Below, piece by piece: positions 1 to 64,000 of a stretch of 64,000 nt of DNA (position 1 is its first letter; the number at the start of each line of letters is the position of its first letter). The stretch spans positions 1,650,654 through 1,714,653 of the forward strand of contig NC_020449.1 of the NCBI RefSeq assembly GCF_000146065.2, written 5' to 3'. The DNA comes from Candidatus Cloacimonas acidaminovorans str. Evry (GTDB lineage Bacteria; Cloacimonadota; Cloacimonadia; Cloacimonadales; Cloacimonadaceae). The notes beneath the pieces are model-generated. The model worked only from the letters and a program-made list of their open reading frames with translations. It was not told the origin of the DNA and searched no databases. Both the position numbers and the translations under genes were made by a program.

Positions 1-320
1 AGATCGGCAGTGGTTTCTGTTAAAACGCCCGGTGTATTACAGACAGCAATTCCGAGTTGAGTGGCATATTCCACTTCAATATTGTTGTAGCCAACTGCGT
101 AAGAGGAAATAACTTTCAATTTTGGAGCCGCGGAGATAACTTCTTTATCTATATTATCGGTTAATAAACAAATAAGTGCCTCAGCATCTTTCACTCCTTC
201 AATCAGTTCCTGATGAGTTAAAGCGCGGTTATAAGGATTGATTTTCAGAGTAAATTTTTCCTCCAAACGCTTTATTGCGGGTTCTGGAATACGGCGAGTT
301 AAAAATAATATCGGTTTCAT
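1..320 (-). CDS. D-2-hydroxyacid dehydrogenase (glyoxylate/glycerate reductase type), 3' part outside window
   Basis: Only the first 106 codons lie in the window; the gene runs off its left edge. The protein begins MKPILFLTRRIPEPAIKRL and continues with a substrate-domain pattern (CLLTDNIDKEVI, then APKLKVIS, YAVGYNNIEVEYA, IAVCNTPGVLTETTAD) typical of NAD(P)H-dependent D-2-hydroxyacid dehydrogenases such as glyoxylate/hydroxypyruvate reductase. The catalytic Arg, Glu and His and the NAD Rossmann motif would lie in the missing part, so the substrate cannot be told. It follows the nitroreductase fusion gene with an ATGA overlap, so the two are probably co-translated. Confidence 0.85.
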   Translation of the reverse strand, partial: MKPILFLTRRIPEPAIKRLEEKFTLKINPYNRALTHQELIEGVKDAEALICLLTDNIDKEVISAAPKLKVISSYAVGYNNIEVEYATQLGIAVCNTPGVLTETTAD

Positions 321-1153
321 AGATACCTCACAAAATCACTAACCTGGTGCCTTTCCGGAACAGGAAAATGTTCTGCCGGGTAGCCAATCGGAGTTAAACA
401 GGCAATATAATCCTGATGGGGAATGCCAAGAAGGTCTTTAATTTCATCTTTATCCATATCGGTAACCCAGCAAGTTCCCAAGCCATAAGCTTTTGCAGAA
501 AGCAATAAATGGTAAGCAGCAATACAGGCATCCTGAATTTTCCGATGAGAGATATCACCTTGAGAGGCAACGGCAATAGCAAAAGGAGAAGCTAAAATCG
601 GCTTACCGGAAGGACCACGCAGGGCGACAATCTTTTCTAAAATTTCTCTATTCTTAATCACTACATAGTAATAACCTTGCAGATTGCAGGCAGTTGGAGA
701 ATAGCGACAAAGTTCAAAAACCTTGTTTAAAAGCTCATCCGAAACCGGTTCCGAAGTGTATTGGCGAATACTGCGGCGGGTTTTTAAGCCCTCATCCAAA
801 GTAAGATAGGGCTCCAATTGCTGTTCAAAACACTGAAATTCCAAAGTCCTGCCTTCAGGATCAGTTGCCCAAAAATGATAAATTTTAAATGCCGGATTTT
901 CCTGCGGCGCTGTTTTAGCTATATTTTTCAGCTTGGTATAAGCGCTATCAACTTGTTCTCTACCGTCAAAAAAGAAGGTAATTGTGCCGCAAATTTCACT
1001 ACTTTCGCCTGTGCAGAAACCAAGTAATTGATTACCGGCTTTAAAAATTACACAGGAATCCTGTTCTAACCAGACAGGAAGTGCCAGCAGAGAAGCGTAA
1101 AAATTCCTTATCAGACCCAATTCCCTTGTTTTGAAAAATACCATTCCGTTCAT
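317..1153 (-). CDS. Fusion of a VOC (glyoxalase-like) domain with a nitroreductase domain
   Basis: Residues 1 to about 110 look like a vicinal-oxygen-chelate domain (MVFFKTRELGLIRNFYASLL near the start, ATDPEGRTLEFQ near the end). Residues from about 118 onward are a nitroreductase: RRSIRQY motif, a SPTACNLQ segment, AYGLGTCWV and a GYPAEHFP end typical of FMN-dependent oxidoreductases of the short NADH-dependent type. Two ATGs are adjacent; the second (1153) is preferred because AGGAG lies only 2 nt before the first but 5 nt before the second. It overlaps the downstream hydroxyacid dehydrogenase by 4 nt. I infer an FMN-dependent reductase with an attached substrate-binding or metal domain; substrate unknown. 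Confidence 0.82.
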   Translation of the reverse strand: MNGMVFFKTRELGLIRNFYASLLALPVWLEQDSCVIFKAGNQLLGFCTGESSEICGTITFFFDGREQVDSAYTKLKNIAKTAPQENPAFKIYHFWATDPEGRTLEFQCFEQQLEPYLTLDEGLKTRRSIRQYTSEPVSDELLNKVFELCRYSPTACNLQGYYYVVIKNREILEKIVALRGPSGKPILASPFAIAVASQGDISHRKIQDACIAAYHLLLSAKAYGLGTCWVTDMDKDEIKDLLGIPHQDYIACLTPIGYPAEHFPVPERHQVSDFVRYL

Positions 1154-1437
1154 CATATCTCCTTTTTTCCTATTTATAATATATTTTAATCTATTTCAGG
1201 TTGGAAGGCAAATCCGATTGATTTGGACACCATTATTTGAGTTTATAGCTACAAGTTTAACCCTGCACAGCAATAGGAACTTACTTACTTACTTACAACC
1301 CATCATCTACCCCATCCTCCACTCAGCATCTACCCATCCTAAAGGTTGGGTTGATGTTGGGTTTGAAGCAAGGAACGCTTAGAAATATTTTCTGATTGGA
1401 TTTGGAATAAAGGGAAAATCTTTACCTTCTTTATCCG

Positions 1438-1520
1438 AGTGGTTTACGCACCCATCGTTATCGTTGTATCGGGACAGCTCCGACACAATCATAGCGATGG
1501 TGGTGTAAGCCCCTCGTAAA
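1438..1520. repeat. Inverted-repeat copy of the GATAGCGATGG element
   Basis: Two arms of about 32 bp (GTTTACGCACCCATCG... and ...CGATGGTGGTGTAAGCC) match as inverted repeats around a 7-nt centre, with several mismatches. The same word with the flank AAGCCCCTCGG occurs once at 1946-2003, in the 99-bp tandem array at 16067-16555 and at 28138-28252. It could form a long hairpin in DNA or RNA. Confidence 0.75.
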
Positions 1521-1648
1521 AAATAAGAAACAACCATCTATCTTTTTCCACTGTTTCCCAGTATAAATATCCTGAAAATCTTTTTCATCCCATTCCTCCC
1601 AGAGCTAATAAATCTTGATAGTTATTTGCTTGATATATAGTAAATTCT

Positions 1649-1735
1649 GTAACGACTCCGTAACACTTCCGTAACACTTCCGTTGTCTCGTTACGGAATT
1701 GTTACTTGGTTGTTACTTTGTTATAAGAAGATGAA
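1649..1735. repeat. Iterated palindromic repeat, TCCGTAAC family, copy 1
   Basis: The word TCCGTAACACT is repeated in direct orientation and then inverted (GTTACGGA), giving a palindrome of about 70 bp. Its reverse complement matches 27955-28034 almost base for base; a diverged copy is at 59276-59340. Confidence 0.8.
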
Positions 1736-1945
1736 GCAAGCTGAAAAAGATAATAAATTAAAGGCGAAGCAGTTAACAGGAGTGCGGTAAATGATAATGT
1801 TCTTCCCTTTTGGCTAATCGGGATTCGGTAACTCCATAATTAAATACTATTATTATAAGATTTTATTTTCTTATTGAAATGAAAATCTTGAATACTTGTC
1901 GTTCCTGTGGAATTCTTTCGGAAAAAAGGAACTCGGGGTTTACAT

Positions 1946-2003
1946 TTCCCGAGGGGCTTACGCACCCATCGCTATTATTGTGTCGCCCTGAAGAGCTTTT
2001 TGG
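1946..2003. repeat. Single copy of the GATAGCGATGG element (reverse orientation)
   Basis: Reads CCGAGGGGCTTACGCACCC followed by ATCGCTATTATTGTGTCGCC, the reverse complement of the conserved parts of the 99-bp unit at 16067-16555. The 9-bp minisatellite follows it, so the modules lie in the same order as in the tandem array. Confidence 0.75.
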
Positions 2004-2040
2004 CATAGGGCTAAGAGCTGAGGGCAGAGGGTAGAGAGCA

Positions 2041-2157
2041 TCTCAACCCTCTAAACCCTCTCAACCCTCTCAACCTTCTAAACCTTCTAAATCCTCTAAA
2101 TCTTCTAAACCCTCTCAATCCTCTAAACCCTCTCAACCCTCTAAACCCTCTCAACCC
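2041..2157. repeat. 9-bp minisatellite TCT(C/A)AACCC, 13 units
   Basis: Thirteen consecutive 9-bp units, nearly all TCTCAACCC or TCTAAACCC with a few C/T changes. The reverse complement (GGGTTKAGA) is the core of two units in the 99-bp array at 16067 and of the repeat at 28138. Confidence 0.85.
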
Positions 2158-2208
2158 TTATCAATCCTCATTTTCAACCAGGTTTCCTTGGGAATTCATT
2201 CTTCATTT

Positions 2209-2652
2209 TCAGTAGCGTTTCAGATTGCACCCTTGGCTATAGCTTTCTCCGGGTCTTAGGTATTCTGCATAGTCAAAATCCAATTCTATAAGAGTATAAT
2301 CGGGGTCATCATAGCCGGAAAAATAGTCATCAAAAAAGAAGCAACGCTCAGATGCTTCAGCTTTGAGCGTTGCATTATGGACAATAGAGGCAGTTCCACT
2401 TAGGCGAATATAGCCGGTTTGGCCATCTTCGTAAAGCGGAATACAGACCTCTATATTTTTATTGTTTTGAATTTGGCTCACCTTGGAATCTCCGCTGAAG
2501 GTAGTAACAAAAAAGCGGTCATCGTAGATAAATAGGACAACGGGACGAACTCTGGGTCGGTTTTTATCTACAGTAGCCAGATAAACATACTGATTTTGTT
2601 TTATCCAAGCCATAATTTCTTGTTGCAAAGCGGATTCGTTGGCGCGGCTCAT
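2209..2652 (-). CDS. Pyridoxamine 5'-phosphate oxidase-family (FMN-binding split barrel) protein
   Basis: The 147-aa protein has the split-barrel pattern: a helix (ALQQEIMAWIKQN), then YVYLATVDKNRPRVRPVV, RFFVTTFSGDSKVSQIQNN and VCIPLYEDGQTGYIRLSGTA. This matches small PNPOx-like FMN-binding proteins, often annotated as general-stress or nitroimidazole-resistance proteins, not true PdxH. It is the last gene of the ribH-led run, 12 nt after the cyclophilin gene. No strong Shine-Dalgarno is visible, which suggests coupling to the upstream gene. Flavin is made by a product of the same operon (RibH), which fits but does not prove FMN use. Confidence 0.82.
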   Translation of the reverse strand: MSRANESALQQEIMAWIKQNQYVYLATVDKNRPRVRPVVLFIYDDRFFVTTFSGDSKVSQIQNNKNIEVCIPLYEDGQTGYIRLSGTASIVHNATLKAEASERCFFFDDYFSGYDDPDYTLIELDFDYAEYLRPGESYSQGCNLKRY

Positions 2653-2664
2653 TTTAGTTCTTTA

Positions 2665-3525
2665 TTATTTGGGAAAAGAAATACGGGTAATAATTGCCTG
2701 ATTTTCGGGGTTGGGGTTATCGTTTTTATCACGAGGCAGGTTCTCAATTTTATGAGCCACCTCCATTCCTTTAGTAACTCTGCCGAAAACGGTATGCTGA
2801 CCATCCAGCCAGTGAGCTCCATCTTTTTTAGTGACGATAAAGAACTGACTTCCATTAGTATTGGGACCTGAATTTGCCATACAAATCGTCCCATAGTCCA
2901 CCGGAGCAATTAATTCCTGCACATAGACCTTATCCATAATTCCGGTTTTTTCCTGATAGAACTTGAGATCATATTTCATTACGGGCTCTAAACTATGTGC
3001 TGATTGACATTCTTTAGCAATAGCGGCAATTTCCGCATTGGGAGTACGATTATTTTGAATGTGTGGCACAATAATTTTATTCCAGACAGCTTCAGCTTTC
3101 TGATTGGTATCTATTTTACCGGTAATTTCTTCTCCATCCCTATAACATTCATCTTCAAAAGTATAACCTGGACCGCCGCGTCCATCATTGCTGCGGTCTT
3201 TATCTCTCGTATTGGGGCATCCACCCTGAATCATAAAATCCGGAATAACGCGATGGAAGTATAAACCGTCATAATATCCGGATCTGGCAAGTTTTACAAA
3301 ATTCTGAACGGTTTTGGGAGTAAGATCATCCCAAAGTTCCAGTTCAATAGTGCCGTAATTTGTTTCCATTTCAACTTTTGTTTTGTTAGTAATAATTTCT
3401 TTCTCTTTCATCAATTGCTCCGCCGGTTTTTCTCCGGAAGGTGTTTTTGTTTGGCATCCGACACTGATTGTAATCATCATTAAAACAACCAGGATCGGGA
3501 TAATGTTTTTGTTTAAGTGCCTCAT
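2665..3525 (-). CDS. Cyclophilin-type peptidyl-prolyl isomerase lipoprotein with large insertion
   Basis: From MRHLNKNIIPILVVLMMITI the protein has a lipoprotein signal ending in VGC, then a cyclophilin domain: VEMETNYGTIELELW, NFVKLARSGYYDGLYFHRVI with the catalytic FHRVIPDFMIQGG, and later SGPNTNGSQFFIV, LDGQHTVFGRV. Between the two halves (about residues 140-200) lies a helical, charged segment of some 60 residues not present in compact cyclophilins. The start at 3525 is chosen over an ATG 30 nt upstream because AGGAG lies 6 nt before it and the signal peptide then begins properly. It probably assists folding of exported proteins at the inner or outer membrane. Confidence 0.9.
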   Translation of the reverse strand: MRHLNKNIIPILVVLMMITISVGCQTKTPSGEKPAEQLMKEKEIITNKTKVEMETNYGTIELELWDDLTPKTVQNFVKLARSGYYDGLYFHRVIPDFMIQGGCPNTRDKDRSNDGRGGPGYTFEDECYRDGEEITGKIDTNQKAEAVWNKIIVPHIQNNRTPNAEIAAIAKECQSAHSLEPVMKYDLKFYQEKTGIMDKVYVQELIAPVDYGTICMANSGPNTNGSQFFIVTKKDGAHWLDGQHTVFGRVTKGMEVAHKIENLPRDKNDNPNPENQAIITRISFPK

Positions 3526-3541
3526 AATATACTCCTTTGTG

Positions 3542-4291
3542 TTATATTTGTTCATTTTTAATATTATACTCTTTCAGAGCTGGTTTTCCTGCATCAATTT
3601 CCACATAAGAATAATAGGTTATCCAGTCACCGCAATTAAGGTAAGAGCCGTTTCCCATAGTTTCCCAAACGGGCTGGTGACTATGTCCCAAAACCACAAT
3701 ATCGGCTTTTTTATGTTCAATCAACCATTTGGCGTAATTTTTTAAGCCCTTGCTTTTTTTGTCAACAAGTTCCTGGTTATCTTTCCTTTGCCTGCTGGTG
3801 CGGGAAAAGCGACTACCAATAGTTAAAGCCAAATCAGGATGCAGGAAAGAGGCAATTTTATGGACAGCTTTCCAGCGAATTACTTTACGGTAAAGCTGAT
3901 AACGCAAATCGTTAAAAGTGCGGGTATCGCCATGTTCAAAACGGATTTTTTTGCCGTCGGTATTAAGAGTAAAGCCATCAGGATGAATTTCACAACCAAT
4001 ATAATCGGATAAAAAGTTTCCGAACCAGAAATCGTGATTGCCACTGATATAAACTATGCGAGTTCCACTTTCTTTGATAGCGGATAAGGCACAAAGGACA
4101 GGAAAATATTGTTTCACTACGGTAAATTTTCCTTCCAGCCAGAAATCAAAAATATCCCCAGAAAGCACCATTAAATCATATTTTCCCGGAATGCTTTTAA
4201 GAAAACTGATTAGTTTGTCGGCGCTTTCTTTATCGGCATTGCTGGCGCAGTGAAACTTATAATGGCAATCGGAAAGAGCAATTATTTTCAT
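3542..4291 (-). CDS. UDP-2,3-diacylglucosamine hydrolase-like metallophosphoesterase
   Basis: A calcineurin-like phosphoesterase of 249 aa with all metal motifs: LSDCH near the N terminus, LSGDIFDFW (about 43-51), YISGNHDFW (about 81-89), FEHGD (about 118), and GHSHQPVW (about 202). Length and the GDIFDFW/GNHDFW signatures resemble LpxH, which removes UMP from UDP-2,3-diacylglucosamine in lipid A synthesis. The assignment to lipid A is by family resemblance; no other lpx gene is nearby. The start overlaps the DUF4159 gene by 4 nt. Confidence 0.75.
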   Translation of the reverse strand: MKIIALSDCHYKFHCASNADKESADKLISFLKSIPGKYDLMVLSGDIFDFWLEGKFTVVKQYFPVLCALSAIKESGTRIVYISGNHDFWFGNFLSDYIGCEIHPDGFTLNTDGKKIRFEHGDTRTFNDLRYQLYRKVIRWKAVHKIASFLHPDLALTIGSRFSRTSRQRKDNQELVDKKSKGLKNYAKWLIEHKKADIVVLGHSHQPVWETMGNGSYLNCGDWITYYSYVEIDAGKPALKEYNIKNEQI

Positions 4292-4959
4292 TGTTTGTGC
4301 ATTACATAATAAAGAATATTTACACCGAACTTAAGAGCTTTTTCCCTGATCTCGGGTGGGTCATTATGCGTTTCAGGATCAGCCCAACCGTCACTGATAT
4401 TGGTTTCATAAGTATATAAACACATCAAGCGTCCGTTATCGCCAAAAATACCAAATGCCTGGGGAGGTTTGCCATCGTGCAAATGAATTTTGGGAAGTCC
4501 ACTACTGAAATCAAAAAAGGCATAAAATAGGGGAAAAGAAGGGTCTAATTCCACAAGCTCTCTTTCCGGGAAAATGCGTTTTATTTCTCTGCGGAAGGAC
4601 TCATCCATACCATAATCATCATCGGCATACAAAAAACCGCCTCGGAGCATCCAGGTTCTGAGGTTTTCCACTTCTTTATCCGTAAACCTGATATTCCCGT
4701 GACCGGTTAAATAAAGAAAAGGATAATCAAAAAGCTTGGGATCGGAAGCTCTAACTACGCTTTGGTCAATAGGAAAACTTGCACCCATAACCAAATTGGC
4801 ATATTTTGCCAGATTGGGAAGCACTTCGGGATCGTTGTACCAATCGCCTCCCCCGTCATATTGCAAACGAGCAAAACCAATTTTAACAGGATTATCAATT
4901 ACAACTGCCAGAAAAGGCAGACAAAGTAACAAGCAGAAAAAAATAAGAGAGCGTTTCAT
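4288..4959 (-). CDS. DUF4159 family exported protein
   Basis: A signal peptide (MKRSLIFFCLLLCLPFLAVV) precedes a domain with FARLQYDGGGDWYNDP, PFLYLTGHGNIRFTDKEVENLR and GGFLYADDDYGMD, the hallmark segments of DUF4159, a family with a glutamine-amidotransferase-like fold and no known reaction. At 223 aa it is a stand-alone domain. It overlaps the next gene by 4 nt and starts 3 nt after the PP2C-like/PQQ gene, so it is part of the ribH operon. Periplasmic location is inferred from the signal. Confidence 0.82.
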   Translation of the reverse strand: MKRSLIFFCLLLCLPFLAVVIDNPVKIGFARLQYDGGGDWYNDPEVLPNLAKYANLVMGASFPIDQSVVRASDPKLFDYPFLYLTGHGNIRFTDKEVENLRTWMLRGGFLYADDDYGMDESFRREIKRIFPERELVELDPSFPLFYAFFDFSSGLPKIHLHDGKPPQAFGIFGDNGRLMCLYTYETNISDGWADPETHNDPPEIREKALKFGVNILYYVMHKQ

Positions 4960-4962
4960 AGC

Positions 4963-6372
4963 TTAATTCACAATCTTTAATTCTACACATAAAACAGCAT
5001 TGCCTACAACCGCGTAAAAACAATTGGCAAAGCTGTCATAAACGGAGAGAGCATCCAAATCGTGCTTAAAAGTTAAACTGCTAATGGTTTCACCCCGAAC
5101 CGGATCAAGAATGCTGATTCCCCTCTTGGAAGGAATAACCATTATGCTTCTATCCAAACGTGGATCATCGCTGTTTTTAATGATGCAGGGAATGAACCGA
5201 TCACCGGTTATGCTTTCTGTAGGCAGATGCTGTTGCCAGAGAATATTTCCCTCATCATTCAGACCGATAATTTGCTGATTTGCCAGATACAAGATCAGCA
5301 TTCCCTGATGGACTGTTGTAGAGCGAATATCATCCTCCAGCATTTTAGTCCAGAGCAACTGACGGGACTTCTTATCGTAAGCGCTTAGTCGGTTTTGAGA
5401 TACCAGATAAATTGTGCCTAATGTAAAAGAAGGTGACAAACTAACATTATATGGTAGTTCTGTGCTCCAGGCAATGGAGAAAGAAATATTGCGAGCGGGC
5501 AGATTTATCAGTTTATCTATATATTTTTTCAGGTTCTCGCTATTGATATTCAGATTGGTAGGAATTTGTTCCAAATGTAAGGTCTTTTCCTCTTTGAGTG
5601 ATAGACGCATTTTATACACCAGTTGATCAAGAATACGATTTCCAACCATCATATACAGAGCAGCCAACAAAGCTAAAACAATAAGAATGATACTGGTTAC
5701 CTGCAAACGAGAAAGCTTTCTGCGCTTTGTTTTAACCAATTCCTCTTTACCTTCCAAAATCAGCCAAAGGGGATTATCCTCCGTAGCGTAGGTCTCAATT
5801 AATGTCTCTATGGCAGAAGGATCATCAACACTGGGAAAAATCTTTTGTGCCAGTTCCCCTGAAATAACGATCAATCGTTGATTACTGCCAATATACACCC
5901 GTTGTGGCTTAATAACAGGATCACTGTCCTTTAAACCAAGCAGTTGTAAACCGTCCAATGACTGAACCTGATAATTATGCCAGTCCCTTCCGATATGTCT
6001 CATTTTTTTGTTATCGGTTAAAAGACAAAATATTCTGCCAAACTGAACAAAATAAAGCTCGTTATCATAGAGGATACCAAAAAAGAGAGAAATACCTTTT
6101 TCTGCCAGTTCGGTCTTATGCAATAGTCCATAGAGTTTCCAATGCAGATCGGCAAAGAACTGTTTCATCCATTTCTCAATTTCCAGACGCGAAAGAGAGC
6201 CAACTTTGAAATTAAGAATTTCCAGCTTGATTTCAGCAACAATTTCTTCCAGTACAAAATCCTTCTCCGGATGCCAGGTAAGCAAAAACCAGGCAAAGCG
6301 TCCTTCACGGGATGCTTTATATTCACATACGCTACGGGGAGGAGAGGAGTGCAAACTCTGTAAAGAAACCAT
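4963..6372 (-). CDS. Membrane protein: diverged PP2C-like cytoplasmic domain, one TM helix, PQQ-like propeller repeats
   Basis: Residues about 15-190 have a PP2C-like strand pattern (GISLFFGILYDNELYFVQFGR followed by LLTDNKKMRHIG), but the acidic metal ligands expected of an active phosphatase are not recognisable. A single membrane helix follows at about 222-243 (VTSIILIVLALLAALYMMVG). The C-terminal half (about 300-469) carries PQQ/WD-like blades (IAWSTEL, SAYDKKSRQLLWTKML, IIGLNDEGNILWQQHLP). Start 6372 follows GGAGC and lies just after the upstream stop; a longer reading frame would overlap the radical SAM gene. The domain calls are pattern inference; I know no named family with this layout. 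Confidence 0.65.
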   Translation of the reverse strand: MVSLQSLHSSPPRSVCEYKASREGRFAWFLLTWHPEKDFVLEEIVAEIKLEILNFKVGSLSRLEIEKWMKQFFADLHWKLYGLLHKTELAEKGISLFFGILYDNELYFVQFGRIFCLLTDNKKMRHIGRDWHNYQVQSLDGLQLLGLKDSDPVIKPQRVYIGSNQRLIVISGELAQKIFPSVDDPSAIETLIETYATEDNPLWLILEGKEELVKTKRRKLSRLQVTSIILIVLALLAALYMMVGNRILDQLVYKMRLSLKEEKTLHLEQIPTNLNINSENLKKYIDKLINLPARNISFSIAWSTELPYNVSLSPSFTLGTIYLVSQNRLSAYDKKSRQLLWTKMLEDDIRSTTVHQGMLILYLANQQIIGLNDEGNILWQQHLPTESITGDRFIPCIIKNSDDPRLDRSIMVIPSKRGISILDPVRGETISSLTFKHDLDALSVYDSFANCFYAVVGNAVLCVELKIVN

Positions 6373-6374
6373 TT

Positions 6375-7457
6375 TTAGCTCCACCAATGAATAAAACTGC
6401 GCCAGGAAACACGAAAAAGAGTTGGCAGATGTAACAGCATATTGGTGTAGGCAGCATTGGCTAAAGGACACCAGCACTTCTTTTTATGAATGGAACGACG
6501 TTCCATTTCAGCAAGCGGAGAAAACCAAATCTTACGAAAGTTATAGTTATTTTTTCGCAGGTTTCCCAAGGACTTGGCTTTAATGCAACAGCTCCAAATA
6601 TCGCCATCCGGAGAAATCTGACAAGAGGCAACTCCTGAATAACAGGGAATAATTTGCCTTTTATCACGCATAATCCTTTTCACCAGATTGTAATATTCAA
6701 TGCGAAAAGCCATAGTAACCTTGCTCATTCCTTTAAATTTACTGTTTTTGATTCTATGAATAAGATAATCAATAGCGCTTTTATAGGCAACCAAGGAAGG
6801 AGTTATATCTGTTCCCATCGTATCCAGTTCCACTCTTTCTTCCGCTATTTCAGTAATGTAGCTATCGGGCTTAAGACGCATCAATTCATTGGCAATAGAG
6901 GGAAAACTATCTACATTGAACTTGGAAATAACAGTGTGAATGCCTACGCTGAGGTTTTTGTGTTTCAGGGCTTTCAAACCGTTAAAAGTAGCAATTGCTT
7001 TTTTGTAGTTTCCGGGAACATTGCGGATTTTATCGTGCTGTTCTTCTATGCCGTCTATGGAAATATTAACTATTATTTGAGCTTTAGGACAGGCACTGGC
7101 AATAGCATCCGTTTTTTCTATAATGGTTTGAACCAAAATACCGTTTGTGGGAATATTAATAATGCGGGGATGACTGATTTTGTAGATAGCGGTTACTACA
7201 TCTACAATATCATTGCGTAAAAATGGTTCTCCTCCGCTGAAAGTAATCCAGTATGGCGATTTGCCTATATTTTTGAAAATTTTCTGATATTCTTCCAAGG
7301 TTAAATTTTTTGCCTGCTTTTTCCAGATATTACAGGTATTACAACGCGAATTGCAAGTGTAGAGCAAACTGACTGTATAATTCATTGGCATCAGATGAGG
7401 AAAACCCAGGTTTTTCATCAGCCAGAAACCAATGATGCGAAATATGAGGTAAATCAT
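6375..7457 (-). CDS. Radical SAM protein with SPASM-like C-terminal cluster
   Basis: The radical SAM motif CNSRCNTCNIW (CxxxCxxC) is at about residues 36-44, followed by FSGGEPFLR and an elongated TIM-barrel pattern (INISIDG-type strand, VNISIDGIEEQHDKIRNVPG). Near the C terminus CYSGVASC, CCIK and KKCWCP supply extra cysteines suited to an auxiliary Fe-S cluster. Start 7457 is 2 nt after the glycosyltransferase stop; an upstream in-frame ATG would overlap that gene by about 90 nt. The neighbouring glycosyltransferase suggests a role in envelope or lipid-linked modification, but the substrate is unknown. Confidence 0.85.
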   Translation of the reverse strand: MIYLIFRIIGFWLMKNLGFPHLMPMNYTVSLLYTCNSRCNTCNIWKKQAKNLTLEEYQKIFKNIGKSPYWITFSGGEPFLRNDIVDVVTAIYKISHPRIINIPTNGILVQTIIEKTDAIASACPKAQIIVNISIDGIEEQHDKIRNVPGNYKKAIATFNGLKALKHKNLSVGIHTVISKFNVDSFPSIANELMRLKPDSYITEIAEERVELDTMGTDITPSLVAYKSAIDYLIHRIKNSKFKGMSKVTMAFRIEYYNLVKRIMRDKRQIIPCYSGVASCQISPDGDIWSCCIKAKSLGNLRKNNYNFRKIWFSPLAEMERRSIHKKKCWCPLANAAYTNMLLHLPTLFRVSWRSFIHWWS

Positions 7458-7459
7458 TT

Positions 7460-8368
7460 CTATTTTCTTTCCCTTTTCGGTTGATTTAAGTCCTTTGTGG
7501 AGCGCGCTATTTCCCAGGCAAAGGGATTTTTCCCCTTCACATAATAATCCCAACTGCCAAGCAGACGGCAGTAAACTTCCAAAAGAATAGCTCCCGCCAA
7601 TTTAAAGAAGGTCTGGGGCTTTTCTTTCAACTCCTGTAAAACAACTTTTAATAAAATACCGCTATCCTGAGAAACAACTTTATAATGCTGATGCGCTTTC
7701 AGCCATAAATGACCGTTCTGAATACGACGCCGCTGTTTTATATGGTCTGCCAGATTTTCAGCTCCTTTGTTTTTAATAATGGCAGAAGGTATGTATTTAA
7801 GTTTCAAGCCCTTCTCTCTTATTATTGCTTCAATGCTGGCTTCGTCAACTGCACTATCTTTAGGAATACTATCCATCACTTTACGGAAGGCAATCATTTC
7901 TCCCAATTTGGGATAAATCAATGCCATCCGATGATGTAAACGCCACAAAAGATGAACTATATAACCCAAATAATTACTTTCCTCATTTACCGGAACAGGA
8001 CGACCTCCCGTAGCCCCAATTACAGGATTTTTAAAAGCGGAAACCAATTTCTCTATGGTCTGTTGGGCAGGAATAACATCAGCACTTATAATTACGGCAA
8101 TATCCTCTTGGGCATTGGCTAAAAAAAGATTAATGGCAGAGGACTTGCCTTCCCTTTTTGGCTGAGTGAGAAGCTTTACATTTTTATGAGTTTCGGCAAA
8201 AGAGCTTACCAGTTGGTCTGTTCCATCGGTGCTGGCACTGGAAACAACAATTATTTCGCTGATTTCGGTCTCCCGCAATTCCTGATTTACAATTGCTTCC
8301 AGTAAAGGGATGATATTGCCGGCTTCGTTATGGGCAAATATTCCGACAGAACATTTTATTTTTTCCAT
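7460..8368 (-). CDS. Family 2 glycosyltransferase
   Basis: The N terminus CSVGIFAHNEAGNIIPLLEAI, then IIVVSSASTDGTDQLV and a donor-site ISADVIP segment (DxD-like SAD) are typical of GT-A fold family 2 transferases. QRRRIQNGHLWL near residue 215 resembles the Q/RxxRW acceptor motif of processive or lipid-linked enzymes, in altered form. At 302 aa there is no clear transmembrane segment beyond a weak hydrophobic stretch near the C terminus. It starts 3 nt after nusB and precedes the radical SAM gene by 2 nt. The sugar and acceptor are not deducible. Confidence 0.85.
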   Translation of the reverse strand: MEKIKCSVGIFAHNEAGNIIPLLEAIVNQELRETEISEIIVVSSASTDGTDQLVSSFAETHKNVKLLTQPKREGKSSAINLFLANAQEDIAVIISADVIPAQQTIEKLVSAFKNPVIGATGGRPVPVNEESNYLGYIVHLLWRLHHRMALIYPKLGEMIAFRKVMDSIPKDSAVDEASIEAIIREKGLKLKYIPSAIIKNKGAENLADHIKQRRRIQNGHLWLKAHQHYKVVSQDSGILLKVVLQELKEKPQTFFKLAGAILLEVYCRLLGSWDYYVKGKNPFAWEIARSTKDLNQPKRERK

Positions 8369-8371
8369 TGT

Positions 8372-8833
8372 TTAATTTGTTAGTTTTCCCTTTTGAATTA
8401 TTTCTTTGTTTAAAGCATCCAGAATGCCGTTGATGAATTTACCGGATGCTTCACTGCTGAATTTCTTGGCAATCTCAATTGCCTCATTAATTACTACTGG
8501 TGCCGGAGTATCTGTAAACAAAAGTTCGTAGGCAGCCAGGCATAAAATGCTGCGATCAAGCAGGGCAATATCTTCCAGCTCCCAATTGTCGCTTAGTTTA
8601 TCAATTTCCGATTCCACCTGTTCAATATTGATAATCGTGTTTTTTACCAGTTCATCCGCAAAAGCATAGACCGGGGAATTGGGTTGAATATGTTCCGCTT
8701 CTGCCAAAGAAAGCAGAATATCGGGATATTCATTCAAAAGACCATATTCCCGATAGTCCTTTTCCACTTCTGAAAATTCCAGAGAATAAAGGCACTGAAC
8801 AGCCATTTCGCGTGCTTTACGCCTTTGCCCCAT
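8372..8833 (-). CDS. nusB: Transcription antitermination factor NusB
   Basis: The 153-aa protein starts [20 protein letters not shown], has the helical NusB pattern and the conserved [14 protein letters not shown] and [17 protein letters not shown] segments and ends [16 protein letters not shown]. NusB with S10 (NusE) binds boxA RNA and prevents premature termination in rRNA operons. It overlaps ribH by 17 nt, an arrangement common in bacteria. Confidence 0.96.
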
Positions 8834-9296
8834 TTTTCATTTCAGCTAAAAGATTAAGCATTTCCAAAGCAGAACTGGCTGCCGTAAAACCCTTGTTACC
8901 GGCTTTAGTTCCAGAGCGTTCTATTGCCTGGTCAATACTATCCGTTGTTAAAATACCGTAAATAATCGGCTTGCGGGTTTCCAAACCGACTGCAGCAATG
9001 CCTTTAGTGACTTCTGCACTGATATATTCAAAGTGGGGAGTTGCACCCCGAATTATTGCTCCCAAACAGATTACGGCATCAATATCCTTTTTTAATGCGG
9101 CTTCTTTTGCCACCAGAGGAATTTCAAAAGCACCGGGAACCCAAATTACGCTGATATCTTCATCGTTTACTTCGTGACGCCTGAGGCAATCTAAAGCTCC
9201 TTCCAGCAATCGGGAACTGATAAATTCGTTAAAACGGCTGACTACAAGAGCAAATTTATAGCCCTTGGAAATAAGCTTTCCTTCCATAACTTTCAT
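8817..9296 (-). CDS. ribH: 6,7-dimethyl-8-ribityllumazine synthase
   Basis: The 159-aa protein shows the lumazine synthase motifs: [55 protein letters not shown] (catalytic His in the TPHF motif) and [27 protein letters not shown]. It condenses 3,4-dihydroxy-2-butanone 4-phosphate with 5-amino-6-ribitylaminouracil, the penultimate step of riboflavin synthesis. AAGGAG stands 8 nt before the ATG at 9296. It heads the long minus-strand operon; the enzyme supplying its substrate (RibBA) is encoded 27 kb away at 36100-37332. No FMN riboswitch is apparent upstream. Confidence 0.97.
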
Positions 9297-9818
9297 CTTT
9301 GGCTCCTTTGTAGATTATTTTTTCCTAAAAATCCCTTTGTTATCCCTGCGCAAGCAGGAATCCCCATAGAATTTATCCCTATAACTGCTTTTATCGTCTG
9401 CCAATAAATTAGCAATTAAGAGCTGATATTGTTTGCCTGTCAGCATTCCATCCTCATCATCTTCCATCCTAATTTTTCCTTAAAACCTATTATTTCAGCT
9501 CCTATAATTTGTTCAAGGAAAATCTTCCGAAGGAACGAATTCTCCTGGCAAATTAGTTAGCATTAGCTCCTTGTAAGTAAGAAGTTCTTAGCTCCTATCC
9601 TATTATAATTCCAGACCCAAGTTTAGTGGTGCTTATGCTTCTTGCCGAGCTTTAATTTTATCTCTCCTCTATTTTCCGGTTAGCCCAGAGAAAAATTAAG
9701 TTCCCGCCACGGGCACAGATTATTATTGATAATTCTTCCTTCTCCCTCTTTCCCTTTTTTACCTACTTCCTTTACCGAGGAGGGTTTACGCCAGCAGCCG
9801 GAAATAAAAGGGGCACAG
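9297..9818. other. Gene-free interval
   Basis: About 520 bp without a supported gene. It holds a small hairpin CCTGCGCAAGCAGG near 9347, a type of 'GGATTCCTGC' repeat that recurs near 29073, 42684 and 45432. The ribH promoter must lie in the right or central part, but I see no convincing -35/-10 pair. Confidence 0.55.
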
Positions 9819-9843
9819 AAAAAGCCCCGGCAAAAACCGGGGC
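9819..9843 (-). terminator. Rho-independent terminator of the 54-aa/150-aa gene pair
   Basis: On the minus strand, GCCCCGG, a 6-nt loop and CCGGGGC are followed by five Ts. It lies 28 nt after the stop codon of the small gene at 9871. Confidence 0.88.
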
Positions 9844-9870
9844 ACTTTTACAGGTGGTTAGGAGTTTATG

Positions 9871-10035
9871 TTACTTGAGTAACTGTTTATCCACTTCATC
9901 CAAGAAGATACCGAGCAGGATAGAGATTATCAGTTCAAAGAATGCCTGTTCATTCTGCTCATTGATCAAAGGGATGTTTACCAATTTGTTGATACGGGTA
10001 GCGAGTTCTTTTATGAGGATATTATCACCGTTCAT
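9871..10035 (-). CDS. Small hypothetical protein (54 aa)
   Basis: Starts at ATG 10035 behind a strong AAAGGAGG (spacing 5-6) and ends TAA. The product begins MNGDNILIKELATRINKLVN and ends LGIFLDEVDKQLLK: an amphipathic N-terminal helix, a short linker (IPLINEQNEQ), then a hydrophobic stretch (FFELIISILLGIFL) that could be a buried helix or a membrane segment. It is placed between the 150-aa gene (12 nt upstream) and a terminator, so the two form a closed transcription unit. I do not recognise the family. Confidence 0.75.
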   Translation of the reverse strand: MNGDNILIKELATRINKLVNIPLINEQNEQAFFELIISILLGIFLDEVDKQLLK

Positions 10036-10047
10036 TATTTACCTCCT

Positions 10048-10500
10048 TTACATATTAGCGGTCAGTTTATCCGCACCGGGAACATTATCCATATACCCAT
10101 TTTCCACGGCAGAAGAGATAGAAAGGATTTCATCTCCCACGGTCTGCAGATCGGAATAGGTTAGGGTAGTGAGGTCTATATGTTCCGCATCAGCTTTGGC
10201 AAACTTAAACATCATTTTAACCCAAAGTGCGTATGCATTTGGAAGCAATTTGCCTTTAGGAACATTTACCTCGTTTAGAAGGGCATATTGTTTCAGCTCT
10301 TGTTTATAGCTCTCTGAAACATCATTATAGATAATTGCCAGGTTTTTCATCTTGCCGCCAACTAAAGCATTTTGGTCGGTAAGACGGGGTTTTACATACT
10401 TACGGCCTATGCAGATAGTATTTTTACGATAACTGCCGTAGGTTACTTCATCCATAGTGCCGGAGTAGGTTTTGATTCCGTACTTGAAGTTTACTTTCAT
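10048..10500 (-). CDS. Protein of unknown function, MKV(N/K)F-x-YG family (paralogue of 27371-27817)
   Basis: 150 aa, starting MKVNFKYGIKTYSGTMDEV. It aligns over its whole length with the 148-aa protein at 27371: MKVxFxYG, a YxG/D strand, a basic strand (CIGRKYVKPRL against YARKNISPKL), a KMM-FAK helix, IDLTTLT against IDLKTIT, and AVENG against AVEAG. The N-terminal strand pattern followed by P-x-L-x2-N recalls DUF6266-like proteins of Bacteroidota, a weak resemblance I cannot test. There is no signal peptide or membrane segment. GGAGAAACAAA precedes the ATG. It is followed by the 54-aa gene and a terminator, and preceded by the element at 10562-10591 shared with its paralogue. Confidence 0.85.
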   Translation of the reverse strand: MKVNFKYGIKTYSGTMDEVTYGSYRKNTICIGRKYVKPRLTDQNALVGGKMKNLAIIYNDVSESYKQELKQYALLNEVNVPKGKLLPNAYALWVKMMFKFAKADAEHIDLTTLTYSDLQTVGDEILSISSAVENGYMDNVPGADKLTANM

Positions 10501-10561
10501 TTTGTTTCTCCTTTGTTTTTTGTTTTAGGCGTTTCCGGAAATCTTGCCTTCACTTATATAG

Positions 10562-10591
10562 GTGGTGACAAAAATGAAAGTTGGTGACAAA
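10562..10591 (-). promoter_or_regulatory. Shared upstream element TTTGTCACCA(A/C), two copies, before the 150-aa gene
   Basis: On the plus strand GTGGTGACAAAAATG (10562-10576) is followed 20 bp on by TTGGTGACAAA (10581-10591). The first 15-mer is present without mismatch at 27873-27887, in front of the paralogous gene. Minus-strand TATATAAG lies beside it at 10554-10561. Distance to the start codon is 62 nt here and 56 nt at the paralogue. Confidence 0.65.
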
Positions 10592-10618
10592 TTTGGAATT
10601 TTTCTCAAATTGCCCTTC

Positions 10619-10624
10619 TTGACA
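10619..10624 (+). promoter_or_regulatory. TTGACA box upstream of the M18 aminopeptidase gene
   Basis: CTTGACA, 63 nt before the ATG at 10682. No good -10 hexamer is seen at 17 nt; an AT-rich TTTAAAATAAATAAAT follows at about 26 nt. The same CTTGACA word precedes several other genes in the window. Confidence 0.4.
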
Positions 10625-10681
10625 CGAAAGCGGAGATTAAAAATCTGGCATTTAAAATAAATAAATATTGGAGTTTAGATA

Positions 10682-11953
10682 ATGGATAATTTAATTAAGG
10701 ATTTACTCGCTTTCCTCTCTGGTAGTAAAAGCAGTTTTTTTGCCAGTTTGGAAATTCGGAAGCGTTTGGAAAAAGCAGGTTTTATCTATCTTCCTGAAGA
10801 TAAACCTTTCAAGATTATGAGAGGCGAAAAATATTATCTCTGTCATCAGGGAACTACTATTGTTGCTTTTATAACAGGTAGTGAAAAAATCGCTAAAACA
10901 GGTTTCAACCTTGCCGGAAGCCACATTGATTATCCCTGCCTAAAGCTCAAACCCCAAAGTTTGAAAACCGAAAAAGGGATCACTAAAATTGGGGTTCAGC
11001 TTTATGGCTCACCTATTATCAGCACTTGGTTAGACCGCGAATTGGGAATTGCCGGAAAAATTATAGTAAAAACGGCAAAGGGTTATAAAGTGGAATATGT
11101 GGACTTAAAAAAGCCCGTAGCCGTTATTCCCAATGTAGCTATACATTTGAATCGGGAAGTAAATAGTGGGTTTGCCTATAATCCACAGACCCATTTAAAT
11201 GCTATACTCAGTGTTAGTTCTACAGGCACAAATCCACTTTATTCTCTTATCGCGGAGGAACTTAAGGTTAAGGTAGAACAGATTGCCGAAAGTGACTTAT
11301 ATTTGTATGATTTTACAACCCCGAACTTATTGGGATTAAAACAGGAAATGATTGTTTCTCAAGGTCTTGATAACCTGGCTATGACTCATTCTATTCTTTC
11401 CGCCCTTCTTAAATGTGAGAAACCTCAAAAAACAGCAGTAGCTATCTTTTTTGATAATGAAGAAATCGGTTCGCAGACCTCTCAGGGAGCAAATTCCTTA
11501 CTTCTGGAGGAAATTTTAGAACGAATTTGCCTCAGTCAAAGCGATTCCCGAGAAGATTTTTACCTGGCTTTGCGCAACAGCTTTTTTATTAGTGCTGATG
11601 TAGCAAATGCCTGGCATCCTTCTTTCGCCGAAAAATATGAGCCGGATTATGCTCCTCTGATGAATAAGGGACCAGTTATTAAGTTTGATGCTTATAACAG
11701 ATACGCCTCGGACGCAGAAAGCTCCTATCGCTTTATTCAGCTTTGTGAAAAGGCAAAAGTTCCTTATCAAAAGTTTTTAGTGCGTAGCGATGCCACCAGT
11801 GGAGTTACAATTGGTCCTATTTTATCTTCAAAATTGGGGTTGAAGACAGTTGATATCGGAAATCCAATTTGGGCAATGCATTCCATCCGGGAAACAGGTG
11901 GAACTGAAGACCACAAATACCTTGTGAAAGTTTTAGAGGAATATTATAAATGA
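10682..11953 (+). CDS. M18 family aminopeptidase
   Basis: 423 aa with the M18 (aspartyl aminopeptidase) pattern: a metal-binding GSHIDYPCLKLKP near residue 80, then the catalytic FDNEEIGSQTSQGANS near 260, ISADVANAWHPSF near 300 and a C-terminal metal His in MHSIRETGG. M18 enzymes are cytosolic di-zinc peptidases forming large tetrahedral dodecamers, removing N-terminal acidic or neutral residues. The start follows GGAG with spacing 8. The TGA stop (11951-11953) is itself overlapped by the first GAGGTCGA octamer of the next feature, so the cassette begins exactly at the end of this gene. Confidence 0.93.
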   Translation: MDNLIKDLLAFLSGSKSSFFASLEIRKRLEKAGFIYLPEDKPFKIMRGEKYYLCHQGTTIVAFITGSEKIAKTGFNLAGSHIDYPCLKLKPQSLKTEKGITKIGVQLYGSPIISTWLDRELGIAGKIIVKTAKGYKVEYVDLKKPVAVIPNVAIHLNREVNSGFAYNPQTHLNAILSVSSTGTNPLYSLIAEELKVKVEQIAESDLYLYDFTTPNLLGLKQEMIVSQGLDNLAMTHSILSALLKCEKPQKTAVAIFFDNEEIGSQTSQGANSLLLEEILERICLSQSDSREDFYLALRNSFFISADVANAWHPSFAEKYEPDYAPLMNKGPVIKFDAYNRYASDAESSYRFIQLCEKAKVPYQKFLVRSDATSGVTIGPILSSKLGLKTVDIGNPIWAMHSIRETGGTEDHKYLVKVLEEYYK

Positions 11954-11983
11954 GGTCGAGAGGTCAAGAGGTCGAGAGGTCAG
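11952..11983. repeat. Left octamer array (GAGGTCGA type) of the four-helix-bundle cassette
   Basis: Four 8-bp units: GAGGTCGA, GAGGTCAA, GAGGTCGA, GAGGTCAG. The complementary array on the other side of the gene (12387-12470) reads GACCTC, so the two form an inverted flank around 12007-12375. Confidence 0.85.
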
Positions 11984-12006
11984 AAATAAAAAAAGAAGGA
12001 GAAAAA

Positions 12007-12375
12007 ATGAGCGGATTTAAAGAACTAAAGGTCTGGCAAATTGGAATTGATTTGGTCTTGAAGGTATATAAAATAACAGAGTCATTTCCTAAAAGTGAAA
12101 TTTATGGATTATCTTCACAGATGAGACGATGTGCAGTATCAATTCCTTCTAATATTGCAGAAGGTTCAAGTAGAAATAACCCCAAAGAATTTACCCAATT
12201 CTTATATATAGCACAAGGTTCACTTTCAGAACTGGATACTCAATTTACATTAGCTCAACTACTTGGTTACATTAAAGATTTTAACCAAATTGAAGAGTTA
12301 ATTAGACAGATAAGAAGTATGTTGACAGGTCTTATCAAAGCACAAAAGACACAAAACCCTCAAACAAAATTTTAA
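12007..12375 (+). CDS. Four-helix-bundle protein (23S rRNA intervening-sequence / Avd-like family)
   Basis: 122 aa beginning MSGFKELKVWQIGIDLVLKV with the family signatures FPKSEIYGLSSQMRRCAVSI, PSNIAEGSSRNNPKEFTQFL and IAQGSLSELDTQFTLAQLLGY. Such proteins (TIGR02436-type) are encoded in intervening sequences of 23S rRNA genes, as free-standing genes, and as Avd partners of diversity-generating reverse transcriptases. No reverse transcriptase or rRNA gene is near. The start at 12007 follows AAGAAGGAG; an in-frame ATG at 11950 is rejected because the extra 19 residues would be encoded by the octamer repeat. The gene sits between inverted octamer arrays in an otherwise ordinary gene run. Confidence 0.92.
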   Translation: MSGFKELKVWQIGIDLVLKVYKITESFPKSEIYGLSSQMRRCAVSIPSNIAEGSSRNNPKEFTQFLYIAQGSLSELDTQFTLAQLLGYIKDFNQIEELIRQIRSMLTGLIKAQKTQNPQTKF

Positions 12376-12386
12376 CGATGTCCTCA

Positions 12387-12470
12387 GACCTCTCGACCTC
12401 AAGACCTCAAGACCTCTCGACCTCTCGACCTCTCGACCTCAAGACCTCAAGACCTCTCGACCTCTCGACT
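12387..12470. repeat. Right octamer array (GACCTCTC/GACCTCAA), ten units
   Basis: Ten exact 8-bp units, GACCTC followed by TC or AA in the order TC, AA, AA, TC, TC, TC, AA, AA, TC, TC, plus a final GACT. It stops 22 nt before the DUF1015 start codon. The same words appear at 20944-20966 and, in degenerate form, at 18868 and 42230. Confidence 0.9.
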
Positions 12471-12491
12471 AAAAAATAAAGGAGTAAATAA

Positions 12492-13742
12492 ATGTCTACT
12501 TTCAAACCCTTCAAAGCCCTGCGTCCCATTCCGGACAAAGCAAAGGCAATTGCTTCAATGCCTTATGATGTTATGGATTCAGATGAAGCACGCATAGAAG
12601 TGCAAAAAAATCCTTTAAGCTTTCTCCATGTAGAAAAACCGGAAGTTGATCTTCCCTTGGGAACCGATTTATACGATCCAGCTGTTTATGCCAAAGCCAG
12701 AGAAAACCTCTATAAATATGTTTCCGACGGCTATATGAAACAGGATACAAAACCGGCTTATTACATTTATAAACAGGTTATGGATGGTCGTGCTCAAATT
12801 GGTTTGGTAGGCCTTACTTCCGTAGATGAATATATGGATGGCACTATCAAAAAGCATGAATTAACAAGAGAAGAAAAAGAAGCAGACCGCATTCGGCATA
12901 TTGATGCCTGTGATGCACATCCTTCTCCTGTGTTTTTTACCTATCGTCATCAAAATATTATTGATGAAACGGTAGCTAAGGTTATGGCTAATAAACAGCC
13001 AGAATATGATTTTATAAGCGATGACGGTATTCAGCATACACTTTGGGTGATGGATGATCCTGAAGATATAAAGACCATTCAAAATGCCTTTGCCGCCTTA
13101 CCGAATTTGTATGTGGCAGATGGACATCACAGAACTGCCAGCGCGGCAAAAGTTGGACTTAAAAGACGCGAGCAGTTTCCCGATTACACAGGCGACGAAG
13201 AATTCAACTTTTTTATGGCGGTTATCTTTCCGGATAATCAATTGAAGATTTATGATTATAATCGAGTGGTTAAAGACCTGAATGGCTTAACCAAAGACGA
13301 ATTTTTAGCCAAAGTAGCTGAAAAATGGAATGTTACCCCCATCCCTGAAGGAGAAAACTTTGCTCCTCAAAAGAAACACAATATCAGTATGTATCTTGAG
13401 GGAAAATGGTATCGTTTAGAACCCAAGCCGGGAACCTGGAACGAGAAAAACATTGTGGAAGACCTGGATGTTTCCATTTTACAGAATAATCTTTTGCAAC
13501 CCATTTTAGGTATCAATGACCCGCGCACCGATCAAAGAATTGATTTTATCGGTGGAATCAGAGGTCTGGGTGAATTGGTTAAAAGAGTTGACAGCGGAAG
13601 AGAAAAAGTTGCTTTTGCTATGTATCCTACAAGTATGGATGAACTTATAGGAATTGCCGATGCAGGAGAAATTATGCCTCCCAAATCAACTTGGTTTGAA
13701 CCTAAATTACGCAGTGGACTGTTTATTCACTTACTTAAATGA
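12492..13742 (+). CDS. DUF1015 family protein
   Basis: 416 aa. FKPFKALRPIPDKAKAIASM followed by PYDVMD, and later NLYVADGHHRTASAAK, are the characteristic segments of DUF1015, a conserved bacterial family, some of whose members are described as SpoIIE-associated or ParB-like in fold, with no assigned reaction. No signal peptide is present, so it is cytoplasmic. GGAG precedes the ATG by 7 nt. The stop codon overlaps the rimO start by 4 nt, so it is likely translationally coupled to rimO and trpS. Confidence 0.9.
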   Translation: MSTFKPFKALRPIPDKAKAIASMPYDVMDSDEARIEVQKNPLSFLHVEKPEVDLPLGTDLYDPAVYAKARENLYKYVSDGYMKQDTKPAYYIYKQVMDGRAQIGLVGLTSVDEYMDGTIKKHELTREEKEADRIRHIDACDAHPSPVFFTYRHQNIIDETVAKVMANKQPEYDFISDDGIQHTLWVMDDPEDIKTIQNAFAALPNLYVADGHHRTASAAKVGLKRREQFPDYTGDEEFNFFMAVIFPDNQLKIYDYNRVVKDLNGLTKDEFLAKVAEKWNVTPIPEGENFAPQKKHNISMYLEGKWYRLEPKPGTWNEKNIVEDLDVSILQNNLLQPILGINDPRTDQRIDFIGGIRGLGELVKRVDSGREKVAFAMYPTSMDELIGIADAGEIMPPKSTWFEPKLRSGLFIHLLK

Positions 13743-15070
13743 TAAAATATACGATTGTCTCCTTGGGCTGTCCTAAAAATTTAGTGGATAGCGAACGCCT
13801 TGTAGCCATTATGGAAAGCTACGGAATGATAAGAACTGATGTTTGGGAAGAAGCAAATATATTATTGATTAACAGCTGTTCCTTTATCTTCAATGCTCTG
13901 GAAGAACTGAATTGTTTATTGGCGGATGTTATCAATGCTACGGAAAAGGATATTACTAAAATAGTTGTTACCGGCTGTGTAATGAATCGTGGTTATGAAC
14001 AACTTAAAGATTATTATCCGGAAGTGGATGCTTGGATTCCGTTAAAGGACTTTGCCGCTTTTGAAAACTATCTGCGGGAAAATATTCTGCCTTCTCTGGA
14101 AACCCCAAAAAGGTTATCCTACACGCAAAGAGTTCATTTGGAAGATGGCAATTATGTATATTTGCGGATAGCAGACGGTTGCAATAATAAATGCTCCTAT
14201 TGTATGATTCCTTATATCAGAGGAAAACAGGTTTCCGAACCGATTGAGACCTTAATTGAAGAGGCAAAATCAATGCAGGAATATGGCAGAGAGCTTATTT
14301 TAATAGCTCAGGATACCTGTTCTTACGGAACCGATATTTATGGCAAAAAAGCCCTTCCCGAATTGATTGAGGCATTGCATAACCAAACAGATTACGATTG
14401 GATTCGCATTCTCTATTTGCATCCGGATAACTTTGAACTGCAATGGACAGAGCTCTGGAAAAAGTTTCCTAAATTATTGCCTTATTTTGATGTCCCTATT
14501 CAACAAGTGAGCCCCAAAATCATTAAGGCAATGAATAGAAGAAAAAGCTATCAGGAACTGAAAGAACTCTTTTTCCATATTCAACAGGAAATCCCTAATG
14601 CAGTTTTCCGCACTACTTTGATGGTTGATTATCCGAATGAAACAAAAGAGGATTTAGAACTTCTGGAAAAATTTCTTTCCGAAATACCTTTCCTGCAGGG
14701 AGGTGTATTTGCTTATTCTCCCGAAGCAAAAGACCTGAAAGATAATATCTACGATGAATTTGACTGGAAAAAAAGTAAAAAATTGATGTTCGCTTGGGAA
14801 GATAAATTTTATCAAATAAGGAATCAACTTCTGGAAAAATATGTCGGAACTATTCAATCGGCTTTAATAGAAGATTATGATCCCTATAGCGAACAATATG
14901 TAGGACGCCTATGGTTTCAAGCTCCTGAAATTGACGGCTGTGTGTATATAGATAAACTTCCTGCCGATAATAATTCTCTCGTGGAAGTGGAAATTGTAGA
15001 TGTTATCGGAAACGAAGTTATGAGCATTTTTCACTCTAATATAAAGAGCAATAAAGGGATAACTAAATGA
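13739..15070 (+). CDS. rimO: Ribosomal protein S12 methylthiotransferase RimO
   Basis: 443 aa with MTTase (UPF0004) N-terminal cysteines in SLGCPKNLVDSE, NSCSFI and VTGCVMNRG, the radical SAM motif CNNKCSYCMIPYIRG, and a C-terminal TRAM domain (YVGTIQSALIEDYDPYSEQ region). The SLGCPKNLVDSE form is diagnostic of RimO over MiaB. It adds a methylthio group to the conserved Asp of S12 using SAM and two 4Fe-4S clusters. Its start overlaps the DUF1015 stop and its stop overlaps the trpS start, each by 4 nt. Confidence 0.96.
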   Translation: MIKYTIVSLGCPKNLVDSERLVAIMESYGMIRTDVWEEANILLINSCSFIFNALEELNCLLADVINATEKDITKIVVTGCVMNRGYEQLKDYYPEVDAWIPLKDFAAFENYLRENILPSLETPKRLSYTQRVHLEDGNYVYLRIADGCNNKCSYCMIPYIRGKQVSEPIETLIEEAKSMQEYGRELILIAQDTCSYGTDIYGKKALPELIEALHNQTDYDWIRILYLHPDNFELQWTELWKKFPKLLPYFDVPIQQVSPKIIKAMNRRKSYQELKELFFHIQQEIPNAVFRTTLMVDYPNETKEDLELLEKFLSEIPFLQGGVFAYSPEAKDLKDNIYDEFDWKKSKKLMFAWEDKFYQIRNQLLEKYVGTIQSALIEDYDPYSEQYVGRLWFQAPEIDGCVYIDKLPADNNSLVEVEIVDVIGNEVMSIFHSNIKSNKGITK

Positions 15071-16062
15071 AAAAAATAGCTTTAACCGGAATTAAACCAA
15101 CCGGCATTCCCCACATTGGAAATTATCTGGGAGCCATAAAACCCGCTTTAAAACTTTCTGAGACCTGTGAAGCTCGTTATTTTATTGCCGATTACCATGC
15201 TTTAAATGCCTGTAAAGACCCTGTAGAACTGAAAAAAATGACTGTGGAAATTGCTTCTGCCTGGTTAGCTTGCGGTTTAGACCCCAAAAATACACTATTT
15301 TACCGCCAAAGTGATGTGCCGGAAACATTTGAACTGCTAACGATCCTTATGGCATTTACTCCCAAGGGTTTAATGAATCGTGCCCATGCCTATAAAGCAA
15401 TGGTGCAAAACAACCTGGAAGCAAATAAGGATCCTGATGACGGAGTGAATATGGGTCTTTTTACCTATCCGGTTTTAATGGCTGCGGATATTTTGCTGTT
15501 TGATACGGATTTTGTTCCTGTGGGAACAGATCAATTTCAGCATATAGAAATGGCACAAGATATAGCTCAAAGCTTCAACTATGTGTATAAAACGCAAGCA
15601 CTAAAAATTCCGCAACCGATAGCTCAGGAAGATACAAAAACCGTTGTAGGACTGGATGGACGCAAAATGAGCAAAAGTTACAATAACACCATTCCGATGT
15701 TCTGCACTGAAAAAGAACTGAAAAAATTGATTATGAGCATTGTAACCAATAGCCAAACAATTGAAGAACCTAAAGACCCCGATACCTCAAATATTTTTGC
15801 GCTCTATAAAAATTTTGCCACACCCGAACAGGTAGAAAATATGAGAGCTCGTTATCTAAAAGGTGGCTTGGGTTGGGGACAGGCAAAACAGGAACTTTTT
15901 GAAGTCATAAATGCTGAACTTAAACCTATTCGCGAACGCTATTATTACTGGATGAATCATCAAGAGGATATCTGGAATGCCCTAAAAGAGGGCAGCCAAA
16001 AAGCACGTCTTCTTGCTTCCCAAAAAATAGCACAATTGAGAAAAATAATAGGTATAGATTAA
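15067..16062 (+). CDS. trpS: Tryptophanyl-tRNA synthetase
   Basis: 331 aa class I synthetase: GIKPTGIPHIGNYLGAIKP holds the HIGH-like HIGN motif, and GLDGRKMSKSYNNTI the KMSKS loop. VPVGTDQFQHIEMAQDIA is the dimer/tRNA-linked segment conserved in TrpRS. It charges tRNA-Trp with tryptophan. It is the last gene of the plus-strand run that begins at DUF1015; the 99-bp repeat array starts 4 nt after its stop codon, and no terminator is visible between. Confidence 0.97.
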   Translation: MKKIALTGIKPTGIPHIGNYLGAIKPALKLSETCEARYFIADYHALNACKDPVELKKMTVEIASAWLACGLDPKNTLFYRQSDVPETFELLTILMAFTPKGLMNRAHAYKAMVQNNLEANKDPDDGVNMGLFTYPVLMAADILLFDTDFVPVGTDQFQHIEMAQDIAQSFNYVYKTQALKIPQPIAQEDTKTVVGLDGRKMSKSYNNTIPMFCTEKELKKLIMSIVTNSQTIEEPKDPDTSNIFALYKNFATPEQVENMRARYLKGGLGWGQAKQELFEVINAELKPIRERYYYWMNHQEDIWNALKEGSQKARLLASQKIAQLRKIIGID

Positions 16063-16066
16063 CAGG

Positions 16067-16555
16067 CGTAAGCCCCTCGGGAAATAAGGTTTAGAGGGTT
16101 GAGAAGGTTTAGAGGGTTTAGATACATTAAAACCCGTCAGGGCGAAATAATGATAGCGATGGTGGCGTAAACCCCTCAGGAAATAAGGTTTAGAGGGTTG
16201 AGAAGGTTTAGAGGGTTTAGATACATTAAAACTCTTTAGAGCGACACAATGATAGCGATGGTGGCGTAAGCCCCTCGGAAAATGGAAGACATAATTAACC
16301 TTCTCTTTTAACTTTCCTTCTTCTTAAAAGCCCCAAAGGGCGACACAATGATAGCAATGGTGGCGTTAGCTCCTCGGAAAATGGAAGACACAATCAACCT
16401 TCTCATTTTACTTTCCCTCTTCCTAAAAGCCCCAAAGGGCGAAATAATGATAGCGATGGTGGCGTTAGCCCCTCGGAAAATGGAAGACACAATCATCTTT
16501 CTTTTTTAACTTTCCCTTTTCCTAAAAGCCCCAAAAGGCGATACATAAATAGAAA
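16067..16555. repeat. Tandem array, five units of exactly 99 bp
   Basis: Units begin with CGTAAGCCCCTCGG or CGTTAGCCCCTCGG at 16067, 16166, 16265, 16364 and 16463, a period of 99 bp without any indel. The ends of the units (AAGCCCCTCGG and ATGATAGCGATGGTGG) are conserved. The central part is of two kinds of the same length: units 1-2 carry GGTTTAGAGGGTTGAGA-type 9-mers, units 3-5 carry GGAAGACACAATCA plus a pyrimidine-rich stretch. The last unit decays at its end. Confidence 0.92.
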
Positions 16556-16801
16556 GCAGATAGCTGAATTAACCTGATCAACCGGATTTATGATTTTATA
16601 ACTTATAAAAAAACTGTGTAAATCCGTTTTAGCTGTGTTATCCGGGTTGCTAACCCTTTTCCCCACAAGCATTACTATAGCAATACGGACTCATTGCTAA
16701 TGCCATCCGTAATGGGTAAGCAATGGGTAAGCAATGCAATTAGGGAAGAAAACAAAAATCATTATAAAATATAAAGTTACGCTTCATGTAAAAAAAAACC
16801 G
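16556..16801. repeat. Gap with GCAATGGGTAA palindromic repeat (16664-16748)
   Basis: The words GGGTAAGCAATG, given twice, and an inverted ATTGCTAATGCC lie around a CCATCCGTAATG centre. The reverse complement matches 42467-42549 closely. No gene is seen in this gap. Confidence 0.75.
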
Positions 16802-18571
16802 TCAATTCCCTGCATTTTGCTTATCGCTCAGTTCCAGCCAACGCGTAAGTAGTTCTTGATGTCTATTTTCCAGTTCTTGCATAGAAATGCTGATATGATA
16901 ATAATCATTGGGAGATAGAGGTTTGGCAAAATCATTAAGTCGGCTTTCCAGTTCCAGAAGTTCACTTTCTATTTTTTCAATTTCCTTTTCCAGCAAGCCA
17001 AATTCCCGTTGTTCATTATAGCTCAAGCCCTTGGCAATGCGTTTGGGACGCGTAATAACCGGTTCTTTTTTCTCCTCTGTTGCATCCTGTTCAAAACGCT
17101 TAACCAGTAAATAATCGGAATAGTTACCGGCAAATTTACGCAATTTACCATCTTGGAAAATAAAGAGATAGTCCACCGTTCTGTCCAAAAAGAAACGATC
17201 GTGGGAAACAATTAACAGGCAACCTTTAAAGGCATCCAGATAATCCTCCAAAATTTCCAGAGTGCGAATATCCAAGTCATTTGTGGGCTCATCCATAATA
17301 ATAAAATTGGCTCCAAACATCAGTGCCTTCAAGAGATAGAGCCGTTTTCTTTCTCCTCCGGAAAGTGCGCCTAATTTCATTTGTTGCATTTTGCCGTCAA
17401 AAAGAAATCTTTTCAGCATTTCCGTGGCAGTAACTTTGTTGCCTTCAGCGTTTTTTATAACTTCGGCAAATTGAGCGATGTATTCATAAACGGTAAGATT
17501 GGGGTCAAAACTATCCTCATCCTGTTTATAATACGCAAAATGAGTATTTATACCTGTTTTCACAGTTCCGTTATCGGGCTTTTCTTCTCCCACGATAATT
17601 TTCAGCAAAGTTGTTTTGCCACAGCCATTAGGACCGATAATTCCAACTCTTTCCATATTCTGAAAGTTGTGGTCTATATCCGTAAAAAGGACTTTGCCGG
17701 AGTAGGATTTGCCGAGACGATGCAATTCCAGAATGGTTTTCCCTAAACGATCAATTTGGAAAGAGATATCCAAATCCTGATGGGAAATAAGATAACTTTT
17801 GCTGAGCAGTTCCTTTACCCGGTCAATATGGTCTTTGGGCTTACTGGTTCTTGCTTTTGCACCCCGATTTAGCCAATCAAGTTCTTTTTTTAATTGTGCC
17901 TGACGCCTAGTTTCTTTACGCTTATTATCCGTAGCTCTGATTAGTTTTCCCCGAATGTAAGCACTGTAATTTCCTTCGTAATAAAAGAGTTTCGTCCTTT
18001 CAATTTCAATGATTTTGGTAGCAACAGCATCCAGAAAATAGCGGTCGTGAGTTACAAAAATAACTGCCTTCCCGGCATTTGCCAAATAGTTTTGCAGCCA
18101 TTCAATGGTCTCCAAATCCAGATGATTAGTGGGCTCATCTAAAAGCAATAAATCCGGTTCGGCAGCTAAAACTCTTGCCAAATCAGCTTTTCTGCGTTGC
18201 CCTCCAGAAAGGTCTCCCATTTTTTCGTCAAAATTGTTTATTCCTAAACGGCTGAGAATTGATTTATAGTGATATTCATCCTTTATTTCTCCTGCAACGG
18301 GAAAAGTATGCTGCAAAACCGAAAGCTCGGAAATATAAACAGGGTCTTGCTCTAACAGGCACACTTTTAAATCCTTACGGCTTGTAACGGTTCCCGTGTT
18401 GGGCTTGATTAAACCGCTGATAATACGCAGTAAAGTTGTTTTGCCACTGCCGTTTATGCCTACAATGCCAATTTTTTCGGAAGAATGAATGCCAAAAGAA
18501 ACACCCTGTAAAATGATTCTCTCTCCATATAGACAGGATACATTTTCAAGGGTTAATAGGACTTCATTCAT
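16802..18571 (-). CDS. ABC-F family ATPase (Uup-like)
   Basis: 589 aa with two ABC domains and no membrane part. Walker A: GINGSGKTTLL (about 36-46) and GPNGCGKTTLL (about 312); signatures LSGGQRRKADLARVL with DEPTNHLDLETIEWL, and LSGGERKRLYLLKAL with DEPTNDLD. The linker region between them is basic and helical, and a C-terminal coiled coil (EQREFGLLEKEIEKIESEL) resembles Uup. ABC-F proteins act at the ribosome or on DNA-related processes rather than in transport. The gene stands alone on the minus strand, downstream of the tRNA gene. Confidence 0.92.
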   Translation of the reverse strand: MNEVLLTLENVSCLYGERIILQGVSFGIHSSEKIGIVGINGSGKTTLLRIISGLIKPNTGTVTSRKDLKVCLLEQDPVYISELSVLQHTFPVAGEIKDEYHYKSILSRLGINNFDEKMGDLSGGQRRKADLARVLAAEPDLLLLDEPTNHLDLETIEWLQNYLANAGKAVIFVTHDRYFLDAVATKIIEIERTKLFYYEGNYSAYIRGKLIRATDNKRKETRRQAQLKKELDWLNRGAKARTSKPKDHIDRVKELLSKSYLISHQDLDISFQIDRLGKTILELHRLGKSYSGKVLFTDIDHNFQNMERVGIIGPNGCGKTTLLKIIVGEEKPDNGTVKTGINTHFAYYKQDEDSFDPNLTVYEYIAQFAEVIKNAEGNKVTATEMLKRFLFDGKMQQMKLGALSGGERKRLYLLKALMFGANFIIMDEPTNDLDIRTLEILEDYLDAFKGCLLIVSHDRFFLDRTVDYLFIFQDGKLRKFAGNYSDYLLVKRFEQDATEEKKEPVITRPKRIAKGLSYNEQREFGLLEKEIEKIESELLELESRLNDFAKPLSPNDYYHISISMQELENRHQELLTRWLELSDKQNAGN

Positions 18572-18734
18572 AATTTTAGTTCCCGTAGATTACGCTTATT
18601 TTCCCGCAGATTTCGCAGATATTTATCTTCATTTAATTTATACATATATAATTAGTTATACTACTGCATTCTATTTATAGCGCGGGTTTCACTTTTTCAC
18701 TTTTTCACTTCACTTGTTAGCCCGTTAATCATTT

Positions 18735-18811
18735 TGGCGTCCCTGAGGCGATTCGAACGCCTGACCTTCACCTTCGGAGGGTGCCACTCTATCCATCTGA
18801 GCTACAGGGAC
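18735..18811 (-). tRNA. tRNA-Arg(CCG)
   Basis: A full cloverleaf on the minus strand: acceptor GTCCCTG/CAGGGAC, D stem GCTC/GAGT, anticodon loop CTCCGAA (anticodon CCG) closed by CACC/GGTG, T arm AGGCG-TTCGAAT-CGCCT, discriminator G, and an encoded CCA (18735-18737). Position 27-43 is a G-A mismatch, otherwise regular. Confidence 0.95.
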
Positions 18812-18902
18812 GCATTTTTTCTAAAACATTATTTCTGCAAAGGGGTTTTATGTCAATCAAGAAGTAAAAGAGAGCAAGAGGTCTTTAGGTCTAATAAAGT
18901 AT

Positions 18903-18932
18903 GTGTAGACGGAGGACGCCTTTCTTCCATAA
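18903..18932. repeat. GTGTAGCCGGAGGACGC repeat, copy 1
   Basis: GTGTAGACGGAGGACGC followed by TTTCTTCC; also present at 20864-20891 and, in reverse orientation, at 46920-46946. Confidence 0.6.
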
Positions 18933-18979
18933 AGATAAAAGGATAGAAAAATGCAAATATTCAGCGATCTTCGTTTACA

Positions 18980-19714
18980 CTATTTATTCAGTTTATCTAC
19001 TGCTTCGGAAAGAGGTAAAACTTCCAGTCCCAGATGATTTATATAGCGTAATATTTCCGCAAATTCCGATACCGGACAATTTGTTCCGTAGATATTATCC
19101 GGCTCTTCAATTGCGTGAAAACCAAGAATTATCAGGTCTTCCCCGTTAGCTATACCTCTGCGGATGCGTTCTTTATAGATATCAGCTGTCCAGGAACTTT
19201 GAAAAGCCAGATAACCCAAACCCTGAACATTAAGAGGAATATGCATTGCATAATCATTACAGCCACGTAAGTATTCATAATATTTGGTTATAATAGGATA
19301 ATATTCCAAAGGACATTTTCCTCTCGGCATAGCAAAAGAACGCGGATGAAAACCCCAATTATAAAGGTTCCAGTAATCCTGACTGATAGTATATTCAGCT
19401 TCTTCATAAGTTAATTCAGCCAAATCTTCATGACGCAGAGAGTGACCTCCAATTTCCCAGTTATAATCATTATGCAAGGTTTGAATTTGAGCTAAACTCA
19501 TATTTTTAGGTCCGTAAAGATATTGGGAATTCACATAACAGGTTCCTCTATAGCCATATTCCTGCATCAAAGGAAAAGCATAAGTAAAAACTCCGCTTTT
19601 TTGATCATCAAAAGTAAGACAGATAATAGGAGTATTCCTTTCCGGCGGAGTAATAAATTTACAGGAACCAAGTATAATAGAGAGCAAAAACACAATAAAA
19701 AATGGCTTTTTCAT
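18980..19714 (-). CDS. Polysaccharide deacetylase-family lipoprotein
   Basis: The N terminus MKKPFFIVFLLSIILGSC has a lipobox (LGSC, Cys18). The NodB-type domain follows: TPIICLTFDDQKSGVFTYAF (catalytic TFDD), EIGGHSLRHEDLAEL (HxxxH metal site), MPRGK and LGFHAIEEP near the end. Such enzymes remove N- or O-acetyl groups from envelope or extracellular glycans; the active-site residues are present. Its ATG overlaps the stop of the upstream beta-barrel gene by 4 nt, so the two are co-expressed and probably act at the cell surface. Confidence 0.85.
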   Translation of the reverse strand: MKKPFFIVFLLSIILGSCKFITPPERNTPIICLTFDDQKSGVFTYAFPLMQEYGYRGTCYVNSQYLYGPKNMSLAQIQTLHNDYNWEIGGHSLRHEDLAELTYEEAEYTISQDYWNLYNWGFHPRSFAMPRGKCPLEYYPIITKYYEYLRGCNDYAMHIPLNVQGLGYLAFQSSWTADIYKERIRRGIANGEDLIILGFHAIEEPDNIYGTNCPVSEFAEILRYINHLGLEVLPLSEAVDKLNK

Positions 19715-20730
19715 AATCCCAATTCCAGATTTGCCTGAATTCCTAAATTATGTTTGGCTTTATTCAATTTACTGCCTTCCATATAATATATTAATCCGAT
19801 TCTCTGTGTTTGGCAAAAATGCCAGTCCCAGGATAAGCCAATTCTATGAAATGTGCTTTTATCATAATAATCAAGATAATAAAAGGGATTTAAGGAAAAA
19901 ACACTTATTTTACGGCTTAAAGCTATTCTATATTGCTGATAACTCATTAAAGTCGGTTCCAATTCCAGATATTCTCCACTGCCAAATAGCTCGGTTAAGT
20001 CATTTATCTTATATTTTCCTGCCAGAAGAGCATAAGTAGTTGTATGCTGTTCAGTTACATCATAATTGGGAAGAAAACTGAAAGCCAGTTGTGCTTCTAA
20101 AACAAGGTTTCCTTTTTGTATTTGCGTATTTACAGAACTAATGGAAACAGGTGTTTGCCAGTGATTATCTTGAGCTCTAATTTCTTCTGTAGCTTGAAAA
20201 TAACCAAAGGGCATCTGTCTTTGATAAGTTAATTTTCCTGTTACCTGATTATGGTTATCACCTCCAACATCAATTGCTATCTTGTTATCGGCAAAATTGT
20301 ATCCTAAATAAACTCTATTTAAACGCGTTGCCTGATAACTGTATTGATCCTCATCGGCAGAAACATGAGCAAATGAATATAATTTATTAGGTAATCCATA
20401 ACCCCAAGGAATTGAACCAGCTGTAATTTCCCAGTTATTTTTAGCCCAGGAAAGGTCAAACTTATATATTTCTATGTGATTTTCTATAAAATTGGCTCTA
20501 CTGCGAAGTTCCATTGTAGCAAAAAGATCTTTATAAGCAAGAGAATCAATACCCATTCCTATCTGGTAAAATTCGTTCCAGTGAATTTCCTTTCCTGTTT
20601 GATTGGGACAATAGGCACCGGTATTAATAGATTTCCAACGCAAGAATAAAGGAACTTCCAGACCGTTCATAATAGCACAATAGGCAAACAGCAAACAGAA
20701 AAGCAGGAATTTAATTTTCTTGTATGTCAT
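19711..20730 (-). CDS. Outer-membrane beta-barrel protein, unknown function
   Basis: 339 aa with a signal peptide (FLLFCLLFAYCAIMNG) and repeated amphipathic strands with alternating aromatic residues through to the end (RIGLSWDWHFCQTQRIGLIYYM, then LGIQANLELGL). The pattern of strands and short turns fits an outer-membrane barrel of 14 or more strands. I recognise no named family. It is followed, with a 4-nt overlap, by the polysaccharide deacetylase lipoprotein, which suggests a shared role in surface glycan handling. Confidence 0.65.
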   Translation of the reverse strand: MTYKKIKFLLFCLLFAYCAIMNGLEVPLFLRWKSINTGAYCPNQTGKEIHWNEFYQIGMGIDSLAYKDLFATMELRSRANFIENHIEIYKFDLSWAKNNWEITAGSIPWGYGLPNKLYSFAHVSADEDQYSYQATRLNRVYLGYNFADNKIAIDVGGDNHNQVTGKLTYQRQMPFGYFQATEEIRAQDNHWQTPVSISSVNTQIQKGNLVLEAQLAFSFLPNYDVTEQHTTTYALLAGKYKINDLTELFGSGEYLELEPTLMSYQQYRIALSRKISVFSLNPFYYLDYYDKSTFHRIGLSWDWHFCQTQRIGLIYYMEGSKLNKAKHNLGIQANLELGL

Positions 20731-21031
20731 AATATTTCACTTTAACAGTAAGTAATATCTGTTAATAATTATATGTATGTTGTTGTCTTTCATTGTGTTG
20801 CTCTTTTTTTTATCTTGTTTCTTTTATTAACAAAACCCCATATCTGTCAAATCCTTTTTTGTTGTGTAGCCGGAGGACGCTGTTCCTCCACTTTTTCTTT
20901 ATGCCAAGCTTCCGTAAGCTCCGCCTACTCAAAATCCTTTTTTCAGACCTCAAGACCTCAAGACCTTTTTCTTGACATCAAATCAGGAATTAAAATTAAA
21001 GTAAAAGTCAAATAACGATATAGAGGAAACA
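20731..21031. other. Divergent intergenic region with repeats and coaBC promoter
   Basis: Holds a GTGTAGCCGGAGGACGC repeat (20864-20891) and a GACCTCAA octamer run (20944-20966: AGACCTC repeated three times). CTTGACA begins at 20971, directly after the octamers. No gene is seen. Confidence 0.6.
20972..21000 (+). promoter_or_regulatory. Putative promoter of the coaBC operon
   Basis: TTGACA at 20972-20977 and ATTAAA at 20995-21000 with a 17-nt spacer; the ATG is 32 nt after the -10. The GACCTCAA octamers end directly in front of the -35. Confidence 0.5.
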
Positions 21032-22231
21032 ATGTCCGGAAAGAAAATATTACTCTGTGTAAGCGGAGGCATATCTGCTTACAAAACAATTGACTTAGCG
21101 AGTCAGCTAAGCAAAGAGGGTTGGGAAGTTAAATGTGTTTTAACCGATAATGCCCTTAAATTTGTAACACCTATAAATTTCAATGCCCTAACGCATAACA
21201 GTGTGCATACTTCTTTGTTTTCAGATATTGACCCTATTCCTCATATTTCACTTGTCTCTTGGGCTGATTTAATTGTTGTAGCTCCAGCAACGGCAAACAT
21301 AATAGCTAAAGCCGCAAATGGCATCGCGGATGATTTACTTTCCACAATTTTAGTTGCCTGTAATAAACCGGTGCTTTTTGTTCCCGCGATGAATGTAAAT
21401 ATGTATCAATCCGTTATTGTGCAGGAAAATCTCCAGAAATTAAAAGAGCGGGGAAATTATATTTTACAACCGGCAACAGGTATGCTTGCCTGTGGCATTG
21501 AAGGAGAAGGAAAATATCCACCCAATACGGAAGTTGTTTATGCTATAAAGACCTATTTAAATTATAAAACGGACTTGCAGGGAATAAAGGTTTTGTTAAC
21601 TGCCGGTGCAACAATTGAAGCAATTGACCCTATGCGTTACATTAGTAATCGTTCTTCCGGCAAAATGGGTCTGGCAATAGCTCGTGCTTTAGCTTTAAGG
21701 GGGGCAGAAGTTACTTTGATTTATGGCAATATTCAGCTTGATATTCCTTATTATTTGAAAGAAGCGGTTTTTTGTGAAAGTTCCGCTAAAATGTATGAAG
21801 CAGTTATAACTCGTTATGCAGAAATGGATTGGCTGATTTGTTGTGCTGCCGTAGCGGATTATAAACCCAAAGAAACAATACTCCAAAAGCTTCCCAAACA
21901 GGAAGAACTGAACTTGGAGCTTGTTCCTACAATAGACATTTTAGCAGAGCTGGGAAAATTGAAAAAGGCAAATCAGAGGTTAATCGGTTTTGCAGCTCAA
22001 TCCGATAATTTAATTCAAAGTGCCATAGATAAATACTATCGTAAAAATCTGGACCTCATTTGTGCCAATGATATTCGTTATGCAGGCAGGGATGATGACG
22101 AACTTATTGTGCAAGGGAAACTTAAGGGCTATCCGCCTTTGCAAGAAGACCCCAATATCAATTCCGTGGTGATGAAAGGAGATAAATTTCTGCTGGCACA
22201 TAATCTGATTAATATTCTCAAAGAACTATGA
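21032..22231 (+). CDS. coaBC: Bifunctional phosphopantothenoylcysteine decarboxylase / phosphopantothenate-cysteine ligase
   Basis: 399 aa. The flavoprotein half (CoaC) shows CVSGGISAYKTIDLAS, the active-site His in PIPHISLVSWAD, APATANIIAKAANGIADDLL, PAMNVNMYQ and TGMLACGIEGEG. The synthetase half (CoaB) from about residue 188 shows VLLTAGATIEAIDPMRYISN, SSGKMGLAIA and AAVADYKP. Together these make 4'-phosphopantetheine precursors for coenzyme A. AGAGGAA precedes the ATG. It heads an operon with SDR, DUF3108, queA and birA, all overlapping or touching. Confidence 0.96.
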   Translation: MSGKKILLCVSGGISAYKTIDLASQLSKEGWEVKCVLTDNALKFVTPINFNALTHNSVHTSLFSDIDPIPHISLVSWADLIVVAPATANIIAKAANGIADDLLSTILVACNKPVLFVPAMNVNMYQSVIVQENLQKLKERGNYILQPATGMLACGIEGEGKYPPNTEVVYAIKTYLNYKTDLQGIKVLLTAGATIEAIDPMRYISNRSSGKMGLAIARALALRGAEVTLIYGNIQLDIPYYLKEAVFCESSAKMYEAVITRYAEMDWLICCAAVADYKPKETILQKLPKQEELNLELVPTIDILAELGKLKKANQRLIGFAAQSDNLIQSAIDKYYRKNLDLICANDIRYAGRDDDELIVQGKLKGYPPLQEDPNINSVVMKGDKFLLAHNLINILKEL

Positions 22232-22968
22232 GGCAGATTTTAATAAGTGGAGCCAATTCTCAGATTGGCAGTTACCTGGCTAAGGAATATTACAAAGAAG
22301 GATATAAACTTGTATTACTCTATCATAAACGCAAGGAACGCATTTCTGAGTTATTTGATAAAGATGGCATATTTTCCTATCCTGTGGATTTATGCAATTC
22401 CGAAGCCGTAAAAGAGGCAGTTCTTAGAGCAGAACAATTCCTACATCAAAGTTCCGATACCCTAATTCATTGTGCCGCAATTCGCAGTTCCGATGCTTTG
22501 CCTCTCTATCAAACAGAGCCGATGCAATTTGCCAATGTCTTATCAACAAATATGATGAGTGCTTATAATATTTTGCGTTGGACTTTACCTTCAATGCAGG
22601 AAAACGCGTTTGGAAGAGTAATAATATTTGGAAGCGATGTTAGCCAAAAGGGGCTTCAAAATGGAAGTGCCTATTCCGCTTCCAAAGCAGGTATAGTAAA
22701 TTTAGTAAAAAGCGTTGCTTTAGAAATGGCAAAATATAATATTGTAATCAATGCAATTTCTCCAGCTCCGGTGGAAACAAATCTGGAAGAGGATTACAGC
22801 GGAGAATATTTAAACTTCCGCAAGCGCTATTTTGCAGAATATTTGGCGCAGGTTCCTACCGGAAAATTAGTTACAAAGGAAGAAATAAAGAAAGTGACAG
22901 ACCTGCTAATTGATGAGAACATAAAAAATCTCAATGGAGAAGAAATCATTATAGACGGAGGTGTATAA
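22228..22968 (+). CDS. Short-chain dehydrogenase/reductase (FabG-like)
   Basis: 246 aa Rossmann-fold SDR: cofactor motif SGANSQIGSYLA, LIHCAAIRSSD (NAG-type), catalytic Ser in IIFGSDVSQKG, YSASKAGIVNLV with the YxxxK pair, and a C-terminal EEIIIDGGV. Overall it resembles FabG-type 3-oxoacyl reductases, but the cofactor motif is atypical (ANSQ) and no fab gene is adjacent, so a fatty-acid role is unproven. It overlaps coaBC by 4 nt and the DUF3108 gene by 1 nt. Confidence 0.88.
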   Translation: MRQILISGANSQIGSYLAKEYYKEGYKLVLLYHKRKERISELFDKDGIFSYPVDLCNSEAVKEAVLRAEQFLHQSSDTLIHCAAIRSSDALPLYQTEPMQFANVLSTNMMSAYNILRWTLPSMQENAFGRVIIFGSDVSQKGLQNGSAYSASKAGIVNLVKSVALEMAKYNIVINAISPAPVETNLEEDYSGEYLNFRKRYFAEYLAQVPTGKLVTKEEIKKVTDLLIDENIKNLNGEEIIIDGGV

Positions 22969-23735
22969 TGAAGGTCAAATTCTACACTATCTTCTTCTTC
23001 CTGATTTTGATGGTGAATTTGACTGCAATGGAAGTCCCTTTTGGGGAAGGAGAAAAACTTACCTTCACTATTAAATATGGATTGGTAAGTGCCGGAGAAG
23101 CAACTTTGGAAGCTAAAAGTTCCGTTTATCAGGGTTCTCCGGTTTGGCATCTTTCTACTAAAGCCAAAACCTATCCCTTTTTTGATAAGATTTATAAAGT
23201 GCGTGATTCGGTTGAAAGCTGGTGGGATAAAAATAATCTTCAGCCCTACAAATTTAGTAAAAATTTACAGGAAGGGCATTACCGTCAGCATCGGGTTCAT
23301 ATTTACGATCATTCCTCTTTAAATTCTACCTATAAAAAATGGAGCTTCAAAAACCAAGTATTTGAAAACAGCGAAATGGAGATTCCCCCAGGAACTCAAG
23401 ACCTTTTAAGCGCTTTTTACTTAGTGCGAACTAAAAATCTGCAAGTAGGAAAACCGATAATGGTAAATATAACGGCTGATGGCAGAAATATGCCAACCGA
23501 AATTTTAGTTCATCGGAAAGAACAGCAAAAAACCATTTTCGGCAATATAGAATGCCTGGTAATTGAACCCAAACTCAAAGGAGAAGCGATTTTCAAACAA
23601 AGCGGCAGAATTTTGATTTGGGTTACCAACGATGCATACAAAATTCCCGTGCGTTTGGAAAGTAAAATAACAATTGGCAGTTTCGTAGCCACCCTTAAAA
23701 ATGCTGAGCAGGTTCCCTATAAAATTCAAATATGA
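22968..23735 (+). CDS. DUF3108 family exported protein
   Basis: 255 aa. A signal peptide (FYTIFFFLILMVNLTAM) is followed by the DUF3108 pattern: VPFGEGEKLTFTIKYGLVSA, GEATLEA, KTYPFFDKIYKVRDSVESWW, and later TQDLLSAFYLVR and IPVRLESKI. The family is a periplasmic beta-rich protein of unknown role in Gram-negative bacteria. Its start A is the last base of the SDR stop, and its stop overlaps the queA start. Confidence 0.85.
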   Translation: MKVKFYTIFFFLILMVNLTAMEVPFGEGEKLTFTIKYGLVSAGEATLEAKSSVYQGSPVWHLSTKAKTYPFFDKIYKVRDSVESWWDKNNLQPYKFSKNLQEGHYRQHRVHIYDHSSLNSTYKKWSFKNQVFENSEMEIPPGTQDLLSAFYLVRTKNLQVGKPIMVNITADGRNMPTEILVHRKEQQKTIFGNIECLVIEPKLKGEAIFKQSGRILIWVTNDAYKIPVRLESKITIGSFVATLKNAEQVPYKIQI

Positions 23736-24772
23736 TGCCTGATCTTTTAGCAACTGATACTTACGATTATTACCTGCCCAAAGAATTAATAGCTCAATTT
23801 CCTGCAGAAAAAAGAACCGATTCGCGTTTGATGCAAGTAAAAAGACAAAGCAGAGAAATATACCATCACCGTTTTACCGCTATTCTGGAATTGCTGAAAG
23901 AAGGGGATTTAGTCATCATCAATAGCAGTAAGGTTTTTCCTGCACGCCTTTTTGCCACCAAAGAAACCGGTGCTAAAATAGAAATTTTACTCTTGCATCA
24001 ACTGAACGAAAACACCTGGCAGTGTATAGCCAAACCGGGAAAAAAATTGAAATCCCCTCAATGGCTACATTTTTCCGATAATTTAAGCGGTTATATTAGC
24101 CAGGGAAATAGTGAAGGAATTAGAGAAATTCAATTTACCTGTAAAACCGATTTCTGGGATGAAATTAAGCGTATCGGTCATATTCCTCTGCCACCTTATA
24201 TTGAACGCAGTGATACAATTTTGGATAGTGAAAGATACCAAACCGTTTATGCCAAAGAAAATGGCTCTATTGCTGCTCCTACTGCCGGATTTCATTTTGA
24301 TGCTGAAATTCTAAAGGCATTAAAAAAGAAAGGCGTGCTTTTCAGCGAAGTTATTTTACATATCGGCATTGGAACCTTTCGTCCAGTAAAAACTAAGCGC
24401 ATAACTGACCACAAAATGCATTCCGAACTTGCTACTATACCCGAAATAACTGCTGCTGCTATAAATTTAGCTAAAAAAGAAGGAAGAAGAGTTGTTTGTG
24501 TTGGAACGACCAGTGTGCGCAGTGTAGAAAGCTTTTGGCAGGATGGAGAAATGCAAAGTGGTTCCAAATGGACAGACCTTTTTATTTATCCCGGTTTTAA
24601 TTTTAAGGTTACAGATGCTCTGCTAACCAATTTCCATTTGCCCAAATCTACCCTATTAATGATGATCTCTGCCTTTGGTGGCTGGGAAACAATTAGGAAA
24701 GCTTATAATATTGCTGTTCAAGAAAAATATCGTTTTTTCAGCTATGGCGATGCAATGTTTATTGAGGATTGA
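23732..24772 (+). CDS. queA: S-adenosylmethionine:tRNA ribosyltransferase-isomerase
   Basis: 346 aa with the QueA pattern: YDYYLPKELIAQFPAEKRTD, RLFATKETGAKIEILLL, GHIPLPPYIERSD, RYQTVYAKENGSIAAPTAGF, VILHIGIGTFRPVK, VGTTSVRSVES and TNFHLPKSTLLMMISAFGG. It transfers the ribosyl group of SAM to 7-aminomethyl-7-deazaguanine at the tRNA wobble position in queuosine synthesis. Two ATGs are adjacent (23732 and 23735); translation is presumably coupled to DUF3108. Confidence 0.97.
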   Translation: MMPDLLATDTYDYYLPKELIAQFPAEKRTDSRLMQVKRQSREIYHHRFTAILELLKEGDLVIINSSKVFPARLFATKETGAKIEILLLHQLNENTWQCIAKPGKKLKSPQWLHFSDNLSGYISQGNSEGIREIQFTCKTDFWDEIKRIGHIPLPPYIERSDTILDSERYQTVYAKENGSIAAPTAGFHFDAEILKALKKKGVLFSEVILHIGIGTFRPVKTKRITDHKMHSELATIPEITAAAINLAKKEGRRVVCVGTTSVRSVESFWQDGEMQSGSKWTDLFIYPGFNFKVTDALLTNFHLPKSTLLMMISAFGGWETIRKAYNIAVQEKYRFFSYGDAMFIED

Positions 24773-25486
24773 ATGCGTAATTACTTTTATTATGATATAT
24801 TAGACAACACAATGCGGGAATATAAGTTCTTAAAAGAATTATGTGAAGAACCCCTTTGTGTAAGAGCCGGAGCTCAAAATGAAGGTTTAGGAAGGGCAAA
24901 TCATATCTGGTTATCGCCTTCAGGCGGTTTATGGTTTACTTTTGATTATGAAAATAACAGGTCACTTCCCTCTTTTGCTCTTTACCTGGGTTTCTGTATT
25001 CATCAATGTTTACAATCCCTTTTTGAGCCATTGCAGGGCAAATTGCAGATTAAATGGACTAACGATATTATTTTCTCCAATCGTAAATTAGGAGGTATTC
25101 TCTGTAATTATCAGCCGGCTAAAAGAACTTATATTGCAGGAATCGGCTTAAATACCAATAACGAAATTGATGCGGAACTGGGTAAATTCGGAGCTATTTC
25201 TCTTAAAGATATTTTGGGTTTTGAGGTCTCCAATGATGAACTTTGCCGTTTAATTATTAAATCCGTTGAAGACAACTGCCGGTTTATGGAAAATAAAAAA
25301 ACCTATATTGATTATTGCAATGCACATCTTTTTGGAAAAGGACGCTTTGCCTTACTGGAAATGGGGGGAATTAACATTGAAGCGGAAATTATTGAAATTG
25401 ACAACAATGGTGCTTTATCCATCAGAAATGAGAAGGGAGAATTGATTGCTATGCATACCGGTTCCATTCTTCAATTTCTGGATTGA
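24773..25486 (+). CDS. birA: Biotin-[acetyl-CoA-carboxylase] ligase, catalytic domain only
   Basis: 237 aa. It shows the ligase pattern: AQNEGLGRANHIWLSPSGGL (variant of the GRGR biotinyl-AMP loop), IKWTNDIIFSNRKLGGILC (KWxND) and YIAGIGLNTNN. The C-terminal SH3-like part is present (MGGINIEAEIIEID, LIAMHTGSIL). There is no N-terminal helix-turn-helix, so it is not a BirA-type repressor. The biotinyl loop is GLGR rather than GRGR, which is worth noting but does not exclude activity. The ATG directly follows the queA TGA. Confidence 0.88.
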   Translation: MRNYFYYDILDNTMREYKFLKELCEEPLCVRAGAQNEGLGRANHIWLSPSGGLWFTFDYENNRSLPSFALYLGFCIHQCLQSLFEPLQGKLQIKWTNDIIFSNRKLGGILCNYQPAKRTYIAGIGLNTNNEIDAELGKFGAISLKDILGFEVSNDELCRLIIKSVEDNCRFMENKKTYIDYCNAHLFGKGRFALLEMGGINIEAEIIEIDNNGALSIRNEKGELIAMHTGSILQFLD

Positions 25487-25549
25487 AACATATTTTTTCT
25501 TTGTCACGCGCATAAAAATCGTTTTGCTATAAGCCAAAAACGGTTTTGC

Positions 25550-25555
25550 TTGACA
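25550..25555 (+). promoter_or_regulatory. TTGACA box before the TPR lipoprotein gene
   Basis: GGTTTTGCTTGACAG at about 25542-25556, 69 nt before the ATG. Nearly the same word, TTTTGCTTGACAG, precedes the gene at 57492. No -10 at 17 nt is convincing. Confidence 0.4.
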
Positions 25556-25618
25556 GATACACTCTTTGGAAAAGTTGGTTAAACAAAATTATTTTGATCT
25601 CTATACTCTGGAGGAAAA

Positions 25619-27277
25619 ATGAACAAATGGATACTGATAGCGTTAACGGCTGTGCTTATTCTCTTTGGCTGCACAGCAAATCGCACAGTCCCTAAAAATG
25701 AAGAGACCGAACCTTATACGGGAATTGTGACTAAAGTAGCTATTTTACCCCTTAAAACTATGGATTCTTCAAGCCGTAACATCCAAAAGATATTAACTGT
25801 CCGTGACTTTGATTATGTTTTTACAAAATTCCCCCAATATTCTCTTTTGAATATGGAAGAGGTAGCTAAACAATTCAAAATGTCCGGTTATAAAGATGTG
25901 GAAGACCTGGAAATTGAAGAAATGAAAGAATTATCTGAAATGATTGGCTGTGATATCCTCGTTATGGGTAGTATAAATAGTATTCGGAGTGATGAATTTG
26001 CTTTGTCAATGCGCTTTTTCAGCTTTAAAACCGAAGAACTTACCCCGCTTGATTTTAAGGTTACTAACGCCCGGGAACAACGCTGGAAAACCTTGGAAAC
26101 CACTTTTATTGCCAAACTGGATGATGTTGTGTCCAACGAAGTGAATAAAATTTATAATATCGCTCTCAATAATTATGCCAATGGCAATTATGCAGAAGCG
26201 GAAAAAAATCTCGTCTTCGCTTTAGGTCTTAATCCCGATCTCAAAGATGCCTACTATTATCTTGGTTCCGTTTATTATAAACAGGGAAAATTGGAACAGG
26301 CAATTCAAAATCTGGAATTAAATCTGGAAAAAAATCCCCAACATACTCAAACCCTTGCCATTCTGATTGATATTTACGAAAAAACCAATCAGACCAATAA
26401 ACGCTTAAATGCTATGGAAAAACTTGCTACCATAAATGAAAACGAAGAATTGTGGCTAACTATAGCTAATTTGTATTCGGAACAAAATAATATTGCCAAA
26501 GCGGAAGAAGCTTTACAAAAAGCTCTGGAACTAAACCCTAATTATATTGAAGCAAAAACGCGTTTGGCTTTTCTTTTGTATGATCACAACCGTTTTGAAG
26601 AAGCAATCCCTTATCTGGAAGCCATATTTGATAAATATCCGGAAAATGAACTTGTTTCTACGCGTTTAGCCAATGCCTATCAGAAAGCTAATCGTCTGGA
26701 TGATGCCATTGCTAAATATGAAAATACGATCAAAAATAATCCTCAAAACACTATGGCATATTTAAGTGCTGTGAATCTATATCGTCTAAAGGCAACCCAA
26801 ACATCCGATCCAGCAGCAGTTGCTGCTATCAATAAAAACGCTATTGATATCTTAAATGCCTTGATTACCAATCAACCCAATAACGCTATTGCCTATATGA
26901 ATATGGCGGCAATCTATTTAAGCCAAAATAAATTACAGGAAGCCGAATTATACGCTAATAAGGCCTTACAAAACGACCCAACCCTATATCTGCCCTATAT
27001 TTATCTTGCTACTATTAGTCAAAGCAAGGGAACTAACGATTATAACAATTTCATTGATCTGGAAAAACAAGCTACTAAAGCCGTAGGTAAAAAAGCTAAA
27101 ACCTTAAAAACCCAACGCGATAACGCCAGAAATTCCGCTGTTAATAATTTCCGTAAAGCCCTAGAATATCTCAATAATGCCAAAGCACGAACTACTGATG
27201 AACATGCTATTGCCGATATCAATAATCGTATTGCCAGAGTTAATCAGCTCATAAATCAAGCAACAGCTACTTATTAA
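25619..27277 (+). CDS. TPR-repeat lipoprotein
   Basis: 552 aa. Lipoprotein signal MNKWILIALTAVLILFGC (lipobox LFGC). Residues about 35-175 form an N-terminal alpha/beta domain (VTKVAILPLKTMD; CDILVMGSINSIRSDEFALSM) recalling the CsgG/FlgO-type or TolB N-terminal fold. From about 180 at least eight TPR units follow (YANGNYAEAEKNLVFALGLN, YYLGSVYYKQGKLEQAIQNL, AKAEEALQKALELNPNYIEA and so on). GGAGG precedes the ATG by 5 nt. It is monocistronic, ending in the hairpin at 27313-27351. Probably a periplasm-facing scaffold; partner unknown. Confidence 0.88.
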   Translation: MNKWILIALTAVLILFGCTANRTVPKNEETEPYTGIVTKVAILPLKTMDSSSRNIQKILTVRDFDYVFTKFPQYSLLNMEEVAKQFKMSGYKDVEDLEIEEMKELSEMIGCDILVMGSINSIRSDEFALSMRFFSFKTEELTPLDFKVTNAREQRWKTLETTFIAKLDDVVSNEVNKIYNIALNNYANGNYAEAEKNLVFALGLNPDLKDAYYYLGSVYYKQGKLEQAIQNLELNLEKNPQHTQTLAILIDIYEKTNQTNKRLNAMEKLATINENEELWLTIANLYSEQNNIAKAEEALQKALELNPNYIEAKTRLAFLLYDHNRFEEAIPYLEAIFDKYPENELVSTRLANAYQKANRLDDAIAKYENTIKNNPQNTMAYLSAVNLYRLKATQTSDPAAVAAINKNAIDILNALITNQPNNAIAYMNMAAIYLSQNKLQEAELYANKALQNDPTLYLPYIYLATISQSKGTNDYNNFIDLEKQATKAVGKKAKTLKTQRDNARNSAVNNFRKALEYLNNAKARTTDEHAIADINNRIARVNQLINQATATY

Positions 27278-27312
27278 TCCCAATAATGCAGTTGAGATAT
27301 TAGCAGGTTGGC

Positions 27313-27351
27313 AGGTTAGCGAGTAAATAGGTAAAAATTACTCGCTAACCT
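27313..27351 (+). terminator. Terminator hairpin between convergent genes
   Basis: A perfect 14-bp stem (AGGTTAGCGAGTAA / TTACTCGCTAACCT) with an 11-nt loop, followed on the plus strand by TTTTC. It lies 36 nt after the TPR gene and 20 nt beyond the end of the convergent gene at 27371, so it may serve both. Confidence 0.7.
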
Positions 27352-27370
27352 TTTCACCTATTAACCTTCT

Positions 27371-27817
27371 TTACAAAGTTCTATCCAGCAGTTCCCAGTC
27401 CGTTACTGGGGGCAGTAAACCCGCTTCTACAGCTCTTTTAACACTGATGCAAGGTAGATCATTTTCGTATATGTAATCCCGGGTAATAGTTTTGAGATCT
27501 ATTTCCGGATACGATTTTGCCAGTTGATGCATCATCTTCAAATAGAGATTCACCCAGGAATATACCTCTTTTTCGGCATTTTCCGGTAAGCCGTTATAGC
27601 GCATTACATAGAGCCGAAGGTCATCTTTAAAGCCGGTTGAGGGCTGTAACGAATGCAGATTTGCCGTTATTGAACCCATTTTATGATGATTTTCCACCAA
27701 TTTTGGCGAGATATTCTTCCGGGCATAAACTCTGCCCATTCGCCGATTGTAACAGAATACAAGGCCATCTGCCTTGCCTGTGTAACCCGCTAAGCCGTAT
27801 TGAAATTTTACTTTCAT
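27371..27817 (-). CDS. Protein of unknown function, MKV(N/K)F-x-YG family (paralogue of 10048-10500)
   Basis: 148 aa starting MKVKFQYGLAGYTGKADGLV. It shares with the 150-aa protein MKVxFxYG, the basic strand RVYARKNISPKL, the YxW/KMM-AK helix (VNLYLKMMHQLAKSYPEIDL) and the AVEAG end, and is otherwise diverged. It has no signal peptide or membrane segment and no 54-aa partner gene downstream. AAGGAGAAAGAAA precedes the ATG. A TCCGTAAC palindrome lies upstream at 27955, beyond the shared element at 27873. Family unknown to me. Confidence 0.85.
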   Translation of the reverse strand: MKVKFQYGLAGYTGKADGLVFCYNRRMGRVYARKNISPKLVENHHKMGSITANLHSLQPSTGFKDDLRLYVMRYNGLPENAEKEVYSWVNLYLKMMHQLAKSYPEIDLKTITRDYIYENDLPCISVKRAVEAGLLPPVTDWELLDRTL

Positions 27818-27872
27818 TTTCTTTCTCCTTATTTTGTCCTTCTATAATATATACGCCGGAAAAAAATGCGAA

Positions 27873-27887
27873 GTGGTGACAAAAATG
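27873..27887 (-). promoter_or_regulatory. Shared upstream element (GTGGTGACAAAAATG) before the 148-aa paralogue
   Basis: A 15-mer identical to 10562-10576. Looser GGACAAA words follow at about 27904 and 27928. Minus-strand TATATATTATAG (27842-27853) lies between the element and the gene. Confidence 0.65.
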
Positions 27888-27954
27888 CCAAAAAACTTTC
27901 ATCCGGACAAAAATAATTTTTATTTGAAGGACAAATCCTGCTCTCTGTAGCCAG

Positions 27955-28034
27955 TTATAACCAAGTAACAACCAAGTAACAACTCCGTAACGAGACAACG
28001 GAAGTGTTACGGAAGTGTTACGGAGTCGTTACTT
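27955..28034. repeat. Iterated palindromic repeat, TCCGTAAC family, copy 2
   Basis: Reads GTAACAACTCCGTAACGAGA followed by GTTACGGAAGTGTTACGGA and GTCGTTAC; almost the reverse complement of copy 1 at 1649. Confidence 0.82.
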
Positions 28035-28321
28035 AATTGACTATGTAACAAACAATTAATGAAGGTTGAAAAATGATAAATTGGAAAATTGAGTATTCAG
28101 AATTGAGAATTGAAAATAGTTGAAAAGGTTGAGATCTTTAAAAGCCCGATGGGCAACACAATGATAGCGATGGGTGCATAAGCCCCTCGGAAAATAAGGT
28201 TTAGAAGGTTGAGAATGTTTAGAGGGTTTAGATACATTAAAGCCCCTGAGGGCAATTCTCAATTTTCACTCCTCAATTTACAATTTGCAATTCTCACCTG
28301 ATATCCTTATAAAATTCATTT
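28035..28321. repeat. Gap with one complete 99-bp-type unit (28138-28252)
   Basis: AAAAGCCCGATGGGC, ACAATGATAGCGATGGGTGC, AAGCCCCTCGG, the GGTTTAGAAGGTTGAGA 9-mers and AGCCCCTGAGGGC follow in the order of the array at 16067. The flanking AT-rich words (AATTGAGTATTCAGAATTGA) are low complexity. No gene is seen. Confidence 0.75.
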
Positions 28322-29041
28322 TTATTCTTCTAGTGCTTGAGAAATTTGTGAATGCAAATGGGTGGAGAGTTTCTGTTTATCTTTGTATATATCATCCGTA
28401 GGTTTAATAGGAGGCAATATTTTTAAATAAACAGTAGCAGGATGGATTCTTTTATCAATTTCATAAATTCGCCAGCTACCTTTTATAGCTAAAGGAACAA
28501 TTGTCGCTTCTGCCATAATGGGCAATTTTAAGCTTCCCAAATGAAAATTGCCAATTTTGTCGCTTCTGCTGCGTGTTCCTTCCGGAAAAATAACCATTGG
28601 ATTCCCTTTTTTGATTAGTTCTGCGCTTTTTTGAAAGGTCTGAATTGCCTTACGAGGATTTCTGCGGTCAATAAAAGTGCAAGGTATTTCTCTCATCCAT
28701 TGACTCAATACAGGAATTCTGAAAAGTTCCCTCTTAGCCACAAAGCCGGTATGAACTCCTAAAAACCCAAGAATGACAGGAATATCAAACAAACCTTGAT
28801 GGTTACTGACAAAACATATATTTACACTGGAAGGCAGATTTTCCTTACCTGTTACCACAACCTTGCTGCCGGTAGAAAGCACAACCATTTTTGCCCAAAA
28901 CCTGGCTATTGTCTGTAAAATGTGTCTGGAAACCTTGCGCGGTAAAAAAAGTTTCAGGATAAGATAGATAAAATAAATCATAAAGTAGACAAGAAAAGAA
29001 AGACAAAAGAGAATTTCCCAAAGGAGGGATATGATTTTCAT
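28322..29041 (-). CDS. plsC: 1-acyl-sn-glycerol-3-phosphate acyltransferase
   Basis: 239 aa. An N-terminal hydrophobic segment (LLWEILFCLSFLVYFMIYFI) anchors it in the membrane. The catalytic VSNHQGLFDIPVIL (NHxxxxD) and VIFPEGTRSRS motifs, and VAKRELFRIPVL, are those of PlsC-type acyltransferases making phosphatidic acid. No good Shine-Dalgarno is visible before the ATG at 29041, and it is a single gene unit. Confidence 0.93.
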   Translation of the reverse strand: MKIISLLWEILFCLSFLVYFMIYFIYLILKLFLPRKVSRHILQTIARFWAKMVVLSTGSKVVVTGKENLPSSVNICFVSNHQGLFDIPVILGFLGVHTGFVAKRELFRIPVLSQWMREIPCTFIDRRNPRKAIQTFQKSAELIKKGNPMVIFPEGTRSRSDKIGNFHLGSLKLPIMAEATIVPLAIKGSWRIYEIDKRIHPATVYLKILPPIKPTDDIYKDKQKLSTHLHSQISQALEE

Positions 29042-29158
29042 ATTGAGAATGAAGTTAACTGAATTTTATGGATTCCTGCTTTCGTAGGAAGGACAAAGCT
29101 CTCAGGAAGGACAAGAAACTCTTCATTAAAAAAATGATATGATTTCATAGTAATTTGT

Positions 29159-30604
29159 TTAATAACTAAGGGTTACCCACTCTTCATAAATTTCTTTCAG
29201 GGAAGTTACCCAACCCTGTTTCTTAAGAGCATAATCAATAATATGCCAATACAATTTACCCCACATTGGATAATCAATCGGATCAAAAGTAGTATTATGC
29301 CACAATAGAGAAAGATGTGATTGATATTGTTCCGCGGTATCTATTAATCTTTTCAAAGCACGTTTAGCAGAAACATAGCTTAAATTCATTGCTTTTGGGG
29401 AAAAAAGAGTTGTATCCATCACAATAAGAGGAATTTCCAAAACGCGAAAAGGTCTGTTTTCGGCTATATTAAACGGATAGAAAGGAAATGAAATACCAGC
29501 ACGAAAACCTATATGTTCCCAATAACCCAAAGTGGAATCATACTTTATTCCCGCCTCTTCCAAAATGGAAAAACTCTGCTGATAATTAAAATGGAGATAA
29601 TGAGTCCTGAAGCCGGTCGGATTAAATCCCAGGTCTCTCAAATTTGCCAATTCTTCAGCTAAAACCAAAGGATCAAATGCTGATTGGGGACTGCCATGTA
29701 AGCCAACATCCTGCTGACCCAGTAAATCCATTATCTGAACCCTTGCCTTCACATCGTTGATATAATTCTGACGCTTATCCGGAAAATCTTTACGTGCCAA
29801 TAAAAACCAGGTGGAACGGACATCCTTTTCGTTTTCGCGGCGTGTCATAGAACGCATTGTCTTCCAGGGATTATAGATAAGATTTTTATGCAAAAGATGA
29901 CCCGTAATTTTATAGAGCGAATTGAAAGGTCTTTTGATAAAAGTCCGCAGGTTATATTTAAAAACATCCAATTTGGCAGAACCGCTCCAATAATCCCAAT
30001 AATCAATATCATGAGAAAGGGACACGGCAAAACGCTTTTTTTCAGCCCAGCTGATTTCTCTGATAAACTGTGGACAATAAATTTCCATAGCATAAAGCAA
30101 CATTTGACAATAGACATCCACAACCGGTGTTTCCGTAAAATCCCAACGGTATTGCAAGCTTTGTTTATAGTCAATCCTTCCCTGTGTTTGTCCATAATAA
30201 GCCAGGATATATTCATGCCAGCAGGTTAAAAAATAAAACCCGCTGGCAATTATATCCTTACGAAAGCAACAGGTCTCTTCGGTAAAAGAAAAGATAGCTC
30301 CGCTACAGGAAAAGAGAAAAGGAATCGGCTCGTTGCGAAACTTGCAAAAATCCACTTTCTCCAGAGGGTATAATTCCCTCTTTTCAAAGAATTCAGCTGT
30401 TTCCGGCTGAAAATAAATTTTCAACGGATAATCAAATTTTCCTGGTAATCCGTAATATAGATGCGTGCCTTCATAGTGCTTACCATAAAGAAAGGTAGGA
30501 TTCAAACGCAAAATATAACAATAAGTGCGGAGAACAAACTCCGCTTTCGGTAAATACTTTTCCGGCAGATTCAAGAGAATATTAATATTGGGATAGCGTT
30601 CCAA
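29159..30604 (-). CDS. Polysaccharide deacetylase-like protein with N-terminal extension (DUF7033-type)
   Basis: 481 aa. After about 190 residues of an N-terminal domain (WHEYILAYYGQTQGRIDY), the NodB-like part starts with FAVSLSHDIDYWDYW (acidic pair in HDID), has DVGLHGSPQSAF (HGS), PTGFRTHYLHFN and LSLLWHNTTFD. The motifs are a variant of the deacetylase set and resemble the polysaccharide deacetylase-like family of Bacteroidota. The start is TTG (30602-30604), with AAGGA about 10 nt upstream inside the lon 3' end; no in-frame ATG is nearby. It follows lon by 2 nt. Confidence 0.72.
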   Translation of the reverse strand: MERYPNINILLNLPEKYLPKAEFVLRTYCYILRLNPTFLYGKHYEGTHLYYGLPGKFDYPLKIYFQPETAEFFEKRELYPLEKVDFCKFRNEPIPFLFSCSGAIFSFTEETCCFRKDIIASGFYFLTCWHEYILAYYGQTQGRIDYKQSLQYRWDFTETPVVDVYCQMLLYAMEIYCPQFIREISWAEKKRFAVSLSHDIDYWDYWSGSAKLDVFKYNLRTFIKRPFNSLYKITGHLLHKNLIYNPWKTMRSMTRRENEKDVRSTWFLLARKDFPDKRQNYINDVKARVQIMDLLGQQDVGLHGSPQSAFDPLVLAEELANLRDLGFNPTGFRTHYLHFNYQQSFSILEEAGIKYDSTLGYWEHIGFRAGISFPFYPFNIAENRPFRVLEIPLIVMDTTLFSPKAMNLSYVSAKRALKRLIDTAEQYQSHLSLLWHNTTFDPIDYPMWGKLYWHIIDYALKKQGWVTSLKEIYEEWVTLSY

Positions 30605-30606
30605 AA

Positions 30607-32967
30607 TTAGGCAATCCTTCTCTGTTTCGGTTTCTGTTCAACTGTTTCCGTATTGGGAATAAGCAATATTCTGATTGCCTCTTGAATTTCCTGCACATAA
30701 GTTATTTCCATTCCTGCCAAAATGTCTGCAGGAAAATCGGACAGGGTCTCGCGATTTTCTTCCGGAATCACCACGCGTTTAATTCCTGCTCTTTTTGCCG
30801 CCAAAAGTTTTTCTTTCAAGCCACCGATGGCTAAAACCTTTCCCTCTAAAGTGATTTCACCTGTCATAGCTATATCGTGGCGCACTTTTTGTCCCGTAAA
30901 AAGTGAAGCTAAAGCTACCGTAAGAGTTAAACCAGCTGAAGGTCCATCCTTAGGCACAGCTCCGGAAGGAAAATGAATATGGATATCACTTGTTTCAAAA
31001 AGTTTAGGGGGAATAATAAAAACGCTGTGATTAGCTTTCAGATAGCTAACTGCAATGCGTGCCGATTCTTTCATCACTTCACCCAAAAGTCCCGTTAAAA
31101 TTATATTTCCTTTTCCCGGCATACGCAAGGTCTCACAGAAAAGGATTTCACCCCCATAACCTGTCCAGGCGAGGCCTGTAGCCACTCCTATTTCGGGTTT
31201 TCGATTTGCCATTTCCAAAGTTAATTTACGCGGACCTAAGTATTTGGCAATATCCTCCGCTTTAATTATCCATTTCTGATGTGTTCCCATAGCTACTTCT
31301 TTAGCTATTTTGCGGGAGATTGAGCCGATTCTTCTTTGTAAATTCCGCACTCCCGCTTCCCGGACATAATAACGAATAATTTCTTGCAGAGCTGCTTTGG
31401 TAAAAGTTATTTTTTCTTTTGCCAAACCGTTATTTTCCTTTTCCCGAGGAATCAGAAAGTGCTTGGCAATTTCAATTTTATCGTTTTCCAGATAGCTGGT
31501 AAATTCAATTATCTCCATTCTGTCTCTTAAGGCGGGAGGAACTGTATCCAAGGTATTGGCAGTGGTAATAAACAGCACTTCCGAAAGATCAAAAGGCAGA
31601 TTGATATAGTTATCCACAAAGCTGTTATTTTGTTCCGGATCAAGAACTTCCAATAAAGCGGAAGAAGGATCACCTCTAAAATCCCTGCCAACCTTATCAA
31701 TTTCATCCAGCATAAAAACAGGATTGGCAGTTCCCTGACGCTTGATTTCCATTATTATTTTACCTGGCATAGCGCCAATATAGGTTCTGCGGTGACCGCG
31801 AATTTCTGCTTCATCATGAATTCCGCCTAAGGACATCCGTATAAACTTGCGGGAAAGAGCTCTGGCAACTGATTTGCCAATAGAGGTCTTTCCTGTTCCT
31901 GGAGGACCTACAAAACAAAGAATAGGTCCTTTTAAGTTGCCTTTCAATTTCTTTACGGCAATGAATTCCAGGATACGTTCTTTAGCTTCTTTCAAGCCGT
32001 AATGGTCTTTTTCCAGAATGCGTTCAATCTTTTTCAAATCTAAACGGTCTTTGCTATACTCTCTCCAAGGCAGATTAACAATCCAATCCAGATAATTTCT
32101 TACTACGCTGTATTCGCTGGAAACAGGTTGCATAGTGGCAAGACGCTCTAATTCTTCCAATGCAGTTTCTTTCACATAGTCCGGAAGGTTTTTCTGTTCA
32201 ATAAGTTCCTGCCATTTCATAATTTCTTTGCTAACTTCATCTGTTTCACCCAATTCTCTGCGAATGGCATCCATTTGTTCTCGTAAATAATAACGACGCT
32301 GGTCTTCATTCATTTCCAGTTGAATATTGCTGCGGATATGATTTTCCACCTTCATTTGTTTAATCAGCTCCGCCAAACAATTGTTTAAATAACGGAAACG
32401 CTGTTTGAGGTCAATTGTCTCCAATATTTTTTGGCGGTCAGAAATAGGCAGGTCTATATTTCCGGCAATAATATCAGCCACTCTTCCTGCCTGTTTTATA
32501 TTACTAAGCCCGGTAATCATTTCCCGGTTGAGAATGTTGCTTTCCTGAGCTATTTTTTCCAGCAATTCTAAAGCTACGGTTCTGTATGCCTGAATTTCGG
32601 TATCTTCTTCAAATTGTTCCGGAATTGCTTCTACATCAACCATTATAAAAGGATTTTTTTGCACAATTTTTTGCAGTTTAATGCGGGTTGAACCCTGCAG
32701 GAGCATACTGATTGAACCATCCTGATTACGCAGCATACGTAAAATAGTAACTGCTGTGCCAAAATTAGCCAATTCGGTTATGCCTGTATCGTCTTTTTCC
32801 TGGTCAAGGAAAAAAGCCATCAATTTATCGTTAGCCAGTGCATAATCAATCACCAGCTTTGATTCTTCATCCGAAACTACCAATGGCATAAGCAAGTAGG
32901 GAAACATCACTACATTGCTCATATGCAGAACCGGTAAAGTTCGGGGTATTTTAGTCGTGTAATTCAC
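30607..32967 (-). CDS. lon: ATP-dependent protease Lon
   Basis: 786 aa. An N-terminal substrate domain (LPVLHMSNVVMFPYLLMPLV), coiled-coil, AAA+ module (Walker A GPPGTGKTSIGKSV, Walker B VFMLDEIDKVG) and a C-terminal protease domain with the catalytic Ser in PKDGPSAGLTLT and Lys in GLKEKLLAAKRAG. Length matches bacterial LonA. The start is GTG at 32965-32967, placed 5 nt after AGGAG. It degrades misfolded and regulatory proteins in the cytoplasm. A short leader lies upstream, with no recognisable heat-shock promoter. Confidence 0.97.
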   Translation of the reverse strand: MNYTTKIPRTLPVLHMSNVVMFPYLLMPLVVSDEESKLVIDYALANDKLMAFFLDQEKDDTGITELANFGTAVTILRMLRNQDGSISMLLQGSTRIKLQKIVQKNPFIMVDVEAIPEQFEEDTEIQAYRTVALELLEKIAQESNILNREMITGLSNIKQAGRVADIIAGNIDLPISDRQKILETIDLKQRFRYLNNCLAELIKQMKVENHIRSNIQLEMNEDQRRYYLREQMDAIRRELGETDEVSKEIMKWQELIEQKNLPDYVKETALEELERLATMQPVSSEYSVVRNYLDWIVNLPWREYSKDRLDLKKIERILEKDHYGLKEAKERILEFIAVKKLKGNLKGPILCFVGPPGTGKTSIGKSVARALSRKFIRMSLGGIHDEAEIRGHRRTYIGAMPGKIIMEIKRQGTANPVFMLDEIDKVGRDFRGDPSSALLEVLDPEQNNSFVDNYINLPFDLSEVLFITTANTLDTVPPALRDRMEIIEFTSYLENDKIEIAKHFLIPREKENNGLAKEKITFTKAALQEIIRYYVREAGVRNLQRRIGSISRKIAKEVAMGTHQKWIIKAEDIAKYLGPRKLTLEMANRKPEIGVATGLAWTGYGGEILFCETLRMPGKGNIILTGLLGEVMKESARIAVSYLKANHSVFIIPPKLFETSDIHIHFPSGAVPKDGPSAGLTLTVALASLFTGQKVRHDIAMTGEITLEGKVLAIGGLKEKLLAAKRAGIKRVVIPEENRETLSDFPADILAGMEITYVQEIQEAIRILLIPNTETVEQKPKQRRIA

Positions 32968-33081
32968 TTCATCTCCTAATGATTATTTAATTTTAGTGTT
33001 TGCGAAAAAGATACAAATTCACATTCATTCTTTTCAACTATATAATAATCAATTCACAGCAATAAGCAAATTTCAGAAATA

Positions 33082-33582
33082 TCATCCCTGAACAGCGATG
33101 TAAAGAGCAGTTGCCAGCTTTACCAAATTATTATCGGTGTCTTTTAAACTTTCCGATAATTTCCGGGCTATGTTTTTCATCACTATATAACCAGCTTGGT
33201 AATTATATTCAGCAAAATTATCAAAATCCGCCTTAGAAAGTGTGTAAAGTTCACAATCGCTGAGAGCAATAATATTTGCCATTCTGGTTCCATTACCTAA
33301 AACTCCGTTCTCTCCAAAAGTAGGAAGGGAATCGGCACTAAGCTTTGCCAAAACCTTTTCCGTTAAGAGCTGATCTTCGTCAAAGCCCTTTACTAGGTCT
33401 TTAGTAACCTGCACATTTCCTTTCACCAGGATATAAATCTGATCGCCTTCGGTATTTTCTTTGATAATTACCGTGCCTTTATTAACCAGTAACTGCTTAA
33501 AACTGGGTTGCAAATAAGCTAAAGCTTCGGAATTGACATCATAAAATAAAGGAATTTTTGCCAGTGTTTCCAGTTCTATCAT
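33082..33582 (-). CDS. Cyclic-nucleotide-binding domain protein
   Basis: 166 aa, a single cNMP-binding domain: KIPLFYDVNSEALAYLQPSF at the start, KGTVIIKENTEGDQIYILVKG, and a phosphate-binding cassette-like TFGENGVLGNGTRMANI (FGE...R-A). There is no DNA-binding or catalytic domain. It is the last gene of the adk-trkH-trkA run, 11 nt after a K+ channel gene, so it may be a soluble regulator of that channel; that link is inference from position. Confidence 0.85.
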   Translation of the reverse strand: MIELETLAKIPLFYDVNSEALAYLQPSFKQLLVNKGTVIIKENTEGDQIYILVKGNVQVTKDLVKGFDEDQLLTEKVLAKLSADSLPTFGENGVLGNGTRMANIIALSDCELYTLSKADFDNFAEYNYQAGYIVMKNIARKLSESLKDTDNNLVKLATALYIAVQG

Positions 33583-33593
33583 AATAAGTCCTT

Positions 33594-34766
33594 CTAAATC
33601 ATCAGGATGGCATAATCATTTTTTTGCAGTTGAACATCCTTCTCGGGTTTCCAGCGAATGTTGCTTTTTTCTTCGGGAATTCTCTTTTGGGACTTGGTTA
33701 ACGCATATTGAATAAATTGATCAATTCCACTAATATCTTCCGTAAAAATTGAAGAAAGTTCCAGTTCCGGTTCTTTGGTTAATAATCCTAAAAGTAAATA
33801 ACCGCATTCCCGATAATAATAATCGGATAAGTCACCAAAACTTTTTCCGATAAAATCGGAAGGAATTTTCTGCGTCTGCAGATGATTTTGTTTATCCTGA
33901 GCCAGCTGACAAAACACAGCCAAATAATTATTATCAGCTATGCTATTCGCCAAAATGTAACCCCCAATATCATCCCAGATAATAATATTCCTAATTCCCA
34001 AACGCTGAAGCATAGAACGATTTTCTGGATTCACCAGCTGGACGGTTATCTTATCATTTTTGGTTAAATAATGAACTGCATTTGCCACAATAATACTGTG
34101 GTCATCAGCAACAGAACGGTCTAACTGTTCATCAGCCAAAATAATAACCTGAGCAGATGTTTCCACCGAAGCTCGTTTTAAGGTCTCTTCCTGAATTGCG
34201 TCACCCCTAACGAATTTCAGGGATAATGTAGGAAAGCGTGATTCCAATCGCTCAAAAAAATCCGGCGTGGCATTGATAACAATACAAATATCCATTTCGG
34301 AGACCTGTTTTTCCAAAAGTGCTTTCAGAAAAAACTCGGCAGTATTATTCCAGCCACAAATCACGATATGATTATGTGTTCTTATCGTTTTCAAACCCTT
34401 AGCTCCTTTCAGCCGGTCTTCCACAAAAAGAGAAGCAACCAGACCGGTAAAAAATGATAATGAAGAATAACCTACTATAATCAATATAATGCCTACCAAC
34501 CGACCTTGAAAAGTGACAGGATATTTATCGCCATAACCTACTGTGGCTATAGAAACAATTGCCCACCAGATTCCATCCCAGAATGATTTTATGGTATTTT
34601 CCTGAGTTCCCTTCTGCTCAAAAGCCCAAGCTAGCATAGCCGAAATTAAAAGCAGAATAGCTATAAAGGAACAAACCCATAAAAAACGGATAAATAATTT
34701 TTGATCCTCACCGCGAATAGCAAAGCGGTCTGAAATTTTCCGAAAGGGATGCAGGAACAGCTTCAT
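33594..34766 (-). CDS. Potassium channel with RCK (TrkA-N) domain
   Basis: 390 aa. Two membrane helices flank the pore: FLWVCSFIAILLLISAMLAW and RLVGIILIIVGYSSLSFFTG, with the selectivity filter SIATVGYGDKYP between them. The cytoplasmic part is an RCK Rossmann domain (HIVICGWNNTAEFFLKALL; FVRGDAIQEETLKRASVETS), then a divergent C-terminal TrkA-C-like part. It is MthK/Kch-like. In the operon it lies between a DUF445-like protein (3 nt upstream) and a cNMP-binding protein downstream. Confidence 0.92.
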   Translation of the reverse strand: MKLFLHPFRKISDRFAIRGEDQKLFIRFLWVCSFIAILLLISAMLAWAFEQKGTQENTIKSFWDGIWWAIVSIATVGYGDKYPVTFQGRLVGIILIIVGYSSLSFFTGLVASLFVEDRLKGAKGLKTIRTHNHIVICGWNNTAEFFLKALLEKQVSEMDICIVINATPDFFERLESRFPTLSLKFVRGDAIQEETLKRASVETSAQVIILADEQLDRSVADDHSIIVANAVHYLTKNDKITVQLVNPENRSMLQRLGIRNIIIWDDIGGYILANSIADNNYLAVFCQLAQDKQNHLQTQKIPSDFIGKSFGDLSDYYYRECGYLLLGLLTKEPELELSSIFTEDISGIDQFIQYALTKSQKRIPEEKSNIRWKPEKDVQLQKNDYAILMI

Positions 34767-34769
34767 TTT

Positions 34770-35348
34770 TTATACGATAATCAGGAACCAAACCATATTC
34801 AGAATGCCGATTAACAGATTGAGCCCAGCACAAATAAGTAACATCGGTTTATAAACATAACGCTTGAAATAGCCATAGAAAAAATCCACACTGAACTGAA
34901 TGTCAAATTCATCAATCCGATGTTCAATTTGCAGCTGTTCCACCAATCTGGGAACTGTCTTTCTTAAAATGCTTTCTGCTATTGCGGTAAAGGCATCCAC
35001 AATTTTGTTTCTAACCAACAGCTTTAACTTTGCAGGTATAAAACGCCATTCATCTATAAAGCTTGTTTTTTCCCACAAATACTGACGCACCTTTTTTATC
35101 CAACCGTAAAGATAGCCGTCTTTTAGGTAAGGATGAGCTGCCTGATCAAGATAATCGTGTAATATTGAACGCACTTTGTCAAACAGCCAATCTCTTTTGG
35201 CAACAAAGAAACCTGGAGTTAACGGAATCTTTTTACCAAATAGAAACCTGGCTTTGCGATTGAACAACAGCCAATTTAAAAGAAGCACCAGAAGTGTTCC
35301 AAGGGCTATGTTCCATAAGATAAAAGTGAGTGACTTTAAGAAAATCAT
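34770..35348 (-). CDS. Membrane protein, DUF445-like
   Basis: 192 aa with a membrane helix at each end (SLTFILWNIALGTLLVLLL and MLLICAGLNLLIGILNMVWF). The interior is amphipathic and helical (RLVEQLQIEHRIDEFDIQF). Length, layout and the C-terminal Gly-containing helix recall short DUF445/YheB-type proteins. The assignment is tentative. It abuts the TPM-domain gene with no gap. Confidence 0.55.
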   Translation of the reverse strand: MIFLKSLTFILWNIALGTLLVLLLNWLLFNRKARFLFGKKIPLTPGFFVAKRDWLFDKVRSILHDYLDQAAHPYLKDGYLYGWIKKVRQYLWEKTSFIDEWRFIPAKLKLLVRNKIVDAFTAIAESILRKTVPRLVEQLQIEHRIDEFDIQFSVDFFYGYFKRYVYKPMLLICAGLNLLIGILNMVWFLIIV

Positions 35349-36110
35349 TTAAAAACCTCCTCCACCTCCCCCACCACCTGAACGTCCACCTCCAAAACCT
35401 CCAAAACCGCCAAAACCACCAAAACCGCCACTTCCGCTACTCCAGGAACCGCTATTTCCTCCACCTCCGCGTCCTCCAAAAATACTCATCCAAAAAAGCC
35501 ATTCCAAAATTCTGCCACGAGTAGCTATAATTAAAATAATAAAAAGAATGAGAAAAGCAAGCAAACCCGCACCGCCTGAACTTTCTTTCTTCTTTTGTGA
35601 ATATTCCGAAACGCCGGTTAAAGTAATTCCTTTTTCTTTGGCAATAGTGGAAAGCAACATTAGCGAGCCCTGAATAAAGGCATCATCCCATTTTTCGTTA
35701 CCCTTGGTGAGGTAGCTTTTCATTGTTTGATAGACCTCACTGATATAGGCATCGGTTAAATATCCTTCCGAACCGTAGCCAACTTCAAAACGCAATTTTC
35801 TTTCTTTAAGAGCTAAAAGAATTAAAATACCTTCATCCCGTTTACTTCCTATTCCCCATTGTTCATAAAGTTTAACCCCAAAATCCACAATATCTTCTCC
35901 TCCGATATCAGGAAGAGTAACAATTACGAAATCCACATCTGTCTTTTCTCGCAGTTCAATTGCCCAGTCATTAATTTTATTGCGGGTTTCAGCACTTAAA
36001 ATATTGGCAAAATCATTTACGAAACCCACCGGTTTAGGAACAACCACACTAAACAGTAATGCTGTGAGAAAAACAAACGCTAAAACAGCACAGAACCGTT
36101 TATATTTCAT
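35349..36110 (-). CDS. TPM-domain membrane protein with Gly-rich C terminus (YgcG-like)
   Basis: 253 aa. Signal peptide ([18 protein letters not shown]), TPM domain about 25-170 ([52 protein letters not shown]), a transmembrane helix ([17 protein letters not shown]) and a C-terminal glycine/phenylalanine/serine tail of about 40 residues. TPM proteins in photosynthetic organisms act in photosystem repair, but bacterial YgcG-type members have no settled role. It overlaps the ribBA stop by 11 nt. Confidence 0.88.
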
Positions 36111-37332
36111 TCAGAATATGCCCCATTTTGTTCTTTTTAGTTTTTAAATACTCGCGGTTGTTTTCCTGGGGTTTAATTTCAATTGGCACCCGTTCTACAA
36201 TTTCCAGTCCGTAACCGCTTAAACCTACTATTTTTTTAGGATTATTAGTCATCAGCCGCATTTTTCTTATTCCTAAATCCTTCAGAATTTGTGCACCGAT
36301 TCCATAGTCCCTTAAATCGGGAGGAAAACCAAGTTTGATATTTGCCTGAACTGTATCTACGCCTTCATCCTGAAGATGGTATGCCTTAATTTTATTCAGT
36401 AAACCAATTCCTCTTCCTTCCTGACGCATATACAAAATCACACCCTTTCCTTCTTCCGAAATCATTTGAAAAGCACGAGCCAATTGTTCTCCACAATCAC
36501 AGCGCAAACTGAATAAAGCATCGCCGGTTAAACATTCGGAATGGACTCTTACCAAAATAGGTTCATCGCGCTTTATTTCACCCATCACTAAGGCAATATG
36601 GTATTCATCCGAAATATCACTGATATAGGTTATAATATCAAATTGACCATACTTTGTGGGTAATTGTGCCTTGGAAACAGGATGGACAAGGCGTTCTTTT
36701 TTTCTCCGCCAGTGAATTAACGCTTCAATAGTAATAATTTTCAGGTTATGCTTTTGGGCAAAAGGCAGCAAATCATCCAAACGAGCCATTTCGCCATCTT
36801 CGCGAATAATTTCACAAATAGCGCCAACAGGGCTCAAACCGGCAAGTTTAGCCAAATCAACAGCTGCTTCAGTATGACCTGCTCTTCTTAAAACACCACC
36901 TCTTTCTGCAATTAAAGGAAAGATATGACCCGGACGCATAAACATAGAGGCATTGGCTTGCGGGTCTGCCAATGCCTTAATTGTTTTAGCTCTTTCAATT
37001 GCAGAAATTCCTGTTGTTGTGCCTTCAATAACATCCACGGAAACAGCAAACTTCGTGCCTTGACGATCACTGCTTTTATTAGTCATCAAAGGAATATCCA
37101 AACGGTTGGCTATTTCTATATCCAAAGGAGCGCAGAGCAGACCTTTACCTTGGCTGATCATAAAATTTACCTTTTCCGGAGTAATCTTATCAGCAGCCAT
37201 TAAAAGGTCACCTTCATTTTCCCTATTTTCGTCATCCACAACGATTAGCATATCACCTTTGCGGATAATTTCTATTGCTTCTTCAATAGAGGCGAAAATA
37301 GTTTTATCCCCTTCTTGTTCCATATTAGTCAT
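36100..37332 (-). CDS. ribBA: Bifunctional 3,4-dihydroxy-2-butanone-4-phosphate synthase / GTP cyclohydrolase II
   Basis: 410 aa. N-terminal Rib[36 protein letters not shown] (metal-binding acidic loop) and [18 protein letters not shown]-terminal Rib[21 protein letters not shown] (zinc Cys set C-x10-C-x-C), [20 protein letters not shown] and [20 protein letters not shown]. It makes both precursors of the lumazine that RibH condenses. The start overlaps the rluD stop by 8 nt behind GAGGAAATAAATA. There is no FMN riboswitch, as it is inside an operon. Confidence 0.96.
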
Positions 37333-38359
37333 TATTTATTTCCTCATTCAAAATCAGGTTGGCATCACTGGTATCTGTGTCAATACTAAAATTATTATCC
37401 AGCCAGTTCAAAGTATATTGTATATCATCAGGTATGGGAGCTGAAACAGATATAGGATAACCAGTTATGGGATGAAAAAATTCCAGTTTCCAGGAATGTA
37501 ATGCTTGTCTGCGTAAATGGTTCACCAGCAATTCGGTAACCTTTTTTTTCATATTTTGCGGCACCAGGGATTGCACATAGCGTCTGCTATTATATAATAA
37601 GTCCCCTAAAATAGGATAACGGATATGGGCAAAATGCACTCTAATCTGATGCATTCTTCCTGTTGCCGGATTTATTTCTACCAGGGCAAAATAGTGCCAG
37701 GTTTTTATTGTTTTATAATGAGTAAGTGCATAGCGTCCTTCATTGGTAACGCAGATAGTTCTGGGATTTTTATTACTGCGTGCAAGATAGGTCTCTATTT
37801 CTCCTTTTTCGGGCTCGGGAATCCCTGTAGTAATAGCAAAATAGGTCTTTTTAATCTCTCTTCTGGCAAACATATCGGAAAGCTTTGCATGGGTAAGATC
37901 ATTTTTAGCTATTATAATCAGTCCCGAAGTGCCTCTATCCAAGCGATGAACAATTCCTGGACGGTTAAATTCTTTTCCGCTGGAAAGGTTTTCTCCAAAG
38001 CGATAAAGAATGGCATTCACCAAAGTTCCTTCGGGATTTCCAAAACCTGGATGCACAATCATTCCTGCTTTTTTATTGATAATAGCGAGGTATTCATCTT
38101 CATAAACCACATCCAAAGGTATATCCTGAGGCAAAACATTCATCGGTTCTGGCTCGGGAAGATTGATAATAACTTCATCGCCTTCCTTAAGAAGATAGCT
38201 TTTTTTTACGGGAGTAAGATTAACCAAAATGCGGTCTTCTTCTATGAGGTGTTCAATAAAAGTGCGGGAATAAAGTTCCTGTATCTTCAATTCCGCCAGA
38301 AACTTATCCAAGCGTTGCATTTCCTGTAAAGTATAGATTACTTTCAGTTTATCTTTCAT
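37325..38359 (-). CDS. RluD-type 23S rRNA pseudouridine synthase
   Basis: About 344 aa. An S4-like N-terminal domain ([20 protein letters not shown], then [12 protein letters not shown]) precedes the pseudouridine synthase domain with the catalytic Asp in [20 protein letters not shown], and [39 protein letters not shown]. It resembles RluD/YlyB. The start is uncertain among three close ATGs; 38359 gives [11 protein letters not shown] and overlaps the PAS-sensor stop by 11 nt. Confidence 0.93.
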
Positions 38360-39086
38360 TATCATAAAATTCCAGCACATAAACAGCGCCGGTAGAAAGA
38401 CCTTTTCTGTTTCTCACTATGGAACCATTAATTTTAACCTTGCCCAAATACACTACATCTTCAACAATTACATCGTAAATATTATTGCCATAGCGCAGGG
38501 AATCTAAAATAACGGAAAAAATGCGGTTATGGTAATCGTTTTTCCAAATCAATTCATTCAAATTTACCGTTTCTGAAATCATCGGAAAGCGTTTTCTGAG
38601 GGGTTCATTACAGTAGACAACATCACCATTGGCTCCGGTAATTAAAATACTTTGCGGCAGAAGGTTAATCAAAAGCTGGAGGCGTTGATGATGTTCAAAT
38701 ATTTTATCTGCCTTTGCCTGATCAAAACGGGTGATAATTCCCAGCATTTTATCCAGAGCATAAATCAATTCCTGAAAATCCTTATCCTGGTCATAAATAG
38801 AGCTATCAATATCAATCTGATAGTTGCCATTGGAAATTTCTTCTATCAGCTGTTCCACTTCACGAATTGCTTTATGCAGACGGAAAGGTATGTAGTTGTA
38901 AAGAATTACGATATACACAAAAATGATAAAGACAAAGATAATCACAATTGAATGAATATCGTTGGCAAGAGTTGTTAAGTTCTGTGCCCGAGCTACGGAA
39001 AAAAGTAGGGCAAGAGTTTGTAACACTATGATGCCAAAGAGAATGGCAATCAGAATATGGTATCGTGCTTTAAAAGAGCGTTTCAT
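38349..39086 (-). CDS. PAS-domain membrane sensor without output domain
   Basis: 245 aa. Two membrane helices (HILIAILFGIIVLQTLALLF; IVIIFVFIIFVYIVILYNYI) bound a very short outer loop; a HAMP-like stretch (RLHKAIREVEQLIEEISNGN) and a PAS domain (ILITGANGDVVYCNEPLRKR) follow, then VVYLGKVKINGSIVRNRKGL, ending EFYDNER. No kinase, cyclase or methyl-accepting region is present, so it is a truncated-type sensor. It lies 6 nt after trkA and directly before rluD, suggesting that it senses something linked to K+ uptake or to redox. Confidence 0.75.
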   Translation of the reverse strand: MKRSFKARYHILIAILFGIIVLQTLALLFSVARAQNLTTLANDIHSIVIIFVFIIFVYIVILYNYIPFRLHKAIREVEQLIEEISNGNYQIDIDSSIYDQDKDFQELIYALDKMLGIITRFDQAKADKIFEHHQRLQLLINLLPQSILITGANGDVVYCNEPLRKRFPMISETVNLNELIWKNDYHNRIFSVILDSLRYGNNIYDVIVEDVVYLGKVKINGSIVRNRKGLSTGAVYVLEFYDNER

Positions 39087-39092
39087 TGTTTC

Positions 39093-39797
39093 TTAATCCT
39101 TATTAACGGCTGTTTCATAGATCAGTTTATCTATATTGCCTTTTGGTCCCAGTAAAATTAAAACATCGCCTTCGTTTATAATATCATTGGCTCCAGGCAT
39201 ATCATTCAGCCGTTTTTCTATTACATTTTGACCGTCTTCCGTAACAGAGAGATAGTTGTATTTGATAGCTATAACATTTACCCCGCGTTTTGCAGGAAGG
39301 GCAAGTTCCTGTAACGGCTTACCTACAAATTCTTTAGGAGCAACCATTTCCACTACAATATGACCGCTGGAGAGATTGATATAGTCCAAAACATTACGAG
39401 AAATCAAGGTTTTAGCCAGCTGGTTGCCAACTATTTCTTCCGGCAATAAAGTATGTTGAACTCCCAGCATTTTCAGAATTCTGCCATGAAGTTCCGATTC
39501 AATTTTGGCATAGATAATTCCTACGCCTATTTTTTTCAGGATTGCAGCAGTGAGAATGCATTCTTCAATATTGCTTCCAATTCCAATAATAACGGCATCC
39601 GCTTCATTCAGATTTTGCGATCTTAAAGCTGCTTCATCGGTACTATCCATACAGACGGCAGAAGTAACTATAGAACTGATTTCATTTACCAAATCCTGAT
39701 CTTTATCAATGGCAATTACTTCCATACCGTTTTCTGCCAAGATTTTGGCAACAGTCATTCCGAAACGGCCTAATCCAATTACTGCATATCTTGCCAT
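39093..39797 (-). CDS. trkA: TrkA/KtrA potassium-uptake regulatory subunit
   Basis: 234 aa, one RCK-N Rossmann domain (AVIGLGRFGMTVAKILAENG; IAIDKDQDLVNEISSIVTSA; ADAVIIGIGSNIEE) and one RCK-C domain (FVGKPLQELALPAKRGVNVI; INEGDVLILLGP). The short single-unit length is KtrA-like. It binds nucleotide (NAD/ATP) and gates the TrkH channel encoded 29 nt upstream. Confidence 0.92.
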   Translation of the reverse strand: MARYAVIGLGRFGMTVAKILAENGMEVIAIDKDQDLVNEISSIVTSAVCMDSTDEAALRSQNLNEADAVIIGIGSNIEECILTAAILKKIGVGIIYAKIESELHGRILKMLGVQHTLLPEEIVGNQLAKTLISRNVLDYINLSSGHIVVEMVAPKEFVGKPLQELALPAKRGVNVIAIKYNYLSVTEDGQNVIEKRLNDMPGANDIINEGDVLILLGPKGNIDKLIYETAVNKD

Positions 39798-39826
39798 ATT
39801 TTTCTCCTTATTTCAAGTAGGTTAAT

Positions 39827-41521
39827 CTAACCGATGGAAATTCTTTCTTCCGCATAAGATATATGGGGTTGTCTTTTGCGAATAGAAATGGCATATACCA
39901 GAGTTAGAGGTCCGATTCTTCCAATATACATTAGTAAAGTTATCAGCAGTTTACCCGCATAAGATAACTGTGATGTTATGCCCATACTTAAGCCAACTGT
40001 TCCAAAAGCGGAAAATGCCTCAAAAAGTATTTTCTCAAAAGGAAATGGCTCAATGAGCATCAGAATAAAAATAATCGTTAAAATAATCACCAAAGCTAAT
40101 GTTGCCAAAGTTGTCGCTTCTCTGGCATTAGCAAGAGGTATTTTGCGCTTGAAAACTACCAGATCACTTTTTCCGGTGAGCATAGAAAGCACAGAAAGCA
40201 TTAAAGTGGAAAAAGTTGTGGTCTTTATTCCTCCTCCTGTAGAACCTGGAGAAGCGCCAATAAACATCAATAAAACAGTTAACAATACAGACGCGGAACT
40301 GTATAAACCAATATTAATCGTGTTAAAGCCAGCTGTCCTTGCAGTTACGGATTGAAACCAGGAGCTTAAAACCCTCCCGGCAACCGAAAAACCTTTCATT
40401 GAACTGTTATATTCACTTATATAAAGCCCCAAAAACCCTGTAACTATCAATATAGCTGTAGTGGAAAGAACAATTTTGGAATGCAAAGCTAACTTACGAA
40501 CCCTCCTGGAAGAAAAGAAATAATGATAAATATCTATCAGGACGGCAAAACCCAATCCGCCTAAAATAATCAGAAAAGTAATACTAAAATTTACCAGAGG
40601 GGACTCTACAAAACCAGCAAGATTATTACTCCATAAAGAAAAACCAGCATTACAAAAAGCCGATATAGAATGAAACAAAGAATAATATATCGCTTGACCC
40701 GCAGGCATTAGTTTAGCAAAAGCGGTAAAAAGAAATAAGGCACCTGTTATTTCTATTATCAAAGTAACCAACACGGTACTTCTAAGTAATTTAAGAACAT
40801 CAATTACAGGGGTCTCACCTACAACCTTATGCATCAAGTTTGCCACATTTAAAGAAATTCTTTGCCCCAGCATTAAAGCAAAGGCAGTAGATATAGTCAT
40901 AATTCCTAAACCGCCAACTTGAATTAAGAGTAAGATTACGATTTGACCAAACAAAGAATAATAAGTTCCAGTATCTAAAACTGTCAAGCCCGTAACACAA
41001 GTGGCAGATGTGGCTGTAAACAAAGCATCTACAAAGTTTGTAATATAACCCTCAGTAGATGAAGCAGGTAACATCAGCAAAATTGTTCCAATTAAAATAA
41101 CACTTGCAAAACTGACCATCAAAGAAACAGGAGGATTCCTCATCAGCAATTTGTATATTTTACCCTCAAAAGCTCTGAATAAAATGAACTGAACGATAAA
41201 CCAGGTCTGCCGGATTAAAAGGAAAAAGATTACAAACTTTGCCTGATAGGTGAGCAGTAATGAACCCAAAATCAACATCACCAAATCAAAATAGACAACC
41301 GTTTTGTTTTCTTTTACCTCCCGGGAAAGCACCCTGGAAAGAATCGTAAGCACTAATAGAACTAAATTTGCCAGAGCAGTTATAAACTCAATAGTCGGAT
41401 AGGAACTGGTGTAATATTCAAATATGGGCTCCAGAAAAAGAACGAAAAAACTCCAGAAAGCCAGTATATAGGCAATTAGTTCAATGTGTTTAAAAGTTCC
41501 TGATTTCTTCTCTGCGGGCAT
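39827..41521 (-). CDS. trkH: TrkH/KtrB family potassium-uptake channel subunit
   Basis: 564 aa polytopic membrane protein. The four pore loops of the TrkH/KtrB family are visible: FTATSATCVTGLTVLDTG, SISAFCNAGFSLWSNN, SVTARTAGFNTINIG and FSAFGTVGLSMGITSQ, along with GASPGSTGGGIKTTTF. An N-terminal extension of about 100 residues adds further helices. It acts with TrkA (downstream) in K+ uptake. It sits 14 nt after adk. Confidence 0.94.
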   Translation of the reverse strand: MPAEKKSGTFKHIELIAYILAFWSFFVLFLEPIFEYYTSSYPTIEFITALANLVLLVLTILSRVLSREVKENKTVVYFDLVMLILGSLLLTYQAKFVIFFLLIRQTWFIVQFILFRAFEGKIYKLLMRNPPVSLMVSFASVILIGTILLMLPASSTEGYITNFVDALFTATSATCVTGLTVLDTGTYYSLFGQIVILLLIQVGGLGIMTISTAFALMLGQRISLNVANLMHKVVGETPVIDVLKLLRSTVLVTLIIEITGALFLFTAFAKLMPAGQAIYYSLFHSISAFCNAGFSLWSNNLAGFVESPLVNFSITFLIILGGLGFAVLIDIYHYFFSSRRVRKLALHSKIVLSTTAILIVTGFLGLYISEYNSSMKGFSVAGRVLSSWFQSVTARTAGFNTINIGLYSSASVLLTVLLMFIGASPGSTGGGIKTTTFSTLMLSVLSMLTGKSDLVVFKRKIPLANAREATTLATLALVIILTIIFILMLIEPFPFEKILFEAFSAFGTVGLSMGITSQLSYAGKLLITLLMYIGRIGPLTLVYAISIRKRQPHISYAEERISIG

Positions 41522-41535
41522 TTTGGTTTATTTTG

Positions 41536-42168
41536 TTACCTTGTTTTCAGGTCGTTTATTATTTCCTGTTGAATCTCTTCAATTGATTTGCGGGCAGATA
41601 TTTCTTTCAGCAAACCCTTTTCTGCAAAATATTCCTTCAACGCGAAGGTCTGTTCATAAAATGCCTTAACTCGTTCCCGAATCGCTTCTCCGGAATCATC
41701 AGTGCGCTGAACTAAGGGGGAACCGCATTTATCACAAATCCCTTCCTGCTTTGGTTTTTTGCTTAAAATATTATAGGTCTCGCCACAAGAACTGCAAAGA
41801 CGGCGGGCTTCAATGCGGGCAATTGCTTCTTCTTCGTTTAGTTCCAAATAGTAAACTCTTCTCACATTATAATTTTTTAACAGATATTCCGCCTGTGCCA
41901 AAGTGCGGGGAAAACCGTCAAAAACTACACCAGCACAATCAGCTGTTAAAGAAGCATTTACAATTTCAAATACCAGTTCGTCCTGAACCAGTTCACCTTT
42001 GGCAATAATTGCCTGCACTTTTTTCCCGAGTTCCGTTTGTTTATGAACTTCTTCCCGGAATAAATCGCCAATATTAATATGTTGAAATCCGGTTCTTTCT
42101 GCCAAAAGTTCCGCTTGAGTTCCTTTTCCACTTCCCTGGATTCCCAAAAAGACGATTACATCTAACAT
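41536..42168 (-). CDS. adk: Adenylate kinase (zinc-lid type)
   Basis: 210 aa. P-loop GIQGSGKGTQAELLAERTGF, GFPRTLAQAEYLLKN, and a lid with four cysteines CSSCGETYN and CDKCGSPLV for structural zinc, then DDSGEAIRERVKAFYEQT. It interconverts ATP, ADP and AMP. The gene is the first of the ten-gene run that continues through K+ transport genes. GAGGTAAAAA precedes the ATG. Confidence 0.96.
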   Translation of the reverse strand: MLDVIVFLGIQGSGKGTQAELLAERTGFQHINIGDLFREEVHKQTELGKKVQAIIAKGELVQDELVFEIVNASLTADCAGVVFDGFPRTLAQAEYLLKNYNVRRVYYLELNEEEAIARIEARRLCSSCGETYNILSKKPKQEGICDKCGSPLVQRTDDSGEAIRERVKAFYEQTFALKEYFAEKGLLKEISARKSIEEIQQEIINDLKTR

Positions 42169-43245
42169 TTTTTACCTCATTTTATACAAAAAAAAGCAAT
42201 TACATTCTTCTGTCAAGCGAAATGAAAAATGACAAGAGGTTAAGGGGTCAAGAGGACAAGAAGATAAGAGGACAAGAGGGTTTTTACTAAATATTTTCAC
42301 TTGTCTTCCAGGAAAATACTCCCCCAGAACTAATTCACTTACAACCGAACTTATATCGGTTTACAAATTGAAATATTTGGATTTATAATAGAATAAACCC
42401 CCGTAATTTGTACTAACCTATAATGCATACTTACATAAACAATTAGCCAAAAATATCATCTCTTCCCTAATAGCATTGCTTACCCATTGCTTACCCATTA
42501 CGGATGGCATTAGCAATGGGTGAGCAATGCTAAAGCAATGCGCTTAGGAAAAAATGAGTTGTTCTTTTAAATAAATATAAGTAATCAGATAATTTCCTCT
42601 TGGAAAAGCTATAGATAAAAATACCTTTAAGGATTGCAAGTATCTAATGTCACTTTTTGAATGATAAATCATTTGTAATTTCTGCGCAAGCAGGAAGCCA
42701 CACAAGATAAATAATATCTATGCTTTTCCCCTCCGATATTTTATAAAAACCGATTTCAACCCGGTGCAATGTGTAAAGGAAATAACTTATCTCTTTTATT
42801 AAGAAAGAGTTCCGTAGGAACGACAGATACTAACAACGGGTTTCAACCCGGTGATAAGCAATCAGAAAAGTCATTATCTCTTTTTCCTGCAAGAAGTTCC
42901 GTAGGAACGACAGATTTTAACAACGGGTTTTAACCCGGTGATCAGGATAGCTTTAGATAGCTTATTTCTTTTTTTGAGAACGAGTTCCGCAGGAAAAATA
43001 TAGTAGTACTCCTTTCATAGTAGATATTGCAACTGATTTAGCAGTTTCCAATTCCGCATAAATAACTGACATTCATTTTTCAGAGTTTTACGAATTCTTT
43101 GGCAAAGAACAAATTTGCCCACCCATTTGTCCTCAACTGCCTTGTTTGGAATAAAACTACTTTGTCTTACAGAATTTTTAAGACATCACTTTTCCACTTG
43201 AAACTGATATTAGATACTGTGAAAATATCTTGTTACATAAAATGC
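42169..43245. repeat. Gene-free interval of about 1.08 kb, mostly repeats
   Basis: Holds degenerate AGGTC/AGGAC octamers (42230-42282), a GCAATGGGTAA palindrome (42467-42549, inverted copy of 16664-16748), and a block from about 42640 to 42990. That block has AAGATAAATAATATCTATGC, GGGTTTCAACCCGGTG and AGTTCCGTAGGAACGACAGA, with the last at 42808, 42895 and 42983 (period 87-88 bp). The same block recurs at 45355-45765. No gene is seen. Confidence 0.75.
42185..42216 (-). promoter_or_regulatory. TTGACA box and AT-rich element upstream of adk
   Basis: Minus-strand CTTGACA (TGTCAA at 42211-42216) with TATAAA about 24 nt downstream, 48 nt before the ATG. The long spacing is like that before other genes of the window. 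Confidence 0.4.
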
Positions 43246-45255
43246 CTATTTCAGCAAAAGTGCTTTAACGGTTTTACTATAATCGGGTGCGGAAAGCCGG
43301 ATAAAATAAACTCCCGAGGCAAGGTCCTGGTTCTTTTCGTCCTTTGCAAAGAAATGAAATTGCTGTTCTCCCCTGTTATAGACGGAATTTATGAGGGTTT
43401 TCACTTTACGTCCTTTGAGGTCATATAATTCTATTACAACCGGGGTGTTATCCCTATAAATACTGAAAGAAATAGTTGTTTCGGGATTGAAAGGATTGGG
43501 ATAAATTCCTTTCAGGGAAGTAGAAATATGAGGTGTTTGAGGATCTTCAACCGCGTTGCCTTCCAAATTAAAATCTTCAGTAGTAACAATTCCCGCCGTA
43601 ATGTTCACTTGTATGGTAACTGTATTTAATCCGGGATAGGAAGCTGTGATATTATGCAAACCACTACTCAATAATAAGGAATAAGTTCCTGCGGAAGAGG
43701 TGTAAGTAGTTTGGCTGCCGTCAGCTGTAACAGTTGCTCCAATTACTAAATCAGTTCCATTTCTCACGGTTCCCCTTAAAAAACCTGTATTGGGAGGACG
43801 CATAATAAATCCCGTTTGAGGAAACTGATAAGAATCAAAAGCATAAAGTGGAGGTGCTCCCGGATCGTGTTCCTGCTGGTCACTGTAAATATATTTTGTG
43901 CGTTGCATTGCGCTTGATTGCATCCGGAATACATTGTTGGAATTATAAACATTATAATCAAAAGGACGCTGAACCATTAAAACAAGATTTTGACCTTGAT
44001 AATTGTAAGTTGGATAAAGCGGGAAAATTATTTCATTCTGTCCCGCTGGGAAGGACATTGTTCCATAATAAACCATTACCAGATTAGAAGATGGTATCCA
44101 GGTTAAAGGCAAATTGACAAGGTCTGTTTCACCCAGCCAGATAATAACAGGTTTATCATTAATATTTTCAATAAAATTATTGTAAAATATCAGGTGCGTT
44201 ATAATCCCCGTTGTATCTATTTCTGGAGCATAAATTAGGGTCTCAAATAAACTGGTGTGATAACTGAAATCCAAAGGCAGATTACCGCTCAGATTACCTA
44301 TTCCTATGGTTAAGGAAAAAAATCCGGCTTCAAAAGCTATAACATTTATGTGAGGAGATTGATTATTGGTAAGATCCTGATCACCATTCAACACAACTTC
44401 GGCAAAAATATCATAAGTGCCGGGAGTTGTGGGAACCCACATTAATGTTTGAATAAGAGTTTGTCCTGCTGAAACAGGATTTCCGAGGGCAGTAGCTAAT
44501 AGTTCTCCATCCCCTTTTTTGAGGTTAATAATGTAATTATCTTGATCTTCATAACCATAATTATTAATCTTCACCTGAACCTGCTCCGTAGCACCTAAAG
44601 TTACAACTTTATCAGAAATAACTTGCGAACAGGCAAGGTCGCTGGCAATGCTTTGAGCTGTGTAAGTAATTCTTATTTTAGGATATTGACCATTAAGCAC
44701 AAAACCGCTTGCAGGAGGATTGGCAGGATCTAATAATTGAGTATCATGATAGGCATTTCGGGCACGTAACATAGTATCCGTCTGACAGTAAAATTTATCA
44801 CTGGAAGAAAAATAACCACTATCCATAGGACGTTGCACCATCAAAACCAAAGTCCCACCTGTATAATGAAACAATGTATCCAGCTCTATATCAATTATAT
44901 GAATACCTGAAGGATAATTAACCTGCCCGTCAAAAACCAAAGTTAACTCCGTAGAAGGAATCCAACCGGCATTTAGGGTGGTAAGATTCGTTGTTCCCAA
45001 CCAAATTTTAGTGGGCTTGTTGTTTAGCAAAGTTACAAAATTATTGTAAAAAGCAATGCGGGAAATAGTTCCTTGTGCAAAACCCAACTCATTTTGATAA
45101 TATAAGCACTCAAATAAAGAGTTATGATAGAAGAAATCCAAAGGAATTCTTGCTGTTTGAGTTCCCGAACCGATAATTACTTCATCGGCGGTTAAACCTA
45201 TCCAGATAATGGCGATACACGCTATTAGCACGATTATTTTGGCTATCTTGTTCAT
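43246..45255 (-). CDS. Secreted protein with internal duplication and C-terminal sorting domain
   Basis: About 669 aa. Signal peptide MNKIAKIIVLIACIAIIWIG, then a 170-residue module twice (about 34-205 and 330-500), both with LDFxYHxSLFExL, FYNNF, KPxxIWLG, WIPSxxL and LVLMVQRP. A CARDB-like segment lies between. A carboxypeptidase-regulatory-like domain (GFLRGTVRNGTDLVIGATVT, GTYSLLLSSGLHNITASYPG) precedes a Por/T9SS-like end: GIYPNPFNPETTISFSI, LYDLKGRKVKTL, SGVYFIRL. The start 45255 is 6 nt after GGAG. It is probably exported to the surface; function unknown. Confidence 0.85.
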   Translation of the reverse strand: MNKIAKIIVLIACIAIIWIGLTADEVIIGSGTQTARIPLDFFYHNSLFECLYYQNELGFAQGTISRIAFYNNFVTLLNNKPTKIWLGTTNLTTLNAGWIPSTELTLVFDGQVNYPSGIHIIDIELDTLFHYTGGTLVLMVQRPMDSGYFSSSDKFYCQTDTMLRARNAYHDTQLLDPANPPASGFVLNGQYPKIRITYTAQSIASDLACSQVISDKVVTLGATEQVQVKINNYGYEDQDNYIINLKKGDGELLATALGNPVSAGQTLIQTLMWVPTTPGTYDIFAEVVLNGDQDLTNNQSPHINVIAFEAGFFSLTIGIGNLSGNLPLDFSYHTSLFETLIYAPEIDTTGIITHLIFYNNFIENINDKPVIIWLGETDLVNLPLTWIPSSNLVMVYYGTMSFPAGQNEIIFPLYPTYNYQGQNLVLMVQRPFDYNVYNSNNVFRMQSSAMQRTKYIYSDQQEHDPGAPPLYAFDSYQFPQTGFIMRPPNTGFLRGTVRNGTDLVIGATVTADGSQTTYTSSAGTYSLLLSSGLHNITASYPGLNTVTIQVNITAGIVTTEDFNLEGNAVEDPQTPHISTSLKGIYPNPFNPETTISFSIYRDNTPVVIELYDLKGRKVKTLINSVYNRGEQQFHFFAKDEKNQDLASGVYFIRLSAPDYSKTVKALLLK

Positions 45256-45823
45256 CATAAGCTCCCTGTTTCTTAACTGCAAGTAATGAAATTATAAAGT
45301 AAATGAAGCAACTTTTGAACCGTTTTTTGTTATAAAATTAAAGACGCAGGAATCACAAAGTAATATCATTTTTTGGAATGATAAGCAATTTGTCCTACCT
45401 CCGAAAGCAGAAACTTTTGTCAGTCCTGCTCCAGCAGGAATCCACAAAAGATAAATAATATCTATGCGTTTCCCATCCGATATTTTATAAAAATAGATTT
45501 CAACCCGGAAAGCTAAAATACAATATATTGTACTTTAAAAAGAGGCTGTCTCACAACCTCCCAAAAGTCCATTTTTTACCATTTTCAGGTATACAAAGAT
45601 GTATTCTCAAGAGGAGATTGTTCCTTAAAATGGCTTATATTTACTGTCCCAAAACTAACTTTTAGTTTCGGGACAGCCCCGACAGATATTAACAACGGGT
45701 TTCAACCCGGTGAAAAGCAATCAGAAAAGTCATTATCTCTTTTTCCAAGAAAGAGTTCCGTAGGAACTTTTTTCCCAAAGAAGTATGGTTTTGTGGATTA
45801 TTCTCTATGCCTCAACTAAACTT
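45256..45823. repeat. Repeat block right of the secreted-protein gene
   Basis: From about 45355 to 45765 it repeats, in the same orientation, much of the block at 42640-42990: AAAGATAAATAATATCTATG, TCCGATATTTTATAAAAA, ACAACGGGTTTCAACCCGG, GCAATCAGAAAAGTCATTAT and GAGTTCCGTAGGAAC. The middle of this block (45541-45650) has no counterpart on the left. No gene is seen. Confidence 0.75.
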
Positions 45824-46201
45824 TTATTCTCCTTCCAAAATAACAAAAGCTAACGCATATCCCTTTTCATGAGCCAAACTAAGACAAATATTATTTACCT
45901 TTAGCTTATCTGCAAGGTCTTTTGCACCTCCAGTTAGATTGATAGTCGGAGAACCCTTTTCTGAAGTTACAACCTCTATATCTATCCAGTTAACTTCTCC
46001 ATTCCAACCGGTTCCTAATGCCTTCATCACTGCTTCCTTGGCAGCAAAACGAACTGCAAAGGACTGATAGGAATTTGCTTTGCCGGAACAATACTCAATT
46101 TCCGAAGTAGTATAAAGCTTTTCACAAAAACGGGAATTTTTCTCTATAGCATTTTGAATACGTTCTACTTCAATAATATCACAACCAATACCAATAATCA
46201 T
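45824..46201 (-). CDS. acpS: Holo-[acyl-carrier-protein] synthase
   Basis: 125 aa. MIIGIGCDIIEVERIQNAIE has the metal Asp of the 4'-phosphopantetheinyl transferase family; FAVRFAAKEAVMKALGTGWN has the Glu-Lys signature (FAAKEA). It transfers the phosphopantetheine of CoA to ACP Ser. Its ATG overlaps the ogt TAA by one base. Confidence 0.95.
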   Translation of the reverse strand: MIIGIGCDIIEVERIQNAIEKNSRFCEKLYTTSEIEYCSGKANSYQSFAVRFAAKEAVMKALGTGWNGEVNWIDIEVVTSEKGSPTINLTGGAKDLADKLKVNNICLSLAHEKGYALAFVILEGE

Positions 46202-46665
46202 TACAGATTACTCCTTTCCAGTTCCAGCAACTTTTTCTTGATAGCGATACCGGCTCCGTAACCTGTTAATTTTCCTTTGGAACCGATTACTCTGTGACAA
46301 GGTATAAGAATAGGAACCGGATTTTTATTCAGTGCTCTGCCCACAGCTCTGCTGGCATTCGGATTAGCAATGCGCTCTGCTATTTCCTTATAAGTTAATG
46401 TTTTACCATAAGGTATCCGCATCACTTCTTCCCAAACCATAAGCTGAAAAACAGTGCCTGTTGCAAAAAAAGGAAGGTCAAACTCTTTGCTCCTACCTGT
46501 AAAATAGAGGTCAAATTGGCGGAATATTTCTCTTTCCAGGTCATTGGAAGGTTGGCTGGAAACTTGAGCCGGACAAAAATTCATGCTCATAATGGTCTCT
46601 TCCTCTATTTCCAGCAGCAGATGGAAAAAGCCATCCGGACTATTGTAAAATACTCTTTCTGACAT
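46201..46665 (-). CDS. ogt: Methylated-DNA-[protein]-cysteine S-methyltransferase
   Basis: 154 aa. GTVFQLMVWEEVMRIPYGKT, SRAVGRALNKNPVPILIPCH with the acceptor Cys in PCHRVIG, and KGKLTGYGAGIAIKK are the conserved segments. It repairs O6-methylguanine by irreversible methyl transfer to that Cys. The start 46665 behind AAAGGAGTTTTAT is chosen over an upstream in-frame ATG, as the extra 34 residues show no family similarity and fall in a repeat. Confidence 0.93.
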   Translation of the reverse strand: MSERVFYNSPDGFFHLLLEIEEETIMSMNFCPAQVSSQPSNDLEREIFRQFDLYFTGRSKEFDLPFFATGTVFQLMVWEEVMRIPYGKTLTYKEIAERIANPNASRAVGRALNKNPVPILIPCHRVIGSKGKLTGYGAGIAIKKKLLELERSNL

Positions 46666-47005
46666 ATAAAACTCCTTTAAGTCAGGAGTCATTAGCGCCT
46701 TAATAATTTTTCCCTTACAGATTTCTTTGAAGACGCTTATGACTCGTGACGACTTATTATTTCTCACAAATAGATGATACAGATTTATTAACTTTATCGT
46801 TACGAGTCCTCATCGCTAAACGAGTTTGCAGGTAAAGTATAATTTATTTCAGCGATAATGACTTTTTACTTTTCTTATTATCATTTTCGCCTCAATTTAT
46901 TTTCATTCTTCCTTAAAAAGTGGAGGGACGCGTACTCCGGCTACACAAAATAAAGCCCCTTCCTAAAATTTAAGAAGGGGCTTAAGATTGAGTTTTTCTG
47001 TGTAA
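46666..47005. repeat. Gap with two GAGTC-type hairpins
   Basis: Hairpin 46686-46745 (GAGTCATTAGCGCC / AGACGCTTATGACTC) and hairpin 46804-46863 (GAGTCCTCATCGCT / AGCGATAATGACT). A GTGTAGCCGGAG repeat (46920-46946, reverse) follows. Related hairpins stand at 56063 and 61891. The rplS terminator closes the gap. Confidence 0.75.
46953..46983 (-). terminator. Rho-independent terminator after rplS
   Basis: Minus strand AAGCCCCTTC, an 11-nt loop, GAAGGGGCTT, followed by TATTTTG; 23 nt downstream of the rplS stop. Confidence 0.8.
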
Positions 47006-47359
47006 CTATACAGTGAATCTTCTTTTTTCTTTGATTCTTCCTGCTTTACCTTGAGCGCTACGCAGATAAAATAGTTTCGCTCTTCTTACTTGTCCATGAC
47101 GAATAATCTCAAGTTTATCAATATTTGGAGAATTTTGAGGAAAAATCCTCTCCACCCCAACACCACTGGAGACCTTACGCACGGTAAATGTTTTAGAAAT
47201 ACCTGCGCCTCGTTTTTGAATAACGATACCCTGAAAAACCTGAATGCGTTCTTTGTTACCTTCTTTAATTTTATAATGAACTTTAACGGTATCACCAACG
47301 CGATAATCCGGTAAGTCAGTTCTAATTTGGTCTCTGCTAACTTGTTGCAGAATATCCAT
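47006..47359 (-). CDS. rplS: 50S ribosomal protein L19
   Basis: 117 aa. [57 protein letters not shown] and [20 protein letters not shown] are L19. Start 47359 (MDILQQV) is behind GGGAGG; the in-frame ATG 51 nt upstream gives residues foreign to L19. It follows trmD after a 220-nt gap, in the usual rpsP-rimM-trmD-rplS order. Confidence 0.97.
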
Positions 47360-47579
47360 TTGGGTTCCTCCCATATATATACTCGGAAGGTAAAAACCGT
47401 GTGCAAACAAGGATTGAACGGATTAAAAAAGGAGTTTTCTCTATCCCGTTCTAATATTTATTTACTTCATTAAGAGCATTTCTGTCATAAAATAAAGCCG
47501 GAAATTAATAAATTTTCCCTACCGGCAAATTCCTTGCTCACATTAGTTGTTTTAGGTTTCTTTCTTCCTGCTTGTTTGT

Positions 47580-48251
47580 TTACTTTTTCAAATCTGGTCT
47601 GCGGGTTACTGTTAAGCGTTTTCCCTGTTCTAATGCCCATTTCTTTATTTCTTTATGATTTCCGCTAAGCAAAACTTCCGGAATGCCTAAGCCCATAAAA
47701 ATTTCCGGTCTTGTATAACAAGGAAAACCAAGCCCTTCATTACTAAAAGAATCACTATTGGCACTTTCCCTATCACTCAGCACTCCTGGCAGTAATCTAC
47801 TTACTCCATCAATAAAAGCCAGAGCCGGAATTTCGCCTCCGGTCAAAACATAATCCCCTAAAGATATTTCGTCCGAAACACAGAGATCACGCACTCTTTG
47901 ATCAATTTCCTTATAATGACCGCAAAGCAGGATTATGCGTTTATAGGAAGAGTAACTCTCTAAAATCTTTTGAGTTAAAGGTCTACCTTGCGGAGTGAAA
48001 TAAACAACCGGAGCATTTCCTTTCTCTAAAAGTTCTATTAAAGCACTATAAATTGGTTGTGCCTGAATAACCATTCCGGCAAAACCACCATAAGGATAAT
48101 CATCAACTTTATGGTGTTTATTTAGAGAAAACTGACGATAATCCGTCAAATTTACTGCCAGCAGTTTTTTCTCTCTGGCTCGGGCAATAATGCTGCTGTT
48201 TAAAAACCCGCTAAAGGCATCGGGAAAAAGGGAGAGGACTTCAAAGATCAT
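47580..48251 (-). CDS. trmD: tRNA (guanine-N1)-methyltransferase
   Basis: 223 aa. FEVLSLFPDAFSGFLNSSII, DYPYGGFAGMVIQAQPIY, LLCGHYKEIDQRVRDLCVSD and EISLGDYVLTGGEIPAL (SPOUT knot) are TrmD motifs. It methylates G37 of tRNAs reading CNN codons. The start overlaps the rimM stop by 4 nt. Confidence 0.97.
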   Translation of the reverse strand: MIFEVLSLFPDAFSGFLNSSIIARAREKKLLAVNLTDYRQFSLNKHHKVDDYPYGGFAGMVIQAQPIYSALIELLEKGNAPVVYFTPQGRPLTQKILESYSSYKRIILLCGHYKEIDQRVRDLCVSDEISLGDYVLTGGEIPALAFIDGVSRLLPGVLSDRESANSDSFSNEGLGFPCYTRPEIFMGLGIPEVLLSGNHKEIKKWALEQGKRLTVTRRPDLKK

Positions 48252-48778
48252 TTCTTTTTTGCTTCTACTTTATAAAGAGCAACAAGGTCTAAAGCATTTT
48301 GCAGAATCACGCAACGCAGATTATCAATTACCGTATCTATATAATAATCCACAAAAGGAACCAGATATTCCGTTCCCTTACTATCCACAATCTGCAAAAC
48401 ATCCTGTGCTCCGTTGAAAAAAAAGTCCTCTACAATTCCCAATTCCTCACCCGCAAATATAACCTGGTAACCTATAAGATAATTAAGAGATGTTTCTTCC
48501 GTCTCTATTGCCGTTTCATCTATGGCAATCACTACATCTTTGTGTAGAAATTGTTCTTCGGAAACACCATCTTCCTTCAGTTTTATCCAGGTTTTATTAT
48601 CTTTCCGCATTCTCTCACTGATAGTTACATAAAACACTCTATCGCTGTTAAAGATCAAATACAGATCCTCAAGCTCAGAAAACACGCTTCTGTATTCCGG
48701 CTTGATCATCACAGGATGAAAGCCATCTGCATTCTGCCTACCCAGTTTGCCGATTCCGATAAGAGGGGGATGTTTCAT
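48248..48778 (-). CDS. rimM: Ribosome maturation factor RimM
   Basis: 176 aa. An N-terminal barrel (LIGIGKLGRQNADGFHPVMI) and a PRC-barrel C-terminal part (LIGYQVIFAGEELGIVEDFF, LVPFVDYYIDTVI). Sequence conservation is weak, but position between khpA and trmD and the LGR/PRC pattern support the name. It binds S19 and assists 30S maturation. It begins directly after the khpA stop (TAA-ATG). Confidence 0.9.
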   Translation of the reverse strand: MKHPPLIGIGKLGRQNADGFHPVMIKPEYRSVFSELEDLYLIFNSDRVFYVTISERMRKDNKTWIKLKEDGVSEEQFLHKDVVIAIDETAIETEETSLNYLIGYQVIFAGEELGIVEDFFFNGAQDVLQIVDSKGTEYLVPFVDYYIDTVIDNLRCVILQNALDLVALYKVEAKKK

Positions 48779-49009
48779 TTACTCGATAATTTCGAGCTCG
48801 GCACGCTTCCCCTGTTTTGTGCTAACAGCATTAATAATGGTTCTGATGGCACTTGCGGTTCTACCGCGTTTGCCGATTACTTTTCCAATGTCCGCTTTGG
48901 AAACCCTAAGCTCATAAAGGGTAATTTTGTCGCCAGTGATCTCGGTAATATTCACTTCCGAAGGATCATCAACCAGAGCTTTAACAATGAATTCAATGAG
49001 ATCTTTCAT
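48779..49009 (-). CDS. khpA: KH-domain RNA-binding protein KhpA
   Basis: 76 aa, a single KH domain (LYELRVSKADIGKVIGKRGR, TASAIRTIINAV) preceded by LIEFIVKALVDDPSEVN. It is the YlqC/KhpA type always found between rpsP and rimM. It binds RNA, often with KhpB. Confidence 0.95.
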   Translation of the reverse strand: MKDLIEFIVKALVDDPSEVNITEITGDKITLYELRVSKADIGKVIGKRGRTASAIRTIINAVSTKQGKRAELEIIE

Positions 49010-49035
49010 TTTTCACCTCAGTTTTCTTTTATACT

Positions 49036-49329
49036 TTATTCTGCTTCCGCAGTTTTCTGGTTCTTCTTTTGTTTACTATTATGCCAAATTTGTAAGACAC
49101 CTGCTTTGCGTAACAGGGAACGAACTGTATCTGAGGGCTGTGCACCAACGCCAAGCCAATAAAGAGCACGTTCTGTATCTATTTTTATTTTGGAAGGATC
49201 GGGCTTGGGATCATACCAGCCAATGCATTCAATATATTTGCCGTCACGCTTTTTGCGTGAATCAACTGCTACAATTCGGTAAAAGGGCTGATTTATAGCA
49301 CCCATCCTTCTCAATCTTAATTTTACCAT
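49036..49329 (-). CDS. rpsP: 30S ribosomal protein S16
   Basis: 97 aa. [33 protein letters not shown] (as [20 protein letters not shown]), and [20 protein letters not shown]. It is the first gene of the cluster. AAGGAG precedes the ATG. Confidence 0.97.
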
Positions 49330-49374
49330 TCATTCTCCTTGTCATTATGAACATAATTATTTTCAATTTTATTC

Positions 49375-49403
49375 TTAGAATTTAGAATGCTTATTTCCGT
49401 CAA
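49375..49403 (-). promoter_or_regulatory. Putative promoter of the rpsP operon
   Basis: Minus-strand TTGACG (49398-49403) and TTCTAA (49375-49380) with a 17-nt spacer, about 46 nt from the -10 to the ATG. Confidence 0.45.
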
Positions 49404-49445
49404 GATAAATTTTTTATGCCTTTACTGAAAAAGCTTTGCAATGAT

Positions 49446-50768
49446 TTAGCGACGACCAATTCCATAATAGGTAAAACCCATTTCCTTAACCGCTTTAGGA
49501 TTATATTGATTCCGCCCGTCAAAAATCACTTTCTGCTGCATTATTTTACTCATCCTTTCAAAATCGGGATAGCGAAACTGATGCCATTCCGTTATCAGTA
49601 ACATTGCCACTGCATCTTTCAGGGTTTCATATTCATCGGCACAAAGAGTTACGGAATTATTATTGCCGAAAACCTTTTTCGCTTCCTGCATAGCTACAGG
49701 ATCATAAGCTTTAACCGTAGCTCCCATAGCAATAAGTTCATTGATTATTACAACGGAAGGAGCTTCACGCATATCATCCGTCTGCGGTTTGAAAGCCAAG
49801 CCCCAAACGGCAAAGGTCTTACCTTTCAAGTTTTTGCCAAAATGAGCTTTCACTTTTTCCACCAAGACCTTCTTCTGTTCGGAGTTAACTTCTTCCACCG
49901 CTGTTAAAATACGCGGTTCATAACCAACTTTACGAGACATATTGATAAGTGCTTTGATGTCCTTGGGAAAACAACTTCCTCCATAACCCACTCCGGGAAA
50001 AATAAATTTATAGCCAATGCGGGAATCACTGCACATTCCATTTCTCACTTCTGCAATATCTGCATCGTAGGCATCGCAAAGACGGGAGATTTCGTTGATG
50101 AAAGATATTTTTGTAGCCAGAAAAGAATTTGCCGCATATTTTGCCATTTCTGCTGAACGGATGCCCATTATCAAAATGCGGTCATTTGTTCTGCAGAAGG
50201 GTTCATAGAGGGTTCTCATAATTTCTCCGGCTTTAGGATTATCCGTTCCAATCACAACTCTATCCGGACTCATAAAATCATCTATGGCAGAGCCCTCTTT
50301 CAGGAATTCCGGATTGGAGACAACAGCATAATTTATATCCACACCTCGCGCATTAAGCACTTCCTGAATTTTTTCATTTACCAAATCTGCTGTTCCAACC
50401 GGAACTGTGGATTTATTAACGATAATTTTGGGTTCATTCAGGTAGGAAGCAATTTCTTCTGCAGCAGCAATAACATATTGTAAATCAGCAGAACCGTCCT
50501 CTCCGGGAGGAGTTCCTACAGCTATAAAAATAATTTGTGAATCCTGCACTGCCTGCTTTGTATCTAATGTAAAATTAAGACGCTTGGCTGTCATATTGCG
50601 CAGAATCATATCTTCCAAACCCGGCTCGTAAATAGGAACTTTGCCTGCTTGCAGCATTTCTATTTTGTTTTCATCCTTATCTACACTGATTACCGTATTT
50701 CCCATTTCCGCAAAACAGGCACTTGTAGTTAAGCCCACATAGCCACTTCCTATAACCGCTATTTTCAT
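49446..50768 (-). CDS. ugd: UDP-glucose 6-dehydrogenase
   Basis: 440 aa. NAD motif KIAVIGSGYVGLTTSACFAE, VAVGTPPGEDGSADLQYVIA region, NPEFLKEGSAIDDFMSPDRV, catalytic Cys in GVGYGGSCFPKDIKALI, and AFKPQTDDMREAPSVVII. It oxidises UDP-glucose to UDP-glucuronate for envelope polysaccharide. The start overlaps the epimerase stop by 4 nt; it ends the pnp-led run. Confidence 0.94.
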   Translation of the reverse strand: MKIAVIGSGYVGLTTSACFAEMGNTVISVDKDENKIEMLQAGKVPIYEPGLEDMILRNMTAKRLNFTLDTKQAVQDSQIIFIAVGTPPGEDGSADLQYVIAAAEEIASYLNEPKIIVNKSTVPVGTADLVNEKIQEVLNARGVDINYAVVSNPEFLKEGSAIDDFMSPDRVVIGTDNPKAGEIMRTLYEPFCRTNDRILIMGIRSAEMAKYAANSFLATKISFINEISRLCDAYDADIAEVRNGMCSDSRIGYKFIFPGVGYGGSCFPKDIKALINMSRKVGYEPRILTAVEEVNSEQKKVLVEKVKAHFGKNLKGKTFAVWGLAFKPQTDDMREAPSVVIINELIAMGATVKAYDPVAMQEAKKVFGNNNSVTLCADEYETLKDAVAMLLITEWHQFRYPDFERMSKIMQQKVIFDGRNQYNPKAVKEMGFTYYGIGRR

Positions 50769-51697
50769 TGTAGCTCCTTAAAATATTTTATAACTTGGGA
50801 AATGCCTTCGCTAAGACCTGTTTCCGGTTTCCAGCCCAAGACCTTTTTTGCCTTTTCACAGGAAAGCAGGGAACGATGTAAATCTCCCTTTCTGGCAGGT
50901 CCATAATAGGGTTCACGGTTTATTCCCAATTGTTTTGCTATTGCGTAATATAAATCTTTAGTAGTGGTTGGAATGCTGGTTCCAATATTGAAAACTTCAC
51001 CCTCTCCCCTTTCCAGAGCCAGTAAATTAGCTTGAACAACATCCCCCACATAAACATAGTCCCGGATCATTCCATCCGGCTCATTATCATAACGATAGAC
51101 AGTTGGTATTTCACCTTTCAGCAATTTTTCCGTAAAAAGAGAAACGACCCCTGCCTCTCCCTGGGATATTTGTCTTGGTCCGTAAACATTGGCATAACGC
51201 AAAACCGTGTAATTCAAGCCATATTGATGACGGTAAAAATAGAGGTAGTCCTCTCCTACGCTTTTATTTATCGCATAAATGGAAAGGGGCTTGGGATTGT
51301 ATTTTTCGGATGTAGGATACTCTTCCGCCTCACCATAAATAGCTCCCCCTGAAGAAATATAGATAACTTTTTTAACCCCTGTCCTAACGCAATTTTGCAA
51401 CACATTCACCCAGCCATAAACATTGTTTATTACATCCAGAAGGGGATTTTCAATGGAGAGCGGAACGCTTATTTGAGCCGAATGATGATTTACCATATCG
51501 GGCTTTTCTTTAGCAAAGACCTCGCTTAAACTTTCATCACAGATATCCATTTCGTAAAAAATCGCTTTAGGATTGATGTTACGCCTGTTGCCAGTTACTA
51601 AATTATCTACAATAACAACTTCGTGCCCTGCTTGAAGATAGGCATCTGCTACATTGGAACCGATAAAACCTGCTCCGCCTGTTACTAAAATCTTCAT
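50765..51697 (-). CDS. NAD-dependent nucleotide-sugar epimerase (GalE-like)
   Basis: 310 aa extended SDR: MKILVTGGAGFIGSNVADAY, ISVPLSIENPLLDVINNVYG, ISSGGAIYGEAEEYP, YAINKSVGEDYLYFYRHQYG (YxxxK), LRYANVYGPRQ and a C-terminal KKVLGWKPETGL. It is UDP-glucose/UDP-glucuronate 4-epimerase-like. With Ugd next to it, it may turn UDP-glucuronate into UDP-galacturonate, which is inference. It overlaps both neighbours by 4 nt. Confidence 0.9.
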   Translation of the reverse strand: MKILVTGGAGFIGSNVADAYLQAGHEVVIVDNLVTGNRRNINPKAIFYEMDICDESLSEVFAKEKPDMVNHHSAQISVPLSIENPLLDVINNVYGWVNVLQNCVRTGVKKVIYISSGGAIYGEAEEYPTSEKYNPKPLSIYAINKSVGEDYLYFYRHQYGLNYTVLRYANVYGPRQISQGEAGVVSLFTEKLLKGEIPTVYRYDNEPDGMIRDYVYVGDVVQANLLALERGEGEVFNIGTSIPTTTKDLYYAIAKQLGINREPYYGPARKGDLHRSLLSCEKAKKVLGWKPETGLSEGISQVIKYFKELQ

Positions 51698-52269
51698 TCG
51701 TCAATCTCCACAATTTCAAATTCACCAATAATCTTGATGTCTTGTGTTCTAACTTTAACCAGCACTGCTTGCTTTAAAATATTTACCTGCAAACGCACTT
51801 CCGTGAGTTTGGATTGGTCTTCAACTACACCTCTGATGCCTTTCAAGGGACCGTTTACAATTTCCACTTCCAAACCCTTTTCCAGCCAAAGTCCGGGTTC
51901 CATTTGCACATTTTTCTGCCTTCCATAATAGATTGCCTGTAATTCATCAATCAGTTCTTTTTGAGCATTCACCTTCAGAAAATTGACGGTATAACCCGAA
52001 ATCAATAATTCCTGTTTACCCTTAAAATCAATCCCTACAAATACATAAGAGGGAAAAAGCACTTTATTCACATCTACTTTGCGTCTTTGATAAACCCGCT
52101 TGGAAGTATATTGTGGCAGGTAATAAGTTATCTGATGCTGTTTTGCATAATCGGCAAGTTTCTTTTCACAGCGTGGTTTGGTATGCACTACAACCCATTT
52201 CCTGTCATCTGTGAAAAGCGCAAGTTCACCGTAAAGTTCATCTACATAGACAGGTTTATGCGTAGCCAT
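51694..52269 (-). CDS. NusG-like transcription antitermination factor (RfaH/UpxY type)
   Basis: 191 aa. The NGN domain (KWVVVHTKPRCEKKLADYAK, YYLPQYTSKRVYQRRKVDVN, VLFPSYVFVGIDF) and a KOW domain (LEVEIVNGPLKGIRGVVED) form a NusG paralogue. Position directly ahead of nucleotide-sugar genes is typical of operon-specific factors such as RfaH or UpxY, which bind RNA polymerase and let it pass terminators. Here it is inside a run with pnp and ahcY, 2 nt after ahcY. Confidence 0.88.
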   Translation of the reverse strand: MATHKPVYVDELYGELALFTDDRKWVVVHTKPRCEKKLADYAKQHQITYYLPQYTSKRVYQRRKVDVNKVLFPSYVFVGIDFKGKQELLISGYTVNFLKVNAQKELIDELQAIYYGRQKNVQMEPGLWLEKGLEVEIVNGPLKGIRGVVEDQSKLTEVRLQVNILKQAVLVKVRTQDIKIIGEFEIVEIDE

Positions 52270-52271
52270 CT

Positions 52272-53672
52272 TTAATAGCGATAATAATCCTGTTTATAGG
52301 GTCCTTCAATAGGCACATTAATATATTCTGCTTGTTTTTTGGAGAGCTGAGTTAATTGTGCTCCCAGCTTGGGAAGATGTACGCGTGCTACTTCTTCATC
52401 CAATTTCTTAGGCAAAGTGTAAACATTTATCTCGTGTTCATTCTGCCAGAGTTCTATTTGTGCCAAAACCTGATTACTAAAAGAACAGCTCATCACAAAG
52501 GAAGGATGACCTGTAGCATTACCTAAATTTACCAGCCGACCTTCCGAAAGCAAAATAATGGCTTTATCATTGGGAAGTTTGATTAAGTCAACCTGTGGCT
52601 TGATATTCACCTTTTCCACACCTTCCATCTCATAAAGTTTATTTACCTGAATTTCATTGTCAAAATGGCCTATGTTACACAAAATAGCATTGTTTTTCAT
52701 CTTCAAAATATGGTCAACCCGAATAACATCACAATTTCCTGTTGCCGTTATAAAAATATCCGCAATTTCTACCATATTATCTACAGTATTCACTTCGTAA
52801 CCTTCCATCGCTGCCTGTAATGCACAAATAGGGTCTATTTCACTGATTACAACTCTGGCACCCAAACCACGCATTGATTGTGCACAGCCCTTTCCTACAT
52901 CTCCATAACCGCAAATCATAACAATTTTGCCAGCAACCATAATATCCGTTCCTCTCTTTATGCCATCCGCGAGGGATTCTCTACAGCCGTAAAGATTATC
53001 AAATTTAGATTTAGTAACCGAATCGTTTACATTGATAGCGGGAAATAACAAAGTGCCTTCATCTCTTTTTTGATAGAGGCGATGAACTCCAGTGGTTGTT
53101 TCCTCACTAACTCCGCGTAGGCATTTCACCGCTCTATGCCATTTGTAAGGGTCTATCGTTAATTGATTGATAAGCAATTCCTGCACTATTCTCATTTCTG
53201 CATTCTCGGCATCAACTTCGGGAAGTTTTCCTGTTTGTTTATACTGTTCTTCCAAACGGTATCCTTCATGAACCATCAAAGTTGCATCCCCACCATCATC
53301 CACAATTAAATCGGGTCCTTCTTCCCAGGAAAGTGCCTGTAATGTACACCACCAATAATCATTCAGGGTTTCTCCTTTCCAGGCAAAAACGGGAATTCCT
53401 CTTTTGGCAATAGCCGCTGCAGCATTATCCTGAGTAGAAAAGATATTACAGCTTGCCCAACGCACTTGAGCTCCCAGTTCTACCAATGTTTCAATTAAAA
53501 CAGCGGTCTGAATTGTCATATGCAAGCTGCCGGTTATTTTGGCACCTGCCAGGGGTTTACGATGACGATAGCGTTCTTTTAAAGCTACCAGACCGGGCAT
53601 TTCTGCCTCTGCCAAATCAATTTCTTTTCTGCCCCACTCCGCTAAACTCAAATCAGCTATTTTGTAGTCCAT
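52272..53672 (-). CDS. ahcY: Adenosylhomocysteinase
   Basis: 466 aa. Substrate site [42 protein letters not shown] domain [31 protein letters not shown], and a C-terminal KQDYYRY. It splits S-adenosylhomocysteine to adenosine and homocysteine, recycling the product of SAM methyltransferases. It follows pnp by 23 nt with GAGGAAAAA before its ATG, and precedes the NusG-like gene. Confidence 0.97.
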
Positions 53673-53695
53673 TTTTTCCTCTATTTAGTTTTTTT

Positions 53696-55927
53696 TTAAC
53701 GATGATGACGATGATAGTCATTCCTGCCGCTATTTCTACCTCTATTCCTATCATCACGATTTTGCTGATGATAATTTTGCTGTTCTTCTCTATGGGCATC
53801 AGGATGTGGTTCAGGATTTCCGGCAACTCCTTTCATAGATAAAGAAAGTTTGCCTTTATCCATTCCCAGGGTTCTTACTTGCACTTTATCTCCTAATTTA
53901 ACCATATCCAGGGGATGATTTATGCGTCCGGTATACATTTCCGAAATATGCACCATTCCTTCTTTCGTTCCCCCTAAAATTTTTACAAAAATTCCGTAGG
54001 GTTCAATGCGGGTTACCTGACCTTCAAACATATCACCGGCAACGGGATCAACAGCAATTCCTTTAATTATACTTTTGGCTTTATTAATGGATTCCTTATC
54101 GGGAGAAAGTATTCTTACCGTTCCGTCATCCTGAATATCAATCTGTACCTGACATTCTTCAATAATTGATTTTATCATCTTTCCGCCAGGTCCTATAATC
54201 TCTCCAATCTTATCTATAGGCACTTTGAATGATTCAATTCGGGGAGCCCAAGGAGCAAGTTCACTTCTGGGTTCGGCAATGCATTCAGCCATAATATCCA
54301 AAATCTTAAAGCGAGCTGATTTTGCCTTATTTAAAGCAATTTGCATAATTTCTCTGGTAATTCCCGAAATCTTAATATCCATTTGCATTGCTGTTATGCC
54401 TTCCCGCGTTCCGGCACACTTGAAATCCATATCTCCCAAGTGATCTTCCAAACCCATAATATCGGTTAAAACAACATAGTCCTCACCTTCCATTATTAAA
54501 CCCATAGCGATTCCGGCAACAGGAGCTTTTATAGGAACTCCACCTGCCATCAAAGCTAAACATCCGCTACAAATAGATGCCATAGATGAAGAACCGTTAG
54601 ATTCCAGCGTATCTGCCACTATGCGAATAGTGTAAGGAAAGGAATCTTTATCGGGCAATACAGCTTTTAAAGCCCTTTCCGCTAAATTTCCATGTCCCAG
54701 TTCACGACGACCCGTAGGTCCTATTCTTCCAACTTCGCCAACGCTATAAGGAGGAAAATTGTAATGCAGATAAAAGCTCTTCTTATATTCTGTTTCCAAG
54801 CCGTCTATCACCTGTTCATCAGTTCCTCCGCCTAAAGTTAAAGTCCCCAGGGATTGTGTTTCACCTCTGGTAAAAAGTGCTGATCCATGCACTCGGGGTA
54901 AAACATCAATTTCACAAGTAATTTCCCGAATGTCATCTGTTCCTCGACCATCTACACGATGCTGTTTTCTTAAAATGGAATCACGCACATAGCGACGGAT
55001 AAGCTCATCAAAAGCCATTTTATAGTATCTCTCCGTTTCTTCCCAAGGGCTTAAATCCGTATCTTCTTGCTGGGAAAACATTTCTACCATTTCTGCTTCA
55101 GCTGCGTCAAAGGCATCCTGTCTTTCCTGTTTGCCAAAAATAACGGTTGCTTCAGCTATTTTTGCACCGAAAGCATTTTCTACCTTGTTCATTATTTCTT
55201 CCGGAATGCTGTCCAGAACTACTTCTACCTTTTCTTTTCCGCAGGCAGAAATAAAATCCTGTTGCAAAGCGCAGAGTTTTTGAATTTCCTTATGGCCAGT
55301 AAAAACAGCATCCAGCATCATTTCTTCGCTCAGTTCCGAAGCTGCCGATTCAATCATCACAATTGAACTCTCACTTCCGGCAACGGTTAAATTGAGCTTG
55401 GATTGGGTTTCAATTTCATTAAAATGGGGATTTACTACAAATTGGTTATCAATGTAGCCAACCGTCACACTGGCAATAGGTCCGTTGAAAGGTATATCGG
55501 AAATGGAAAGAGCCAAAGAAGCTCCAAAAACACCCATTGTAGAAGGATCGGTTACTCCATCAAAAGAAAGCACGGTTACTACAATATGAACCTGATTCCG
55601 AAAACCTTCCGGAAACAAAGGACGAATGGAACGGTCAATAACCCTTGCCATCAAAGTGGCATCAGTTGAGGGTTTGGACTCTCGTTTAAAAAAACCGCCG
55701 GGTATTTTGCCGGCTGCATACATCTTTTCAATGTAATCAACGGTTAAGGGAAAGAAATCCTGATCTTCCGCGGGCTCTTTAGACATCGTGGCTGTAACCA
55801 AAACAGCTGTTTCTCCATATTGAATGAAAACACTGCCATTGGCTTGCTTTGCCATTTTGCCTGTTTCTACAATCAATTTGCGTCCGCAAAAATCGGTTTC
55901 ACGACGAGTAATATTGAAGTTATGCAT
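53696..55927 (-). CDS. pnp: Polyribonucleotide nucleotidyltransferase
   Basis: 743 aa. Two RNase PH domains (FIQYGETAVLVTATMSKEPA, IPGGFFKRESKPSTDATLMA; DVLPRVHGSALFTRGETQSL, YNFPPYSVGEVGRIGPTGRR), then KH (PIDKIGEIIGPGGKMIKSII) and S1 (GDMFEGQVTRIEPYGIFVKI). The C-terminal tail is rich in His, Asn and Arg (HREEQQNYHQQNRDDRNRGR). It degrades RNA phosphorolytically from the 3' end. The start is behind AAGGAG; a 70-nt hairpin lies in the leader. Confidence 0.97.
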   Translation of the reverse strand: MHNFNITRRETDFCGRKLIVETGKMAKQANGSVFIQYGETAVLVTATMSKEPAEDQDFFPLTVDYIEKMYAAGKIPGGFFKRESKPSTDATLMARVIDRSIRPLFPEGFRNQVHIVVTVLSFDGVTDPSTMGVFGASLALSISDIPFNGPIASVTVGYIDNQFVVNPHFNEIETQSKLNLTVAGSESSIVMIESAASELSEEMMLDAVFTGHKEIQKLCALQQDFISACGKEKVEVVLDSIPEEIMNKVENAFGAKIAEATVIFGKQERQDAFDAAEAEMVEMFSQQEDTDLSPWEETERYYKMAFDELIRRYVRDSILRKQHRVDGRGTDDIREITCEIDVLPRVHGSALFTRGETQSLGTLTLGGGTDEQVIDGLETEYKKSFYLHYNFPPYSVGEVGRIGPTGRRELGHGNLAERALKAVLPDKDSFPYTIRIVADTLESNGSSSMASICSGCLALMAGGVPIKAPVAGIAMGLIMEGEDYVVLTDIMGLEDHLGDMDFKCAGTREGITAMQMDIKISGITREIMQIALNKAKSARFKILDIMAECIAEPRSELAPWAPRIESFKVPIDKIGEIIGPGGKMIKSIIEECQVQIDIQDDGTVRILSPDKESINKAKSIIKGIAVDPVAGDMFEGQVTRIEPYGIFVKILGGTKEGMVHISEMYTGRINHPLDMVKLGDKVQVRTLGMDKGKLSLSMKGVAGNPEPHPDAHREEQQNYHQQNRDDRNRGRNSGRNDYHRHHR

Positions 55928-55949
55928 AACTTCTCCTTTTTTATCTTTA

Positions 55950-56019
55950 GCGGGAGAAGAAGCAATAGGCGAAAAGGTCTTGACCCTAAACCTTTTAGCT
56001 TATTGCTAATTACTCCCGC
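55950..56019 (-). promoter_or_regulatory. Long stem-loop in the pnp leader
   Basis: On the minus strand, GCGGGAG, AGCAATA and AAAAGGT-type arms pair with ACCTTTT, TATTGCT and CTCCCGC over 70 nt, with small internal loops. It ends 12 nt before the Shine-Dalgarno of pnp. In Escherichia coli a comparable pnp leader hairpin is cut by RNase III and used for autoregulation by PNPase. Confidence 0.6.
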
Positions 56020-56062
56020 CGTTTTTACAGGAAGGTTGCTTCTGGCTAATCCTTTAAATAAG

Positions 56063-56115
56063 GAGTCATCACTGCCTCAATAACTTTTACCAAATTTATT
56101 TGGCAGTGAGGACTC
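56063..56115. repeat. GAGTC-type hairpin between rpsO and pnp
   Basis: Arms GAGTCATCACTGCC and GGCAGTGAGGACTC match in 13 of 14 positions across a 25-nt loop. Same family as 46686, 46804 and 61891. Confidence 0.75.
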
Positions 56116-56131
56116 ATAACTAGTTCAAAAA

Positions 56132-56187
56132 TCCGGAAGGTTGACCTCAGGGTCAACCATTAAACAACAATATGTCATTCTTCCGGA
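56132..56187 (-). terminator. Terminator-like nested hairpin after rpsO
   Basis: Minus strand: an outer TCCGGAAG/CTTCCGGA pair encloses GGTTGACC-CTGA-GGTCAACC, followed by TTTTTG. It begins 17 nt after the rpsO stop. Confidence 0.65.
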
Positions 56188-56204
56188 ATTAGCTACACCA
56201 AAGT

Positions 56205-56474
56205 TTATTTCCTTATGCCGAGCGTCTTGATTAAATTACGATATCTGGTAATATCTTTCTTTTTTAAATAATCAAGGAGACGCCTGCGTTGCCCGATCAG
56301 TTTCAACAAGCCGCGCCGGGTAGAAAAGTCCTTAGGATGTTCTTTCAGGTGCTCTGTTATATCTTTTATTCTTTGTGTTAACAGAGCAACCTGAACTTCC
56401 GGCGAGCCCGTGTCTGATTCATGGAGTTTAAACTCTGCCATGATAGCTTGTTTTGCCTCAGGTTTTAACGGCAT
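56205..56474 (-). CDS. rpsO: 30S ribosomal protein S15
   Basis: 89 aa. [60 protein letters not shown], with the typical length and ends. It precedes pnp, the usual gene order. GGAGG precedes the ATG. Confidence 0.97.
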
Positions 56475-56721
56475 TTCATCCTCCAGATGATTTTGAGAAC
56501 CATATTTTAGAGATTAGTATAATTGTCCACTGTAATTTTTTGTAGCGAGGTCAAAAAATTGGTTATATGTATATACATTAGTGATTATTTATAAGTGGCT
56601 AATAGTATAATAAACTGAAAATCACTTCATCTATTACCAATTAGTTCTCTTTTCTTCTTGTTCTCTTTATTAACTATCTAAATTAACTCTTGAGTAAATT
56701 CATTTTTCATTAGTGGAATTT
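56475..56721. other. Leader of rpsO and ssrA 3' flank
   Basis: About 250 bp without a gene. On the minus strand, TATACT lies about 50 nt before the rpsO start and could be a -10; no matching -35 at normal spacing is clear. Confidence 0.45.
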
Positions 56722-57075
56722 TGGTGGAGGTGGCGGGAATCGAACCCGCGTCCAGAAAACCGATCACCCGAAAATCTACATACTTAGTTGTCTTTATCTT
56801 AAGAAAAGCAGTGAAAGACAATCAGACCTGCTTTCCCGCAGCCGATTAAACTTAGGTAAAACCTATCAGCAATTAGTTCTACCGCATCCGTACTGTTCCG
56901 ACGCCCAATCTCCTTCCGACGGACCGAAGAAGTTGAACGTTAACAGCTTATGCTGCTAAAGCGTAATTGTTGTTTGCAGTTAATTTGCAGTTTGTTACTT
57001 GTTAACGGAGTGGTATAACAATCTCCGGTATGCATTTCGAGCACTCTGATTCCCTGTCGAAACCATTTCACCCCC
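56722..57075 (-). ncRNA. ssrA: Transfer-messenger RNA (tmRNA)
   Basis: 354 nt on the minus strand. The 5' end GGGGGTGAAATGGTTTCGAC pairs with the 3' end CACCTCC-A-CCA; the T arm is GCGGGTTCGATTCCCGC. The tag frame (56948-56977) reads GCA AAC AAC AAT TAC GCT TTA GCA GCA TAA, giving ANNNYALAA. The tag ends in the ALAA degradation signal and has one residue fewer than the common ANDENYALAA. The tRNA-like and pseudoknot parts flank the tag as usual. Confidence 0.95.
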
Positions 57076-57295
57076 TATAAACTGTATAAAAGAACTATAA
57101 ATGGATAAAGGTATTTGCCCTGCAAAAATCTCTTACTATAACCAAAATAATCAAAATACCTTCTTTGTCAACCTGAATTTTTGGAGTTGGTGAGACAACC
57201 CCAGCAGATCATATAGATGGATTTTAACCTTGAGAACCTTTTTTAACTCACAATTTTTTTAATTGGGGATTCAGTTATTGCTCGGTTGAAAGTGA

Positions 57296-57425
57296 AATAA
57301 TTAGTGAATCGTGGTTTTTTGGAAGGCAAGTGAAAATTGTGAGTCAAAAAAGGAGAGACCAATAATTAGTGGATTGTGGTTTTGAGGAAGGCAGGTGAAA
57401 ATTGTGAGTCAAAAAAGGAAAAAGC
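57296..57425. repeat. 65-bp direct repeat upstream of the gene at 57492
   Basis: Two copies begin AATAATTAGTG at 57296 and 57361, sharing GTGAAAATTGTGAGTC followed by AAAAAAGGA. An inverted match, AACTCACAATTTTT, lies upstream at about 57245. The rest of the gap from ssrA to 57492 holds no gene. Confidence 0.8.
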
Positions 57426-57434
57426 CGATTTTGC

Positions 57435-57440
57435 TTGACA
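57435..57440 (+). promoter_or_regulatory. TTGACA box before the membrane lipoprotein gene
   Basis: TTTTGCTTGACAG directly after the 65-bp repeat, 57 nt before the ATG; AT-rich TATATAATG and TATATTATCT follow, the latter giving a possible -10. Confidence 0.45.
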
Positions 57441-57491
57441 GTATATAATGAATTATATTATCTGAAAACAGTAAAAGAAAGGGAGGATAGA

Positions 57492-58169
57492 ATGAAGATA
57501 TCCGCAATTTTCTACGCTATTGTAATTCTGGCGTTTTTTATGCCATTTTTTCTGGTCAGTTGTGATAAGACAGAAGTTGCCTCTTTAAGTGGCGTCAAAT
57601 TAGTTATAGGTGGTGAAGTAAAGCTTTCTATAGCAGAAGAGATAGAAAAAATAGAGGATGTAGGTAAAAAATATCAAAATCCTGTTGTCAGTATTCAGCC
57701 CTTTGCTTTAATAGCATTATTTATAGCTGTTTTGGCATTAGTTTTGGTTTTGGTTCTTCCTATCCAATTCTATTTACTACCTGCATATATTAGTATTATA
57801 GGTGTCCTTTCTCTCCAATTGTTAAATGTAGGAATACTGCAAATTATAACTGCTTATCAACCGCTTTTTGATCCTTCCATAGATTTGAACAGCATTCTGG
57901 TTATTAAAGCGCAGCCCGCTTTTTGGCTGGCAAATTTGGCTTTTATTTTAGGGGGTATTTTTACTCTGATTGCGGGTGTGAAAAATAGCTCTATATCGGC
58001 ACCGGCACAAAAACCGGAGGAAGTTCAAGAGGAATTTATTACTTCTGAAATTCAGGAATGGGTGGAGGAATATCCTTTAGAGGAAACATTTTCTGACTCG
58101 GATGAAGAAAATTTGCCAGCGGAAGAAGAGAATCCTGTTCATAAAGAAGAAAAAAATACACCTGAGTAA
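57492..58169 (+). CDS. Membrane lipoprotein, unknown function
   Basis: 225 aa. The N terminus MKISAIFYAIVILAFFMPFF ends in LVSC, a lipobox-like site. A short soluble part (GVKLVIGGEVKLSIAEEIEK) is followed by three membrane helices (ALIALFIAVLALVLVLVLPI, AYISIIGVLSLQLLNVGILQ, AFWLANLAFILGGIFTLIAG) and an acidic C-terminal tail. The start 57492 follows AGGGAGG; a frame start 57 nt upstream is in promoter sequence. 11 nt later begins the AI-2E-family gene. Family unknown to me. Confidence 0.7.
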   Translation: MKISAIFYAIVILAFFMPFFLVSCDKTEVASLSGVKLVIGGEVKLSIAEEIEKIEDVGKKYQNPVVSIQPFALIALFIAVLALVLVLVLPIQFYLLPAYISIIGVLSLQLLNVGILQIITAYQPLFDPSIDLNSILVIKAQPAFWLANLAFILGGIFTLIAGVKNSSISAPAQKPEEVQEEFITSEIQEWVEEYPLEETFSDSDEENLPAEEENPVHKEEKNTPE

Positions 58170-58180
58170 ATAGGGCATAT

Positions 58181-59239
58181 ATGGATAGTGCAAAAGAGCT
58201 GCGCTGGATAAGAATATTATTGCTTATCATCGCTTTAGCCGTTGTGGCTTATATTCTTAAAACGCTTAAAAGTATCTTTATCCCCTTAATCTTTTCTATT
58301 TTTCTGCTTTTTCTTTTTGCTCCGCTTATTAACTATCTGAAGAAGCATAAATTTCCAATGGTCTTAATCTTGCTGATTACTTTAGTGATTATAGCTGTCT
58401 TTTTAGGGTTAGTAATATTGCTAATTTATGCTGCTTCCAATAGTTTAATCAATGGGTTGCCTCGTTATGAGGATAAATTTAATGCCCTAATAGCCAAAGG
58501 AACAGAATATCTTCAAAACCTTGCAACTAACTGGAATATCAATACGGAGAATATTTCCATTGCTAATATAGCACAAATTTTGAGCAGTGGAATTATTTCC
58601 ATTCCTCAATTTCTCAGCAACACGGTGAACACTCTGGTAAGTATCATTCAGAATATATTTTTAATCATCTTTTTTCTTATCTTTTTGCTTTTGGAGATTG
58701 ACAAATTGCCTTTGCGATTGAGAAAAGCCACCTCCAAATTAAGCAAAGAGCAGACATTGGATATCCTGCAAAACATAGAAAAACAAATTCAGAACTATTT
58801 AACTATCAGAACCTTAGTTAATTTATCTGCCGCACTTCTGTGTATGCTATGGATGCTTATTTTCGGAGTGGATTTTATTCTTGTCTGCGGAATTTTGCTT
58901 TTTGTCTTGGATTTTATTCCCGATGTAGGTTCAGTTATTTCTTCCGCAATTCCCATACTTATTTACCTGATGCAGAGTGGTTTCAGTTTTTTATGGTTAA
59001 TATTTGCCCTATTGATTGTTGCCACTCAAATGCTGATTGGCAATATAATTGAGCCCAAGTTACAGGGTGTGCAGTTAAATCTAACTCCCATAATGGTATT
59101 GGTTTCTCTCATTTTTTGGGGTTGGCTTTGGGGAATTGTAGGAATGCTGATTTGTGTGCCATTGACTTCTGCTATCAATATTATTCTGAAACAGGTTGCA
59201 CCGAATAATTTTATTTCCACTCTGATCAGCAGCGAATAA
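58181..59239 (+). CDS. AI-2E family transporter (PerM/YhhT-like)
   Basis: 352 aa with about seven to eight membrane helices. FIPLIFSIFLLFLFAPLINY LKK-type N-terminal region, IIFFLIFLLLEIDKLPLRLR in the middle and FVLDFIPDVGSVISSAIPIL (FIPxxG motif), QMLIGNIIEPKLQG and GWLWGIVGMLICVPLTSA at the end fit the UPF0118/AI-2E family. Substrates differ among members. Likely co-transcribed with the lipoprotein 11 nt upstream. Confidence 0.92.
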   Translation: MDSAKELRWIRILLLIIALAVVAYILKTLKSIFIPLIFSIFLLFLFAPLINYLKKHKFPMVLILLITLVIIAVFLGLVILLIYAASNSLINGLPRYEDKFNALIAKGTEYLQNLATNWNINTENISIANIAQILSSGIISIPQFLSNTVNTLVSIIQNIFLIIFFLIFLLLEIDKLPLRLRKATSKLSKEQTLDILQNIEKQIQNYLTIRTLVNLSAALLCMLWMLIFGVDFILVCGILLFVLDFIPDVGSVISSAIPILIYLMQSGFSFLWLIFALLIVATQMLIGNIIEPKLQGVQLNLTPIMVLVSLIFWGWLWGIVGMLICVPLTSAINIILKQVAPNNFISTLISSE

Positions 59240-59275
59240 TATTTTTTTTAAGCTTGCTTTACCCTGTAAAGATTA

Positions 59276-59340
59276 TGTAACAATTGAGTAACGACTCCGT
59301 AACGAGATAAGGGCAATGCTACGGAAGTGTTACGGATTCT
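59276..59340. repeat. Iterated palindromic repeat, TCCGTAAC family, diverged copy 3
   Basis: GAGTAACGACTCCGTAACGA, then GCTACGGAAGTGTTACGGA. Compared with copies 1 and 2, the central word is changed (GAGATAAGGGCAATG). The gap to 59527 holds no gene. Confidence 0.75.
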
Positions 59341-59526
59341 TCTTGGAACGAACTAATTTTTAAACAATTAGGTGTTCAAATTGAAGACGGAGATGATGAT
59401 GTGTTTCATATCATTCTAAGTATTTACACAGCAGGAAGATAGAATGTTTTCTCCAGCTTTTAAGCAGGAATATAAAAAGCTCAACTGGGTACAACCCAAA
59501 AAGAGAAAATAAATTACTTCCTGTAG

Positions 59527-60264
59527 TTATCTGCCGGAAGTGTGCAAGAGGTTTGTCTTTTTATTTATAAACCTAATTATGAGATAAAAAAAACAGCTCG
59601 TAATAAAAATGATTTTCCAGGCAGGATCAAAGACAAATCTTTGTCTGATAATAAGATCACTAATTATTTCCATAGCAAAAAGTGAGCAGATGAGAGCAAA
59701 AAATGTCTGATATTCATTGCGGATAACTTTTTTCCAGGAAAAAGGAAATTCGGGTTTTTTATAATGACTGAATTTAGGGAAATACACAGGTGTTTTACTT
59801 GCCCAAGATACAAATTCCTCTCCGTATTTCTTTCGGAGAAAAGCTTCTTCCGCAAAGATCACCCGCTCATAATAAAGGGTAAAAATGAGCGGATAAGTTA
59901 TGATAACCCAAATATGCCTCGTAAATAACACCACCCCCAAAATAATGAAAAAATTACCAAAATATAAGGGATGCCTGAGAAGAGAATACATACCAGTAGT
60001 ATTTAATTTATCGGCAACCTGACTTTTAGTATTTCTGCCGGAAGTTCCGGAAGGGGTATGACCAATAGTAAGTACTCTAATTGCGATGCCACAACCGCTT
60101 ATAGAAAAGCAGATAACTTCTATTATCGTATCGTATTTTATGAATTGGCTATTTTTTAAGTCCAGAATAGCTCCAATACCGAGAATAAACATTAAAAGTG
60201 GAAGATAACTTCTCCACTTGAATATCCAAGCCCCTGATTTTTCAAATTCTTCTTGAATGGGCAT
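59527..60264 (-). CDS. Isoprenylcysteine carboxylmethyltransferase-like membrane methyltransferase
   Basis: 245 aa with about five membrane helices. The region GMYSLLRHPLYFGNFFIILG followed by YYERVIFAEEAFLRKKYGEE is the ICMT/phospholipid-methyltransferase signature (RHP and E..L...YG.E). Bacterial members methylate lipids or small molecules; the Leptospira lipid A phosphate methyltransferase is one known case. The start is ATG 60264, 5 nt after AGGAG; the GTG two codons upstream overlaps the Shine-Dalgarno. It is a single gene. Confidence 0.85.
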   Translation of the reverse strand: MPIQEEFEKSGAWIFKWRSYLPLLMFILGIGAILDLKNSQFIKYDTIIEVICFSISGCGIAIRVLTIGHTPSGTSGRNTKSQVADKLNTTGMYSLLRHPLYFGNFFIILGVVLFTRHIWVIITYPLIFTLYYERVIFAEEAFLRKKYGEEFVSWASKTPVYFPKFSHYKKPEFPFSWKKVIRNEYQTFFALICSLFAMEIISDLIIRQRFVFDPAWKIIFITSCFFYLIIRFINKKTNLLHTSGR

Positions 60265-60498
60265 TTTCACTCCTAAATTTGTTTTATTTGGTACAGATAT
60301 ATATAAACTTATCTAAAGTAAGAGATAATATATGGTAGTTATCCCTTTTCATTACAATTATAGATTTAAGCATTTTCCCTTCCAATTTAATTCCATCTTC
60401 CATATTTTCATCTCAGTAATTATTATTTTCACAATCGCTTTTAATTCCACTTTTCTCTATGTTAAAAATAAGTTTGCTGAATTCGGTGCTCATAGTGG

Positions 60499-61713
60499 CT
60501 AAAACTGTTTCTGCGGTTTAACCCTAAAAATGAAATACAGCGTTCCCAGCAAACCAAAAGCCGAAGCAGTTAAGAAATTTAATTGCGGACTTTTTTGCCA
60601 CAGGAAAGCTCCTCCAAATGCTGCAAAAGCAACAATTACATCCCGAATCAGATAGTAAACTCCAAAAGTATATGCCTTAGCATCTTCCGGAGCCAAATCC
60701 ATAATCAATGCCTTTCGTGTCGGTTCTCCAAATTCTTTCAAGCCCCGAATAATAAAGGCAATTACCATTGCAGGAAAACTATGACTGAAGAGAAGAACCA
60801 AAGGAAAAATAGTAAAATTAACAAAAGTAATTGCTACATAAGGTTTGCGAGTGCTTCTATCTGCCAGATAAGCAACCGGAATATAAATCAGCATTGCTGT
60901 TACCATTTCAATAGTAGTTAAAATACCAAACTGCAATTCGTTAATATGATTATTTTCTACTACCCAAACAACTACAAAGGCATAAGGAATCTGTTCACAA
61001 AAACGCACCAGGATATCGGAAACAAGTAAATTACGCAAATTGGCAGAAAAAAGACCCCTCCCTTTTTTTCTTTCGGTTTTCGCTTCCGGAGATTGCTCTT
61101 GAATAAATTTATCCTGAATAAATAAAGCCACTCCTGCTAAAATAAAAGCTACTATAAAGGCATAACGCACGCCCTGGATGCGCCCGTAATGTAAAATTAA
61201 GGCACCACCTAAAATCGGACCTAAAGACATCGGAATCCGCTTTACAATAGAATTCAGAGAAATTCCCATAGAGCGTCTGTTGGCAGGAACTACGGAATTA
61301 ATCAAACTCATCGTTGCCGGTAAAGAAATAGCTGTCCAAGAAATAAAAAATACAGCCCCCACTAAAACTGCTATCCAGGAAGGAAAAATGACCACGATTA
61401 AATAGCCCAACATAGCCATTAAGTTAAAAATCTTTAATGCTTTCTTGTAACCTATTCTATCCGCTAACCAACCTCCTGGAAAAGAATATAAAGCACTTAA
61501 GAGATTGTCCATTCCATTTAAGAGACCAATAACTATAGAACTTCCACCCATAGCGATAAGATACAAAGGCAAAAAGCGTTCCGCCATTTTCTCGCCCATC
61601 CCTACAAGAATAACCATAATCAACATTCCCAGCATACTGCTGTTGAGAGCGAAAAAATGAATTAGTTTCCGGAATATGTTTTTTCTTTCTCGCTTATTAT
61701 TAATTTCGGACAT
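60499..61713 (-). CDS. Major facilitator superfamily transporter
   Basis: 404 aa, 12 membrane helices. MFS loop signatures: GGWLADRIGYKKALKIFNLM (loop 2-3) and YLADRSTRKPYVAITFVNFT (loop 8-9). A central charged loop (EQSPEAKTERKKGRG) separates two halves. Start 61713 (MSEINNKRE) follows AGGAG with a 9-nt spacer. No adjoining gene indicates a substrate; the family assignment is firm, the substrate unknown. Confidence 0.9.
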   Translation of the reverse strand: MSEINNKRERKNIFRKLIHFFALNSSMLGMLIMVILVGMGEKMAERFLPLYLIAMGGSSIVIGLLNGMDNLLSALYSFPGGWLADRIGYKKALKIFNLMAMLGYLIVVIFPSWIAVLVGAVFFISWTAISLPATMSLINSVVPANRRSMGISLNSIVKRIPMSLGPILGGALILHYGRIQGVRYAFIVAFILAGVALFIQDKFIQEQSPEAKTERKKGRGLFSANLRNLLVSDILVRFCEQIPYAFVVVWVVENNHINELQFGILTTIEMVTAMLIYIPVAYLADRSTRKPYVAITFVNFTIFPLVLLFSHSFPAMVIAFIIRGLKEFGEPTRKALIMDLAPEDAKAYTFGVYYLIRDVIVAFAAFGGAFLWQKSPQLNFLTASAFGLLGTLYFIFRVKPQKQF

Positions 61714-62047
61714 TAAAAAATCTCCTGACAACTGCAAAACATCTTCATTATATTAACAATATAAGGCATTATCAATCCGCCGTCAAATTCTTTTAACCCT
61801 TTGAAAAAAAACCAAACCCTGAATAAATAAAAGCACGCGGATATGGCTGATTTTTTATGACTTACTGTATTTTTAACTTATACCGTTACAAGTCCTCACT
61901 GCCAAATTAGTTAGAAAAAATGATAAAATTGTTAAAGGCAGTGACTACTCCTTACTTAATTCCTTCTCTATTTTCATTTTCCTTCTCTTTCACTTTGGAC
62001 TTGACAGAAAAATAAATATAAAAATTAATGGAAAAAGGAGAATGTTT
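61714..62047. other. Divergent region with GAGTC-type hairpin and etfA promoter
   Basis: Hairpin at 61891-61949 (AGTCCTCACTGCC / GGCAGTGACTACT). Putative promoter TTGACA (62001-62006), 17-nt spacer, ATTAAT (62024-62029), ending 18 nt before the chosen ATG. The untranslated leader would thus be only about 10-12 nt. No gene is seen. Confidence 0.65.
62001..62029 (+). promoter_or_regulatory. Putative promoter of the ferredoxin-EtfA gene
   Basis: TTGACA-N17-ATTAAT, the best-spaced promoter in the window. Confidence 0.55.
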
Positions 62048-63238
62048 ATGATTGAAGTGTTAATTGAAAAATGCGTCGGTTGCGGTGCCTGTTTGCGTGC
62101 CTGTGCTTATGATGCCATAAAAATTGAAGAAAAGCTTGCTATTATTGACAGTGATAAATGTGTTTTATGTGGTGCCTGCGTTTCAGCTTGTCCTTTTGAT
62201 GCCATTTTATTACGGAAAGCCAAAACGGAAGCAATTGACAAAAGTGAATATAATGGAATTTGGGTTTTTGCCGAACAAAGAGAAGGCGTTATTGCTCCTG
62301 TAGTTTTTGAACTTTTAGGAAAGGGTCGTGAACTTGCCGATGAGCTTGGTTCAGAACTTTCGGCTGTTCTTTTAGGACATAATATTGAAGGTCTTTCTTC
62401 CGAGCTTATAGCTTTTGGAGCAGATCAGGTTATAGAAATTGATGATCCCGCATTAAAACATTTTTGGGATGAAGGTTATGCTTATGCTCTTGCCGAACTT
62501 GCTTTGAAGTATAAACCCTCTATTATTCTTGCCGGAGCAACTGTTATCGGAAGAAGTTTTATTCCTCGGGTGGCAATTCGTTTACATACTGGCTTAACTG
62601 CTGATTGTACAGGACTTTCCATTGATCCGGAAACAGGAGACTTATTACAAACCCGTCCTGCTTTCGGGGGCAATATTATGGCTACAATTAAAACAGCTAA
62701 TCATCGTCCCCAAATGGCTACAGTGCGTCATAAAGTTATGAATCCCATTCCCAGAGATGATACTCGCAGTGGAATTGTAATTCAGGAACAGATAAATTTT
62801 GATTTGGATGAGGAAAGAACTACCTGGCTTGGTTTTGAAAAGGAAAAAACCGGTTTAATTAATATCACTGAAGCCAATATCATTGTCTCCGGTGGAAGGG
62901 GCTTGAAAGAAGCAAAGAATTTTGCTTTAATTGAAGAACTGGCTGAGGCATTAGGAGGAGCAGTTGGAGCTTCCAGAGCTGCAGTTGATGCAGAATGGAT
63001 TGCTTATTCGCATCAGGTAGGACAGACAGGAAAGACAGTTAAACCCCTTATTTATATTGCAGTTGGAATAAGTGGTGCAATTCAGCACCTTGCAGGAATG
63101 TCCAGTTCCGATTATATTATCGCTATCAACAAAGATCCTGATGCTCCTATCTTCAAAGTTGCGGATTTAGGCATTGTAGGTGATCTTTTTGAAATTGTTC
63201 CCAAATTAACAAAAAGGATAAAAGAACAACGAGTATGA
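62048..63238 (+). CDS. etfA: Electron transfer flavoprotein alpha subunit with N-terminal 2x[4Fe-4S] ferredoxin domain
   Basis: 396 aa. Residues 1-60 hold two clusters, CVGCGACLRACAYDAI and CVLCGACVSACPFDAI. Then the EtfA N-terminal domain (GIWVFAEQREGVIAPVVFEL) and the FAD domain: SRAAVDAEWIAYSHQVGQTG, YIAVGISGAIQHLAGM, AINKDPDAPIFKVADLGIVG. Ferredoxin-fused EtfA is known in anaerobes, including bifurcating systems. The ATG at 62048 is preferred to 62042, which is 1 nt after AAGGAG. EtfB is not adjacent; the next gene, overlapping by 4 nt, is an amidohydrolase. Confidence 0.95.
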   Translation: MIEVLIEKCVGCGACLRACAYDAIKIEEKLAIIDSDKCVLCGACVSACPFDAILLRKAKTEAIDKSEYNGIWVFAEQREGVIAPVVFELLGKGRELADELGSELSAVLLGHNIEGLSSELIAFGADQVIEIDDPALKHFWDEGYAYALAELALKYKPSIILAGATVIGRSFIPRVAIRLHTGLTADCTGLSIDPETGDLLQTRPAFGGNIMATIKTANHRPQMATVRHKVMNPIPRDDTRSGIVIQEQINFDLDEERTTWLGFEKEKTGLINITEANIIVSGGRGLKEAKNFALIEELAEALGGAVGASRAAVDAEWIAYSHQVGQTGKTVKPLIYIAVGISGAIQHLAGMSSSDYIIAINKDPDAPIFKVADLGIVGDLFEIVPKLTKRIKEQRV

Positions 63239-64000
63239 TAATTAAACCCGCAATCAGTGTTATCAGCCCTGACAGAATGGAGCAGGGAATTGATTTATAT
63301 CTTTGGGGAAGTCCTTTTGAGGAAATAGACCTGCGCAAGGATTGTTCCAATACCATTGCCTATATTCCCTTAATTAATTCTCATGACCATTTAATCAGTA
63401 ACTGGGTTCCCCGAGCAGGAAACAACCGTCCCTACAAAAATTCTCATATCTGGGTTGAAGATATGAAGGAATCCTTTGCCTTCCAGGAAAGGGATATTTT
63501 TTGGCATAATAACGGTAGTTTTCGTTTGGAAGAGCCCAATTCGCTTATTTTGGCTAAGCTGGGTGCCTATAAAAGCTTATTTTGCGGATGCAGTGTAGTT
63601 CAGGACCATTCATCCAATCAGGTGGATGCCTATTATGAAGCAATGCCAATTGTTGTGCCTAAAAATTTCCGTCAGTGTCATTCTTTAACTCTTGGTAACT
63701 GGTGGGGAGGTGAAACTCCGGAAAAAGAAATGGAATTAACTAAAGGGAAAATGCCTTTTATAGTTCACTTGGGTGAAGGAAAAGACGAAATTACAAAAGG
63801 GGAATTTTCCCAGCTGAAAAAAATGGGATTGTTGAGAGCAAATACTTTAATTATTCATGGCATTGCCTTAACTGCAGAAGAAATTAGTGAAGTAGCCAAT
63901 GTTGGAGCTTCTCTTTGCTGGTGTCCTTCTTCCAATTTTTTCCTTATCGGAGAAACACTAAAGATTGATGAAGTTCTTAAGCATAAGGCAAATATATGTA
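63235..64000 (+). CDS. Amidohydrolase family protein, 3' part outside window
   Basis: The first 255 codons are present. MIIKPAISVISPDRMEQGID, INSHDHLISNW (HxH metal site), a probable metal-bearing His in PFIVHLGEG, and LIIHGIALTAEEI and CWCPSSNFFLIGE match cyclic amidohydrolases of the chlorohydrolase/cytosine-deaminase group. The final metal-binding Asp region is off the edge. The ATG overlaps the etfA stop by 4 nt, so it is co-translated with EtfA. Substrate unknown. Confidence 0.85.
   Translation, partial: MIIKPAISVISPDRMEQGIDLYLWGSPFEEIDLRKDCSNTIAYIPLINSHDHLISNWVPRAGNNRPYKNSHIWVEDMKESFAFQERDIFWHNNGSFRLEEPNSLILAKLGAYKSLFCGCSVVQDHSSNQVDAYYEAMPIVVPKNFRQCHSLTLGNWWGGETPEKEMELTKGKMPFIVHLGEGKDEITKGEFSQLKKMGLLRANTLIIHGIALTAEEISEVANVGASLCWCPSSNFFLIGETLKIDEVLKHKANIC

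Follow-up and report, generated by a model that had tools for sequence, protein, structure and literature searches.

Small genes of the 23S rRNA-intervening-sequence family are usually boxed by inverted arrays of short repeats and may form hairpin-bounded mobile elements

Introduction

In the genome of Candidatus Cloacimonas acidaminovorans, a small gene of the 23S rRNA-intervening-sequence type (hereafter 4HB, for four-helix bundle) lies between two inverted arrays of octamers, in the gap between the genes of an M18 aminopeptidase and a DUF1015 protein. Do these arrays belong to the gene, and if so, what do they form together? The preliminary description of the locus, made on a window of 64,000 nucleotides (the whole stretch of DNA analysed), proposed a 519-bp moving cassette with the octamers as its ends, which had left solo arrays behind elsewhere. 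Short intergenic tandem repeats have been recorded for decades in cyanobacteria, xanthomonads, and other bacteria, with no agreed origin. We know of no function for the 4HB/S23 family. Its open reading frames occur in the intervening sequences (IVS) of the 23S rRNA of, e.g., Coxiella and Leptospira (PMC4990558).

Results

The boxed locus and its protein

The locus comprises the following features:

10682-11953, + strand: M18 aminopeptidase gene (PF02127), the upstream host, at whose stop codon the left arm starts
11952-11982, + strand: left arm, tandem array of GAGGTCGA/GAGGTCAA, about 3.8 copies; overlaps the M18 stop codon
12007-12375, + strand: 4HB gene of the 23S rRNA-intervening-sequence type (PF05635/TIGR02436, by profile matches), 122 aa
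12387-12469, - strand: right arm, inverted tandem array of GACCTCTC/GACCTCAA, about 10.4 copies; pairs with the left arm in the RNA fold
12492-13742, + strand: DUF1015 gene (PF06245), the downstream host, with its ATG at 12492

The arrangement first described is real: a PF05635/TIGR02436 gene stands between GAGGTCGA on the left and GACCTCTC/GACCTCAA on the right. The left array, given as four units on the upstream TGA, begins inside that codon (11951-11953), and the right array does end 22 nt before the next start. The 'ten exact units' on the right turned out to be copies matching at 89%, with the two unit types intermixed. The gene starts at the ATG at 12007, and its open frame extends upstream to 11950. 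Two-unit patterns matched 10-11 times at the locus, against 0.12-0.13 expected from shuffled sequence. The predicted single-strand RNA fold of 11945-12480 joins the two arms by base pairing (-137.1 kcal/mol, z=-5.35). The site lies outside any 23S rRNA gene helix.

The protein scores 132.8 bits against PF05635 (curated cut-off 33.8) and 128.7 bits against TIGR02436 (cut-off 24). We rejected a true Avd because two Avd models both remained under their cut-offs (25.4 vs 80 bits and 27.1 vs 40 bits), and a RAYT because the protein lacks a Y1/HUH tyrosine transposase match. Profile searches gave no nuclease or transposase family, only PF05635 and the sub-cut-off bAvd match. The sole solved structure related by sequence is 2GSC, the protein XCC0516 of Xanthomonas campestris (PMC4990558); no close Xanthomonas copy of XCC0516 was found among the 369 genomes sampled. 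Eleven pairs of 4HB genes gave dN/dS values of 0.03-0.15, which indicate that the protein is under strong purifying selection.

Boxing of 4HB genes across bacteria

We classed a gene as boxed when the inverted local match between the 350 nt on either side of it scored at least 17. The family is present in 48 of 61 Cloacimonadota genomes, and 30 of the 34 above-threshold loci examined in this phylum are boxed. The same holds for 58/80 loci collected across many phyla by means of a protein alignment, 20/25 gammaproteobacterial loci (found with the PDB sequence), and 19/27 loci in nine named genomes, some of which overlap the 80. IMG/VR contigs carrying a 4HB gene score 17 or more in 11 of 12 cases; a search for 4HB in phage records gave no match. 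The control set of 326 ordinary genes, drawn from 20 evenly spaced genome stretches plus the window, contains 14 boxed genes (4%; Fisher p = 8e-29 for 30/34 vs 14/326). None of 24 PIN-domain genes in relatives is boxed, and mismatched flank pairs score as boxed in 4-5% of cases (5.4% in the 80-locus set). These three controls led us to reject chance inverted repeats, and the arrays are not equally common beside any gene. Judging by these sequence counts, 4HB genes of many phyla are as a rule boxed by inverted arrays. About a quarter of the loci fail the inverted-arm test, and at some, e.g., L120 and L033, the arrays are direct rather than inverted. We dropped an rRNA location as the explanation for poorly boxed loci, since 16 4HB loci gave no Rfam rRNA match.

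The preliminary description expected the same octamers at the flanks of 4HB genes in related genomes. These genes are indeed mostly boxed, but usually by other units, so that the octamer is not a general end sequence and the conserved feature is the architecture rather than GAGGTC. Of the two findings that it named as refuting, homologues lacking the octamer were seen, but an equal frequency of arrays beside any gene was not. Units are usually 7-9 nt long and vary by locus, while the two arms of a locus match each other. Close 4HB proteins have arrays in common, whereas those of distant ones differ. The left arm is G-rich on the coding strand, often with GTGA/AGT, and is reverse-complementary to the right arm. 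We counted GTGA 247 times on the left side and 78 times on the right, and TCAC 54 and 215 times, respectively. Left arms of different loci resemble each other on the same strand in 4.6% of pairs, vs 0.2% on the opposite strand. The polarity of the unit is fixed relative to the 4HB gene.

Relative to the upstream stop codon, the median position of the left-arm start is -2 nt; the right arm stops a median 7 nt short of the following start codon, a rough value because starts were taken from the longest open frame. The 4HB genes share the orientation of their neighbours in a ratio of 85:3. This is weak evidence because ordinary genes of the genome already show 40:6 (p=0.06); given this and the 12:3 of Y1 genes, we dropped sense bias as a proof of mobility at the RNA level.

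Solo arrays and other boxed genes in the same genome

The genome (2,246,820 bp, one contig) encodes five PF05635 genes above the cut-off and a sixth that falls short of it. Leaving the window gene aside, three of the remaining four above-cut-off genes are boxed by inverted arrays too, each with a different unit. The units are AAGGTTGAG/CTCAACCCT (GGTTnAGnn type) at locus L002, AGTTCAAAGTGCGGG-type at L003, and AAAGTGAACAGTGAA / TTTCCACTTTTCCAC at L004. At L002 (1483-1905), the right array falls within the 4HB reading frame and encodes a PSQPSQPSQ tail. Arrays of such units also stand alone in the window:

2041-2158, - strand: solo arrays of the L002-type unit (GGTTnAGnn), which boxes another 4HB gene of the genome
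16086-16221, + strand: two solo L002-type arrays
18687-18710, - strand: solo array of the unit boxing the 4HB gene of L004, TTTCACTT
20945-20966, - strand: solo array of the window octamer, AGACCTCA x2.8
28196-28232, + strand: solo L002-type array, AAGGTTTAG

In 464 kb of the genome, we found 8 intergenic arrays of the L002 type, 4 of the L003 type, and 8 of the L004 type; all matches number 9, 5, and 9, against 0, 0, and 3 in the reversed-sequence control. The GAGGTC unit is rare there, with one other place by pattern (control 2) plus the array at 20945. The idea of solo arrays left behind fares unevenly. Gene-less arrays exist, and the one placed at 20944-20966 is genuine, but GAGGTC solos are rare and the other two of the three sites named as such are weak: 18868 holds only AGAGGTCTTTAGGTCTA, and 42231-42279 (given as 42230) is mostly GACAAGAG/GATAAGAG with one GGGTCAAG.

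Boxing by inverted repeats extends to a second family. Genes of the GxxExxY family (PF13366, PD-(D/E)XK fold) are boxed in 23 of 29 cases in relatives, with units such as ACGCAGATT. In the genome of the window, locus L043 (G000:C1:790001-810000) carries GxxExxY genes between nonamer arrays ACGCAGATT/AATCTGCGT, e.g., at 3829-4197, 10151-10546, and 17742-18137. Such an identical layout with other units, and the solo arrays scattered between genes, would be expected if the arrays were passive landing pads: dispersed first by slippage, as proposed for heptamers (PMC4692102), or otherwise, and then receiving small genes by homologous recombination or transformation, 4HB having no relation to them. 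We consider this quite unlikely, since PIN-domain and ordinary genes are so seldom boxed and the unit polarity is fixed to the gene. Furthermore, 4HB genes within one genome differ in their units, and close 4HB proteins at different sites share them.

Genes of Y1 transposases are boxed in 19/29 cases by apparent REP-like palindromes, which fits the known RAYT-REP arrangement (PMC2817692). They occur in 30 of the 41 Cloacimonadota genomes searched, and many have their own inverted repeats on both sides. One might therefore imagine a 4HB element moved in trans by such a HUH/Y1 transposase, or by a reverse transcriptase with 4HB as an Avd-type accessory, in line with the distant relationship to Avd (25 bits vs a cut-off of 80). 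We regard this as very improbable: the inverted repeats of Y1 loci look palindromic and REP-like, unlike the tandem arrays of 4HB genes.

The window also contains reverse-complement copies of a ~75-nt element with 11-nt units TTCCGTAACAC and TTGTTACTTGG (1645-1722 and 27959-28024). The 11-nt unit GGTAAGCAATG recurs at 16711-16736 and 42474-42499 of the window and in L040 (8732-8798), L052 (18323-18389), and L055 (4572-4637), frequently in inverted, back-to-back pairs that are separated by 10-20 nt and lack a gene. Two window genes on the - strand (10048-10500 and 27371-27817) encode paralogous proteins of ~150 aa that match neither Pfam nor NCBIfam. The end of a third relative appears to lie immediately upstream of the boxed 4HB gene of L003.

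Filled, empty, and exchanged sites

We read the M18/DUF1015 gap in 14 Cloacimonadota genomes. It is filled in six, all of the own genus, and gene-less in one; the empty sites sought in related genomes account for the other seven. The six filled sites hold at least three 4HB types, each with its own arrays, whose units are GAGGTCGA (G000, the genome of the window, and G001), GATAGCGA (G002), GTGGAAAAGTGAAACAAGG-type (G005, G007), and TCGAGATG (G006). In G001, a GATAGCGA array lies outside the GAGGTCGA array, on the left side only; from this succession of arrays, it looks as though one element replaced another. The gene-less site (G008) consists of an inverted array pair (ATGGACAAA-type) lacking a 4HB gene. 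In Bacteroidales, an element lies between frdA and frdB (identified by eye from their translated ends) in eight genomes. Its units differ from genus to genus, and its insertion is apparently inherited vertically over several genera. In the pairs L009/L013, L129/L146, and L145/L174, homology is confined to the element, and the sites differ.

Cyanobacterial plasmids also carry 4HB genes. Of 12 that we examined, 8 reach a score of 17 or more (two of them represent one region on two plasmids of a single strain), and three further loci have short visible arrays. Their units GGGAGTA, AGGGAAC, and AGGTGAC resemble known heptamer repeats (STRR). Filled and empty sites could be paired at cas10/cmr3 (filled in Picosynechococcus PCC 7003, empty in PCC 7002), at nrdB/nrdA (Nostoc edaphicum vs Calothrix NIES-4105, the element being antisense to both genes), and beside a TraM-domain gene (Nostoc C052 and N. 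edaphicum vs Nostoc C057). At the latter site, Nostoc ATCC 53789 has arrays and no 4HB gene. Between cas6 and cas4, Anabaena sp. 90 has a 4HB element and Dolichospermum UHCC 0315A another inverted-repeat insert. The filled/empty junctions on plasmids lie at or near the array ends. In the filled/empty pairs (82-97% flank identity), we found no clear target-site duplication; some show short replaced sequence.

Plasmid CRISPR operons of three cyanobacteria (L255, L257, L262) contain 4HB elements; these lie between cas6 and cas4 where the operon is of type I-D, and between cas10 and cmr3 where it is of type III-B. In PCC 7003 (L262, ~1930-1985), the first array units contain the last codons and the stop of cas10, AGAATTTGAGGAGATA twice, and the array seems, from this overlap, to have grown over the cas10 end.

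The claim of a 519-bp moving cassette can accordingly be kept in part. The arrays act as ends of a ~0.5-kb unit, gained, lost, or replaced together, a reading further supported by the element-only homology at different sites; the octamer itself is not a general end.

The two arms change together

At orthologous sites, arm complementarity averages 24.5 within a locus vs 14.7 across loci; the pair L188/L189 shows no such difference. Both at M18/DUF1015 and at frdA/frdB, the unit has changed jointly in the two arms. In the type-A element of G006, for instance, the GAGGTC of both G000 arms is replaced by GATGTC on either side (plus a single GAAGTC), and in G001 the outermost two units, GAGGTCTT-GGGGTCGA, are identical and in the same order in both arms. 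This matching within loci points to copying between arms or to strong selection for pairing; a mechanism that holds inverted arrays alike at a distance would be of interest in itself.

Matched arms would also suit a resident host module in which the hairpin is a device for mRNA processing or stability and 4HB a regulator, with no present mobility. Strong purifying selection, the frdA-frdB position conserved over several genera, and the placement between a stop codon and the next start agree with it. Yet presence and absence vary between related plasmids and within one genus, 4HB types are exchanged at one site, and the flanking host genes are of unrelated kinds, which together make such a module unlikely.

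Discussion

The 4HB gene and its inverted arms are probably a compact, hairpin-bounded mobile element. We favour this reading because 4HB genes are boxed far more often than ordinary genes, PIN genes, or mismatched flank pairs and the unit polarity is fixed, because sites are polymorphic, with empty counterparts and filled/empty pairs on plasmids, and because homology can be confined to the element. The matched arms, the arrays shared by close 4HB proteins, the low dN/dS, and the predicted pairing of the arms in RNA argue in the same direction. Against it count the lack of a clear target-site duplication, a 4HB protein without nuclease or transposase signature, the vertical look of the frdA/frdB insertion, and a sense bias barely above that of ordinary genes. 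The quarter or so of loci that fail the inverted-arm test, some with direct arrays, is a poor fit to an obligatory hairpin.

Such an element would consist of two inverted arrays of a short unit (mostly 7-9 nt) enclosing one 4HB gene, and would usually follow directly on a host gene's stop codon. Its arms may fold back into a hairpin, either in the transcript or as single-stranded DNA. This hairpin or the units could be bound by the 4HB protein, aiding movement, copying, or excision. Arm-to-arm copying via the hairpin would preserve the match between arms. In the transcript, the hairpin might let an enzyme that cuts double-stranded RNA, e.g., RNase III, split the 4HB message from the host genes. 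The enzyme cutting or copying the strand would probably be host-encoded or act in trans.

Several known systems resemble this arrangement in part. The 23S rRNA IVS share the protein family, the sporadic distribution, and the short element with complementary ends, which form a stem-loop whose loop contains the gene. They differ in that the window element lies between protein genes and its arms are arrays of short tandem units; excision by RNase III, which may apply to the window element, is established for IVS. DNA transposons with terminal inverted repeats likewise have inverted ends around a gene and are gained and lost as a unit, but the 4HB element encodes no transposase match. The Foldback elements of Drosophila have long inverted arms of short tandem repeats and many gene-less copies; they are eukaryotic and larger, and their proteins are unrelated. 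Tetris is a foldback transposon (PMC4079207). In the RAYT-REP system (PMC2817692), a single gene is flanked by inverted copies of a genome-dispersed repeat, a likeness limited by the rarity of the window octamer outside its locus; RAYT is a Y1/HUH transposase and REP a palindrome, whereas a domain of this kind is absent from 4HB, whose repeats are tandem and non-palindromic. The Avd of diversity-generating retroelements (DGR) has distant sequence similarity and a four-helix-bundle fold, but the 4HB protein falls below both curated cut-offs and no DGR context lies next to the window gene.

Bacterial heptamers are also similar: the cyanobacterial STRR, GGGAATC/GGGGA(C/T)T of Xanthomonas and Nostoc (PMC4692102), and TAACTGA (PMC4679880) form intergenic tandem arrays of 7-nt units near the upstream stop codon, often in convergent (inverted) pairs. 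The heptamer form, GGGAATC included, is seen in arrays boxing cyanobacterial and gammaproteobacterial 4HB genes. One gammaproteobacterium (G436) has a 4HB gene boxed by GGGAATC-type units and exact GGGAATC arrays at five places, one of them an inverted pair. The two heptamer papers (PMC4692102, PMC4679880) give origin and function as unknown, one of them considers that a repeat-binding protein could be the mobile element, and a search for four-helix-bundle terms found no tie of the repeats to a 4HB gene. Nor did we find a report tying 4HB genes to short tandem arrays in the open-access literature; subscription literature lay outside the search, so the novelty is provisional.

More tentatively, with the balance tipped somewhat against it, 4HB genes, and in parallel GxxExxY genes, could drive an unrecognised class of mobile hairpin elements, of which STRRs, the Xanthomonas-Nostoc heptamers, and many other short tandem repeats without a known origin would be footprints and the 23S IVS one special niche. 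The strong, polarity-fixed link between 4HB genes and repeats across many phyla gives each a testable partner, the question being which protein acts on which repeat. Through this link, the 23S rRNA intervening sequences become part of a larger family, and boxed 4HB genes a possible origin of several unexplained repeat families in bacteria.
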